Assembly: GCA_950295325.1 (NCBI GenBank)
Contig: OX485803.1
Coordinates: 38,145,554-38,209,553 of the forward strand
From: Polytrichum commune
Taxonomy: Eukaryota > Streptophyta > Polytrichopsida > Polytrichales > Polytrichaceae
Reading direction: 5' to 3'
DNA length: 64,000 nucleotides
Made by a program: the position numbers and the translations under genes. Of the stretch, positions 1 through 64,000 are shown piece by piece; the stretch's first letter is position 1; each line of letters opens with the position of its first letter. The notes under the pieces were generated by a model. The model saw nothing but the letters and a program-made list of their open reading frames with translations. It was not told the origin of the DNA and did no database searches.

Positions 1-507
1 ATAAGTGCTAAAGCGAAAACACCACATGAGTGTTGCAAGTTTCCTTGCTCCAAAGTGTTAACAGATATCGAGGGCGAACTGTACTCATCCCTCAATAACG
101 GATAACTCTCTTGACAGTGAAAATTAAGGTTTACATTTCCTTCTGATGCTCATCAGTCTCAGTGCATGCAGAACTGATAATTTTGCAGGGAGATGTGCAA
201 ATAAGTAAATGGCTGTGATTGCAGGTGAGAGCTTACAACATCAATGCAATCCCTTGCCAGGTGCATCTGCAATTGAAAACTAGGTGAAGGGATTCAAGAA
301 TCATGGAAATTGACATGCATATGCACAATGCAGACTGCAGGAGCGGAAGGTTGCACCAAGTGTAAATGAGGGTAAACCATTAATGTCAGCTTTGTTGGAC
401 AGTAAGGACGAGCAGAGTACCTGGAAAACTAATTCAACAAGTGGCTGGATAATATGGAGCAGGAAAAGAGCAAAGACGATATCCTGCAGATGCAGTATCA
501 GTGATTG
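1..507. other. intergenic, nothing recognised
   Basis: No coding exon, RNA gene or transposon end is visible. The phrase 'gcaaagacgatat' near 471-483 recurs at 966-978, so this stretch may be a diverged outer part of the tandem array that begins near 840. Confidence 0.5.
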
Positions 508-735
508 GGGAGATTTTTGGGCATAATCGGTTGAGATCCTAGTGTTTGCTAGTCCAACCGGTTACATGTTGACATCCTTCGGTTTTCCTTTGTTAAATTG
601 GGGTATATTCCAAAGATTCCTTTAAAATGATGGGTAATTTTCCTGTAGTCTTCAACTTCAACCGGTTATTTCTCAAACTCAACTGGTTCATTTGTAACTA
701 ACTGCCAGTTCTCCCCGATCATTGTGCAGCATCCT
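508..735 (+). repeat. dispersed repeat copy, empty-site paralogue
   Basis: This block shares long phrases with 34209-34690, including 'ccaaccggttacatgttgac' and 'tttctcaaactcaac'. The copy here is uninterrupted at TTAA (622-625). The copy at 34 kb carries a 233-bp insertion at the matching TTAA. No coding capacity is seen. Confidence 0.75.
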
Positions 736-839
736 TCAAAACTGTGGAAAAGATGATAAAAATTGATTTATAACTGAATATAAATGTGGAAAGGACTGGT
801 TATTATAAAAATCAAGAAATACCAAGAACATTCAGCAAC

Positions 840-2740
840 AATTGTCATTGTTGCTGTACTGAATTTGGTGCCAAAGTTCGTCACCATGGATTTTTAATTT
901 CCAGTGCAATGAATCACGAAAGTACCACTACGGATCCTGCCGAGTGAACGGCACATCGATGGCGTGCAAAGACGATATGCTCCAGATGCGGCACCCTTCA
1001 ACTCTCTGCAAAGTACCAAAGGAAGGAAAGGCCTGTGGTAATTGTAAAGATCAAGAAAGACAAAGAAGAACTTTCAGATGTCATGGTTGCTGCACTGAGT
1101 TTGGTGCCAAAGTTCATCCCATCGAACTTTAAATGTCCAGTACAATCACTGAAGAAAGCAACACTAGGGTTCCTGCCGAGTGAGCGGCATTTTGATGGTC
1201 AGCACAAATTCCCGAGATGTCGTCCATGGAAAGATCAAAGGAAGACAGGTCTGTTGGTGAACTGTAAAGATCAACAAAGACAAAGAGAAATATTCAGTTG
1301 TCATTGTTGCTGCACTGGATTTTGGTGCCGAAGTATACCACCATCGATTCTTAAATTTCAAGTGCAATGAATAAAGAAAGCAGTACTAGGGTTCCTGCCG
1401 AGTGAGCAGATTTTCAATGGCCAGCACAATGCCTGGGATGCTGTCGTCTCTTGCCCTTACAAGTGTGCTCCGCCAAAGCCATAGTGATGGTGGATCTCCC
1501 CATCCGAAGTGATGGAGAGAGACACATCCATCACCATGAGGGCAGTGTTGAAATACTCCCGCAGCACCACAAACAAATGGTTCCTCATGCCACACACATG
1601 CAGCCAGGAGCTGTTTACAAAGGTCACAGGTAGAAAGGTCTGGCAATTGTAAAGATCAAGAAAGACAAAGAAGAACATTCAATTGTTATTGTTGCAGCAC
1701 TGAGTTTGGTGCCAAAAATTCATAATTATCGATCGTCAATGTCCAGTGCAACGAATCCAGAAAGCAAGCACTAGGGTTCCTGCCGAGTGAGAGCCATTTC
1801 GATAGCCAGCGCAATGCCTGGGATGTCGTCGTCCATGGAAAGATGAAAGGAAGAAAGGTTTATGGTGGATTGTAAGGATCAATACAGACAAAGAAGAACA
1901 TTTAGTTCTCAATTGTTGCTGCACTGACTTGCTGCAAAAGTATATCACCATCGATCTTCAACGTCCAGCGCAATGAATCCAGTAAGCAGCACTAGGGTGC
2001 CTGCCGAGTGAGCGCCATTTCGATAGCCAGCACGATGCCCAAGATGTCGTCGTCCATGGAAAAGATGAAAGGAAGAAAGGTCTGTGGTGAATTGTAAGGA
2101 TCAACAAATTATGGCAAAGGAGAACATTCAGTTGTCATTTGTTGCAGCATTGAGTTTGGTGCCAAAGTTCATCACTATCGATGCTTAAATTTCCAGTGCA
2201 ATGAATCAAGGAAGCAGGACTAGGGTTCCTGCCGAGTGAGCGGATTATCGATGGCGAGCACAATGCATGGGATGTTGTCGTCTCTTTCCCTTGCAAGTGT
2301 GCTCTGCCAAAGCCAGTCTCCCACATCGTGATGCTGGATCTCCCCATCGGAGGACATGGAGGGGGACACATCCGTCACCATGAGGGCGGTATTGAAATAC
2401 TCTCGCAGCACCACAAACACATGGTTCCTCGCGCCCCACACATGCACCCAAGAGCTGTTCACCGCGACGCCCCGGCCTTCCACAAACACTCGGTTCCCAA
2501 TCACCCAGATCTCAATGGGGCTGAAGGGGTAGCTGCTACATTTGGTGAAGCCTGTGAGCAAGAACTTCATGTGCTGCTGGCCAGGGGGGCCATGATACCA
2601 CCAATCGAGCTCCGGTGACAAACAAGATTGCACAGTAGGGATGTCCTCTTCCGCAATGGCATCGTAGAGCTTGTGTACCAAGACGTTGTTTTCGATCTCT
2701 TCTTGTGAGCCTCTGGCTGTCACTCCTGCAACTAGTGACG
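840..2740 (-). repeat. tandem array of a WUN1-like gene 3' end
   Basis: Six imperfect units can be anchored on the phrase 'cctgccgagtgag', near 931, 1164, 1386, 1769, 1991 and 2218. The usual period is about 222-239 bp; the third interval is 383 bp. On the minus strand each unit holds the last codons of the WUN1-like reading frame (ending LTRQEP) plus its 3' flank. The 1386 unit reaches further into coding sequence (WLHVCGMRNHLFVVLREYFN) but carries a frameshift. The innermost unit is the gene at 2220-2725. This looks like serial unequal duplication of the gene's 3' end. Confidence 0.8.
2220..2725 (-). CDS. WUN1/SAG20-like SnoaL-fold protein, main exon
   Basis: This open exon encodes about 168 residues of the plant wound-induced protein WUN1 / senescence-associated SAG20 family, small proteins with an NTF2/SnoaL-like fold whose biochemical role is unsettled. 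Family landmarks appear in order: an N-terminal helix (VHKLYDAIAEEDIPTV), the signature LDWWYHGPP, PIEIWVIGNRVFVEG, a VNSSWVHVW segment, VLREYFNTALMVTD, and a C-terminal IPCIVLAID. The reading frame has no ATG at its start. It opens just after a 'ttgcag' acceptor at 2726-2731, so a short first exon should lie upstream on the minus strand; I could not find one in 2740-3060. The gene may therefore be intact with a missed first exon, or 5'-truncated. Its 3' end is the source of the tandem array at 840-2220. Confidence 0.75.
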
Positions 2741-2747
2741 CCAGCTC

Positions 2748-2985
2748 TTGTCAAATCTGTTGTTTCCTACCTTCTCTTCTTTATCAAAACACTTTGAATT
2801 AGGGTCGATAAATTTGTTAGTCTTCAACTCGACATCCTTGAATTGATGGACTCTGCAGTTGTCGATTCAGTCCAGTGTCAATAGTTCTTGTCAAATCTGT
2901 TGTTTCCTCCCTCTTCATTGAACCACTTTGAATTAGGGTTGATCGAATTCGTCCCTTCAACCCAACATCATTGAATCATCAAAAA
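2748..2985. repeat. two-copy tandem repeat, period about 136 bp
   Basis: The phrase 'tcttgtcaaatctgttgttt' starts near 2749 and again near 2886, and each copy continues into 'actttgaattagggt'. The copies flank the 5' side of the WUN1-like exon and may have displaced its first exon. Confidence 0.75.
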
Positions 2986-3067
2986 TTATGTCTTTTCTGT
3001 CTAATCATACTCTATACAACACACATTCTTCAAATGTCACCAGAAAAAGGCTAACTCTTCAATGGGA

Positions 3068-3145
3068 AATTAGGAGCCTTTCATAACTTGTACGAGGCGC
3101 TTAAAGAGGATGTGATCCCGGTTGCACTGATCTCTATGCTCTAAC
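3068..3145 (+). pseudogene. WUN1-like N-terminal fragment, opposite strand
   Basis: On the plus strand a short frame reads FHNLYEALKEDVIPVA and stops soon after. This matches the N-terminal helix of the WUN1/SAG20 family (compare HKLYDAIAEEDIPTV in the exon at 2220-2725). The rest of the domain is absent. It looks like a remnant of a second, divergently oriented family member. Confidence 0.5.
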
Positions 3146-3735
3146 TCCGAACAACAGTTCAGTTTTTATTGCAGGCTTTCAATGTCCTCTCTTTCTCAGA
3201 TTCACCACAACAACATCAAACCGCTGGAATGGCAACTTCCAGTCACGAACAGAGTATTAGAACTCTATTCAACCGACCCTCCCTTCCTCCCTCCTTGAAG
3301 CTCAACCGTCATGAGAAACAAGACCTTTTCACATTGTAGGTCAGTTAATCATTCCTGGTTAGAATCAGGCTAATAACAGGCAATGATCCTTCATGAAGGC
3401 GGATGGGCTTTATATGGTTACCTTTCAACTAGCCTGCTTCTCCTAAGAAATGAAACATGCTATTGGTAAAAGATGGTTAGCAGATCCATCCTCATAAATT
3501 TCAGAGTTCATGGGAATATCTTATTCTTTATCAAAGTGAAGATTCTCATGCTCATTATGTTGACTATTGAACTTAGATTGGGCATCATCATTTCAGCACG
3601 CAATCCAATCTCGTTAGGACACGTATCATTTTTATATCCGTTCTTGGGAGCCACACCAAACCACCTATCACTCAAATTGTAGATGACCTAGCAAGAAAAA
3701 TAACCAAATAAAAAGGTCTACCTTATGCCTAACCA
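3146..3735. other. intergenic, nothing recognised
   Basis: No gene, RNA or transposon terminus is recognised. The short open frames have no family features. Confidence 0.45.
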
Positions 3736-3739
3736 TCAC

Positions 3740-3935
3740 AGGTGCCGCGCACATGAGTGTTTGTGCACCGCTCCGCCTGGCGGGGCGGATGAGATTCATC
3801 CGGCTGCAACAGAGCCCGTCCACCCTGTGCCAGCGAGGGCGGCGAAGCAGACCTCCGCCCCAGCCCCGGGGTTGCAAGCTTTGCCTCTCTCCGCCACTAG
3901 GTCCTAGCAAAAATCCTACCCCACCTGTGAGTAAC
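3740..3935. other. GC-rich island of unknown origin
   Basis: This stretch is far richer in G and C than its surroundings and contains several short palindromes, such as 'ccgcctggcgg' and 'ccccggggtt'. It is open on both strands but has no recognised protein motif. A second GC-rich block lies at 8770-8960; I found no convincing alignment between the two in either orientation. Confidence 0.4.
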
Positions 3936-4122
3936 TTATGAGCCCAGCAAGACAAGAAACTTTAGCACCTCTCTCCACCCCTCCCCAAAACACATTTAAG
4001 CACAAGTTTGAACACTAAACACTCACATTATTCACTTCCTCTTCACTCATACTCACACCCACTTCTCTTCTCTCATATTCACACCCACATTTGGGCTCTC
4101 TTTCTTCTACGTCACCCCCAAG

Positions 4123-4856
4123 TTGGGCCTCTTTTTTCTTTTTTTTAATCATGGAGGAAGGCATGGGTTATTTGGGGAAAATAGTACTTGCATCCCCTCC
4201 AATTTTGGGGACTCCATCTCTCCTTACCAAGTTACCAATGACGAAATTTCGGGTTTAGGTTCCTCATCTCTTCCGGCTAGGGAGTGGACCCATGGTGCCA
4301 CCAAATTTCTCATAGAATTGGTGAAGGAGAGGATTGAGAGCTTTTGCACAACTGTGTTTAAGCAACAAAATTGGGAGAGGATTAGGGATTAGATTTTGAA
4401 GGAGCATCCTAATGGGACAAGCTCAAGCGGCACTATTACAAGGAAAAGAAACTCCACAATGTCACAGGTGACAATGCAAGATCTCAGTGGATTTGGTTTA
4501 ACACCATCAATGAGGTACTCTCTGGTACCGCTAAGGCGGATGGTGTGCCCGGTGGGATGGACAATGGCGAACATGTGGGTGTAGAAGAACAAGTTCCATC
4601 TCAAGAAGAAGAGGCAACACAAAAGGGTCGAGAGGAGGAACCGGATTCTCCTCGAACTAGAGCTGCAAACTTGCCCGGAATCCGGGGACAACCTGTGAAG
4701 AGGAGAAGGTTGGCAAGTGATATGGCAGCTTCTCTGGATCGGTTTTGTGAGTCTACCCGTAGAATTGAAGAGTTGAAGTTAGAGTCGGCTGTTGAAATGC
4801 ACAAAGAGAATAGACAGTTGGAATTGGAGATGTTTAAACTGACTCAGGCATCATAG
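4123..4856 (+). pseudogene. Harbinger Myb/SANT-like protein, frameshifted
   Basis: The first frame contains a trihelix/SANT-type domain (REWTHGATKFLIELVKERI, then KQQNWERIRD) and stops at a TAG near 4390. Similarity goes on past the stop (ILKEHPNG) and then moves to another frame (RSQWIWFNTINEVLSGTAK). That frame runs into an acidic linker and a charged C-terminal helix (CESTRRIEELKLESAVEMHK) ending near 4856. Such proteins normally help the Harbinger nuclease bind DNA and enter the nucleus. One nonsense codon plus at least one frameshift makes this copy inactive. Confidence 0.75.
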
Positions 4857-5406
4857 GAGAGGATGGCAGGTCTTTTTGCAAGTGTGCTGCAAAATCTACA
4901 GAAGTAGATATGGCAATATTGTAATTGGAAGTTTTCAATTTCATTGTACTTGCTATTTTGATGCAATATAACAATATATTTTTGCCATACATTTACATAT
5001 CATAGTTAATATATATTTCTTATTTTATTTTCTTGAGTTCATATAATATGTAGATGTTCAATAAAAATGTACATGCTTCTATTATACAATGAATGTTAAT
5101 GCACGACATACATCTACAATATACATAATCAAGTGTATTCGCTTTCTTAGCAAATTACACCCACATCATGAATATTATATGCTAATACAATGACATTATG
5201 TGTCACTAGAAAAACGTGTGTTTGTAATTACCTATACACTTGATTCAATGCTCCTACTACATAAAGGTTTTTTCTTACAATTGTATAATTCCATATAATT
5301 GTCTTCACAGTATCAATGTCACATTCTCAAGCATACGTTCAACAACATTTTATGAATTTGTTACAATATACACATTGTATAATTATTAAAAAGTGTTAAC
5401 TCCTAT
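4857..5406. other. AT-rich non-coding segment
   Basis: Strongly AT-rich sequence downstream of the SANT-like pseudogene. No coding signal or repeat unit is seen. It is probably the internal spacer of the Harbinger element. Confidence 0.45.
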
Positions 5407-5751
5407 ACAGTCTAACCTCATTAGTACGACAGTCATTTCTACGACACCCTCAATATTACAACACATTTTTGCGGGACCGAACTTCTTGGTTCAAAACTCC
5501 CACTTTCATATGTCTGCGGCACTCAATAATACGACATTTAGAGCTTACATTTTGTCAAATTAAAAAGGGAACAAATGCTACAATTCCTTTCATCCATGGT
5601 ATGTACATCTATATTACATCCTTTTTCACTTGGGAACTACTTCAGAACTTCACTTGTCATTGGAAACTTCATGATAATTAGGGTAACTCATGTACAATAG
5701 ACATGGTAGGTTCATGGTCCGACTTTCATGGTCCGACTTCCTAAAAAAGAA

Positions 5752-5905
5752 AAATGAAAGCCTTGGGCCCCTCACTACGTGTAAACCAAATGTGGACCAA
5801 GAAGAATGACCATGCACCAAAAACCGAACGTATTGATTTTTTTAATACATGCCCAAAAGAGGGCCATTCTGAAATTAATTCAAGTTTGACCTATCTTTTG
5901 TCTTC
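5752..5905 (+). repeat. dispersed repeat, copy 1 of 3
   Basis: The sequence around 'gcccctcactacgtgtaaac' and 'aatgaccatgcac' matches copies at 30176-30370 (+) and 47265-47460 (-). No coding function is recognised. Confidence 0.65.
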
Positions 5906-6325
5906 TCTTGGGCTTCACTTGTCCTCACTTCTTGTTAATGTGTCGAAGATGTGCCTCGCCAATCTTTTCACAACAATTCTTACAAAAATTAAGAGCAATT
6001 TAATTTGTGCATGTTCAATGTAAGGTACATGTGACATTTACCTTGTGTTGGCACTATATTAAATAGGATATTTAATGTTTATTTACATTTCATGTTGCTA
6101 CCACCGTATCTTGCTTAACACTAATTCTCAATTCGTTAATAATTAGTGTTGGAATATTTGCTATAAGATATGTTGGGATTCTTCTTTTATCGTAGTTAGT
6201 ATTTTTCATGTCCCTAATAGAACTAAATTAAAACATGTAACTTCCACATATTACCATAGTTCATATTAGTGTTTGAATTTATATTTCATGTTACTTACTT
6301 TCACAGGGTTATTATTATTTAGTAA

Positions 6326-6661
6326 ATGTGTTCGTATGAAGTGTATCAAATTATACTTAGTGTAGTAGAAAAGAATGCAAAAAATGACCACAAATCTGCT
6401 CCCCATTGTGGTTTTTTTTACCACCCTAATTTACAATCACTAGATAATTATAATTTTTTTTGCAAGGGCAATTTGCTTAGTAATGCTAAATGTCATGCAT
6501 CATTACTATCTAATTTCTTAGTAGACAATTCATTGCATTTTGGCGTTGATAAAATCATTGGTTATAAAAAGCTAGTAGCGAATTTGGATAAGATGACAAT
6601 TCGTAACTTAGGTGGACAACACCCAAAAAGTTTGAACTCTTATTTCAAGAGTTCTCGATAA
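6326..6661 (+). CDS. hypothetical 111-aa frame, possible transposase tail
   Basis: An AT-rich frame with Cys/His-containing stretches (CGFFYHPNLQSLDNYNFF) ends in QHPKSLNSYFKSSR. The tail resembles the C-terminal 'hydrophobic-x-x-aromatic-aromatic' motif at the end of pogo-type transposases; the transposase at 36109 ends with a clearer version. No catalytic motif is present. It may be the decayed C-terminus of the surrounding pogo-like insertion, or a chance frame. Confidence 0.25.
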   Translation: MCSYEVYQIILSVVEKNAKNDHKSAPHCGFFYHPNLQSLDNYNFFCKGNLLSNAKCHASLLSNFLVDNSLHFGVDKIIGYKKLVANLDKMTIRNLGGQHPKSLNSYFKSSR

Positions 6662-7035
6662 TATTTGTATTTGGTTGGAGGTGTAAATTATTATTTCATA
6701 TAATCTATATTGTTTAAACTTGTTGCATATGTTTTGAAGGTCATATTTCTTGTGTTTTTATGTTCCCTTGATAATACGAAAATTTTAGGTTATTTGTCAC
6801 GTTAAGGAGAAGACGACACCTCCATAATACGACATTTGTTGGGTTTCCCAGAGGTGTCTTACTAAAAAGGAACAACAATATCATTATAGTCATGATATTT
6901 TAAAAACATTAACATTTATATATTATATTTTCATCATTATTTGAAGAGAATTACTGAAGGCACATTTCATAATGTTTATACCAATCATTTATATAATATA
7001 AAATAGAATAGTACAACATAGATTAATCCTATACA

Positions 7036-8199
7036 TCATAAAGATGGATTTCTTACAACCCAAACTTCAAACAGGGCCACCGTCATCTGTTCCCCCGCTA
7101 CTTTACCAGCCCGACCATCCCCGTGCACTCTTAGAGGTCCCCTACATACTCCAACAAAATGATCGGCACGTTGATCGAAATTGTTTAACAATGGAATTCG
7201 CTCTGAAAATATATCGCAGTAATTATGCAGAATACAACATGAAAGAATGATTGTAGCAGCCCTGTCTACTCTCATATTCAAATTTTTCAAATTCTCCATC
7301 GATTCTTCAATGCTCTAAAAGCTTGTTCAATCACAACTCTGCCAGAATTCAAAGACTCATCAAACCTTCTTTTATCTTCAAACATGGGATCATTGATACT
7401 GGGCTTAAAACTCTTTAGCAGATAGGGACAGCTATGATAGGCGGCATCTCCAAGCAAATACGATCGAATTTCTAATCCACCAATCTCCAAAACTGGCTCT
7501 GGTAAAATCTCTCATGTCCTCAGTTACGTATAGATTTTTGACCAAGCAAATTGAGCGGCATTATGCACTTTACCGGGCTGCCCTGCACACACATTCCAAA
7601 AAAAATCCCTCTGCATCGCACACTGCTTATAATAATACACTATGAAAAAAATTTCTATTGAAAAAGTCACAAGGCATAGGGATTAAATCCCTTTGAGGCC
7701 TAGTGGACAAAGGAATGTGGGTGCCATCTATAGCACCTACCACATTGGGCAAGCCGGTAAGATCTCTAAATTTACAGATAGTATCCATTAGTCTATGCCG
7801 TCTAGATGCATGAATGTACGCACCAAATAATCCATTTCTAGAAGACAATACTCTACAAATAATTAGGGTATATTTTCTAATGGTAGATTCTCCACAACCA
7901 TACAACATATTCATGGCTTTGCAAGAAAAACCATAGTCTAATCGGTACAGAACTAAACACACTTACTTCCTAATGGGTATAAGAGGTCTGATAAACATTT
8001 GCGCAATAGGATGCAAAAATGGTGTAAGTTCGGCAACTAACTGCTCAAATGCTAGAAAATTCATCCTATAAGTCTGCCGGTATTTCCGATCTAACATATC
8101 CGGGGTAGTATGCCACACATCTCCCTCAACAACATCATAATGAATATTTTGTTTTGGTTCGATCCAGCACAATCTTTGTGGGAAACGTCGCATCCACAA
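7036..8199 (-). pseudogene. PIF/Harbinger DDE nuclease (HARBI1-like), broken
   Basis: Read on the minus strand, the parts follow the order of a HARBI1/DDE_Tnp_4 nuclease. The N-terminal part (RQTYRMNFLAFEQLVAEL) runs to an in-frame TAA near 7963. The frame continues as CLVLYRLDYGFSCKAMNMLY and GCGESTIRKY. The first Asp block is VVGAIDGTHIPL, followed by FNRNFFHSVLL and another stop near 7627. After more breaks (7500-7626, where QPGKVHNAAQF is still readable) comes the second Asp block YLLGDAAYHSCPYLL and the Glu block VVIEQAFRALKNRWRI. A frameshift near 7290 then leads into LNMRVDRAATIILSCCILHNYC. At least two stops and two frameshifts rule out function, though all three catalytic acidic positions are preserved. 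Confidence 0.85.
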
Positions 8200-8769
8200 A
8201 TAAACAACAACTATAGGAAAATACCTAGCCCCCTACACTTCCATCCAAAAAATCTAATGTTAGTCGCACACGCGCTCTACGAATTGGAAATGTCAAAAAT
8301 ACCACTATAATTGCAAAAAAAACTAAAATTAACTCCTCCTTTACTAGAGCCATTTTTTGTAGACACGGTACAAGGAAGCAAAAAAATATGTCTTAGATCT
8401 CACACCCTTATGTGCTAAAAATGCTTTAAATCTAGAAGCTAAAAAATCCTTACAATCTATAAGTTCAAAAAATTTCAAATCGAAAAGCTCAAAAATCTTA
8501 ACTACATGAAAATAATAATCACTGGGATCCAAAAATATAATCTCTCCCAAATCAATCTTTCAAAAACTCATATTTCAAAATCTAATGTGTTGGACTTCAA
8601 AGCCTGTGATGGAGCTCTATTCAACTTGTATACTTGACGTGGAACACTGTTGGGCTTATATGCCCCAGAGTTGTGATCTGCATTAAGAGGCGGTGGTAAC
8701 TCAAGGGAGTTACCGAAGAACCTTCTTGGAAAAAAAACTTTATGTGAAAATCGCAGCTAAAAAGTGGGT
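8200..8769. other. AT-rich flank, nothing recognised
   Basis: Sequence beyond the 5' end of the Harbinger nuclease. No terminal repeat or gene is recognised. Confidence 0.4.
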
Positions 8770-8965
8770 TTTTAATGAGGCGGAGGCGGGGGCCGCAAGG
8801 CAGGACCCATCCACCAGGCGGTCCGCTTGCGGGCTGCCATCCCCGCCTCTTTTTCTGGTCATTCTGATGGCGTCCCACCAGCCAACCGCGGGACGCCACG
8901 TGTACCTCAGCCTGGTGCATGGCCAAGCTGCCCCTGCACCATGTGCACTGTACCACAAGTTGTGA
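8770..8965. other. second GC-rich island
   Basis: A block much richer in G and C than its flanks, with open frames on both strands but no recognised domain. The frames look like a by-product of base composition. Confidence 0.4.
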
Positions 8966-9979
8966 GTGTTGTTTTTCAGCTTCTTATGGACACCAAGCAT
9001 CAATCATGAACTTGGTAATTGATGCAAGGAGCCTTGTGATGGGTTGTAATAGATGCCCAGCCTATGAAGCCATGTTGAGTGATAATGAATGCCTAGTACA
9101 TCCAAAGATAGGGTGACACATGTCCATTACCAAACTTGGTGGTCATGGCATGGGATGGTCATCAAGTATGAATGATAATGTGCCTCCTCACTTCCAATAA
9201 GGATTAAACACATCGCATGTTCATTTTGGCCTAACCACTAACAATGACTCTATACATACTAAGGTAGACAGACCCATATCCGATAACCTAAACAATTTCG
9301 CATACATGTGGTTCATGTGTGATAATGAAGTGATTTTTAAAACCTAGAAAAGAATATCACAACGTTTAACAAAAAAAAATCACAATTTATTCTGAAGTAT
9401 TGAAATCACAATGCATTTCCAATGGCAAGATTTTCCCCCAACCCATAGCATAGGTCAACCTATTTATGGTAATTAGTAGACAAAAACTTGATTTCAGTCA
9501 GTGCCCTTTTCAAGGAATGCAAATGCCCTTTTAGATTCCTTTTCCCATCACGTTAAACTCTTCAATGGCTACAACTTCTCTCTCACATGGTCACTATCTA
9601 TTTCCAACATTCTAAATTAGAGAATGATGGGCTCTAAATAAGCATGTCAAAGAGCATAGATCTCTACTTTTCCTATAGGATATACTTGATTGAATGCAAT
9701 TTAAACTTTAAACTAAACTTAAGTTACAATAACATGCAAAATCACTATCAAAGGCAACAACATTGTCGATCATGCCAATAGTTAGAGTATGTTGTATCTG
9801 AGGACCTCTGTGTTGATGTTACTTCACATCCATTTGGTATCATCAATGTCCTTTAGTCTCCCTTTGGATCTTAGATTTGGCACCTGGTCCCTATATTTCC
9901 GTCTTGTATTCATCCAGATTTTCCTCCACATTGCCACAATCAACCCTAATATTAACCATTGAAATATCTCCACTTAATT
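8966..9979. other. intergenic, nothing recognised
   Basis: AT-rich sequence without long frames, RNA genes or identifiable repeats. Confidence 0.45.
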
Positions 9980-10458
9980 GTTTCTCTTGCTTCAATTCAA
10001 GTCTACACTTAAGAGGAGAGGGAGTCTAAGGTTTCAGGTTGTGCACTGGAAATGCAACCTGATAAAAATGGGGTACCACCGATCCTCTGATCTTTGAAAA
10101 ATCATTCAACTTATTCAATCGATGCAAGTTAAAAGACTCAGAAAGTTTTCCGGCTTTCATGACGATTCAAAAACGTTCCAAGGTCTTGTGAAGTCACGTT
10201 GTAACACTAATATCAAGCATTTACAACATCTCCAAAAGCAGGTTCTTCTTGCTTCCATTCCAGTCTACACTGGAGGGGAGATAAGGAGAAGGTTCCAAGT
10301 TGTGCGATGAAATCACAACCTGATAAGAATAAGGTACCATTGATACTTTGATCTTTGCAAACCATTCAACGCACAATGCAAGTTAAAGACTTGAACCTCC
10401 AGCTTTCATGAAGAATGAATGGTCCGAGGTCCTGTGAGGTCATATTGTACAAGTAATT
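9980..10458 (+). repeat. two-copy direct repeat, offset about 250-260 bp
   Basis: The first copy starts near 'tctcttgcttcaattcaagt' (9983) and the second near 'cttcttgcttccattccagt' (10244). They stay alignable through 'gcaacctgataa'/'cacaacctgataa', 'caatgcaagtta'-like text and 'gtgaagtcac'/'gtgaggtcat'. No coding function is evident. Confidence 0.7.
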
Positions 10459-10901
10459 TAAGTGTGGTGGGTACATCAATATTCTTTGGAGAAGTATAGG
10501 TGTAGATTACGCTATTGCATGATACGGAGGCCAATTTTATTGCTTTTTGTAATTCTTAACATTGAAGACAACACTGCAATTACTGAGCCTTCAAGAAATT
10601 CAGCAAGAAAATACGAGAATATAACCAATACCCGATGACTGTTGTTAATAAGGGCACCAACTAATCAAGATAATCCTACTGCTTTCATTTCAGGTAGAGT
10701 GCTTGGAAATAATTATTTGGGATTCCATCACAATGATGATGGCTGGCACATTCAACTCCCAAATGACTAGATATGAGTACATATTTAAAATCATTTATAT
10801 TGATTTTTTTTCCTCATTTCAAAAGACAGGTTACAAATTGTATAACACTTGCACGTGCACCGCCTTAACCTTAATGATGACATTCCATTATTAAAGCACG
10901 A

Positions 10902-11153
10902 TGGAACTAGAGATCACATTGCATAAGCAAATACATATTTTCAAAGCTATGTATACTAGGAGTGAAATGGTCACCCTTACCTCTTGCCTTGTCCTTTACT
11001 ATAATTCTCTTTCTTGGTTCATACAATGCAATTGGGATTTCTCAACTTCCACTCCCACAAACCATATGGCTTTATTCAAACCTTATTCCACTCTTAAACT
11101 TCTAACAAACACCATTCTATGACTACGAGCAACCTAATGCTTTACCTTCAACA
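10902..11153 (-). repeat. copia 3' LTR
   Basis: Direct repeat of 15875-16129. Shared phrases include 'aactagagatca', 'ttctttcttggttca', 'cccacaaaccatatg' and 'ctaacaaacaccat'. It begins TG and ends CA on the plus strand. Divergence from the other LTR is considerable, suggesting an old insertion. Confidence 0.75.
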
Positions 11154-11399
11154 CTTTTACTTTACGAGTAGTGAACAGAATGCGATTTCATTCGCCTTGA
11201 TCATGATTGTTTCCTATCATTCGCAATTACCATATTTTCAAATGACGTAGTTTTAGATATGTTTGAATAATCATTTAAACATGTCCAAGTTTCCTTTCTA
11301 TATCATGTTGGTGCAATATGTGGTTCTTCCATCATTTTCCAAACGCCCAACGTATCATTGTAAAGTATCCTCGTTCCCTTCTCCATCAAAACCTAGTCT

Positions 11400-12128
11400 T
11401 GGTTGCATTCTCGTTAGAATTGTTTTGGGACGGAGGTGTTGACGAACACCCTTTATTTGTTCGTCCTCCTCTTGGTGTTTGAATTGCAACTAAGTTGTCT
11501 CCCACTTGTTCCTCATGCTCCTCAATATCTTCACCAAGATCAAACAAAGGTTATTTGAAAGATTTGGCCATCCCAACTACCATGGGAGCCTTATTTCTCT
11601 TACTTGAATGCATTTCCAAATCACTTCCACTACTCGTACTATCGTCTATCAACAAAACATCTCGCATGCGGCCAAATACCTTCAAATGTGCTATAACCAA
11701 CGGCCTATTTGGTGGCTTTCCCCTATTGTTGGGAAACACCAGCTTAACTTGTTGCCCCGCAATGCATGTTTCATAAATTAATGAAGACATAGGACAACGA
11801 ATTTCGCTAAGGTACATGCCATTCATCATGCTTTGAAGTGCATCAATACATTTCACATTCAAATGCCCAAGCTAACGATGCCTAAGCTCAAGTGCACCAT
11901 CTTTCCTCCATGATGGTATTAAATTGGTCACATCCGCTCCATGCACCTTGGTAAGTTTATTTTGTACAAATTGTCAGTACATAGTCCTATAACAATCCCC
12001 TGTTCATCTAGACCTCTTAAAATACATTCTTCAAGGTTGAATTGCACTTTCGATTCATTCGACAAAAGTTTGCACACCGAAAGCAAATTTGTTGTAACTT
12101 GGACACATAGAAGGTATCCTTGATACAA
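11400..12128 (-). pseudogene. copia pol fragment with gag-pre-integrase domain
   Basis: On the minus strand 12128-11928 reads VTTNLLSVCKLLSNESKVQF, the usual stretch after the copia protease. A separate frame at 11862-11551 carries the gag-pre-integrase signature (HLNVKCIDALQSM, then YETCIAGQQVKLVFPN). Downstream, 11480-11330 reads EEDEQIKGVRQHLRPKTIL, resembling the linker before reverse transcriptase. The integrase core that should separate these parts is deleted. Frames are interrupted and the product cannot be functional. Confidence 0.65.
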
Positions 12129-12234
12129 ATTCTCTTAATTTCGCTTTTAACCATCACCTCAACAACAATGGAATCCCCATTCCGAACGCATTTACAATGT
12201 TATTATCATTTATATAGACATTACATGTAGCAAT

Positions 12235-12655
12235 TACCTCATATGTGTCAAATGTCTCCTATGGAAAGTCATATGATTTAATGTTCTCAAATTCATGATC
12301 CACTTTGATATCTCCTTCAAATGCATTCTATATTGCATTGCTAATGCGTAGTCAACATCCTCTTTGGTATGTGTTTGCAATGTCTTTGTTATTGTTTTTT
12401 TGTCTTCTAGCAAAACTCGCAATGTGGCCCAGTTTGCTACAATAGTAACATGTCTTAACATCTTTTAGTCAAGATGGATTGGCCGCTATGCCTTGACGAA
12501 CACCATTACGGCATCATCACCTTGGGATTGTTTCTCCTTCTTTGATATCTCGTGCATCAAATATGTCGTCACAAACTTCATATTCAAATCCTTCATTGGC
12601 ATCATTTTCAAAGTGGTGAACAAATGTCACAACCCTTGCTAGCCCCCTTAACAAT
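12235..12655 (-). pseudogene. copia gag C-terminal part with damaged zinc knuckle
   Basis: The minus-strand frame reads MMPMKDLNMKFVTTYLMHEI, typical of the C-terminal gag region of plant copia elements. After stops it reaches a CCHC-type knuckle, CYYCSKLGHIASFARR. The fourth ligand is lost: Ala stands where Cys is expected. Nonsense codons precede the knuckle. Confidence 0.6.
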
Positions 12656-13950
12656 CTTGCCAATTTTCATTTTTAGCAAAGGTTACGAGCGCTAATCCTT
12701 CACATTCCGCCATGCTAATGGTTAGCTCCCCTACCCCGGACCTTATAGTTCATAAGAGGGGAACCAACCCTCCTACTTTGGATAACATTACCCAACCCAA
12801 TACTCTTAACTCCGGCGCGGAGTTCGATGCGGCTCCAATGCGGCTCCGGGGAGGTTCGGATGCCAGCTCCGGTGGGTTCGGGTGGGTTGGGACAAAAATT
12901 GCCCCCTATTTTTTTGATTGGGTGGGGCCTTACTTGATCTCATAAAGGGCCTCCTAGACTAATTTGGGGCCATAGAACCCAAATTTAGCAAAAAAAAAAC
13001 CAAAAAAAGTCATCAAGGGGCCAAAACGGGGAGGGCCAAAAAAATGGACCCACCGGAGCTGGCATCCGAACCTCCCTGGAGCCGCATCGAACTCCGCACC
13101 GGAGTTAAGAGTATTGGGTTGGGTAATGTTAGGGTCCTACTTTGCTTTCGGGACTCAACCCTTAATTAATAACCAATTCTTAGATGTGAACCTCCATCCA
13201 TGGAAGTCCAATCTTATGTTGATTATCGCATTGCCAGAGCAACACTACAACAACCCGAACCATAATAGGCAACTATGCCCTCACATTGGGCCAATGCCCA
13301 TGAAGGCCGTGCCATTTGGCCTCGGGTGGATGAGGCCACATCACCTCCTCATATAAGCCTCTACAACTTTTGGCAAGGCCCCTACCCCACCATCAAGAAA
13401 ACCTTTTGTCTCTCTACCAAGAATTGGAGCCAAGTAGACATTTTCCCTTAGCTGCTGGACCTAGAAGCCCCTAGCAGCTTCAGACCATTATAACTTCCTT
13501 ATATAGTATCTGATGCTAACAAGCGAGCACTCCATGTTCATCTACGCTTCACGTAGATGTCGATGGACCCCTCACTTGCCCCATTTGGACAAGTATTGAG
13601 GAAGTTATGCCTGTTCAAACCTTGGCAGTCCCAGGAGCCACTCCCAGGCCACTGCTGTACCAGGGCGTTGTCCCAGGACAGCGCCCCACTCAAATTGCCA
13701 TATCTCCTAGCTCACACCTCCAATTAAGGTGTTTCTGAACATTCTAGAATCTACACGCCATGAGCTACGCATAGCTCATGGCCTTACCCTCGTGCCTCCT
13801 AATCTCTGGGTGTGGGAGGTATTCCCAACGCTTGGGGCCTTCACTCACACTAGGATCACTTGGGCCGCTCACCAACGGCGCCACAAGTTCCGGGTGTCAC
13901 TCTGGGGTCCTCCTTGTGCCCATGGTGTTTTGGGCACTCCTCATGGAGAG
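12656..13950. mobile_element. unclassified insertion splitting copia gag
   Basis: Copia gag stops near 13955 and resumes near 12655. The 1.3 kb between them is more GC-rich and shows no gag homology. It contains a foldback MITE (12785-13129), a short hairpin at 13757-13780 ('ccatgagcta'...'tagctcatgg') and no recognised protein. Its limits are set only by where the gag similarity stops. Confidence 0.45.
12785..13129. mobile_element. 345-bp foldback MITE, TA target duplication
   Basis: The left arm starts 'acattacccaacccaatact' and the right arm is its reverse complement, ending at 13129. The arms are about 85 bp and nearly identical, through 'ttccggatgccagctccggt'-type text. TA flanks both ends (12783-12784 and 13130-13131). 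The left arm has an extra 'aatgcggctcc', a local duplication absent from the right arm. The TA duplication and lack of coding sequence fit a Tc1/mariner-type MITE. Confidence 0.75.
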
Positions 13951-13954
13951 ATAC

Positions 13955-14465
13955 GCGACAACAAATGTTCGTATAATGGTGGCAAACTCTTAGGCAAAGT
14001 CATTACAACATTTTCGTTTTGCACGGATACCTCCAAATGAGTAAGTTGATTCGCAAATACCTTGATCTTGTTGACATGATTCAACAAGTCATCATCTACT
14101 TACATCTTGCATGTCAAGAACTCACACCGAATGAAAAGAGTGTTTGATAAGCTCCTCGTCTTATGAATATTGTACAGAATTTTTACATGCCTCCAGTGGT
14201 TCTTTGCAACTTCTAATGTGTTCAAATTGGTTGTTCTCTAAGTTGAGCGCAATGATAGACATTACCTTCTTCACACGCCTTTGGTATTACTTCTTCATTT
14301 TAAGATCAGCGTTGGAAGGTGGAGTTCCCTCGAATTCATCCACAATACCCTAAAGGTCCACGGAAGCCAATCTTATTTCCAATTCAAACTTCCAAAGGTT
14401 GAAGTTTTCTCCATTGAACTTGTCAACGACTCTAGCACTATCACCCTCAACAGATGTCAATTTAT
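13955..14465 (-). pseudogene. copia gag N-terminal part
   Basis: The minus-strand frame reads VVDKFNGENFNLWKFELEIR, the standard copia gag opening, then SNADLKMKK, VKKVMSIIALNLENNQFEHI and CKEPLEACKNSVQYS. The last recognisable piece is VVMTLPKSLPPLYEHL near 14030-13960. Premature TAG and TAA codons break the frame at several points. Confidence 0.7.
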
Positions 14466-14479
14466 GCTCAAAGATTAGG

Positions 14480-15860
14480 GCTCTATTCTCTAATCATTCA
14501 AATCAATGTTTTCTTAACAATTATATATACTTAATGACTTATAAACCTCAGCCAACCCTTCTTAAATTAAATAGACATTTTTTGGATACAAATGTGCCCT
14601 TGCACCTCAATCCAATCAAATCAAGCATTTTTGTTTTGAAATGTGTCTTTCTACCTCAATTCTACTAAAATCAATTATTTTTGCTCTCAAAAATGTGCCT
14701 TTAAATTCTAAACCCACTTAAATAAATATTTTTACTCTCAAATATTTTTTTGTATCAATGATCCATTCAAATATGTTATTTTTGTATTCAAATGAATATT
14801 TTAGAATTGAAATGTACATCTCAACCCTCAAACCACTCAAATGAAGCCCTCTTCAACTCAAATGCACCTTCATATTCACAAAACGTTCAAATTAGGCCCA
14901 CTTCAACTCCATGTACCATTACACTTCCAATACACTCAAATGAGGCTTTCGTCAACTTATATGTGACATTGCACCTCCATACCACACAAAACAAGCCCTC
15001 TTCAACTCAAATCAAATGCTCTGCAACTCAAATACGTTTTTGCATTCTCAATACACTCAAATCAAGCCCTCTACAACTCAAATGTGCCTTTGCACTCCCA
15101 ATATACACAAATGAGGTTTTCTTCAATTCATATGTATCATTGCACCCTCAAACCATTTAAATCAAGCGCTCTCAACTCAAATGCACCTTTGCGCTCCCGA
15201 TACACTCAAATCAAACCCTTCAACCCTCAAATGTGCCTTTGGCCTTCTAATACACTCACATTAGGCCCTTTTCAATTCAAATGTGCCTTTGCATCCTCAA
15301 TAGACCCAAATTAATAACCTTCAATAAATGTGCATGATTGCATTCAACCAACTCAAATTAGGCTCTCTTCAACTCAAATGGCCTATATACCCTCAAATGT
15401 GCATAGTTGCACTTAACACCCTCAAATCATGTCTTTTTCAACTCAAATGGCATGTATATCCTCAAATGTGCATAGTTCCACTTAACATCCTCTAATCATG
15501 TCTTTTTCAACTCAAATGACTTAATACCTTCAAATGTGCACAATTGCACTCCACAACCTCAAATCGGATCCTCTTCAATTCAAATGACCTTCCATACACT
15601 CAAAAATACTCAAATGCATTCAACCAATTTAAATCACCATTCAAATGCATCAAATATACATTCAAGCATTACAAAAACACTCAAATTAACACTTGAAACC
15701 TCCAATGTGCACTTCTACACCTCCATCGCTTCAATCTCCAAATCTCAAGCCTCCAATCACAAACCGATGCCCCAAACATGCACCAATACACCTCCAATAC
15801 GAAGCACCCCAAAAGCTCCTCCTAACATTAAAATCTCCAACCCTAGAACTTGCATGAGTG
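14480..15860 (-). repeat. degenerate minisatellite in copia leader, period about 60 bp
   Basis: The plus strand repeats variants of 'caactcaaatgtgcctttgcactccaatacactcaaat...ccctctt' about every 60 bp, clearest at 14800-15400 and decaying to either side. The open plus-strand frames here (for example 14792-15160 and 15084-15314) follow the repeat and are not genes. The array lies between the 5' LTR and gag, in the untranslated leader. Confidence 0.7.
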
Positions 15861-15874
15861 GGCCCACAACGCAT

Positions 15875-16129
15875 TGAAACTAGAGATCAGATTGCACAAG
15901 CAAATATACATACCCAAAGGCATATGAATAATGTTAGGAGTAAGATAGTCACATCTACCCCTTGTCTTTCCCTTTATTGCATTTTTCTTTCTTGGTTCAA
16001 TAATGCATATGGGATATCGCAATTCCCATTTCCCACAAACCATATGAATTTAATCTAACCTTATTCATTCTTAAACCTCTAACAAACACCATCCTATAAT
16101 TACAAGCTTCAAATGCTCTACCTTCAACA
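15875..16129 (-). repeat. copia 5' LTR
   Basis: Partner of 10902-11153; see the element entry. The sequence just inside it on the minus strand should be the primer-binding site, but I could not match it confidently to a tRNA. Confidence 0.75.
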
Positions 16130-16699
16130 TCTATCACATGTCATCTCTCATCTTGCGAGGAATTTTCATCAACAGTTATTCCACAAGATCAGATTCTTCT
16201 TGATCAGCAGTTTAACCAATGCATTGCGTATCAATCATTTCCATACATGTAGTATGACAAAAGGCATCCGTGTCGGGTGCCTGCAATATATTGTAGATCG
16301 CGAACTTGAAAGATCTCGACACACATCACAATTCATCAGGTAGTTTTCCCGATCCAGCCACAGGCATGGATAGCTAGCTAGTGTGCCAGAACGAATGGCC
16401 ATGGTAGAACACCTAGAAATTTACACTAGCAACTACATGGTTTACACTCACCTCACAAGCACAAATCACAATGCAACCCCAAGCACGTCAAGTTCTCGAA
16501 TTAGCGGTGTCTTGAAGCAGGTGATGAGGTTGCATTGCAGGAGATAAGTCCAAGATCGGGGATCAGTGGTTACACGATCTAAATCCCTTCTTCCTCCTCC
16601 GAGACATGACTACGCATCCACATTTGTGATGATGATGACTGAGCCTTGCGGAGGATTTAATATTACTTGCAGGGACTTCGATTCGATGCTATGAGGAAT
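16130..16699. other. 3' flank of the P450 gene
   Basis: Lies downstream of the P450 stop codon on the minus strand. It probably holds the 3' untranslated region; no poly(A) signal can be assigned with confidence and no other feature is seen. Confidence 0.4.
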
Positions 16700-18975
16700 T
16701 TAGTACAAATAAGCAACTGGGCGTGGATGTGCCACAGCTAGCAAGGGATTGCGTCTCCGTGCAGTGACACCGAAAACCTCTGACATGTCCAACTCTTCAG
16801 CTGAGCAACCCTCGGGTAAGCGCCAATCGAATCCGTGCACCAAGCGGGCGAGCATGGTAGGTACCGTCAAGTTGGCCAGGGGCATTCCAGGGCAAGTTCG
16901 CCGACCACATCCGAACGGGATGAGAGTGCAATCCAAGCTTCGTTGCTGCATGCTGCTGCTTCTTTGCAAGATGCTGCTACTCCGTTGCAGTAACTTAGGG
17001 CTACTGCCCCTGCTGTTTGGCTGGAGGAGAAATCGAGTTGGATCGAATTCTTCGGGGCGCTCGTAGATTTCTGGATCTCGGTGGATGGCATGCAGGTTCA
17101 TGATCATGCGTGTCTTCGGTGGGAGGTTGTATCCCCCTACTTGGGAATGGGTGCGGGATTCATGTTGCAACGACAACGGAGCTCCCGGCTGCAACCGTTG
17201 AATCTCCTTCACCACCGCCTCCAGGAATGGAAGATTCTCCAGGTCAGATTCCTCCACCACTCGGTGTGTTCCGACCACATTGTCCAGCTCCGTTTGCAGT
17301 CTTTGCAGCACCTCCGGTGCTCGAAGCAGGTACGCCATTGCCCACTCGAGTGTGGTCGATTGCGTCTCGGCTCCGGCAAACAACATGTTCTGCAGGAGAA
17401 AATGTCCATCCACAATATCCAATATGAGACTCAGACGTTACGAATGCCCGGGTAAGGGGTCACTTTTCCTTTTTCCATTAGAGCCAAAGTTGCACTCGAA
17501 CAAATCCACGCATCATTGCAAATGTTAGGTTTGCAAGCTTTGTAATTCAATTTCGACAGGGAAGGGATTTGTTACATCCTTTCATGTAGGTTTTCACAGA
17601 GGTGGAGAAATGGGTGCTATTGCTGCTGGCTAGCTTGCTTAAGAGGAATCTGTACAGATGTTATCCGGGTTGTGAAACTGGCAGCAGAAAGAAAAGAAAA
17701 GAAAAGAAAAGATAAACATGTGTCAATCGACAGGCGGAAGATTTACCAGGACAACGACTCGTATGGTAAAATCGTCGAGAGGGCCGGAGCCATCGTGCGA
17801 TGGGGTTGACATGAGTACATCGACGAAGTCACGGGGGCGGTGATCTGCTTCCTGCTCAGTCTGTTCCGCACGCGCTTTCCTGCGGGCATCCAGCTCAATC
17901 ATGTCGTCCAGGGTGTCGTATATGTTTTGTGCGAAGCCCATCATCTCCTTTGCGGTGCCTTGCCACTTGGTGATGAAGCTCAAGTAGGGAATGTAATCAC
18001 TCAGGACCACCCTGCCGAAAGCTGTGAAATGAGCGCCCACCATATCTTGGTACCGCTGCGCTTCGCCTAACTTGCCCTCCTTCTCTTCCTTGAAGAATCT
18101 GACATCCAACAACCGGAGGGACAGCCATCATCAGTCTTGGCTTAATTTCATCATGAACGCTCAAACTAACCTTACTCAGAGATTCACCTCGAGAATGTAT
18201 GCAACCATCCCAATGTGCAGTGGTGGGACATACTAAGAAAGAAAAGGAAAGTTGTGTACCGTTTGTTGAGGACCATCCGCGTGATTATGTTGGTGGCGGT
18301 GTTTAGAAGTTGGAACCGGAGATTGATCACTCGGTCATCCTCCGTGCTCTCGGTGGACTTTCGCAGAATGAATTTCATCAACGTAGCCATCTCCTCTGCT
18401 CTCCCAGCCTGGTAGGAAGCGAGGCGCTTTTTGGTGAACAGCTGAGTGGAGCAGATAGACCTCAAGTGGCGGTGCGGAGGGCCATAGGGCGACGATACAA
18501 GGTCCTTATCCTTGAGCAAGATGGAGTAGAAGAGCTTGTCAGGGCGGTGCGCAAACTCCAAGTCATGGTTTATGAGGAAATCTTTGGCCACCGCGGAGGA
18601 GGAGATGATAATGCAAGGGACGGATCCCAAGCGCAGGAACATTAGGTCTCCATACTTCTGGGCCAGCTTCCGCAGCGACAGATGAGGCAAGGGTCCCAAA
18701 CTTGTCAAGTTGCCAATGATCGGCCAACCCCGAGGCCCGGGAGGCACACTCTTCCCAAGCTTCCTCGACAGCAACGACTGTAGAATCATCGTCACTGCCA
18801 CCACAAATGACACCGACCATAACAACCGCTCCACAGGCACCTCATTCAAGGAGCTCGGGTATAAGGAGCTCGACTTGAAATTTACCATCTGCACTCCCAA
18901 CCCCCCAAATCCTAAGCCGATTAAGTCCTGCAAGTAATCACTGCTGCTGCTACAGTTGCTGGCCGGGGTCACCAT
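16700..18975 (-). CDS. cytochrome P450, A-type (CYP71 clan), three exons
   Basis: A haem monooxygenase, predicted to be anchored in the ER. Exons placed by GT/AG and phase are 18975-18260, 18098-17747 and 17389-16700, giving 585 aa. An N-terminal hydrophobic anchor (about residues 52-69) precedes the proline hinge PPGPRGWP (78-85). The I-helix motif AGAET lies at 361-365 and the ExxR motif, as KEIQR, at 417-421. FDPTRF is at 471-476 and the haem loop PFGCGRRTCPG at 514-524, with Cys522 as iron ligand. The protein is longer than the usual 500 or so residues. It has a long N-terminus (Met30 is an alternative start) and an extra Ser/Gln/Leu-rich stretch (about 483-507) before the haem loop. All catalytic motifs are intact. 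The substrate cannot be told from sequence. A candidate promoter lies at 20.2-20.5 kb. Confidence 0.88.
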
Positions 18976-19492
18976 GACACGTCAACGGTCCGAAAACAAC
19001 GATCCCACTGATAAGAGGACTGATAGTATGAGTAACTAGCCCTGATGAATCTCGACAAATTTCCAGCTTCACTGGTCGGTACCAAAGAGCTTGCCGAAGA
19101 TCAAGATGATTCTTGACGTGTACTGCACCATTGAACACGTGCTTCAGAACCAGCTCGCGAGGGTGAGTTGTGGTCTGCGTGAAGATCGAGGTTCGTCATC
19201 GCCATTTGGTTGGACACTAAGAGGCACAGATGCAAAGTGGTGCGCGCCATGGCAGACAGGATTACACTTTCTGATTTAATCAATAATCGGCTCACAATGT
19301 GACTGGGGGCGGGAATAATTCGGCTACCGCTCGACTGAATCAGTTTTCAAAAGTCAGCGGGCTCACTGTTCAGTCCTTGAGAGAATCTTCAACGTGTTGT
19401 CTGTTTCCGGATGGCCTCCAGAAAGACTGACTCACTAATTCCTCATCGACCTAACCCAATTTTCATGACGAACTTCCCATGAGAGGAAGTAG

Positions 19493-19530
<38 letters not shown>

Positions 19531-20195
19531 ACCAACTGTCAACCCCAAGGTCCTGTTTACAGAGAAGAAGAAGATTGCAGTGATCGTCCCGTCAAGAACT
19601 TCTTCGCAGTCCGGTCAGACATGGGCAGGAGGTGAATTCCCACGACCTGATGATGATCTCACTCACGTCCGAGTGAAAAGAGCTGAAATTAACTTCTGCG
19701 GTGATGATGATGATGATGACGATGATGATCTACCAAGTGGCCCTCCAAGAAGGAAGGCTTACCACATTCATCCCGGCTTAAATGTGCATTGGACTAAATT
19801 GCACAAACCTACTACTACTACTCTGCGTGAATCGGTCACTTGGAGTCCTGCAGCCTGGCCGGAAAATTCCACAAGATGATAAGTGTTCTTCGTCGACCAA
19901 GCGAACGAGCTCCAACAAATAAAAGAAGGGGGTTATGACGCCACCAACCCGCCACACTGATCACTAAACCCCAAATTCACCCCTGCCAATTACTGCGCAG
20001 CCATTGAGTGCAACGCTGCAAGTTTTTGTCCCTGGTTCGGCGAGACACAGACAGACAGAGAGACAGAAAGACAGACAGCGGCAGAATTGGTTGATGAGTA
20101 CAACTGCAACATGTCTTGAACAGCTTTGAGGTGCAATTATGGAAGTATATTGTGCAGCCACTGCAACAGCAGGATGTATGTAAGTAAGTAGTACT
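18976..20195 (-). other. probable P450 5' leader region
   Basis: Between the candidate TATA box (20225-20235) and the P450 ATG are 1.2 kb without a convincing frame. It contains a (CT)n tract at about 19494-19526 and a GAT-rich run near 19702-19728. If the distant TATA is used, this stretch is leader, probably with an intron. The plus-strand frame 19580-19879 follows the GAT repeat and is not credited. Confidence 0.4.
19494..19526. repeat. (CT)n microsatellite
   Basis: About sixteen uninterrupted CT units in the P450 leader region. Confidence 0.95.
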
Positions 20196-20224
20196 AATGA
20201 AGGATGACGGTCTATGGGCGGGGG

Positions 20225-20530
20225 TTATATAGATCCCGACGATTCATGGAGTGTGTGGACACAGCAAAGCGGGCGAATCTCGCACATGGCACACGTTGAG
20301 GACATTCTTCTGGCTTCCATCCCTCCGCAGATCGGTGGAACAAATCTTCTTCGTTCCCTCGATCGATCCAGGCTCGCCTCGCCTTGCCTCGCCTTGCCCT
20401 GCCTGCCCTTTTTCCACGGCCGCATGAGCATTGAGGACGGGACAAAACCAAACCCAATTGCAGCACGTGCGCGTATTGTGCACGTCACCGAGACCCACGT
20501 GGCGATACGTCACAGGCCGCACGTGCCTAT
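20225..20530 (-). promoter_or_regulatory. candidate P450 promoter: TATA box and ACGT-core cluster
   Basis: On the minus strand 'gatctatataa' (20225-20235) is a good TATA box. About 230-300 bp upstream, 20464-20524 holds five ACGT cores in about 60 bp: gcACGTgc, gcACGTca, ccACGTgg, atACGTca and gcACGTgc. ACGT cores of the G-box/ABRE type bind plant bZIP and bHLH factors and often act in groups in abscisic-acid or light responses. The nearest minus-strand gene is the P450, 1.25 kb downstream; the assignment is inference. Confidence 0.45.
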
Positions 20531-20599
20531 GTTCACGGGAAATGACGAATGGGCCCCGCCTGAGATCCTCTTTCTCTCCTTCCTTCCATCTTGCTTCTA

Positions 20600-23500
20600 A
20601 TCTATCATCCAGTCCGGATAAGCCGGATGTACTAATAAGCACCCCCGTCCATCCTTCCATCCATTTTGTCCGTCCATTCGGCCAAGCCCCTTCAACTTAC
20701 CACGGCCCTATATCATAGACGGCACGCGCACTAATATTAGCACTCCCCATCATGCCGATAGCCTTCTTTTATTTTCCTCGAGCTTGGCGTACATGTGGTT
20801 CACATTTCTCAAATACGTAAAGTTACTTGCTACATGAGGGGATCATTCCGAGCGGCCTATGGTGGTCGTGGCGATAACTTATGCCTCACTTGTGTGTATT
20901 CACACCTGTGTAATTGTTCCTTTTCTGATACTTGTAGGGAGGGAGTCATGTGGGCTGGGAAGAAAATACATGTAAACGCATTGCATCTTGTCATAATCAT
21001 GCCACACTCCTTCCAATGACCTTGTGTCCACCAATAACAACACCGTCCACGCACATCCACTTCGTCATATTAACTTACATATAGCATGTGAGTGAGCATT
21101 ATTGTAACAAACACAACAAGATCCTTAGTGTATCACATCAGCAACATTCCCACCATCCTAGTAGTGTTAAGCAAAAGGAAACTTTTACACTAATTTAGTA
21201 AAGTTAAGTACTGTGATTGCAGAAGCTCCAAATTCAGTTGTGGTCATGAGTTTTCGTTGGTTGCCCCACCCCTAGATGAATCCATTTCTTATGGGATGTT
21301 AATCACGCAATTAATATAAGGTGATTAGTACATCCAAATCGAGGTTGTTCCCATATTCCACATTGTTTTTTTAGAGTTTGTATGGATAACTTATTTATTA
21401 TCGAAGCTATATATTCTCTTTATTCAATAATGATCATATAGGTTCCCTCCCAACCCCCACCCCCTCCGGTTCCCCACAACCAACACATGCACACATTATG
21501 TTGATTATATGAGTGTATTATACATATTGTACCGTGCTCGAAACATAACAACTATAACATGTTCATAAACACAAAACAACTATAACATGTTCATAGATGC
21601 ATGTACAAGTTCACAACACCTACCATTTGGGAGGGTGAGAATGTTGCTTCCTATGTAGAACCCAAGGTTTGTAAATTATAGCCAAATTGCACCTAAATTA
21701 GGTTCAAAGACCCCGAATCAGTTTACTTAGCTTAAATTCGTATGATTCAACAATAAGCTTATAGGGGCATGATTTTATTGCACCCCCGATAGTAGGTACT
21801 GGGAAAAAACAATCCATAAAAACCCTTCAACAATACATATGTAAAAGTCAACCCCCTTGTTGTATTAACAATTTTGGGTCAGAGAGGCAATTCATACCCC
21901 AACTACGGAATACATCAAAAAAATTCAAAATACCCAAATGCATCACCAAATCCCTCATGGAAAAACTTCACCAATTGCCTATTAAACACCTAACCTTCTT
22001 TCTCCTCAGCGAAAGAAAATGGAAAGAAAAGAAAAGAAAAGAAATCAACAACCCATTCAATCCCAACATAAACACACACAAAAACCGTCCCCTCTCAAGG
22101 CCCCGATGTATGGCTCCACCCACAAGTGAGAAAACCCTCTTACTTACAAAGTAGGCAATATACCATCACATAGCCATCCATAGGACACTTGGTACCTCAT
22201 GGTGACAAATGGATTTTGTTCATACAAGTGCCAATAAGCACATGTATTATTATTATTGGTATTATTATTACAACATGTCAAATTTGTGCCACATGGGATA
22301 CATCAAGACACAACCTAATTATCGGAAATTCATCACAACGTGCAACTTTAGGAAAAGAGGAAGAGGGAGAAAGAGACTTCACTCTTGATTATAGATTTGA
22401 ACTCGTTCATAAACCCAAAGCATATTAACATACTTAAGTTAAAGGACAAGTGTTATTGTCTCATGTTGAACGGCACAACATTACCTGAAGGTTTTATTCT
22501 CGAATCTAATGTTAGGCCCAAGAACACAACTCATCAGTTGAGTAATGTTATGGGAAACATATCAGACTATAAATCTTTAATGAAGGTATGAAATGAGAGA
22601 ACAAGCACAATGAAAAAGGCTCCCCACCAAAAAGCTTTGTTCCTCATGCTTTCTTATCAAGCTCTCTAGTGTGAAGCAAGTGTTTTTTAAAAGCATCAAG
22701 GCTAACCTACCAACTCATGTTACATTATCACTACATCAAACACCTCATTTAAAGTGGAGTTCAAATTGGTGTGTCTTGTTAATAAGAGTGGTCTTCGAAC
22801 TTGTCATGTAGCACCAAGTGTCATATCACATCATCTCTAGTTGCCACTTAATGATAGCAACATAATCAATGTGAACCCATGATGTGGGCCACACCAAACT
22901 ATATGTATAGTGTGGTAAGAAAAGGTTTTTGTTTTTAAGCATGACCCATTTGATAATGATGGGGCGGGTGATGTTTCATAGCACCTACTAAAAGGAGGGT
23001 AGAAATGTCAATTGTTATGTAGAACCCAATGAATTTTATTCTAAACCTAAATTGAGGTCAATTGAGTTTAAATTGATATGAAGTAGTAACAAAACTATAG
23101 GGAGGGGCGGAATTATCGCACATGAGCATACCTCTCGTTCAATCAACATTCCCATTGACTCCCTATAAATTTGTGGTCAATTCATCTCATGTGACTTGGA
23201 CTAAATCAATCTAGATTCTCCAAATGAATTTCAATGTCAAATCAACTAACAACATTGAAGATACATGCTATTTCAAGGCTTTTATGTTGGATAAATGAGA
23301 GGTACACATGTATGTGATATTTTCCTCTTTTTTTCTTGAATGGAGTAGGTTTTTACTGCACTCCTCCATGGTCCAGGTGTTAGGAAACAAAATCAACAAT
23401 GGGGCTACTATGTTGCCATATAAGAGCCAAATTACATGAGGAGTCGAAACCAATTTTTGGTGTCATAAGGTTAAAATCCATGTTTCTCATTGGTGCAATT

Positions 23501-23800
23501 CTTGAAATCGATCCCAACCATGTTACACCTCAAGTGCAGACAATTTTTCAAATGAGTTTTTTATTTGGAAAGGGAGTGCAACATTCTTGAAAGATCGATT
23601 CTTGGCCTCGGAGCCCTATTCATATTTTAATATAATTTGTTATGTTAGTAAAATATAATAGATTGAAGCATTGTAGGCCTTTTGATTGATTGGAAATTTG
23701 AATGACTCACTCTCTTCGTCTCCTCTCCTCTCTTCGAGGCTTCGTGCAACAACCTCCATTCTTTGGCCTCAAGGCCATTAGACTTGTGGAGGCTTCCAAG
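20600..23800. other. gene-poor AT-rich region
   Basis: No recognised gene, RNA or transposon terminus. Only short unrelated frames and small simple repeats ('gaaaagaaaagaaaag' near 22024, ATT runs near 22246) are seen. Confidence 0.45.
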
Positions 23801-23802
23801 TT

Positions 23803-24358
23803 CAACTGGTCTAAACATTGGACAACTAACTAAATGGGTAGCTATTTAGCTAGCTAAAAACTCCAAGTAGCTAAAGTTGCGTAGGAATTTGGTGCCTCAA
23901 AAGAATAGCTAGCTAAAAGTAAGTGCCATCATCCAGGCAAGGAAAGTTAGCTAGTTGATTTTTGCTAATAGCTAGTTGAGATTTGAAATATACATTGATT
24001 TTTTTGAAGTGAGGAAGCCGACAATACGTGCGTTGATTTTAAGCCTTTCAATTTCCTTGTGCAACAACATGAAAATACAAAGCCAACCGAGAGCAATACA
24101 ACCAAATATATGTAGTTTGGTTTTGTTTGAATTAGACTTCTCTTTGAATTAGAATAAATATGCATGTCATACAACTTTTTAGCCAGTTTAAGCTAAGTGA
24201 AAATGAGAGCTCCGGAAAAGTTAGCTAGCCAAAGCTAAGTAAGAACCCTACATTCGGTGAACCTAGCTAGCTAAAGCTAAGTGACAAATAGCGACCCGGA
24301 AAATTTGGCTAGGTGATGCTAGTTGGCCAGTTGTCCAAGGTCTGAACTAGTTTGCAAA
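23803..24358. mobile_element. foldback element rich in AGCTAGCT
   Basis: The left end 'ggtctaaacattggacaact' is mirrored at the right end by 'agttgtccaaggtctgaac'. The interior repeats 'tagctagctaaa' in both orientations. It has no coding capacity. The inverted ends span about 45 bp with mismatches and I found no clear target duplication, so the superfamily is open. Confidence 0.5.
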
Positions 24359-24359
24359 T

Positions 24360-26324
24360 ATATGAGAGGATCAACATGCACATACCATACATTTCAAGCA
24401 CTTAAGCAACATCCTAGGCCAATAAGTGTTGCACCAACCCTTTAAAACATCAACATGGACCCAAATTAAATTAGTTCAAACACGTATAGGAAGATGAACA
24501 TTAAAACCACATGCACACTAGAAGAAAACTGCATCCATTTGCAACTTGATTGTTGCAACAATTGAGATAATTTATTTACATATTTTCTTGCCACAAGTCG
24601 CCATGGTCAAGTTGCAAATAGTGGGTTATATTGGAAAAACATTCTAGTGACAATAGAAGCACCTAATGTAGTTCTACATCCAAAAAAACTAAATCAACCC
24701 ACTTAAACAAGAGAATACACTCGATCTGAACATCGTTGCTTACATAAAGAGAAGTTCGCTCATACAATCACACGTACATGTACAAATAGAGGGGGAGGGA
24801 GGTTGGCCTTCACACTAACAAAATTGCATCAACATGTCCAATTGTGTTTTCAAAATATGATGTTGCTAATAGGTTTCAACTAATCAAACCCAACTCTTAA
24901 TTACATACTGGTGAAATTCCACTCCTCCCATCCATGGATCAAAAACCCCATCACAAGGGAAATCCATAAGGTTGAATTGCATTTGGAATACAAACCCACT
25001 ACAAACCCCATATGAGAATCTAATACATTTTTAAATTTGACTTTAAAAAACTCAAAGACAAGAAGCATCACTCGTTGGTGCTAATCACCACTACATTAGG
25101 AAGGAGGCAACAAGGTGCATGCAAAGAGAGCAGTAGGGTGGCAACCCGAGGGATGGAGAACATAGAATAATGTGGCGACACCACTCACCCCAAGTAACTC
25201 AACTCTAGGTGACGTGAGCCCTTGGATGAGATGATAGGATGCATCCACAACTCACAATGAAGCCCATTGGCAACCCCCAATTATGGAGATTAGTAGGGAG
25301 TTCATATTTTTAGGCAACTATACTCCATTCATGTGAAACTACCTTTTACTCACAAAGAATGGAAATGGCATAACATTACTTAGCTCCTTGGTTGTGTTCT
25401 GTGGACCATGTATTGCACAAGCATAATTCTCCTATAATTCCAAGTTTTCCCATTTAAAGGGAGCACTCATGTACTGTATTTGTAGAGTTTTCAACAAGCA
25501 ACTATAATCTATCAAAGTCTCTAAATCACAACCTCTTTCTTTGGGAAAAGGAATATCATCTAGCTACTTGATCATGTTATGGGCACCTTACAAGACAAAA
25601 ATGCACATTTTTTTAAACATGTGTTTGCAAATCAATTCACTTCACCATAGCAAAGACACTAAATATTGTATTCCGTGTCACCAATTCTATTTGTCTTGCT
25701 ATATTCTAATTGTAAATCGCCCACGTAGGGTCACTATCACCTATTCGTCATTCCTTGTAAAAAAAGACCCAAACATTACATATTTACAATGTTATAAATA
25801 TTGTCACTCACTAAAATATCACCCAAATTTCAATCATTCATGACAATATTTTCTTATGAAAATGTTATGAAGCTTAATATACCAAAAGTGGATGAACTGA
25901 AAGTAGGTTGGGACAATATTTGTAAACTTATTCATAAGAAGTGTCATTGAAAGAGTGACCACAGTGACATAAAATACCATATGACACGACACTACATACG
26001 ATATTTAGTATAGTAGCTTGGGGGGGGGGGGATTCATGGCACTCATGTATTCTCATTAGTGAGAGTTCATTCATCTTTGCAGATGAGATGAACCACTTTA
26101 GACACTTTCATATATCGTCGGCTCCTTGTCTCAAGGGTTTAAAAAATACCAAGTTTTAATAGTTTTAAAAATCCTAGTCTAATCTAATATTGAAGGCAAC
26201 AATACAAAGGGGTATAGACATAAAAATTATTAAAAAAAAATTATGCCTCACATAGAAGCAAGTGTTTGCATCATGTGTTGCCAACCTATCATTATTAATC
26301 CGGCTATTTTTAAGAAATTAATAT
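24360..26324. other. gene-poor region
   Basis: No recognised genes. The sequence at 25650-25960 is a diverged copy of 63690-63870; shared phrases include 'caattcta.ttgtcttgc' and 'cttattcataa.aagtgtcat', marking a dispersed repeat. A run of 10-11 G occurs near 26021. Confidence 0.5.
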
Positions 26325-26325
26325 G

Positions 26326-26720
26326 GGCGGATGTTAAATACCCCCTCACGAACTTTCAAAGGTATCAAATTTGGGTTGGGACAACCCTCTGGAGAAATTT
26401 TCTAAACTTGACCCAAAATTGTTGTTCGCCTTGCCCAACTTCGAAAAAAACATTGCCCTTGCATTCTTGAAGGTCGCTTGACTGCAAATCCCCTGTTGAG
26501 TGCACTTCACCTTCAAGGTCTAAATCCAATATATATGTGCACTTCTAATTAATAAATAAGCAATTGATTGGGATTTCATTCCGGAAGTGAAACCATCAAT
26601 GAAACACGTAATTAATTTGGAGGTCAAAAACATTACAAAATCCTCATTAACATTGAGGTTATAATTTTGTGACTAACCATTTAAAATTATATTTGTCATT
26701 CTAATGATAGATTAGTGCAA
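26326..26720 (+). mobile_element. single arm of the 45-kb foldback family
   Basis: Starts 'ggcggatgttaaatacccc' and stays alignable with 45073-45440 through 'cattcttgaaggtc', 'gagtgcacttca', 'aagcaattgattgg' and 'tcctcattaacattgaggtt'. No opposite arm is found nearby, so this is a truncated element or a solo terminal repeat. Confidence 0.7.
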
Positions 26721-26765
26721 GTGTTCATAAGATGACCAATATAAAACAACGAAGATAGAATATAA

Positions 26766-26802
<37 letters not shown>

Positions 26803-27450
26803 CAATTCTACTTTTTAGGTAATATAATAAAAGGTATATGTAAATGGTATGTTATTTGGAATTAGACTTGTGGGACAACGTTATGGATGGGCTATACTAA
26901 GAAAATCATAAGTTTCTGACTATAGCCTATCTGAATTATTGTAATGTTTTATCATCTTCATATATTGTATTATATTTAAAATCACATAGTGTATATTAAT
27001 TATTTAAAATCAATGTAATAATAATATTATTGAATTGAATTGATTTTTTGAGTTCACCAATTTACCATAAGGTGGTATATATTATTTTGACATATTACAA
27101 TTGTTTGAACAATTACACCCGTGCAAAATAATTGAATTATGAACAAAAAAATGTCTATGACAACACGTCATAATTATATATTACACACGTTGATATCTTG
27201 CGATATTTATCAAAATAACCATGTGGAATTCAAAGCCACATCATGGCCTTGGAAACAACTCATGGGATGTTAGAAAATAGGCTTAGAGCATTCAAGGCCA
27301 CATTATTGCCCGTTGCCAACTAATTGATATTTACAAAATAACTAGTAGTTCACAACAACTATGAGGGAGAAAATAGGTCTTACATGTTAACTCGGAGGCG
27401 TTTCACTAAAGTAAGCTCCATCCGAGCTTCTTGATGGACTCATCCGATTT
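26721..27450. other. AT-rich, with (TA)n microsatellite
   Basis: Very AT-rich sequence with a TA run at about 26769-26796. Nothing else is recognised. Confidence 0.6.
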
Positions 27451-28612
27451 TTGTTACCAGATGACTTTATTCGAGTGCCACGAATTCCCGCCCAGGCGGT
27501 GCTGGGGGGGGGTTTGAGGACAAGGTCCTCATTGTCAAGTCCAATAGGTAGGTTGGTAGCATTAACTTCTCACTATGAAAAGCGTGTAAGTAAGTTGGGA
27601 AAGGCTATTCATGATGCTTGCTACTTGTTAGTCAAACCGTATGCTAGGGATGTGGAACCCTCCACGGCATTCTCAGGTTGGAGGTCACAAGTAGGGTGGA
27701 TAGACTTTCATGTGACAACGCTCAAATCGAATCCAACTTATTCTTTGGAAAATGAAATCAGCTTTTCTTTGGCCCAGCGAGGTGGTGGTGGCCTGAGATT
27801 ACTCCCATCTTGGAATATTCGGCCAAGTTTGGAAGGAAGTGGATCACTACTCAGGAGACTATATTAAAAGGCCAATCTTCAGCAAATGACGGAACAAAAT
27901 TCCTTCCTCCACCTCTCCGAATTGGAGGATCATTTGGCATAAGCACAAGGTAAAAAAGAAGGCAACTTTCCTTTAGTCAGTCATTCATAAGGCATTGACA
28001 ATGAATGAATGGCATGGACGAATCTCGACAAAGGTTGATAAGAGTTGCCCCCATTGTGGCTCGCCGATTGTGGAATTGGTGGAGCACAAATTCTTCAGTT
28101 TCCCTTTGGCTCAACAAGTGTGGCGTTATGCGGCTAACATCATTTGGCCATTCTTTGCTAAAAGAGGTAACATTGGTCCTCGTAAATCATTTTCAATGAT
28201 GTGATGCCTCTTTGGTCAACCTCTTAGCAAATTATTGAATCCTTTTAGTCGCATTTGGTACTTCTTGAGGAGTGGTCTTCAGTGAATTATTTGGCGTCAA
28301 CATAATGATATGGTTTTTCATGCTCCTCAATGGCCAGTGAAGAAAACACACGAAGTTGTGTGGGACTCCTTACTTGGCTATGATAGACTTGAGTGGCAAC
28401 GGACTCTCACGGAGTTGGAAAAAGCACCAGATGTTGAGTATGAGGATGTTCTTAAAGATTTTCATAATGATTGGTGTGTCAAAGGTTTTATTGTTACATG
28501 TAGCAATTTAGTGGTTACTTGGAAAGTTAGGCCTTGGATGGGAACTATTTCTCAAGTCCCCTCATTTTCTTTGTTTCGCTCGAGGTGGTTGTATTCTTTC
28601 TTTTGCAATTGA
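27451..28612 (+). pseudogene. LINE-type ORF2 C-terminal remnant (zf-RVT region)
   Basis: The frames 27451-27867, 27995-28204 and 28310-28612 are pieces of one reading frame broken by stops and frameshifts. The middle piece has the zinc-binding region found after the reverse transcriptase of plant non-LTR elements: ALTMNEWHGRIST, then CPHCGSP and VEHKFFSFPLAQQVWRYA. The usual second Cys is replaced (KFFSF rather than KFFSC). The last piece reads WRQHNDMVFHAPQWPV and KTHEVVWDSLLGYDRLEW. No reverse transcriptase palm motif is found upstream, so this is a 5'-truncated insertion, as is common for LINEs. Confidence 0.6.
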
Positions 28613-30175
28613 ATTCGCTTTCAATTAGTGCTTCAAAAAAAAAGTAAGTAACGAGGGGAAGAACACACCGAAAGCCCATGCTATGTAGCTACCCCATATA
28701 TAGTTTGCCATCTATATTTGTTAACAATGGGGAGTGGAGATTTTCTTACCACATATAAAATGTTAATAATTTTACATATACATAGTTTAACAAACGAGAA
28801 GATAACACCTATAAATGTTACGCAAGTAAAGTATTATTGAACGTTGGATGAAATTTCAAATTTCAATATCCATAGGATGGAAAAAGGCATCTATAGAGGT
28901 ATGCTGGAGTTAATTCACATGGAGGAAATCAATAGCTTTCTCATAATTTTCTAGTTTCTTAACCAAATGTATAACATCAATAGACCTTTGCTAAAGATAA
29001 TGACATAAAGTTTGAAGAGAAGACTACACATCCAACACACATGGGCTACGTGTACAGATGTAAGAGGTTTAGAGTCATCCTAGAGTTCAGTGTTCATTGT
29101 TCATGTCTAGTTGCACCCTCAAAATTCCAGAGACAAAACTCACAGTGGTTGCAAGAGACTTGGAAAGTAGATTTTGCACAAGCATCAATCACTCGTTAGA
29201 TGTAGGAATTGCCTTGTCAATAGCTTTTCAATGGTATGGGATTTGACCTACAAATCTGAAAGTTAGAAGCAACATACTGGTTTTTATGAAGTTGTACATG
29301 ATATGCTATAATGTATGGTATTGTATTATATAATAGCAAGTTAACATATATAGAGGCCAAATATACAAAATCGGGGAGTAGACATTCATGTAACACTTAA
29401 CGTCTTTGTAGTCTCCCCAAGAAGGGAGCCAAATTTTTTTTTACACATATGGAATTTTAGCATTTGTAGAGGTAATAAATATAGAGGGAAAATTAAATCA
29501 TAGTCTTAAATGACTCATATAATTATCACAAGGGTTGCTTGTTTGTTATGCATCATAAGGTAGGTGGGTGTTATATGCATGGTTACATTTTCTAGGTTGC
29601 TTCATATGGGATCCCAAGTCCTAAGTTCCGAGTCACTTAAGGCCCATCCGTGCAATCTTAGTTGTTGAGAGCATGAAAGTTGGGAATTACCACTTCACAC
29701 GCGTCCCAAGTCCTAAGTCCCAAGTATGACATGGAAGCCTACATGGCAACATTTTTTGGAGGTGAGGCTTAAAATTTGTGTTGGGATTTGGGTTGAGCAA
29801 AAATTTAGACCCAACTCTCAACACAAGTCCAACAAATATTTGTGCATAAAATAATTAAGATCCAACTTTAATGACAATTAACCATATTTTAATGGTTTTT
29901 TCAGGCTCAAAAGTTGGGACTACGCCTCCATGTTGGAATTTGCTAACATGAGTATAACATAAAGTGAATATGCATGAAGTTGATATTCCCATTCTGACAC
30001 CAATGCTTGCTATGAGTTGGAAAAAAACTAATTATTACTAAGTAGGTGCTCAAAAGCCACCATCAAGGAACCATATATTCTTCTTCACTGTAGACATTAT
30101 TTTGAATGAAACAAATTAGACATGGTGGACATCATTTGATACGTACTAAGGGCCACTTTACACCATGGAAGATGG
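28613..30175. other. gene-poor region
   Basis: AT-rich sequence without recognised genes. Near 29605-29725 the phrase 'cccaagtcctaag' is repeated within a small local duplication. Confidence 0.45.
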
Positions 30176-30370
30176 CCTTTTCCATAGTCCAAATTCTTAA
30201 AGAATCAATTTACAAAGCCTTTGGACCCCTCACTAGGTGTAAACCAGATGTGGACCAAAAGGAATGACCATGCACTAAAAGTGAATGTGCTGATTTTTTC
30301 AATGTATGCCCCAAAAAAAGGTAGTTTTCGAATTCAAGTTGGACCATTCTCTTGTCTTCACTTGTCTTCA
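30176..30370 (+). repeat. dispersed repeat, copy 2 of 3
   Basis: Shares 'cccctcactaggtgtaaac', 'atgtggaccaa' and 'aatgaccatgcac' with 5752-5905 (+) and the reverse complement of 47265-47460. Confidence 0.7.
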
Positions 30371-30654
30371 TCTTCTCTTCCCCAAAAAACATTTCATCAA
30401 TAAAAAAATTATCATCATTGCTCTGCCATGTGCCTTTGCTTCTTCTTTTTTCTACTAGAGCACCTCTTTTGCCTCTCCCACCGCAAAACCCGTTGATCAT
30501 GTCAAGATAGATAGAAACTCCGGTCCCTTTTTAGCAAGGGGCTGGCGTGAATAAAGTGTCCGTTCGTAATGCCAATGACCCGATGCCCACTGGACAAGGG
30601 GACATTGGGACAATACTACTCTCCCCTTTCGAGGATGGACACTATAGTGACACA

Positions 30655-30895
30655 CTATACTAGTTCCTAGCTAGCCACTAGTGCCTTGAAGATACCGGAC
30701 ATGGTATCCCCCCAAAGGGCTTTGAGGTACCCATACAACAAGGTCCAAGGATCCCCCACCATAGTTGGGTGGACTAAGGTGGTGAGCACCACGGCGGCAT
30801 GGGGAATAGAACCCACAACCTCCTCATTGGGGGCCATGAGCCCTAACCACCAAGCCAAGGCCCGTGATGCCTTCGAAGTCGAGGACGTCACACCC
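30655..30895 (-). mobile_element. tRNA-type SINE
   Basis: Minus-strand reading starts 'gggccttggcttggtggtta', an A-box-like promoter (30842-30865). It continues to 'ggttgtgggttctattcccc' (30801-30820), matching the RNA polymerase III B-box GGTTCNANNCC with one change. A non-tRNA body follows, including 'tccacccaactatggtgggg'. Spacing fits a tRNA-derived head. No poly(A) or TSD could be fixed, so the 3' limit is approximate. Confidence 0.6.
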
Positions 30896-33620
30896 GAAGA
30901 TATGTTCCTGGATTGATGATCATGTCAATGGATAATGTAGGCCTTAAAATATGCCTTTTGGGGACCTCAAATTTCATGGTCACTTTGACATTTTTTTCCC
31001 TTGGTGTAAACCAAAGTCATCCTAAAACGAGTTCAACAACCAATCATAGATTTTATAGGGCCTTGGGACAACTTCATGGTTCATGGTATAAACAACCCGT
31101 AAAAAGGTGTATTCTGGCAATACAGTGGTCAACAATTCACAAGTAGAGAGTATTGTAGCACAAACTGTACATGCATAAATGATATTAGATATCATGTATA
31201 GGAAACTTCGTATAGAAGAAAACTTGTCCATTGTAACCATCCGTTGCAATCTTGCCATTGCGGCTCATGGCAAGAAAATGCATAAACATATATTTTGGTT
31301 GAAACACTAGCAAGTATGAGACTAGAGCTAGTGATGAAGAACGAGGCTAGGAATCACACCATAGCCGTTAATTATGGCAACATAAATAGGGGAAGAAGAG
31401 TGAGGGAGTTGCAAAAGGGATTTAATTGGACCCCACCATGAAGGCCATGGAATGCGGAAACATGCCAAAGGCTACGAGAACGGGAGCAAGGTTGTGGGCT
31501 ATGACAACAAGTGAACATGGTGAAGACCATGGGACCGCCTCAAAGGCCCTAAGGAGTTGAAGGACCCTTGCCCAAAAACCTTGCGAAGATTTTCCCCGAG
31601 ACTTTCCATTGTAGACTTCAAAAGTACTTGGGAGAAACTACTTAACCGCTAGATGTCGACGGAAAATAGATTTAGAAAAAAGTTAGATTCAAATTCTCAT
31701 ATAATAGATATGATGACACTAAAAATACATAGAATATACATAGAATGCTATCATTTTAGGAAATATGAGGATCAAAAATCAAATCAAATGTTTTTAAATT
31801 TCATATGCTATATAAAAGGGGAACTAGTAAGCCCTACTGCACTTCATTTAGCCTGAAAAAATTACATGAAGTGTCGCTAAGGTCTTAAGATAGGTGGGAA
31901 ACTACTTGGGACTTTAAGTTTAGTATTGGACACCTAGGAATGACATTTAGAACTTGGCACATGGATACTCAAGATATTACTTTAAAATCCAAAAGCTCGA
32001 GTTTGAGTCTTTATGTTAGAAAGTACTAAGGACTCGAAGGCTCGAAGGTTGAGCCTTCTCATGAAAAAAGTAAGAGATAACGAAAGAAATAAGAGACTTG
32101 TAAATTTCTTTAAGATGGATGGAAAATCAATTCCTTTGGGTACATAAGTTTGGTACTTAGAATTTCAAAGGGCTCAAAATACTTGAATTGGAAGATATTC
32201 AATAAAGGCGTGCAGATGCTTGGAACTTGAACAAATCAAATTACAAACGGAAGAAAAGTCAAACTACAAACGGAAGAACGGTCAAGCTTTGAAGTTCAAA
32301 AGTACTTTAAACAAATTCGGAATGGATTACTTGGGGCTCTAAATTTGAAGATTGAAATACAATTGCTTAATTGACAACTCAAATTCTTGGGTATGCAAAA
32401 TTCAAGAATCAAGACTTGGGAACCTACGGTACAAGGTTTACCTATATGAATAAGAAACATGGTTGCTCGTTATACGGAATTAGAATTTATATTTGATACA
32501 CGGATTACTAATGGCGTGAGCACTTTGAATGAATCAAGAGGAAGGTACCCAAGCAAGTAAAGATAAGCACCAACAATCGGATAAAGCCAAGGTGTGATGT
32601 GAACCGCTTAGGTCAAGTACCGAAGAAAAAAATTAGGTTTACGACCCCATCAAGCGTACACGATAAGAATCACAAAAGAGTCAAATCGGAGGAGATAGAG
32701 GCTATCATACGATAGGGAATGCTAAAGATCCACCATGTCGCACTTGAGTGAAACTCAAGACTTCACCTCAACAAAGGGAATGTCCCGTCAACTAGGTTTG
32801 GTGTAGATTTGACTAAAGAATATACTTACAATTATTTTCAACACTTATTAAAAAAAATCCTGAAGTTTTTGACCCAAAGAATGTGAAGACTAACAAGTGA
32901 AATTCTTGTCATGAGACTTTATGATATTGAGAAATAATATATATAAGTAAATAACTCACACTTATAGTAACATGCAACATTTTTACATGCCCTAAAGACA
33001 CTTAACCGTGACACTAGGATTTAGGGTAACATAATCTTATAAAACATGGGAATGTAATCCTTAAGGAACTCAAGGAAATACCTAAGGACAAGTCATGTAC
33101 CACATCAAAGTTTTATAAGTTAAGCTATAGGATATACATGTATGTGACCTTGGAATATGTGAAAAAAAAGATTCAAGGTATGCATAAGAGACACTATCAC
33201 CCAAACAAATATAAGAGAATTGAGGCATCAAAAAGCTAATCTAATCCTCTAAAGTTATATGACTTGTGTTTCACCGGTCATTAGTGGGTCACACCATCTA
33301 TGGCTAAGGAAACCTTAAGACCTAAAAATGCGACTTCAACAAAACCATGTGATTGCCAACCAAAATGATTTACTTATGCAATTTCTTGTCATAAGTTGCA
33401 ATGGTCGAGTCACAACAGATGGTTGCAATGGACAAGTTTTCTTCTGGTGTTACTCAAGATTTTGAAAGCTCAAGGTTTTTAAAGAAAATTACTTTGATAC
33501 ACTCCAAAATGGGAAGATTCTACAAATGGGAGAATTCTTCCTTTTCACCCCATCTTCATTGACTCCTCCTTGGAGATACCTAGTAATTAAGTCAATACTC
33601 ACCAAGGCTCATCAACTTCC
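30896..33620. other. gene-poor region
   Basis: No gene, RNA or transposon end is recognised. The short frames lack family features. Confidence 0.45.
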
Positions 33621-33621
33621 A

Positions 33622-33789
33622 CGACATTATTCATATACACAAGCTTATTTTGTGGGACTGACATTATTCCACGTAGTATTCCCGGATATCCCCCCACATT
33701 CAACTGGGCATGAGGAATATCCGGGAATATTATGTGGAATAATGTCAGTCCCACATAATAAGCATGTGTATCCGAATAACGTTATGTCG
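33622..33789. mobile_element. 168-bp hairpin MITE
   Basis: The arms are near-perfect inverted repeats: 'gtgggactgacattattcca' on the left mirrors 'tggaataatgtcagtcccac' on the right, extending outward to 'cgacat' at both ends and inward to 'cccggatatcc'. The loop is about 20 bp. A diverged relative lies at 50963-51100. Frames on both strands across it are palindrome by-products. Confidence 0.75.
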
Positions 33790-34208
33790 AATTGGAGACT
33801 AAACAAATACAAAAACACACAAACCAAGCATGCTTAAGGGAGATTCTAGTATATGCACACCCTAGTCCCCGACGCTATGAGAACAAACCCAAGAAGGCTT
33901 AACAATGTTATGCATGTTATGCATCGGACAAACTTTGAGGCTTGAGAAAGCAAGGAGCCCAAGCTCGCATTATTTCCACGAGGAATTAATGAGCAAGTCA
34001 AGGACTCTCAAGAACACATAGGCGGATGTTGGGGCCATCATTGACTTTGGCATCATAGCCTCTCCATGCACGTGTGGTGTGGCATTTCTACAAAAGTGCT
34101 CATTGCATTTTGCATATGTATGGAAATTGTGCACGGCAACCAATGCATGGGGATCACGTTTAGAAATGAAGGCTTGGGTCGGTTGGGTGAGTTTCTTCCT
34201 TCCATGGA

Positions 34209-34690
34209 GTGCCCGAGAAGTTTTTGGGCATAGTCGGTCAAGATCCTCGTCATTCTAAATCCAACCGGTTACATGTTGACATCTTCCGGTTTTGCTTTTA
34301 TTTAGTTTAGGTATGTTCTTCTATGGAATCTTCTTAACCCTTAAAGGACAATGCTGCCCCACGGGCTTGGTATTATTTTGGGAGAATCTTGTTCAAAACT
34401 TCTACTCCATTGCACCAAATGGGGTTTTTAGAATGCCAAATCAAGCACCTTAGCAAGATCTATACTTCTTTAGAATAGAGCCTATGTAAATTAATTGGTT
34501 AATCATGCTTAAAATGAATTTTAAAATATATTTTGGGTGTGGTATCGGGAAAGCATATGTCCTTTAAGGGTTAAATGATCGCTAATTCTCCTAAAGTCTC
34601 AAACTTCAACAAGTTATTTCTCAAACTCAACCGATTCATTTGTAACTAACTGACACTTCTCCCCAGACAGTGCTTCCATCCCCAAAGTTG
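34209..34690 (+). repeat. dispersed repeat copy, interrupted by a MITE
   Basis: Filled-site partner of 508-735. Flanking phrases such as 'ccaaccggttacatgttgac' and 'tttctcaaactcaac' match, with a 233-bp insertion between them. Confidence 0.8.
34338..34570. mobile_element. piggyBac-like MITE with TTAA duplication
   Basis: A 233-bp insertion is flanked by TTAA on both sides (34334-34337 and 34571-34574). The paralogous empty site at 622-625 has a single TTAA. Both ends start CCCTTAAAGGACA (13 bp perfect, then imperfect to about 25 bp). A TTAA target with ends beginning CCC is the hallmark of the piggyBac superfamily. There is no coding sequence, so it would be a non-autonomous derivative. Confidence 0.7.
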
Positions 34691-35883
34691 TATTAGAATA
34701 CCCAAACTAGCCTATGTGTTATGTAGACCTTAGCATTATTTGGTTTATAACTAGTGTATGTGTCTATGTAGGCCTTGAACTTTGAGTGCTAGAACGTAGA
34801 CGAATATGTCCCCACAAAAAGAATTCAATGTAATAAGAAAAGGTTGCCTTGCACTTCACATAATAAAAATTTGGCATGTTGACGTTACATGTTTGCATAA
34901 CATTATTTGGTTCATAACATGGGTACGCGTTCCATTAATAGACACTCCAACATGTGGCATGGAGTGTAGCGGCGTTCCTCACATCGATCTCCAAATTTAT
35001 ACTCCAAATCCAGAGCAAGGAAGTAGACCGATTATGCTCATTTTCGGAATAACCTTTGATCCCGCATTGTAAGAAGGGGATGATGTGTGAGTAATGCTGT
35101 GTGTGTTTGTGAGAACGCTTATGACGGTGGTGTGTATTGGTACTTGGATACGTGTTTTAAACTGGAAAAAGACCAACAAATGAATTTTGTAAGGCCACAA
35201 GTTTTGAAAGTATAGAAAAAGGAAGTGGATGTACAAAGTTGTGGGAGCACATGAAAAGGCGGTGAGCCAAACCGTTTGAAAGTGGAACATATTGCACTTT
35301 GCACAAAAGCTCACCACCGCTCATGAACCCCTCATGGAAGTACACCTAAAGCATGTGAGATTGTGAATGGATTGGTCCACCGCATAGGGCACTATTTGTA
35401 GGCGCACATTTTTTTTGCTTGCCAACCCGTAGGATTGAAGTTGACCTCAAGGTCTTTGAGTATACATGACAATGAAAACTTTTGTACATATTTTCCTTGC
35501 ATTAAAATCTAGGCCACACTTGATGTGGTGCTTCTATGAATTGTATAGTGTTTAGCTTAGCTTTGTAAACTCATCGAGGGTTTGAGTTATATATGTGTCT
35601 AATCTATGGTTCATGGTGAAGTGTCTCTCATTGAAATCATTTCTATCTTGTGTGGTGGATCAATCGGGTGCCATTGGGAGGGTGGATGGATTCATAGTTG
35701 GATGGCAAACTAAATAAGTCTAGCAAAATTTGTTGCCCTATTTGTGATAGCTCATGCATTACCACTTCATTTTTATTGGAAAACCCGATTCATTGCCCAT
35801 TTATATAGTGCATGCCATGTGGATGCTTGTCCTTTAATGCTATTGATCATCATCTATAAAATAGTTTGCCACCACAATTCAAA
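34691..35883. other. gene-poor region
   Basis: No recognised gene or repeat end. Short frames on both strands between 34806 and 35345 have no motif support. Confidence 0.45.
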
Positions 35884-35885
35884 TA

Positions 35886-37599
35886 CACCCTAACCTTGAT
35901 AATGTCACACCCTCCGTTTCACCAAAAAGTGTGATATAAACAAGGTGTGACATACTTGATAATGTCACATTTTGTGCATAATGTGATATTATCAAAAAAT
36001 ATGTAGAAAATCAAAATATAATTACAATTTATTTTTTAAAAAATACGAGACTTCAATGTTTACCAATGTAAAATCTAATTCAAAATTGTGAATAACAACA
36101 AGAGCACATCATAATGTGTCATTGAGATCAGGTAAAGACCTCTCACTAGAGACAAAGAAGCTTCTAATGTCACATTGTTTTGTTGATGTTAAATGTGCAA
36201 CACCAATTCTAATGAGTTTGTCATGGATTTTTTCCATTTCTAACAACTCATGAGTGCTGAAAATCTGAGAACCTTGGCTAGCCATAAAATTCAAAACATC
36301 TTTAGCATATTTTTGTGCATCGCTTAGCTTCACTACTTTAGACTCATCATCTCTGCTATCAACAATCAATGGGTCCACTTCCATGGAATCAAGAACCTGT
36401 TCGCCATCTTGCACTAATTGCACAAGCTCCTCAGTAGAAAATTCCACCTCAAAATCATCTTCACCTTCCATGTTTATGTGCTCCAAAGGACAAAGCTTTT
36501 CTACAGGCTTGCCTTCAACATCCAAACCCAAATTTAATGCGGCGATGAGTCTACCCAATTCCAAAGTTGCTTCCTCCATTTTGGACTTCATACGTTCATC
36601 AAGATTGTTTATATTTGCAGGCAATATGGCGGACTTTCTCCAACAATTTCTAATGGTTTGATCATCTAATTCATGCCATGCCGCCACACACCATAGCATA
36701 GCTTGAAATACATCAACATTCAATTTCCCAAAATCTTCATTTGAGTTGTTATCAATTTGTTGCAAAGTCCAGGCAACAAGCTTGCGCTTATAGCACATTT
36801 TGAATGCTGCAATCACTCCTTGATCCAAAGGCTGAACAACTGAAGTCACATTTGGTGGAAGGAACAAGATAGTGATATGGGAGAGTACAAAAGCATGAAA
36901 CCCATCTATAACTTTCTTGACCTCACCATGAATATCATGGCTTCCTGCATTATCCATAATAATGCAAATCTTTCTGTCTTTCAATGCCATTCTTCGGTTC
37001 TCACTCTTCACCCAATGTGTAAAAACATCACCATTCATCCAGGCTGAATTGTTAGAATTATAGTGTACTATCCTATTTGGATCAAAATTCCGAGGAAAGC
37101 ATCTGGGACGCGCTGCTTTGTGAATGAAAACAAGCTTCAATTGCTCCTTCCCTGAGATATTAGTGCAAAGCCCCAATGTCACACGGTCCTTCTTTTTCTT
37201 ATTTCCTTTCGCCTTCCCAATATTCAAAGTCTTATAAGGAGAGGCTCTATAATACAAACATGTCTCATCATACGATGCAGGCGGAGCTGCGAGAAGTTGA
37301 TCTGCGAGAGAAACCGTTGCTTCTTCGGCACATGAGATTCAAGAACCCAAGATTCAAGCGGAAGTAGGTGAAGATGCCGACGTCATCCATAGAATTTGTT
37401 GTCCATCCGGCCTTTTTTCATCCATGTTACTTGTTATTATCACACTTACACTACAAATTTTGAAAAACAAATGTGACATTATCAAGGGTGATAGTGATAA
37501 TAACGAGGGAGTTTTACACTATGGAAATCGGTTTCAAACTTTTAGGTGACAATATCAAGGTGTTCTATTAACAAGTGTGATATTATCAAGGTTAGGGTG
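35886..37599 (-). mobile_element. pogo/Tigger-like DNA transposon, 1714 bp
   Basis: TA (35884-35885 and 37600-37601) flanks terminal inverted repeats of about 25 bp that differ at one position. The left end is 'caccctaaccttgataatgt' and the right end is its reverse complement with 'aatatc'. Subterminal copies of 'tgtgayattatca' lie inside both ends (about 35930-35995 and 37465-37590) and could be transposase-binding sites. One long minus-strand frame with a DDE-type nuclease fills the centre. Confidence 0.88.
36109..37338 (-). pseudogene. pogo/Tigger-type DDE transposase lacking the N-terminus
   Basis: The frame is open from 37338 to a stop at 36109 (about 409 codons) without an early ATG. 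The first catalytic block is YDETCLYYRASPYKT, the second IIMDNAGSHD and the third PPNVTSVVQPLDQGVIAAFK. This is a DDD triad with 42 residues between the second and third Asp. A long acidic tail follows and ends with QCDIRSFF (36154-36177), which fits the PCNA-interacting consensus Q-x-x-[ILM]-x-x-[FY]-[FY]. Related transposases begin with a CENP-B-type helix-turn-helix DNA-binding region, which is absent: only about 260 bp separate the frame from the inverted repeat. The catalytic and tail regions are uninterrupted, so the element is a 5' deletion derivative or was lost recently. Confidence 0.8.
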
Positions 37600-38036
37600 T
37601 AGATCTATACACTTTAAATATACTTGTTTTACTATGTGTTATGTGTATTACATAATTTTTTATTTTTTAATATACACTAATCAACCTCCTTAATGTCACT
37701 CCTTCTTTTATATCCCGAAACTCCGGGGAACAAATGTTCTCAGTTTGAATCTCACTCCTTGTTGTCAAGTTCCCCTCCTAATAATCATGGATCCTGAAGT
37801 TAAAATAAACCACCAAAGACTTCAAACCACATGCTCACACACATCATATTGTCATTGTTGTAATTATAAGAGACATAATGTGAGATGTTCTACCGTAAAG
37901 AGCTCTCTATTCTGACACAAAATAATTTTCTCCCTCGACTTTTGCCACATGTCATACTCACATTTGTCAAGAACCACTCATATCCCATGTGGAAACTACA
38001 TTCGGGCACATGTAAATATAAAATAGAGAGCCCTCT

Positions 38037-39298
38037 TGTGAGGCCAAACCCACCACCCTTAAGCGTCCTAGTCCGGGTGATGGTTTTGAGAATCACATGC
38101 ACTCCATCGAAACTTGTGGTAGCGTGAAATATAACTTCCATATCCGGGGACACCCACATCATTTTAAGTCATGGTGTTTTATTAATGCTAGCCTCTTGAC
38201 TAGTTATAGAGTTGGCTTTCTCAAGAGTCCAACTTGCGGCCTTGGCTACACATGCCCTTAAGGATATTCCTCTTACTCCTTTAGTCTTGATTTTTCTTGT
38301 CTCGCCATCGCGAGAATCCTTTACACTTTCCATCAACTTACGCGCTTGGTTTATTTCATAGAGAGAATACAAGCGTTAAAAAACGCTATTCTATATAATC
38401 AATCCTAAGTGCGATCACTCGTGAAACCCACACATGCCACCACCTAACCTAATGTGGCCAACTACTTGTCTATAAACTAATATAGTAATATAAACTAATC
38501 AGTCTTAGCCGCAGCTAACCAGCTACCCAAAATACAGTCTCAGCTGTAGCTAAGAAGCTGCCCAAAATACAGTCCCGGCCACAACCATCCAGTTGCCTCT
38601 AATGCAGTTGCAGTTGCAGCTAACCAGCTGCCCAAAATACAATCCCGGCCACAACCATCCAGCTGCCTCTAATGCAGTCGCAGTTGCAGCTAACCAGCTG
38701 CCTCCTGATACAGTCTCCCCTAGCCGCTAATCGAGCATTTCCCTAAGTCTTTGTTTTCAATCCTTTAACTAATGAGTTAATCTAACCCACTAATTCCACT
38801 AAATAACTACCTAATCCCCACATGTTGTCTCAAGCTCTAAGAGCTCACTCCACTGGAGAGGAATTGAGAGAGAGAGGATGTGAGGGGAAGAACCTTAAGA
38901 AGAGGCAAAAAAAAAAAGGAACATAAGGAGGGGAGAGGATAAGGGAGGAAGGGGAGAGTTAGGGCACCCAATCACAACTCCTTTAACCTTCTCCTACTTA
39001 GTAGGACCTCATCCTATCCGCTAAGCCCTCACCCCCTAAACCAACAAGAACATGTTCTAATTCAAACATTTAAATCAAAGGCACTTCCCCTTGCCTCATC
39101 AAGCACTACTCCTCTAATCAAAACACTCCCTAATGTCACTAAGCTTCTAATTCATCACACAAAATGGCTTAAGGCCTAAACACAAATCCACACCAAACCT
39201 CACTCTTTTTATACTTTTGATTGTTTTAACAACACTCCAAATGCAATCCTAAATAAGTTCTAAACATAAAACAAATATGAACACTCATTTTGGGCTCA
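38037..39298 (-). mobile_element. LTR-like repeat, copy A (solo LTR candidate)
   Basis: Read on the minus strand it begins TGAGCCCAAAATGAGTG (39298) and ends GGTTTGGCCTCACA (38037), i.e. TG...CA. It is alignable with copy B (48140-50717) at both ends: 'gaacatg.tcttgttggttt', 'aggtcctactaagtaggaga' and 'acccggactaggacgcttaa'. Compared with B it lacks about 1.1 kb next to the CT tract, and it carries a 35-bp minisatellite. No coding sequence is recognised. The TG/CA ends suggest an LTR, but no target duplication was found. Confidence 0.6.
38505..38730. repeat. minisatellite, 35-bp unit with 70-bp higher order
   Basis: About six units of 'gcagctaaccagctgcccaaaatacagtc'-type sequence alternate with 'gccacaaccatccagctgcc'-type units; identical phrases recur 70 bp apart (38571 and 38641). 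Confidence 0.85.
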
Positions 39299-42200
39299 TA
39301 CCTCTACAATGTTTATTTTTTCTAGGTCCAAAATTGATTCCTAATGCATTAAGAAAATTGATCAATGTCTTCATTCCTTATAATGAAGTTTTAACATATC
39401 TAAACTTATCAAACACTATTTATTTAAGCGTTTCATTGTATGATGGTACATGTGGACCCTTGTATATGAAATTTGTAATTATTCTAAATTGCTTATAAAC
39501 TAGGTGCCTCATAATGGAGGGAAGCTAGTGATGAGTAGTAAGATGTGAGCAATGAACAATACCATGAGATATAAGTTCCCATTTTAAAGATGTATTCCAT
39601 AGCGATTTAGCTATAAATGGACCACAATGGGGCATTTGACTTTCGAGAAATGAATGCTATTACTGTGGAATTCATGCTCTACATCTTATCAAGGGGTCCA
39701 TTACCAAGTAATCACCCTAGCATTTGTATATCTAGAAATAAGCCATAATATTATATTGTAGCTTGAATATCAATAAGTGGACCTACAAAATAGCTACAAT
39801 AACCTACATACATTGAAAGTTCATAAAATCTAAATGTCAACAATGTATTGACATCATATCATGATTATATATTATTAACTATTAGTGCTCGAGAACAATC
39901 GCAACCCTATATGATGTAGGTATGATGCCCATGACCTTGTTGTGGTCTAAAACTTCAGCCACATAAATGAGGTTGTTCACCATCATGTAGTCAACCTTGC
40001 ATATATACATTAATATATGATACACATGTGTTTATATCGCCCATTGCCATTTCTTCCCCACCGTGGCATACATTGTAAGTGTTGTATTCTCCCATTTGTT
40101 CCTATGCTTTGGACATTGATATGTGTGAGCAAGTTCCACTTATACTTCCATGTATGCCTACAAATTAAAATTCTAAATTTTCTAGAATGCCTCCATCAAT
40201 TCACTTCTTAAATCTATGTGAATTCTAGGCATACAATCAAGTGCATGCTCACTACTGTACTTGGAATGTGTTTGCATTTGTTTTTAAAGAAACTGAACAT
40301 TGTATGTAATGACAATATTACAAATCATTTTAACACCACCATGCCAAGCTTGCAGTTGTTGATGTTTAAAATAAAGTAAGGCATTTGATTACATTTTGTG
40401 TGAACTCTCCAATCATAGTGTTATCAACGAAGATGTTGCCATTTATGACACAATACCACGGTTATAGGATACTAGTGGATGTATCTCCAAATATTTTGCC
40501 TCCCTCACCTCTCACAAGTTATTACTCGTTGCTCACATGATAGCACTCCCCATTCTAAAAGCGGTGGCCCAAAAAGGATGCAATGATTGGCGGGATAGGT
40601 CTTGTTTCCTACCACTTCAGATCACTTTTGGGTGTCATTGAGTTAATTGTTTTATGTGCATACATATGCATAGTCGGATATTTTGATGCTCAAAATAGGG
40701 AGACTCTATTGTACACGTGGGGGTTTGGCGTACTTGACTTTTTGGGAAAATATAAAGGATTAATTGCATGGAGTAAAGTTATGAAACAACTTGCATTCCT
40801 CGTCATTTTTCTACTCTGTCTTTGAAAAGTATTGCACAACTTTCAAGCTAGTCTTTCTAACCGAATCAACTTATATCATTGTTGTCTATTTTTGTACTTT
40901 ACTAGGCCTCCATACATCTAGTCTATATTGTTTCCAAATAAAGTAGGTTGATAGTAGGATAGGCATAAAATAATCTAAAGAAATTAAACCTAAATTTCTT
41001 GAAAAAATAATGAGCCATATTGCATAAATGGAAGGAAAAATAATCATAGAGATGTCTAAATATTGGGAAATTTTGGTGTGTTATGGAATGAGGCCAAAGT
41101 CAATAGTTTAAATGCACTAAAAACATTAACTATCACGTGCATTCACTCTAACATTCAAATAGAGTGAATTCTAAATGACATTGGACATCTCAAAATCAAG
41201 AATCTTAGAAGCTCGAGAGAAATGAAATCTGCTAGAGAAGTGTGGAGAAAGTCCAAATAAGATATGTCACGTGCCAAAATATGTATGTATTATATATGTA
41301 CACACTTGCCTAATTTTCATGAAAGTTTTCACGAGCCACCTAAGCCCTTTTTTCCAAAATAAATAAATTATTGGGCAATTTTTACCCATCTTCTATCAAT
41401 CTATGGTAGTACATACATGACACAAAATACCATGAACATTGTAATGGGCTCCAAGGAGCACATAACCGATGTGGTAAACTTACAACTCAAACACCACAAA
41501 AAGCAAAGATTTGGGAGGGCAAGATTTGGGATTACATCACGGTGTCGCCAACATGGAGACAACACCAAGATTTTGAATAGCTTTTTGTAAGGGAAGCACG
41601 GAACTTCGTCCAAAACCTAACTTGTCCCTTTAGCCATTTCTTGTTGTCCCCAAAACTACCTCCAAAATAGTACCAAAATACAAACTCTTAAGGCTTAAAG
41701 GTTAGGGCCAGGGCTAGACATCCATCTCTTTGACATGGGCCCCATCACCATAATCGATGTAGAGGGATGTAGTAAAAACTTGATCCCCATAGATTTGTGG
41801 TTAATGTTTCTCAAGTTTGTGCCTCTAAACTAACTTCAGGTCTTTGATGCTAATTCTTGCACTCTCATGAATGAGTTAAACCTTCGCTATGCGATAAACT
41901 TTCGTATGTTGAATCCTTATGGAGGGGGGGGGGGGGGGGGGAAACAAATTTATCTAAATACAAAAAGCATGTCATAATGTAATCTATTGTAATTTCACCT
42001 TGGGCGATAGTGGTGAGGGCCCAACTCAAAGAAAGTGGTGTCTAGCCATGACCAACAAAGGTCAAGGTTCAAGGATCCTCCAAAATAATAAGGTGGGTAC
42101 ATCTATTTGGGTTTATGACCTATTATGGATACCTACACTTAAGGGTGCGTTAATTACCAATGATTCTTAATTTGACAATCTTTCTCCAAAATGTGATTCT

Positions 42201-45064
42201 AAATTGAAGAATTTAATATCATATGGATTATTCATGGATTAATTCACCAATAAAGTTTCCAAACTCCATATAAAAGGAGCATAATTGTCAAAGTTGGGAT
42301 CATAATTTGTTTTATCATGTACATGTGGCTTCCTCACTCCAATAATTATAGCCAACACTTTCTCTTGAGAATTTGAAAAATGGATTTGTTGGTGGACACA
42401 AAGCATGTGTTACATAGAAAATAATAACCAAGTCAAAATATATCATGTACCATGTGCACACGTCAAGTCCACCGTGTAGTACATTAGGTGTGACATAAAG
42501 AAGTGAGTAAAGGCTTCAACATATATAGGTAGGTCCATAGATTTGCCAACACTTTAGTAAGGCGATATTAGCAAGTGTGGCATGTCTCTCGTGGTCCTAC
42601 ATTCTCACAATCATGAGGTTCAAGTCGAGGTCAAAGTTGGTTGTTCAAGAAGCAATTAATCCCATGCAAAAGGTGGGGAACGACCACGATGGGTTTGAAA
42701 TATTCCGAGTCAAAATTGATGTAAAAAGTTCAAATGATCCAAATGTGTTTGAATCAAATGGCTTCCATACTACTTAGAAAGGATAATCCAACAAGATAAA
42801 TCAAATGTAATTGGATCTTATCACCTATTTTGGGTTCCGGATGTGATCGAATTTATTTGGCTGGTTTAGTTGATTAGGAATCCACATGACTCAGTCTATT
42901 TGGATCACATGTCAATTTCTTGCAGGCAATTATAAGTCGAATTAATCCATAACCCAATTTGGTCATAATATAGGACTATTTGTTTGTGCTACCCATCGTA
43001 GGTCATGCCCCAACTTATGTGTGCACCCATCTTTTTTGTGTTAATTTAGCTCTTGTGCAAGAAAACTCGAACCGAGTCATAGGGCTACCTAAATTATAGA
43101 TTGCTCTCAAATACCAATGTGAGACATTGACTTACAATAGGGTATATGGGCCATATGTGGTCACTCTTCTTAATTGGATACCTATACTATTGAGTGGCAT
43201 ATGAAATTGTTCACACTCGTGAACAGACACCAAAAAGACACATGTTACAACGAGATTGTATCATGTGTTCGCCTTTCTAAGTTTAGTTGTAAACGCAATT
43301 GAGATAGCATGTGTGTGTGTTTTTTTTAAAACTTAAAACTCGATTTTCACCTTGACTTGTCATAACTTATGCATCTGTACTTTGGATCCAAAGTTCTAAA
43401 TGATAATCTTAATGATTTGCATGTGCAAAGCGGGCAAAACAATTCCCAAGCCAATCCAACGGCTAAAATTGCTCATGTATCTAGAACGACCACATAAATA
43501 AAAATAAATTTAAAAGTAACGCCCGTATCCAGGTACCGGCATGAATGTGAGCCCGTTAGCCGTATGTTGATCACAGTTAACCACGATGCAACATAGGGTG
43601 TTGTGCCTCCTTTAAGAGGTGGGCTCTGATAGCAGAGCAATCGTCCCAAGTTCATTTGGGGGGGGGGAGGGGAGAGCAGGTGTTTGTTTGTTGTCAAGTT
43701 TTCTTTTATTTAGGACCAAATATGTAAGATACATACAACAGATTAGGGTTTCCTCAAGATACATATTACTTTATGGGGTGATGTGGCCCGTGACTTGTGA
43801 ATCTATAAGGATTTGTTTTCCATATAGTGACCATGGTAGAGATGCCCAACAAGCTCGTGGGTATAAGATGTAAATATCTAAAGATATTCGTTTGTGTGGT
43901 GGGGAATGGGCGGTAGACATATGTAAGAGTTATGTGGTGATTTGTAAACCTAGAGCCTATTTATTTTCATGGGACCACTAAATGTACATCTCTCAAGAAG
44001 GACATGGATTGTTCTTAGGTACGGACCTTGGGAATTGACTCTTTCATGTGATGTTTGTACTTTGTAGTGGAATCCCCTCGTATATATGCCGCATTGTATG
44101 CCTATTTATAGACACTCCAATTACAACATGGTTTAGCCAAAGTATGCTACTACAACTGTGCACGTTATTGATAGTTTTCATGAGACCTTGGGCCCCCTTG
44201 GGGCACGCTTCCATGTGCTTGAGAAGGGGTGACAAAGTCGGGGGGAAAATCACTAGATGATAAAGCTAGACCGTTGCATATGAAAATGTGCATTTGACTT
44301 TTCCGGTCTACTAGAATCATTGGCTCCGAGGGGGTGACTTATTAGGAAGATGTAGTTGGAATGGTGCGATCAAAGATATGGTGTAGTTTATTACTTGTTG
44401 TGATCAATGGCCGACACAATGATAAGGGTAAGTTGAAATTTCAGGAGAGGGATGGGACTGTCTCGACGTTCAAGAACCCAAAAAATGATTTCATTTGAGT
44501 GGGAAACAAATTTATCTCCATTAGCTTGTTAGTGTGGACTCGAGATTATGATATGCTGCGCTGAATTTATTTGTGATGGCATCTTCTAATCAATCAAACC
44601 ATGCTCAAAGTTTTTAGATTGTAGGGATGGCATTTTGTCAGAATTCTCAAATCTCAAGATATGAAGTGCAGTAAAACTAGTCATACACCATTTAAATTGC
44701 GTAAATGCGATGATAACCACATTCCAACTTACATGTTTGACAACAAGACAAAACTACTCTATCGTGTTTTGGTCTTGAACCATGATCCATGCTCCACATG
44801 AAAGTGTTTGTGCATGAAGATGCTTGACAATACCGTCCAAGAAGTCACCGACATCACCAAAGTCTACCTTGCTTTGCTGGAATAAATAGCACATGAAAGT
44901 GTGCCCTTAGGTTCAAGTTCCATGGGCCCACTAAACTTCGCCAAAAGATATGCTTGGGTACGGGGGGGGCATTGGCAATTGGCTCTTTCATGGATGTACT
45001 ATAGATACTTTGGAGCGGAATTGCCTTTCTCTTTACAAAAATAGAATGAATGCCATTAACACTA
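39299..45064. other. gene-poor region
   Basis: Nearly 6 kb without a recognised gene. There is a run of about 17 G near 41925-41941 and another of 9-10 near 43660. Segments 43970-44090 and 44925-45045 look like diverged direct copies ('ttgggaattgactctttcat' against 'attggcaattggctctttcat'). Confidence 0.5.
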
Positions 45065-45072
45065 TATTCAAG

Positions 45073-46331
45073 GGCGGATGTTAAGTTCCCCCCACGAACT
45101 TTTCGGGGGAGGAATATTTGGGCAGGGGCAGCCGCTCGTCAGATTTTATGAACCCGACCAAAAATTGATGCCCGCCCGCCCGACTTTGAAAAAACTATTG
45201 TCCTTGCATTCTTGAAGGTCACTTATCCACAAATCTTATATTGAGTGCACTTCAATTTCAAGGTCCCAAATCCAATGTATATGTTCACTTCCATGGAGTA
45301 AATAAGCAATTGATTGGATTTCATTCACAAAGTGAAACCGCCAATAAAGCATGTGATTAACTTGGAAGTTAAAAATATTACGAAATCCTCATTAGCACTA
45401 AGGTTATAATTTTTGTGACTTACAATTGAAAGGGTCTTTGTCATTCTAAAATGAAACTAAAATTAATGATTTATTTTTATATTTTTTATATTAGATATTT
45501 TTTATAGTTAATACCTTCTATTATCACAACGTTTTCATACGCATTTAAACTAGTTAAGTGTAATTGAATGCAACTAAGTCTAATAAATCCTGATTAATCC
45601 TGGTTAATTCTAATTAAGCCCAATTAAATCAGAAAGAGTGCTAACCAAAATAATTAAGCCTAATTAATTATAAATTTTATTTACTGTAATTAATCACAAT
45701 TTAATAGAATTAACTCCACTTAATATAGTTTATAATTAATTAGGCTTAATTATTTTAGTAAGCATATTTTCTGATTTAATTCAGCTTCATTAGCATTAAT
45801 CAGAATTAATTAGACTTAGTTACATTCAATCACATTTGATTAATTTAAATGCATATGAATACTTTGTGAAAGTAGAAGTTATTAACTAGACTATAATTTT
45901 TAACATATAAAAAATAAACCATTAATTTTAGTTCCATTTTAGAATGACAAATACCCTTTTAATGGTAAGTCACAAAAATTATAACCTCAGTGCTAATGAG
46001 GATTTCGTAATACTTTTAACTTCCAAGTTAATTACATGCTTTAATGGCGGTTTCACTTTGTGAATGAAATCCAATCAATTGCTTATTTACTCAATGGAAG
46101 TGAACATATATATTGGATTTGGGACCTTGAAAATGAAGTGCATTAAATATGGGATTTGTGGATAAGTGACCTTCAAGAATGCAAGGACAATAGTTTTTTC
46201 AAAGTGGGGCGGGCAGGCAACAATTTTCGGTCGGGTCCAAAAAATATGACGGGCGGCTACCCCTGCCCGAATATTCCTCCCCCGAAAAGTTCATGGGGGG
46301 GGGGGGGGGGGGGGGAACTTAACGTCCGCCG
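45073..46331. mobile_element. 1.26-kb foldback element with 8-bp duplication
   Basis: TATTCAAG occurs on both sides (45065-45072 and 46332-46339). The ends are GGCGGATGTTAAGTTCCCC and the reverse complement of 'ggggaacttaacgtccgcc'. The inverted arms are about 600 bp each and meet near 45700, so almost the whole element is self-complementary. Long inverted repeats with an 8-9 bp duplication fit a Mutator-like or hAT-type non-autonomous element. The right arm contains a G run of over 20, where the left arm has only six C. Confidence 0.8.
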
Positions 46332-46339
46332 TATTCAAG

Positions 46340-47264
46340 CATGGTTTCATTGAAGCTATTTAAAAACACTTTGTTTCCAATTGTGCAGACAATTTTGCTC
46401 GGAATGAGGACGGGCAAGTGCCAAATCACCAAAGTGGCAAGTGACTTGGTGTAAGAATCACATGGCTTGTCAATATTTATACAAGGCACCCTTCGTATGG
46501 TAACCCTCTATTGCCATGGGGTGCATTCCAATGAACTTGGAACATTCATATTACCCTCGATGTTGAGAGCAATTCAATCCATTGTCATCAACATGTATAT
46601 GATCAATCCCTTTTGTGTGAAAAATCAACTACATTATGAAGATATGTGGAAGAAAATATTTGCGTGTCATCAAAAGTTTGAAAAGATTCAACGGTCACAA
46701 AGTTGCAACTATCAAGATGAAGCGTTTAGTACATTTTCTCTAAATATGAATGACGGGATGAATGTGTGAGTTCAATAAAAATAGAATCATATGTATGTAT
46801 ATAGGATACACATTTGTGAGAATTTGCATTTCTAAATTTGGAGTTCATATGTACATGTACACTAGAGATAGTCAGAGTTCAATGATAAGATGAGTAGTGT
46901 CTCTCATAACGAGTTTGAATGCCCTTTGAAACATGTTTGGTGCAGGGTGTTGCCCACATAACTATAGGTGGTTGGTCCTTGCAATGGGCAACACTTTGGG
47001 CATGGAAATTGACATCCTTTTTCAAGTCTTGGTGACCTTTTACAAGCTTCCAAAAAACTTTAGAGTGTCGTTCTCTCTCAAATTGAATCGAAATCGAACA
47101 AGACAAACCTATCTATTCTTGAAACATTAAATGTCTTGCCGCGGAGTGGCTTCCCTAGATGAAAGCACGAAGTGGCTCCATAATGGCTTCTTTATTTGAG
47201 AGAGATCTTATAATAAAATTTTCATGAAATTTGTCTAGGGGAAGAGAAGATGAATGCAAAAGAA
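46340..47264. other. gene-poor region
   Basis: The frames at 46467-46769 and 46933-47130 have no recognisable domain. No RNA gene or element end is seen. Confidence 0.4.
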
Positions 47265-47460
47265 GACAAGAGAATGGTCAAACTTTATCATTTTTTCTTT
47301 CAAAAGTGCCTTTTTTGGGCATACATTTAAAAAATCAATACTTTCATTTTTTGGTGCTTGGTCATTCCTCTTGGTCCACATTTGGTTTACATCTAGTGAG
47401 GGGCCCAAAGGCTTTCTAAATCAAATTTACAAGAATTCAAACCATGGAAAAGGCCATCTT
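47265..47460 (-). repeat. dispersed repeat, copy 3 of 3
   Basis: Reverse complement of the family at 5752 and 30176 ('gtttacatctagtgagggg', 'ttggtccacat', 'ggtcattcctcttgg'). Confidence 0.7.
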
Positions 47461-48139
47461 CCAGTGGTGATGTGAAATGTAGATGTGTCTTATTTGGATG
47501 CTCTTTCCCTTTGCACCCATTGCTTCTAGGCTTGAAATACATAAGAAATGCCCATAGCCATTTCTCTTGTACATTTTAGAGCTTATACAAATATCTTGTG
47601 CATTATCAAATTTAAATACCCCCCTCCCCAATTATGTTGACCATTGAGCTTAGTATAGTTTGCATATTTTGAGCACGTAATCACACATAACCACACCTAA
47701 TCACATACCACTCAAATATGAGTATCCAAGTTATTGATGTGTTGGACATAACCCCCCTACCCAATCATTTGAAATGGAACTAATATGGCTATACCAAAAA
47801 TATAAATACCTCATTCCAAAGACTGACTCTCTCAAACTCACACGATACACACTCCTGCATACTATCACTTGGGCATATTATCGACTCCTTCCAAATAACC
47901 CATTCATACTTCTTGTCACCAATAACATCTTGCCCCCTGTTAAAACAACTTTATTCATCGTTCTCGAAAGATGTTGTATGTGGATCATTACAAACAACTT
48001 TCCATCATAAATGGCACAAACTTGGATATGCCCACCTGCAATATAAACCTTCAAATTGATGCCAAATGACTCCCATAACTACAAAACATACCATGAGCAA
48101 AATCAACAACCCCTACACCTATAGTCTCCAACTCCTCTA
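47461..48139. other. intergenic, nothing recognised
   Basis: No gene or repeat family is recognised. Confidence 0.4.
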
Positions 48140-48505
48140 TGAGCCCAAAATGAGTGTTCATATTTGTTTTATGATTAGAATTTATTTAGCATTGCATTTG
48201 GAGTGTTATTGAAACAATCAAAAGTATAAAAAGAGTGAGGCTTGGTGTGGTTTATGTTTTAGGCTTTAAGCCTATTTTGTGTGGTTAAGTAGGAGCTTAG
48301 TGATATTAGGGAGTGTTGTGATTAAGTGAGTAGTGGTTGATGAAGCAAGAGGAAGGTCCTTGGATTTAAATGTTTGAATTAGAACATGCTCTTGTTGGTT
48401 TAAAGGGTGAAGGTTTAGTGGATAGGATAAGGTCCTACTAAGTAGGAGAAGGTTAAGGGGCTTGTGGTCTTGGGTGCCCTCTCCTCCTCCTTCTCTTCTC
48501 TCTTC

Positions 48506-48513
<8 letters not shown>

Positions 48514-48557
<44 letters not shown>
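48514..48557. repeat. (CT)n microsatellite in copy B
   Basis: About 20 CT units at the place where copy A has only 'gagagagaga'-type remnants. Confidence 0.95.
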
Positions 48558-48559
<2 letters not shown>

Positions 48560-49869
48560 TTCTAGTTCTTGATTTAAACCAAGTGTTAGCTCTAGGACCA
48601 TGAACCCTCATTTTATACACCTTGCAAATACTTCATTTTTTGTTATAAATATAATAATAAAAAAGAAGGACGATGAGTCATGAAATATATCTTATATACA
48701 CATGGAAAGCAAATGTAATTACCATGTGAATTAAGTTTTCATGAGTATGGATGAATGGAACAAAGTAACCAGGGCTAAGGACGTGAAGCACGTTTTTAAA
48801 CCCATGGTGAACTTAGGGTTGGCAGAACTTACCACGGGTAAGATCTTCAATATAAACCCTCAAACCCTAAAGGAGGCTCTTTTTTACCATTCACACAAGA
48901 GCTTGGTGCGGTAACTTAGCACACACTTACTGGGATACTAGATACGTGTGTTAAGAAGAGGATACTAGAGCTATTCACCAAGCGGAGTATTCTACTTGTG
49001 GTGATACACTCATGGCTAAGGAACAGGTTTGAACACCCATTTGACATTGTGTAATGAGTGTTACCATTTGAAGTACTATTATGCATTTGATGTAAGTTTT
49101 ATGTGTGCGACATGGATAACAACTGGGTTCTGCTGCTATTTACCTCGTGTACGTAACTAATCCTCAATTATTTGTTGGTTGGTTGCATGGGCACAGGTGA
49201 GGCAGACCCTTCACACTCTCAATACAATGATGTATTGTGACTATGACATATTATGCATTTCTTTTGGCTAAGACTACTAGGCATATACCATGGTATGTAT
49301 TCCATATGTATAGTAGATAGGTTACTTATATGTTGGAGCAAGGCATGAGGATAGGTGATTAAATCTACCAAGGTATGGAATAGTCAGCCACAGTTTGTTA
49401 TCAATACTTATGAACAATATATGAATACTGAAACCCTAAGTATAATACAAATACTTATGAGGCACAGTATGACATGAAATAGCATGTTTATGTTGATTAC
49501 ATACAATTAGACATGGATACAAACACTATGCATTATGCATTGTTAGCATTAAGGTACTGTATAGGAAAGGTATGGTTTGAAAGACTGAGTGCTAAGAGGG
49601 TTCCCACCCACCCACCCTTGCAAAGCAGTGAGGAAGATGTTGAAGGATTAAGCCTCTCAAAAGAGGAAGTTCAAGCTTTGCATAAAGCATTGAAAAGTCA
49701 GCTCTCTCTCCTTTCTAGGACTTTGGGAGCTCTTAGAGCTCTTAGAGAATGTGGGAATTAGGTAAGGGTTAGTAGAATTAGTGGGCTTGTTTAGAAGTAA
49801 TTAGGTAGTGGGTTGGGTAGGATTAGGTAGATAGTTGAGGAGGTTTAGGCTGGGTTGTAGCCGGAGTGT

Positions 49870-50340
49870 ACTAATTACAGCCGAGGCTCACATTTTCGGT
49901 CCAGGGCCTATCCGACTACAACCGAAGCTTAAACAAGTGCAGTCCAGGGGGCCTAACTGGTTACCTTCGAAGCTTATAACAGTTGCAGTCCAGGGGGCCT
50001 AACTGATGCAGCTGAAGCTTATACGGTTGCAATCAAGGGGGCCTAACAAGTGCAGTCCAGGGGGCCTAACTGATCACCTTTGAAGCTTATACGGTTGCAA
50101 TCCAGGTGCCTAGCTGGTCACCTTTGAAGCTTATACGGTTGCAGTCCAAGGGCCTAGCTGGTCACCTTCGAAGCTCATACAGGTGCAGTCCAGGGGCCTA
50201 ACTGGTTACCTTCGAAGCTTATACAGTTGCAGTCCAGGGGGCCTAACTGATACAGCCGAAACTCATACATTTGCAGTCCAGGGCCTATCTGATTACACCC
50301 GAGGCTTACAATTGTAGTTCCAAGGTCCTATAAGGTTGAG
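49870..50340 (+). repeat. minisatellite, unit about 51 bp
   Basis: About nine units of the type 'gcagtccaggggcctaactg' + 'gtcaccttcgaagcttatac' + 'ggtt' in tandem, with small indels. The unit differs from that in copy A, although both arrays sit at corresponding positions in the element. Confidence 0.85.
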
Positions 50341-50962
50341 GTTGTATGGCGGCTTCGAGGCTCAGTGCAAATCCTTGAGGGAGTTAGGTAGAGGATTAAA
50401 GGGGGCCAAAGTGATATAAGTGGGGGGACCATGGTGCTACCTTAGGCTTGGGGATAGTGAATTAATTAGGTTATTACTTCATGTTAGTTTAGATAATTAG
50501 TTCATTAGCAAGCTAGGAGGACTTTATGATTGTGATGATAGAGAAGAGCGTTTATTAACGCTTGTAATATTATCGTGGAATGGATTGGTGTGCAATGATT
50601 GATGGGAATTGTAATGGAGTCTCACAAATTTGGTAAAATGGAGTATGGAAACATGAATGTGATACCCATTCCCTCACCCGGACTAGGACGCTTAAGGGTG
50701 GGCGGTTTGGCCTCACATCCTCACCACCACATTTGCAACGAACCATCAAGATTGAATACTCAAACTAGGAGGAGTATTCTATGAAGTGATGACAATCGAA
50801 AGCTGGTGGGATATATAGCGATGCCACATTGAACACCACTTCATTTTTCAAACCTTGGACTTGTACACCCACCCATAAGAATGACAACTTAAAGATAAAA
50901 CATTAAGGATAAAGGAAGGTGTTACTTTAAGCCATTGGTACCTTTGCTGAAAAGTTCCCATC

Positions 50963-51100
50963 AACGGCAATTTTGGGACTTGCAATATTCCACAAAATAT
51001 TCCATATATTGAGTGCCACATGCAAACTGAATGTGGGAAATATTATGTGAAATACTGCTAGTCCCACAGAACACTGTCATGGATCTGAATAATGTTGCGA
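50963..51100. mobile_element. hairpin MITE related to 33622-33789
   Basis: Imperfect inverted repeats ('tgggacttgcaatattcca' against 'tgaaatactgctagtccca') share sequence with the MITE at 33.6 kb, including 'gtcccac' and 'ggatctgaataatgttg' near the right end. It ends about 110 bp upstream of a TATA box. Confidence 0.6.
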
Positions 51101-51211
51101 GAATCGACACAAAGAAAAAGTAAAGAGGATTACAGTGCATTATGCCGCCTGTAATGAGCATGGGCTTTTTATGGCACATAATGCCGCATCACCCACGAGT
51201 GGGGCATTCTG

Positions 51212-51220
51212 CTATATAAG
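51212..51220 (+). promoter_or_regulatory. TATA box of the DUF1442-ACT gene
   Basis: 'ctatataag' followed about 30-80 bp on by transcribed-looking, GC-rich then pyrimidine-rich leader sequence (51300-51550). The coding start is 1.6 kb downstream, so at least one leader intron would be needed. Linking this promoter to the gene is inference. Confidence 0.5.
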
Positions 51221-51855
51221 GGACAGATGGTAAGGAAAAGGGGGATCAGTCCCCAGCTCTGTGCTTACATCTTTAAACACATCGTTGATTTGAGGAGTCC
51301 CCTTCCGCCCGTGATTTAGGCGGGGGGTGGTGAGCCGGCCCGGCCCGTCCGGAGGGGGGGGGGGAGAGGACATTCGATCGTTTTGCTTTTCTGCGGTGGG
51401 GGCGCAGAGAGAAGAGTGTGCCCTGCCTGGGCTCCACACGAGATCGTTTTGCATCCATCTTTGCTGCCGTTTCGCTCAATTTTCTTCTACCATTCTTCTC
51501 GCTGTTCCCTCCCTCTTTTTTCCTGACCTTTTTGGCTGCAGTTTGCCCTAGGAATCGACCTTTTCGGTGCACAGCAGAGGTGGCCATGGCCATGGCCTAG
51601 TTTCAGAGCACCGAGTATCAGGGTTTATACAGATTTGGAAGCGACGAAACCCTAATGGAGTTTTTTTAGTCAAATTTTGAGCTCCACGTGAAATCCGGGT
51701 GCTCCAAGCGTTCCTGCTTTCCTGGAGATTGTTTGCGACTTAGTCTGATGAATAAATTTTGTATGGTGTGTTCCTCCGAGGTAAATAGCGAAGTTAATCT
51801 CGGAAATAGTCTGTTTGGAAGGGATTCATGAAACTAATTTCCTCTTCGCCATGAC

Positions 51856-52032
51856 ATGAATCCGGTTGCAACATTGGAATTCCCTGGATCCAGGGTTAGC
51901 ACAAGGATTTTGGTGGAAGAAGCGGAAGTGGAGCTCAAGGAATTCTCCGAGAATGTCCACGATGCTCTAATTTCTTTAACGCTGTCGGATTCGGGTTTCG
52001 ATTCGACTAGAGCAGTACAAAGGAGTTTGTAG
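51856..52032 (+). CDS. 58-codon upstream ORF in the leader
   Basis: Starts with MNPVATLEFPGSRVSTRILV, continues with an acidic helix (EEAEVELKEFSENVHDALIS) and ends with TAG at 52030. Its composition is protein-like rather than AT-rich noise. It could be a regulatory uORF, part of an alternative first exon, or chance. No family is recognised. Confidence 0.3.
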   Translation: MNPVATLEFPGSRVSTRILVEEAEVELKEFSENVHDALISLTLSDSGFDSTRAVQRSL

Positions 52033-52827
52033 TCCTCTCGTTCCTCAAGGCAGCCATTTGGTGATTCATAACCTTTGACTGAAAGAGAACTTGAGGTCAA
52101 AATTGCGTAGTCGTAAGATAAGACAAGGTGAAGGTCGAGGCAGCGCCGGGATTGCTTCTGACATTAAGGTAGTAATTATTATTTGCGTGGATTTTACAAG
52201 TAGGGAGCTGAAATGCGAGTGATGCGCGAAGGCAAAACCATTGACAGAGCAGTTTGGCTGGCCAAACGTGGTGGACCCTGCAAAGAGCCAGATCGACTCA
52301 GAAGTGAGTGTCTTTCGCTCAATTTTGTCTCCTTTTATCTAATCTATTTCTGTCCTAAGATCAGGGTTTTATAATCTCATTCACCCGAGCCCTTCTTTGA
52401 AGCAGAGTTGAGTCGGGCTATGCTTCTTCTGTGCTGTAAAGGTCATGAAACTACCTACTGCCCTCGTTTAATTTGATACTGTACGTGCAGTCGGGCAATT
52501 ATCGTTTGGAGTTTCAATTCCACTTGACAACATTGCATCTTTGGATGATGTGTTATGTTCATTCTTTGACGATTTATTTGAATGTGGATGTCTCTGATTT
52601 ACATGATACGGCGTACTAATTCGCAGATTTATAGCTCACCTTATTCCATTATCCCCTTCTCATAATTTATCTCCCTTCAGACAACAGAGATTCTTGACAA
52701 CTGAAGAGCTCATGGGTTGATCTACAGTGTGGTTGCAGGCCAAAGTCTATATAGAGGTTATGTTGATGAAGAAGTAGGAGTGTAATGAGCGTTGATTCTA
52801 CAGAGAGGTGCAGAAGGAGGCAGCACC

Positions 52828-55800
52828 ATGTGCGAGGCTCACTTCTCCGAAATGCGGTGGTACTCAGAGCTTTCTACCACTGCATTTTGCGAAGCTCTGG
52901 ACCTGGTACGCTCCTCCGTTGATGTGACCTTTGTGAAAGGCACCTTTGATTTGTGGCTCTCAACCTTGGCTCTATCCTGCGATTATTTCCAGTTCAATAA
53001 CTTAAATGATCCATATTACCTCTGTGCTAACCTCAAACCTAACGTTTCTAGGTTGGACAATTCATGTGCTGAGCCTTATGTAATACTCAAGTTAGTGACA
53101 TAGTCAGTTTCCTGATTGGGGGCATAGCTGAGTTATAGGCCTGTTTGACAGGCACCAGTTGGGAAGGTCTTTGTGTTTTAGCCTCGTGGCACGACACAAA
53201 GCGTTCTGTTAGTCAGCAGTGAGTATGTCTGCCACTCCATGTGAAAGGTCTATGTCTGCCCCTTAGGTATTCACCGGACTTTTTGAAAAGTGTAGGGTGC
53301 CTACAGCAAGGGCTACTCACATACGTTTGCCTTATTTGTCTTTCTCAAGCCCTGAGGCCATCCACGGCCTGTTGGAAAGTTTTTACTTAGGGCTGTCTTC
53401 CTCTGGTATTTCTGGCTTTTGATGTGGGTTTAACAGATGGCCGGCTGGGGATCACGTCAAAGACCTGACAAGTCTCCATTGGCTCTCGGTTGCAGCGTAG
53501 GATACTCCTACAGAAGCGGCAGTCTTATGGGAGGAGTAAACGAAGACCCCCACTACTGGAACCTGCCAGTGCAGAGTTTATTTCAGCCTTGGCAGCTGGG
53601 ATCAATTCAAGACATACCCTGCAGATTGGATGTGGGTTGTCGACACTTGCACTTGCTGCAGGTAACAGTCATTTCACATTCATATTTTTTGGTTTTGTGA
53701 GTCATCTGGACAGGAGTTTTGGTTCCGATATTTAGCCTCACTGTGTAACTTACCATTGTGCTGTGAATGTACTCTGCCATATATTGTACTTGTACTTGAT
53801 AGAATACTAGTGGATTCTGCTTTATTTACTCAAAATAAGCTACTCTACCTGCAGCTGCGCGAGCTACAAACAGTCGCCTGTGGTCTGTGCACCATGAGAA
53901 AGAGAAACAACGTGTTGTACAATATTTTTTGAAAGACATGGGGTTGATGGAGTATGTTGAATTCGTCACTGAGGATCCATCAACTTTCATTCCTCAAAGA
54001 GAAGGTATATTTTAGAATTGTGGAGAACGTCTTGCAATTTGAGAGAGCATCCTTTAGAGCAGTTAGAAGGAACTATCAGGTCTGGAAAAGTGTATTCAGG
54101 TTATGGAAGCTGCAAAATGAGCTCTTGAACTAGAAAAATGGACCTGAGGTGTTTGCAGCTTCACTTGTGATGGCCTTAGAAGAAACGAGTATTGAAATAT
54201 GGTTTTAGGGTTTATATCACAATGTGTGCATTTTACAAACCTGACAGTAAGAGGGTGGGGCACAGGAGTTGAATTTGTGCTGCTGTCGGGCCTGCCTGAA
54301 CGGTACATTGAGCTTTTTGACCTCTTAAACCTTAAGAAAGGAGCAATTGTGGTGGCGGACAATGCCCTAGATGACACTACAAATGCATACATTCGGCATG
54401 TGAGGCGACAACCTGGTGTTGATTCTTCAACCCTGCCACTCAGTCGAGGCATTGAAGTTACCAAGCTTGTCACTTGGGAGTCATTCAAGGCAGGGTGAGT
54501 AACAGTAATTCAATTCAAGAAGAAATCATTCTCAAGGGTAACAGTTTGAGCTTCTTTGGCGAAGCCATTTAGTCTTGAAAATCATGCAATGTGTTACTTA
54601 ATGTAATCCAATCATTACAGATTGAAGTTGCCAAGTATGCAGATGCATCTTAAGAACCTTAATATTTGCTAGATTACCATGGTATTAAATCTACACGATA
54701 ACTGTAGGAGGAAGAAGTATGGTGGCATTGGAGATCCAATCAATGATAAAGAGTACATTTCACGGCGGCCAGGTCTACAGGGAGTAGGAGCTTCAAACCT
54801 CCCTCTATCTTCCAGCAGCCTTCTCTTCTCTACAAATTCAGATGCCTTATCTGAAACCAGCTCAAGTTCTAGGCCAAAGACACTCCTGATACAATTAAAG
54901 CAGAGCAACTCTGGAGTGTTGGTCAGCTGTAGGGAAAGCCCTGCCAATGTCTCTGAGGCTGTTGTCCCTACTGAACCTGCTTCCAACGCACAGGAAGCTT
55001 CACATCAAGGTGAGTTATGTGGTAGATGATTTCAAGTTATGAGCAGTACCAAAGTTTATCCTTATCAGTTAGGTAAACAAGCTATACAGTGGCACCACAC
55101 ACATCATTCATAGGGTAAATGGCCAAACCCGATTAGTAAGTCCAATGTCATGTGGATGTTTGTGTTGTTAAGAGGTGCCCTAATTAGTGGGGTGCCTTAA
55201 ACTCAAGGCCTTCACCCGGATCCCATGGGAGCTCCAAGGTTAAGTTTCCTTAGGCCAGATAGTGCTCAGATGGGTGACCTTCCTAGCACTTGATTTCCTG
55301 TGCATCCTGCCATTTTGATCCACCCAATCATAGTGGGAGTATCTGGGTGAAGTGGATGTTCTCTACCAACCATGTGGGAATCTTGAGGCTTTGTCTTGGG
55401 GGAGATTAGGGGTGGGCTGGCTTGTTTGCACCCATTCAAGGTGTTCAATTTTGAAAAGAGGTAGTATTCTTCCAGGTCACTCTAATTCTCGTGATGTTCA
55501 TTTCAGAATTTACACATATAATTAGAATAACTACAAGATGAAGGAACACCACAAATCATGCCCTGGGCAACATTGGAGTCATCCTTTCTTTGTTTTTTTG
55601 CCCTTTTTAGTGGTCCCCGGAGTGCCACCTGACTCCAGTTGCAAGGTGTGTATGTGCAGATGCTATTGAGGAGCAGTTCAAGTCTATGCAAAGTCTTGCT
55701 GAACAGTGGCGGCTACAACTGGCTGCACAAGATGAAAGCTCTGGTGTGTCAGGAGCACCTGCAGAGACTTTAAAAGCAAAGCCTCTCGAGCATATAAGTG

Positions 55801-57647
55801 ATGAGGTGGCGTCACCATTGTGTAAACTCTCTGTAGTTTTGCCACAGGACCAAGCTCCAGGAGGTGTTCAAGAGAAAAGTCATCTGAAGGTGAGGCTTAG
55901 TCTGTGTGTTACGGATTTCTGCACTGAGAGCCTCGTAATGTACAGCACTGCAAAGCTTCTGCTGCACACACTTCTGCTTGTGTATGTCTGATGTGAGTGA
56001 GGGTTGGTTTCACTCGTATCCATGTAGTTTATTCTCAGATAGAAATCCACTATGAGGATTTGAGTGTAAATCGCAGACAGTTTTGAAAGTGACTATGGAT
56101 TTTTAGGTATCTGTCATTTCTTGTATATATGTTATCGTGATTTTTCTTTTCTTGGCACTGCTAATCTTAAATGAGTATTCATTAGACATTGGTGAGGTCC
56201 TTCTTTCTCCTTTTCTTTAGTTATATTTGTAATGCACTCCTTTCATGTTGATAATCTCTCCTTGTCTTTGTTATATGTAACCTAAGAAGACTGCAGAGTT
56301 CTAGTTCAAGTATTTTGTATTGATTATCAGAATGATGTCTTTTTTGATGATCTATTAAATAACAATTTAAAAAAAGTGAGAGTCCCAACTACTACTACTG
56401 AAATCTCTGCACTTCATTGATCAGTTTAGGGACCCCTTGTAAAACAGATGCAGAGGCATGTTCCAAAATATTTGGTTTAGTAAGGGGTCTCTAAGCATGT
56501 TCATCTATGCCATTTATCATGCCATCTACGTTAGGTTAGTTTTTACAAGTAGGTGCCTGTGCTCATATGCCTTATCCACAAGGCTCTTAGACCAGCACTT
56601 TTGACGTCTTTCTGCACGATCAGAGGGCTTAATAGAGGACTACCTGTGCCTTCATGACTATTACCTTTACTCTGGGTTGTATGTTACTGAAAATTTAAGC
56701 ACTATTGATCTATAAGTTTCTATAAGATTAGGTCGGTCTCCACATTCTCCCAGTTGTAGGGTACATCTGATTGGGTATGTGCTATATAAATATCCAGGTC
56801 AATCATGACGAGTATGTGACAAGACTCCATCGGCATTTGCCTGTAAGTCTTCTAGTATCCTATGTGTGAAAACCAGATCCAAATTTTTGTTATAGTACTT
56901 GAGATTGGTTTCTTCCAGCATTGAGTTTACGTGATTTCTCAAATGTGAAACAAATTTGCCTGGTCTGAACTTGCACATGCACTTGTTAATCGGGGACTAC
57001 AGTGGGTTCAAACTTTATTGATCTAAATGATTTTCTTGATATGATTTGAGCTTATGAATAAATTAATAGATTCACAGTTTATTGTTGCCCTTGCTTCCAA
57101 ACTTTTTCAGTTGATTCTCTGTGCTCTTTTGTTTAAATCATGGATTTGTTTTAAAAGACCCGGCCACTATTTGTTAGGTAGATGACTGAAATAGAGGGTT
57201 TTTAGTGCTGGTTTGTAGGAGAGGGTGAATGAGGAGGTTTAAGGAAGATTTCAAGAATTGGGTTGACCTTGATGAGATCGAAGAAAAATATTGAGAACTA
57301 TTTCAACCTTTTTTTGGAATGTTGGCATATGGTGCAGGAATAGTTATAGTACTCATGTGTGCTGTTTACATTTGTTTGTAGATGGATGTGGAAAAAAATC
57401 GTGCCTCCTTACCATCAAGTGATGGTTCGTTTGGAGAAAGAGTTGCACCTGAGCCTGCATTATCCACTGAAGCTCCAGTTCTCATTGAGGCTAGCACCAG
57501 TGGAAATGAAGAACCTGTTTTCCATGTGGATTTTCATATTGAGAATGGGCAAACAGAGGTCACAGTCGAGGGAGCTGACCAAGAAATGTTGCTTTTTGAC
57601 CTTACACTTGCATTTAATGAGACTGGAGTCAGGTTTGCGCCACACCT

Positions 57648-57697
<50 letters not shown>

Positions 57698-58770
57698 TAG
57701 AATTCTCCTCCAAGAACCGACATTAGTGGAAAGTTCATATAAGTGTGAGCCCATCCAGGAATCAACTTCAAAGAGTGTTTCTGGTGCCACATCTGGAATC
57801 ATCTTAGCTTGATAACTTGTGTATTATTTAATAGCACATTGAAGTGTGTGAAAGTTACAAAACAAGGAATTAAAAGACAATTCACTCACAGAATTGGTAG
57901 TTTCTAGATTATGAATTCTGTTCATAGTTAGCAATTTATACAAAGTGTATTGGGTTGAAATCCAGCTGAAAATTGAATACAAAGGTTGAGCTCCATTCTC
58001 ACATGTACAAGTTCTTAGAGAGACCGACAGTTCATAGGTTGACAGTTGAAAAGGCGTAAAACAACACAAAGTCATATGGATTGCCAGATCTTATATTTTT
58101 CCTAAAGTCTCTGGTCTTGGAATTGTTTCAGAAGACCTGGATGCCTGAAAATCCAAGCATGGTTATATATTAGCAGAAGTTGTCTCATTTTACTAGAGGT
58201 AGTCTTCTGATTAAACTCCAGATGAGTTGGCTAAAAGGTGAGTTTGAGAGCTTATCCATAACGTCACCCAAGTTTTCTTAAGGCTGAAATGAACATCCTA
58301 GGATTAGTGGGCCAAGCTGGCCTTGCATAGGCTGAGCTGGGATTGAAGGGTGCCTGGTCCTATACATCAACCCTTATTTTAGATCTTAGAGGTCTCAAAT
58401 TTTTTTGAATTGAAAGAGGAGGTCCAAGAGTTTCATCAAACTTTCAAGATTAGGCTCTGTCACAATAGAAGAGTCTCTCAAAGAGGGACTGAGCTCCTAT
58501 TCAAGGATAACTCTATTATCTTCATTATTATCAATGCTATCCATGGATTTGATGTATAATGGCTGCTCCTCTTACAAAGTTTTTTTGTGGTGGCTTGGTT
58601 GCAGTGTCAAAAGGGCAAAGATATCCACACAAGATTCTTATGTGGTTGATGTCTTCTATGTGGTGGATGGCGGAACCAAGGGACCGCTTTTGGAGACTCG
58701 TTGGGAGGCTGTTAGGAAACGCATTCTAGACCGGCTTGCAGAGCGTCGCCAACTCCTAGCAGGAGACTAG
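52828..58770 (+). CDS. DUF1442 (methyltransferase-like) - ACT domain fusion protein, 8 exons
   Basis: Exons by GT/AG and phase: 52828-52905, 53496-53661, 53855-54004, 54248-54494, 54708-55009, 55660-55889, 57382-57632, 58605-58770. They total 1590 nt (529 aa plus stop) with every junction in phase. Residues about 12-215 form a Rossmann methyltransferase-like domain of plant DUF1442 type: EPASAEFISALAAG, the motif-I-like HTLQIGCGLSTLALAA, WSVHHEKEKQ, VEFVLLSGLPERYIELFDLL, GAIVVADNALDD and LPLSRGIEVTKLV. Residues 216-435 are Ser/Pro/Glu-rich, with one helical patch (DAIEEQFKSMQSLAEQW). Residues about 437-515 make an ACT domain, EVTVEGADQEMLLFDLTLAF followed by VKRAKISTQDSYVVDVFYVV, most like ACT domains of GlnD and plant ACR proteins, which sense small ligands such as amino acids. 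The reaction is unknown. An exon-like stretch at 52213-52302 fails to join in frame, so I treat it as leader. Confidence 0.82.
55190..55480 (+). mobile_element. 5S rRNA-derived SINE in intron 5
   Basis: About 120 bp (55190-55312) align along the whole of plant 5S rRNA. GGGTGCC is at the start, then CACCCGGATCCCATGGGAGC, AAGGTTAAG and GATGGGTGACCTTCCTAG, which correspond to the 5S internal promoter boxes. A non-5S body follows, including 'tccacccaatcatagtggga'. The 3' limit is approximate. It could also be a fragment of a Cassandra-type element, whose LTRs carry 5S sequence. Confidence 0.7.
57646..57693. repeat. (CT)n microsatellite beside a splice donor
   Basis: About 24 CT units beginning 13 bp after the donor of exon 7 (GT at 57633). 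Reading through it gives the Leu/Ser-repeat tails of several spurious frames. Confidence 0.95.
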
Positions 58771-61287
58771 TGTTGTTGGTGGCCTGTCTGACTAGATCCC
58801 ATCCCCAAAGAAAGACAAAGACAATGTTGAGGAGTTCTTCCCAACACTTGACACTGGTTATGGTGTGCTATGTTCTGTACATTTTGGAAAGGTTGAACGG
58901 TGACGGCATATGGGTGGTGAGGCTGTTGCCGTTCCAAAGTTCCAAAACATTCAGCCATCAACAATTGGCATGTTGATTGAACAGTGCAAGAATGGGCCGG
59001 GACATTACTTCACATGCCCTAGCACAACAGGCTGGGATGGCACGGGCCCAAACTAGTTAAACACATGATGGAAAGGTATCCGCATACAAACCACCATTCT
59101 TTTTGGATGCCTTAGTTGGGTTCAGTATTTCACATGTTTGTGAGCCTGGGACTCTTTTTTTATCATGAGAAACGGCTGAAGTGTTGGAGATTATCAGTAC
59201 TGAATCTGGCAGCTTTTGTTTGGTTATGGTGTGTTGTCGAAGCCTCCCCTGTACATGTATGTTTGGTAACTTATTCCATCACAATTTCCTTGTTTGTATA
59301 ATGGACCTGTGTCCTTCCCTTGTTCTGAAGTTTCATTGCAGATCCTTCCACATACTCCATAGACGAGGCAAAATCGTGGTAAGTGCTTCAAACCTGTTCA
59401 TATCATGTCATATGGTACACTATTGACCTTATTTCGACACTAAATACATTGGGGGTAATATTGTGGCTGCGCACCAATTCACCAACTCACAATATATTAC
59501 ATCAGAGGTCCACGTTGTAGGCTGCAATATTTGTATTTGGATTGAAAGTAGTGTCCACTTGAACCTCCAACCTTGGGGAGGGATAAGAATGTGGATTTAT
59601 CATGGCGGCTTGATAAGTGTAACTAGGGCTGCACACCATTTTTATTTACTATGGGCCACACTATATACTGCATACTATAAATATCCTTCATACCAAATTG
59701 TTGGGAACTTTATGTACTTTACTAGGTATACTATGTAGTTTGGCAAAGTTTTGAGATCTGAAGGCACCATCGTGAATGATTTATCACAATACTGGTACTA
59801 TGGTAATATATGGTATCACAATATGGCTAACCACTGTGGAGACACACTACTGTACTGACTGGTGAATTCTCGTTTTGAGTGAGTTCTTTGCAATATGGTA
59901 AATTCATTTTTGTGGACACTAAATGCATGTAACTTCACTTGAAAACTTGATGTGTTGTTGGTTTTAAAGCCAACTGACGCCCTAATTTTCTTAGAGACCC
60001 CAATTCAGTCACCTAAGTTTTTCCCCCAAGTGGGCAAATACTTTTTTCAACATGAACAATAGTTATCACTGTAGGATTAAAAATGGAGCTCACTGGCTGA
60101 AAGAGACAAAATGTCTTTATTAACGTTCTTCACTTTGGGGAGTCCTATGTGACTAACACTACTGTAGTCAAACGAGGTTATTGCCTTTGAACATGCCCAT
60201 AGAAATTAGATATGTTTGATTCATGGAAACTCAATGTAAATAAGGCATTTGATAATTTATCTAGGTCAGGTAAGGAATTGTGGTGCCCAAAGTGACTGCG
60301 ATAGGCACTTCCATCTTACTTTCTGTTGGAGATATATAGAGTTACTGCCGTAGTGGCCTCAAAACATCACTTATTGATTGCTTTATTCCAATTAGATCAA
60401 TACATGTATCTCACGGAATAATAATGAGATTTGAGCTCATATATATATATATATATATGTATATATGTTGCGTACATACACTTGGTCACCATTGTTGTTT
60501 AAAATTCTATTTTCACTTCTTGTGTAATAAGTTGTATTACATATAGTTTCAATCTCATAAACCAATGAATTTGAACCAATCTAGCTTATGGCCTCCCATC
60601 TAAATGGTGGGGATACTTGTTTTTTTATGAAGCGTTTTATGATGTTCTATATTGATAGTTCTAGAATCATCTTTATCAATCAAGTATAGATTATGACACA
60701 GCCTTTCATCAATGAGTAAAATTATAGAAGTTGTCCAATTTTTCACATAAATTGCCTAGGTACTACTTTGTTAGCAAAGTAATAGAAATAGGGTGAGATC
60801 TGATATAGGGTACTTTTTATTTTTGCAAGCACACATATTGAAAAAATATTGAAAATATACCATTATTTCTATTGACATATTTCATTATAAATAATGTACA
60901 ATTTCCAATACTGTCATGTACTAGTTTTTTTTTTAATAATTACATATAGGATATTGTGTTTGAGATGACATAACCCTTCTCAAGGTTCTTTCCTAAGATG
61001 TACACAATGCGGATGAAGATTTGTATAGGGCTACTCATGTTATCTAGTTCAAACTCTCTTGTACAATCCATGCTAGTTGTAGATGGTTTGGGTAATTTAA
61101 AACAACAAAGAAGAGGCAATTTTTGAATTAAGGTAAGGTTTGGGAATTTTTTTAAGTTCAAACAATCAAATGGTGCAAGATATGTGGCAATGTAGAAGTA
61201 GGAAAAAAAAGATAAAAAAAGATAAATACACCCCCCAAATGTAAAAAAAACTAAATTAAATATTTTTAACACATGCATTTGAGTAAT
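58771..61287. other. 3' flank and gene-poor region
   Basis: The first several hundred bases probably include the 3' untranslated region of the DUF1442-ACT gene. Beyond that nothing is recognised except a (TA)n run at about 60440-60460. Confidence 0.45.
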
Positions 61288-61440
61288 ATATGGCTAGGTG
61301 TGGTTCTAAGATAGACACCACAAAGACATGTGTATAAAAGAGATTAGAGTTCGAGCTCACCATTCTAGGCTCAATGGTCAACATGATTTGGGGGTGGGGG
61401 GGCTTATAAGACCACTTCCATGAGCACAAGAATCTTCACT
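61288..61440 (+). mobile_element. possible tRNA-type SINE
   Basis: 'tggctaggtgtggttctaag' (61291-61310) resembles a polymerase III A-box, and 'agagttcgagctc' (61346-61358) a B-box at tRNA-like spacing. The body does not match the SINE at 30.7 kb. No ends or duplication could be defined. Confidence 0.35.
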
Positions 61441-62850
61441 TTGGTAATGAAGAAATTCATACAAGCTCGAAACATTACGAGGCAATGGCTATGGCAAGGA
61501 ATCCGTGGTGTCTCCATAAACTCATTCATCATCAAGGTGAACATGCCATGAACTATTTATAGTTTGAAAATATTTTTTGATCATTTGACTCTAGAAATGG
61601 AGTAAAGACCCTAAATTAGTCTAGTGGACTCCAATTAAAATGAATCATCCCTCAATCTTGCAAGGGACTTGTTTTACTAGGAAGCCCTTCTTCCACAATG
61701 TACGAGTTTACATGATGCCACAAACCCTTGGCCAATGGGCACAAATTTGGGCACAAATTAGATTTGTTTTGTGGTTCACACTAATTGCGTGTTTCATATC
61801 TTGCAAGAAGTGGCCATAGGGATAAAATGTGTATGATTAACACCAGTCTACTTTAGATTATCAAGGATAACATGTGACTGCAATGAGTTGAGTTCGGATA
61901 ATTAGTAAAATCCTAGGTTTAAGATGTGGACCAGTGTTGTGCGGATATTGATCTTGTTAATAGCTTCTAGTTATGATTTTTGAAGACAAATTAGAAGCAA
62001 AGAACCTTTGGTATAGGGGTTTGAGAGTTTGGAACCTCCAATCCCAGTTACTTAAAAAAAAAATTCAAAGATCCAAAGGTTTTCATGAAAGAATTGGCAA
62101 AGAATTGGTAGTGTTTTAGGAGGTTCATTGACTTGACTAGGTTTTGATTTTGTTGAAAACCATGGTTATGAATCAAATTTTGTTATTTGGAAATTTCAGA
62201 ACCATAATTATAAATTTAAAGAACTATTGTGAGAACTGCCAAGGGTTTGGTGCCAATTTCAATACCCGCCCAACAATGGTGCGAAGCTTGTTGCACTTGA
62301 TTAGTAAATTGGCAATGCAGTTGGAGAGAGAGAGAGAGAGAGAGAGAATTATCACGTACAAGGGTACCTCTCATTCATCCAACACAAAAACCACCCTAAC
62401 ATAGTATGCATCTTGGAGCTTCCATTTTCTTAGTTGGTTGGACATTGGAATTTCACAACATTACTGTGTTGACGGGTTACGTTCACGGGCCCAACAGTGG
62501 ATTCGAGAAACACAGACTCCGGATGCCGGAATCCCATTGCTTCAGACTACATCATAAATCAGGGCAGCTGAACACAACTCATCATCAACAGACTAATGTT
62601 GTTATGCACATTTTGAAGATGACAAATAGTCTACTTCAAATCATTTAAGATGCATCGGCAACAAACCCATCGTAGCTAGGGGTCAAAACCCATCTTTAAC
62701 GTTACATGGGTGAGAGGTACGCTCTCATACAAATCATTCCCTCTCGCCTGCAAGTGCCCTTACACACACTAGACCTGACATGGTGTAAGCTTAGCACTGA
62801 CACACATTGACAAAACCACCAGACCTAGCTGACCAATAATGTGGCATAAA
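61441..62850. other. gene-poor region with (GA)n
   Basis: No gene is recognised. A GA run lies at about 62322-62346. Frames at 62144-62648 have no motif support. Confidence 0.5.
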
Positions 62851-62856
62851 TAAATA

Positions 62857-63072
62857 TTGCCACGTGTCGTCCTCACACGCTCCCTTCTCTGCTTTGACTG
62901 GAGCCACCCATTTGATGAGGGGACATTGGCACTTTGGCACCTCATTCCCATCTCTATTAATAACTCAGTGGACGAGAATGAGGTGCCAAAGTGCCAATGC
63001 CCCCTCTCCTGACATGGGTGGCTCCATCCAATCCGAGAATGACACGTGTGAGGAGAGGATGACGTGGCAAGG
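62857..63072. mobile_element. 216-bp hairpin MITE
   Basis: 'ttggcactttggcacctcat' on the left mirrors 'atgaggtgccaaagtgccaa' on the right. The arms extend about 100 bp outward through 'ggagccaccca'/'tgggtggctcc' and 'cacgtgtcgtcctcacac'/'gtgtgaggagaggatgacgtg'. The loop is about 15 bp. Weaker similarity may extend the ends by about 30 bp. The target duplication is not clear. Confidence 0.75.
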
Positions 63073-64000
63073 CTGCATTTACCTTGTAAAATCCACATTC
63101 GTAATAAGAAGATGCATGTGCTTTTCCATATCAGATTTCATGGACGATCTATCTGACTATGCACCAAGCACATGATTTATTAGTGTGGCCCACATTGGAA
63201 ACGGATATTTGTATTTGAGTGAGTGGTGTGGTTAGGTGTGAACCTATGAACGGATATATTCAAAAACAACTTGTGTTTCAAAGTGATTGGACGACGTGGC
63301 TTAAATTCAAATACTCTCCTCACCATTTTCCGCATAAGTTTGGAGTTCCTATGAACATAAAAACGTGTTACCAAAGTGGAGATTCTTTCTCGCATTAAAT
63401 GATTGTATGAACCCTCCCGATTTGAGTCGTTGTTGAACCACAAGCACATCGTCTACTCTCTTGTATACACGTGGCTATTTGATGTCCGTTCTTAGATCCA
63501 CACCTAATCCTACAACACTCAAATATAAGTGTACGTTTAAAATGAGTAACCGAATTAGGTCCGCTTACCTTAGGGTATCATAGCTCACGGTGGCCACACA
63601 ATTGTGGTACCTTGGTAGTTGGAACTTGAAAGGAACGACAATCTATGGGATAGCCCATGGTGATGAAGAGCGTGATAGCATTCGACTTGTTCACCTCTCT
63701 AGTACACTAAATATGATATTTAGTGTCGCCAATTCTAATTGTCTTGCACAATACTAATTGTAAACCGCGGAGCAGTGTCACCAACACTAAATAACACCCA
63801 ATGGGTGAACTCATCCATCATTCCATGACAATATTTGTTCACTTATTCATAACAAGTGTCATCCGAAAAATTTGAGGGGAAAATAATTATTTTGAGTCGG
63901 AGTAGAGAGCCCTTTACGGTCCCATGGGCACTCTCGTTTTGTGGGCACCACACCAATGGGCTCTCAAGCATTCATTGGCTTGTAAATGAATTATTGGGTT
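63073..64000. other. intergenic with dispersed repeat
   Basis: 63690-63870 is a diverged copy of 25650-25960. No gene is recognised before the window ends. Confidence 0.5.

Follow-up and report, generated by a model that had tools for sequence, protein, structure and literature searches.

A DUF1442-ACT fusion gene kept in two copies in the genome of a moss-like plant, and its possible regulatory role

Relation to described protein families

By its name, DUF1442 (Pfam PF07279) is a family without an assigned function, and no functional assignment was found in the consulted papers naming it. ACT domains of the plant ACR type are known from Arabidopsis ACR1-12, which carry two to four of them and are said to contain no other known domain (PMC3173338). 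The gene described here lies in a stretch of 64,000 nucleotides (the window) from a moss-like plant and is predicted to be a nuclear gene for a 538-residue protein, comprising an N-terminal DUF1442 domain, a linker and one C-terminal ACT domain. Judged by its sequence, this DUF1442-ACT fusion is one genuine two-domain gene. No report of the architecture was found in a literature search.

The protein resembles plant DUF1442 proteins in scoring above the family cut-off, and differs from them in its additional C-terminal linker and ACT domain; the genome also contains a stand-alone DUF1442 gene, with which identity is 38% over 133 residues, or 41% over residues 47-210. It is similar in sequence to solved cation-dependent O-methyltransferases (COMT, family 3; Methyltransf_3), but lacks the acid for the ribose, the catalytic Lys and one metal ligand out of the three that these enzymes have. 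Over 59 aligned positions, the ACT domain shares 41-46% identity with one ACT domain in each of four loci of the same genome, which we call ACR-type from our own reading of their sequences. Unlike ACR proteins, for which the criterion is repeated ACT domains and no other domain, the present protein has a single ACT at the end of another domain. Its likeness to bacterial GlnD lies in the C-terminal ACT region, with a loop unlike the one in the second ACT domain of the E. coli protein, and Pfam and NCBIfam searches reported neither the nucleotidyltransferase nor the hydrolase domain that precede the two ACT domains of GlnD.

Gene structure and a second genomic copy

The earlier note had joined eight exons between 52828 and 58770 into one frame, and this join was reproduced exactly (1590 nt, 529 aa, compatible phases, 0 internal stops), but comparison with a second genomic copy revealed a wrong start for exon 4 and a missed exon of 45 nt. 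The corrected coding sequence has nine exons and 1617 nt including the stop, encoding 538 aa. The second copy is on the minus strand of the same chromosome (G000:C1:76259968-76264236); a search of the plant's own genome matched all eight exons of the earlier model there in order, and the micro-exon turned up in a local search. Both loci have nine exons in the same order with all eight intron phases matching, and exon lengths are identical in six of the nine (exons 1-4, 8 and 9). Because the second copy keeps the exon order and all eight phases, a chance merge of two genes is very unlikely, and the earlier claim of a single gene is borne out by this diverged locus.

All features of the gene are on the plus strand. 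Exon 1 (52828..52905, MCEAHFSEMRWYSELSTTAFCEALDL) has a counterpart of equal length and phase in the copy (MPGNYFSEIRWNSDISTTAFCESLDL), and an in-frame stop lies upstream at 52786. The DUF1442 domain starts in exon 2 (53496..53661) with motif I LQIGCGLSTLALAA, as supported by the exon join, the profile match and the copy, and continues through exon 3 (53855..54004), where the profile match, the copy and residue comparison identify the strand-2 motif LWSVHHEKEKQ (H94 in place of the E of relatives). Exon 4 (54266..54494) carries the motifs VEFVLLSGLPERY and VVADNALDD. With the copy as guide its acceptor moves from 54248, the sole weak one among seven acceptors scored with generic plant-like, untrained splice-site weights, to 54266, where gcacag/GA matches acacag/GA in the copy; a start at 54211 was rejected, as it joins out of frame. 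The Ser-rich linker of exon 5 (54708..55009) is only 34% identical to the copy, and exon 6 (55660..55889) contains a linker block conserved between the copies, SMQSLAEQWRLQLAA. The overlooked exon 7 (56798-56842), between exons 6 and 7 of the earlier model, is an in-frame micro-exon of phase 0-0 encoding VNHDEYVTRLHRHLP; splice-site scoring gave seven candidate extra exons, of which this one alone was sought in the copy, and it was found there as VSNVEDYATRLHWHLP (48 nt). GlnD match, copy and ACT alignment together delimit exon 8 (57382..57632, formerly exon 7), which holds the linker end and the first half of the ACT domain and opens with ATG in both copies, and exon 9 (58605..58770, formerly exon 8), which holds the second half and the stop.

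In an intron-window control spanning seven of the eight exons of the earlier model, equally high scores were reached by no window for exons 3-7, by 10 of 4275 windows for exon 1 and by 7 of 4188 for exon 2. The same two exons were the exceptions in a frame test, where the model frame scored highest in 6/8 exons (the row for the last exon includes the stop codon). A 5' leader element at 52204..52277, which can be read as an upstream ORF that starts with MRVMREGKTIDRAV, has a similar stretch upstream of the copy (81% identity over 77 columns, one 3-nt gap), and a genome search with it reported these two places alone.

Both gene copies are under purifying selection. Across 526 aligned codons the two proteins share 63% identity, with a dN/dS of 0.28 overall. 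The ratio is 0.19 in the methyltransferase-like part, 0.09 in the ACT domain and 0.47 in the linker, and pN was below pS in 300/300 bootstraps for each of the three. Exon 5 is the least constrained (dN/dS 0.65, pN<pS in 283/300 bootstraps).

The methyltransferase-like and ACT domains

The N-terminal domain is, from its profile matches, a DUF1442 domain of the COMT-type O-methyltransferase superfamily. All versions exceed the DUF1442 cut-off of 27 bits (27.2 for the earlier model, 34.5 after correction of exon 4, 37.6 for the copy), while the Methyltransf_3 cut-off of 22 is missed by both the corrected model (17.7 bits) and the copy (20.3). A profile built from 73 bacterial relatives gave 71 bits for the earlier protein model, and the best match to a solved enzyme was 8c9v (E 5e-7). 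Both copies have Q69, H94, S139 and P142 at positions that are E, E, D and K in 73/73 bacterial relatives, a comparison in which the search seeds included TMERYEHK and WKDLYVPC and so favoured relatives with those residues. In alignments of seven solved methyltransferase chains read by eye, all seven have the strand-2 acid and the Asp, and six have the Lys. We take the H94 site to be that of the SAM-ribose acid, S139 to replace the first metal ligand and P142 the catalytic Lys, following the roles in COMT. Thus neither copy has the acid that closes strand 2 and contacts the SAM ribose in relatives, and of the metal ligands Asp, Asp and Asn two of three are present, D163 and N164 being retained in both. 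Motif I is two residues shorter, and the GCGLST loop is conserved between the copies. The plant's stand-alone DUF1442 gene, itself an open frame, is likewise without the strand-2 acid and the Lys but keeps the Asp at the site of S139, so the former two losses are in part a family trait. A new pocket could be formed from other residues, with the GCGLST loop, H94 and D163-N164 as putative binders.

Bacterial DUF1442-ACT fusions were sought without success: none of 79 bacterial loci read past 217 aa in frame, so none has an in-frame ACT tail, in what was a limited test on the best 80 of 90 places matched by one bacterial methyltransferase. A search of prokaryote contigs and plasmids with the ACT half found nothing.

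By sequence comparison the C-terminal domain is an ACT domain resembling those of plant ACR proteins and bacterial GlnD. It matches the C-terminal ACT of GlnD with E 3e-9, although far under the whole-protein cut-off, as only the end of that model is matched, and it does not reach the Pfam ACT-family cut-offs of 27 (ACR10_N 18.4 bits, ACT_4 12.9 bits). Homology to accepted ACT domains is indicated by pairwise E values of 3e-11 to 8e-14 against the ACR-type ACT domains of the same genome, whose loci exceed the Pfam ACT cut-off. The earlier proposal of a DUF1442 domain followed by one ACR/GlnD-type ACT domain is upheld by HMM searches, whose failure had been named as a possible refutation. The ligand loop reads DQEMLL here and DQDMLL in the copy, versus DxPGLL, and lacks the Gly of the beta1-alpha1 loop, which is described as nearly invariant (PMC3173338). 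Some ACR-type repeats of this genome are without the same Gly (DRPKLL, GRPRVLYD), as is E. coli GlnD in its first ACT domain (DRPYLF), so its loss alone is no proof of lost ligand binding.

Within the compared set of ACT sequences, and leaving the copy aside, the closest is the N-terminus of a gene in the same genome whose sequence suggests a PEP carboxylase fusion; it aligns with 37% identity over 99 positions (62 bits). Judged by eye, its ACT shares the intron position and phase, and it has lost the PG pair as here; it is N-terminal and joined to an enzyme domain, in contrast to the C-terminal ACT of the present protein. A literature search found no description of an ACT-PEP carboxylase fusion. 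The carboxylase ACT scores 24.8 bits with Pfam ACT_ACR9_3rd, under the cut-off of 27. An ACR9-like origin of the module was not supported, as the ACT domains hardly align: two loci of the same genome above the ACT_ACR9_3rd cut-off have an intron about one base off (by eye), and one matches the window ACT with 16.9 bits over 10 residues and the other not at all. Two further ACT loci (C3:12464888 and C5:1930210), presumably arogenate dehydratase-like proteins, were rejected as relatives, a six-residue chance match alone being seen.

Function and alternative readings

The best explanation, to which we give a probability of roughly 0.5, is that the protein is a conserved pseudo-methyltransferase with a regulatory role exerted by ACT pairing. 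The DUF1442 part, with a predicted COMT-like Rossmann fold, would have lost methylation and taken on a binding or docking role; a fast-changing linker of ~230 residues with two conserved short blocks would connect it to an ACT domain that may pair with itself or with the related ACT domain that another protein carries; the whole may regulate a partner enzyme. As the same losses occur in two constrained copies, a retained non-catalytic role is suggested rather than decay, and the residues make a regulator seem more likely than a working enzyme.

It is possible, if doubtful, that the protein is instead a sensor, whose DUF1442 domain would bind SAM or a nucleotide-like ligand without catalysis and whose ACT would relay this state by altered pairing. 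Conservation of the GCGLST loop and D163-N164 in both copies would fit this, as would the open frame of the stand-alone DUF1442 gene despite its missing SAM acid, but the SAM-ribose contact residue of relatives is lost.

The allosterically controlled enzyme envisaged in the earlier note, a diverged but working methyltransferase toggled by its ACT domain on an amino-acid signal, now appears unlikely. The Rossmann-type fold, the retained D163-N164, purifying selection and an ACT domain in cis would all suit it; both copies, however, have H, S and P at the E, D and K sites of the SAM-ribose acid, first metal Asp and catalytic Lys, motif I is two residues short, and the ACT loop is without its Gly. 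These losses argue against a standard catalytic role and against amino-acid binding of the usual kind, though not against a different ligand.

For a second promoter ahead of the ACT exons there is weak support at most. What prompted the promoter test were a TATA-like word, CTATATAAA at 56782..56790, and the ATG opening exon 8. Such words number 8 on both strands of the window versus 3.3 expected, and none was found on the coding strand across the 8 kb of the copy. The one at 56782 just precedes the acceptor of the conserved coding micro-exon. This micro-exon, the existence of a second copy and the lack of the word there count against the promoter, which was rejected. That a real fusion also yields an alternative transcript from near exon 8, for an ACT-only protein of 138 residues, is very improbable: exon 8 opens directly with an in-frame ATG in both copies, but a methionine at an exon start may be chance and the copy has no TATA-like word. 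Least credible of all are two neighbouring genes merged by read-through, for although the longest intron and the TATA-like word lie before the ACT exons and ATG opens exon 8 in both copies, the second locus has the same exons and phases but not the word, and conserved linker blocks and the micro-exon bridge both halves.

It is conceivable, if quite unlikely, that one small subfamily unites the ACT domain of the PEP carboxylase with those of the two DUF1442-ACT proteins and is specialised in pairing instead of binding amino acids. Through mixed ACT pairs the pseudo-methyltransferase would then be a regulatory subunit of the carboxylase, linking carbon entry into amino-acid metabolism to the ligand of DUF1442. 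The related ACT on a PEP carboxylase of the same genome offers a concrete interaction to test, and a DUF1442-ACT fusion kept in two constrained copies provides a testable hint that its function may be regulation, not catalysis.

Gene structure and a constrained second locus

The eight exons that the earlier note had joined into one gene (52828..58770) form a reading frame of 1590 nt encoding 529 residues without an internal stop, and all of their introns are GT-AG. Scored with plant-like, untrained splice-site weights, all seven donors fall within the top 2.2% of the window's GT sites and six of the seven acceptors within about the top 10%, the weak exception being exon 4 at 54248. Codon score was highest for the model frame in six of the eight exons (exceptions, exons 1 and 2). 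Because the linker is covered by no known family, splice, frame and codon tests are not enough by themselves to establish the two halves as parts of one gene. A search of the moss's own genome (408 Mb in 64 contigs; the window is C1:38145554-38209553) identified a second locus on the minus strand of the same contig (C1:76259968-76264236) in which all eight exons are matched with their order kept. The plastid contig C8 encodes a PsaB that best matches 7ksq, 6l35 and 8htu (1700.6 bits), structures of Physcomitrium photosystem I, ahead of 9lut (1663.2) and 7wfd (1627.4), as would be likely for a moss. The copy supports the join originally proposed and corrects the model at two points. Exon 4 starts at 54266, reading REGVEF in place of REVRGWGTGVEF, a change that lifts the DUF1442 match from 27.2 bits to 34.5, and a 45-nt micro-exon (56798-56842), the sole one of seven candidate extra exons sought in the copy, had been missed inside the longest intron. 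The corrected window gene encodes 538 residues and the copy 541. Compared side by side, each has nine exons, with identical phases after exons 1-8 (0,1,1,2,1,0,0,2); exons 1-4, 8 and 9 are also the same length in both.

DNA similarity between window positions 52000-59500 and the copy (E up to 1e-3) is confined to the exons, flanks of at most ~15 bases and one 5' leader element (window 52204-52277; G000:C1:76265851-76265927; 81% identity across 77 aligned columns, one gap of 3 nt), for which a genome search reported two places only, the window and the copy. This element can be read as an upstream ORF (MRVM.EG.TIDRAV..AK). By a simple counting method with 300 bootstraps, dN/dS is 0.19 for the methyltransferase-like part (76% protein identity, 207 codons), 0.09 for the ACT part (residues 437-532; 77%, 96 codons) and 0.47 for the linker (46%, 217 of 229 codons aligned), with pN<pS in 300/300 bootstraps for all three. 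Among single pieces, pN<pS was obtained in 287 bootstraps for exon 1, 283 for exon 5, 298 for exon 6, 285 for the micro-exon and 300 for exon 8 before the ACT domain, constraint being weakest in exon 5 (dN/dS 0.65). Selection and exon-confined similarity are best explained if the window gene and its copy are two constrained genes. The window also holds, all on the minus strand, a cytochrome P450 gene spread over three open frames, two of which match Pfam p450 (16703-18981), a transposase (DDE superfamily endonuclease) whose open frame has 409 residues (36112-37338) and a Wound-induced protein WI12 domain (2223-2750).

Divergence of the DUF1442 domain

Recognition of an N-terminal DUF1442 domain agrees with a Pfam match above cut-off (34.5 bits, corrected model); matches to general methyltransferase families of Pfam lie below their cut-offs. 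A profile of 73 bacterial relatives (79 loci minus six under 190 residues) matched the uncorrected model at residues 41-205, in exons 2-4, with 71 bits. Both fused copies carry Q69, H94, S139 and P142 at positions that are E, E, D and K in 73/73 bacterial relatives, retain D163 and N164, and have a motif I two residues shorter. Of 30 columns invariant among the relatives, 12 are retained in each fused copy and 17 in the genome's stand-alone DUF1442 gene. The SAM-ribose, metal and catalytic roles of these positions we presume from COMT. The peptides used to seed the bacterial set included two of the scored motifs, which makes solved enzymes the fairer comparison; in the alignments shown for 8c9v, 7cvu, 9vsk, 4p7f, 5fhr, 6jcl and 6jcm, read by eye, the strand-2 acid and the Asp are each present in 7/7 chains and the Lys in 6/7 (Arg in 8c9v).

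The stand-alone gene (C2:17486987-17487550, locus L095; 97 bits) was the one such match reported in the genome, although the exon-by-exon DUF1442 search did not report the window gene and so may overlook other split genes. It shares 38% identity with the window's domain over 133 residues and has L for the strand-2 (SAM-ribose) acid and R for the Lys, whereas the Asp is kept. This single gene gives a hint that DUF1442 proteins of plants may differ from ordinary methyltransferases. In three of six plasmid stretches (L002, L004 and L005, the regulator in L004 being assigned by our own reading) a DUF1442-like methyltransferase gene lies 3' of a YqjI- or PadR-like regulator; a TetR-family piece takes its place in L006, and no regulator is listed for L003 and L007.

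The ACT domain and a putative ACT-PEP carboxylase

The C-terminal ACT domain is of GlnD/ACR type, as had been proposed, matching the GlnD C-terminus at E 3e-9, while scores against Pfam ACT families stay under cut-off. ACT domains of four ACR-type loci in the same genome are 41-46% identical to it over 59 aligned positions. Their ligand loop contains Gly (DxVGLL), where the window gene reads DQEMLL and the copy DQDMLL. A paper on ACR11 (PMC3173338) describes this Gly as nearly invariant and located at PGDH's Ser site. Since the Gly is also absent from some ACR-type repeats of this genome and from one of the ACT domains in E. coli GlnD, its loss in the window gene is only suggestive.

With exons joined, on which its top ranking depends, an ACT domain at C1:62997572-62998360 scores 62 bits against the window's (37% identity, 99 positions), above the 40 to 47 bits of the four ACR-type domains, and by eye it has the intron site, phase and lost PG pair in common with the window's. 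Searched exon by exon with the ACT domain of the window gene, ACR-type loci rank highest (E 6e-6 to 5e-4), this domain appearing only at E 0.4 and 1.1; outside its own gene, the best matches of the reverse search, all weak, were the window gene (E 0.14), the copy (0.86) and then an ACR-type locus (1.55). Its exons, one of them with a GC donor, read on in phase 0 into a PEP carboxylase in a join predicted from our own reading, giving a putative ACT-PEP carboxylase gene at G000:C1:62997572-63010385 (L115, L116, L121). Pfam PEPcase matches the joined N-terminus from residue 103 (33.9 bits, cut-off 22.4), and of six downstream frames two score above cut-off (106 and 37 bits), two below and two are unmatched. 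A downstream open frame terminates in RNTG, which we take to be the bacterial-type PEP carboxylase ending. Our literature search combining ACT and bacterial-type PEP carboxylase found no report, and passages of a paper on how PEP carboxylases evolved (PMC3521007) contained nothing about an ACT domain.

Possible role of the fused protein

In the literature searched, DUF1442 and "ACT domain" co-occurred in one paper, as separate table entries. The titles and abstract starts listed held no fusion of ACT with a methyltransferase in moss or fusion contexts, and none for ACR in Physcomitrella. The search covered few subscription journals and no annotated plant proteomes, so the architecture may already be annotated somewhere. 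We infer that the fused protein is most likely a conserved pseudo-methyltransferase regulator. Pairing is common among ACT domains, and that of the fused protein would pair, with the former enzyme domain docking on a partner or sensing for one. The ACT-tagged PEP carboxylase is put forward as a speculative candidate partner. The plant ACT protein ACR11 reportedly interacts with Fd-GOGAT, and the study's authors were unable to detect a bound amino acid (PMC4944146), which provides a precedent for ACT proteins working through enzyme contact.
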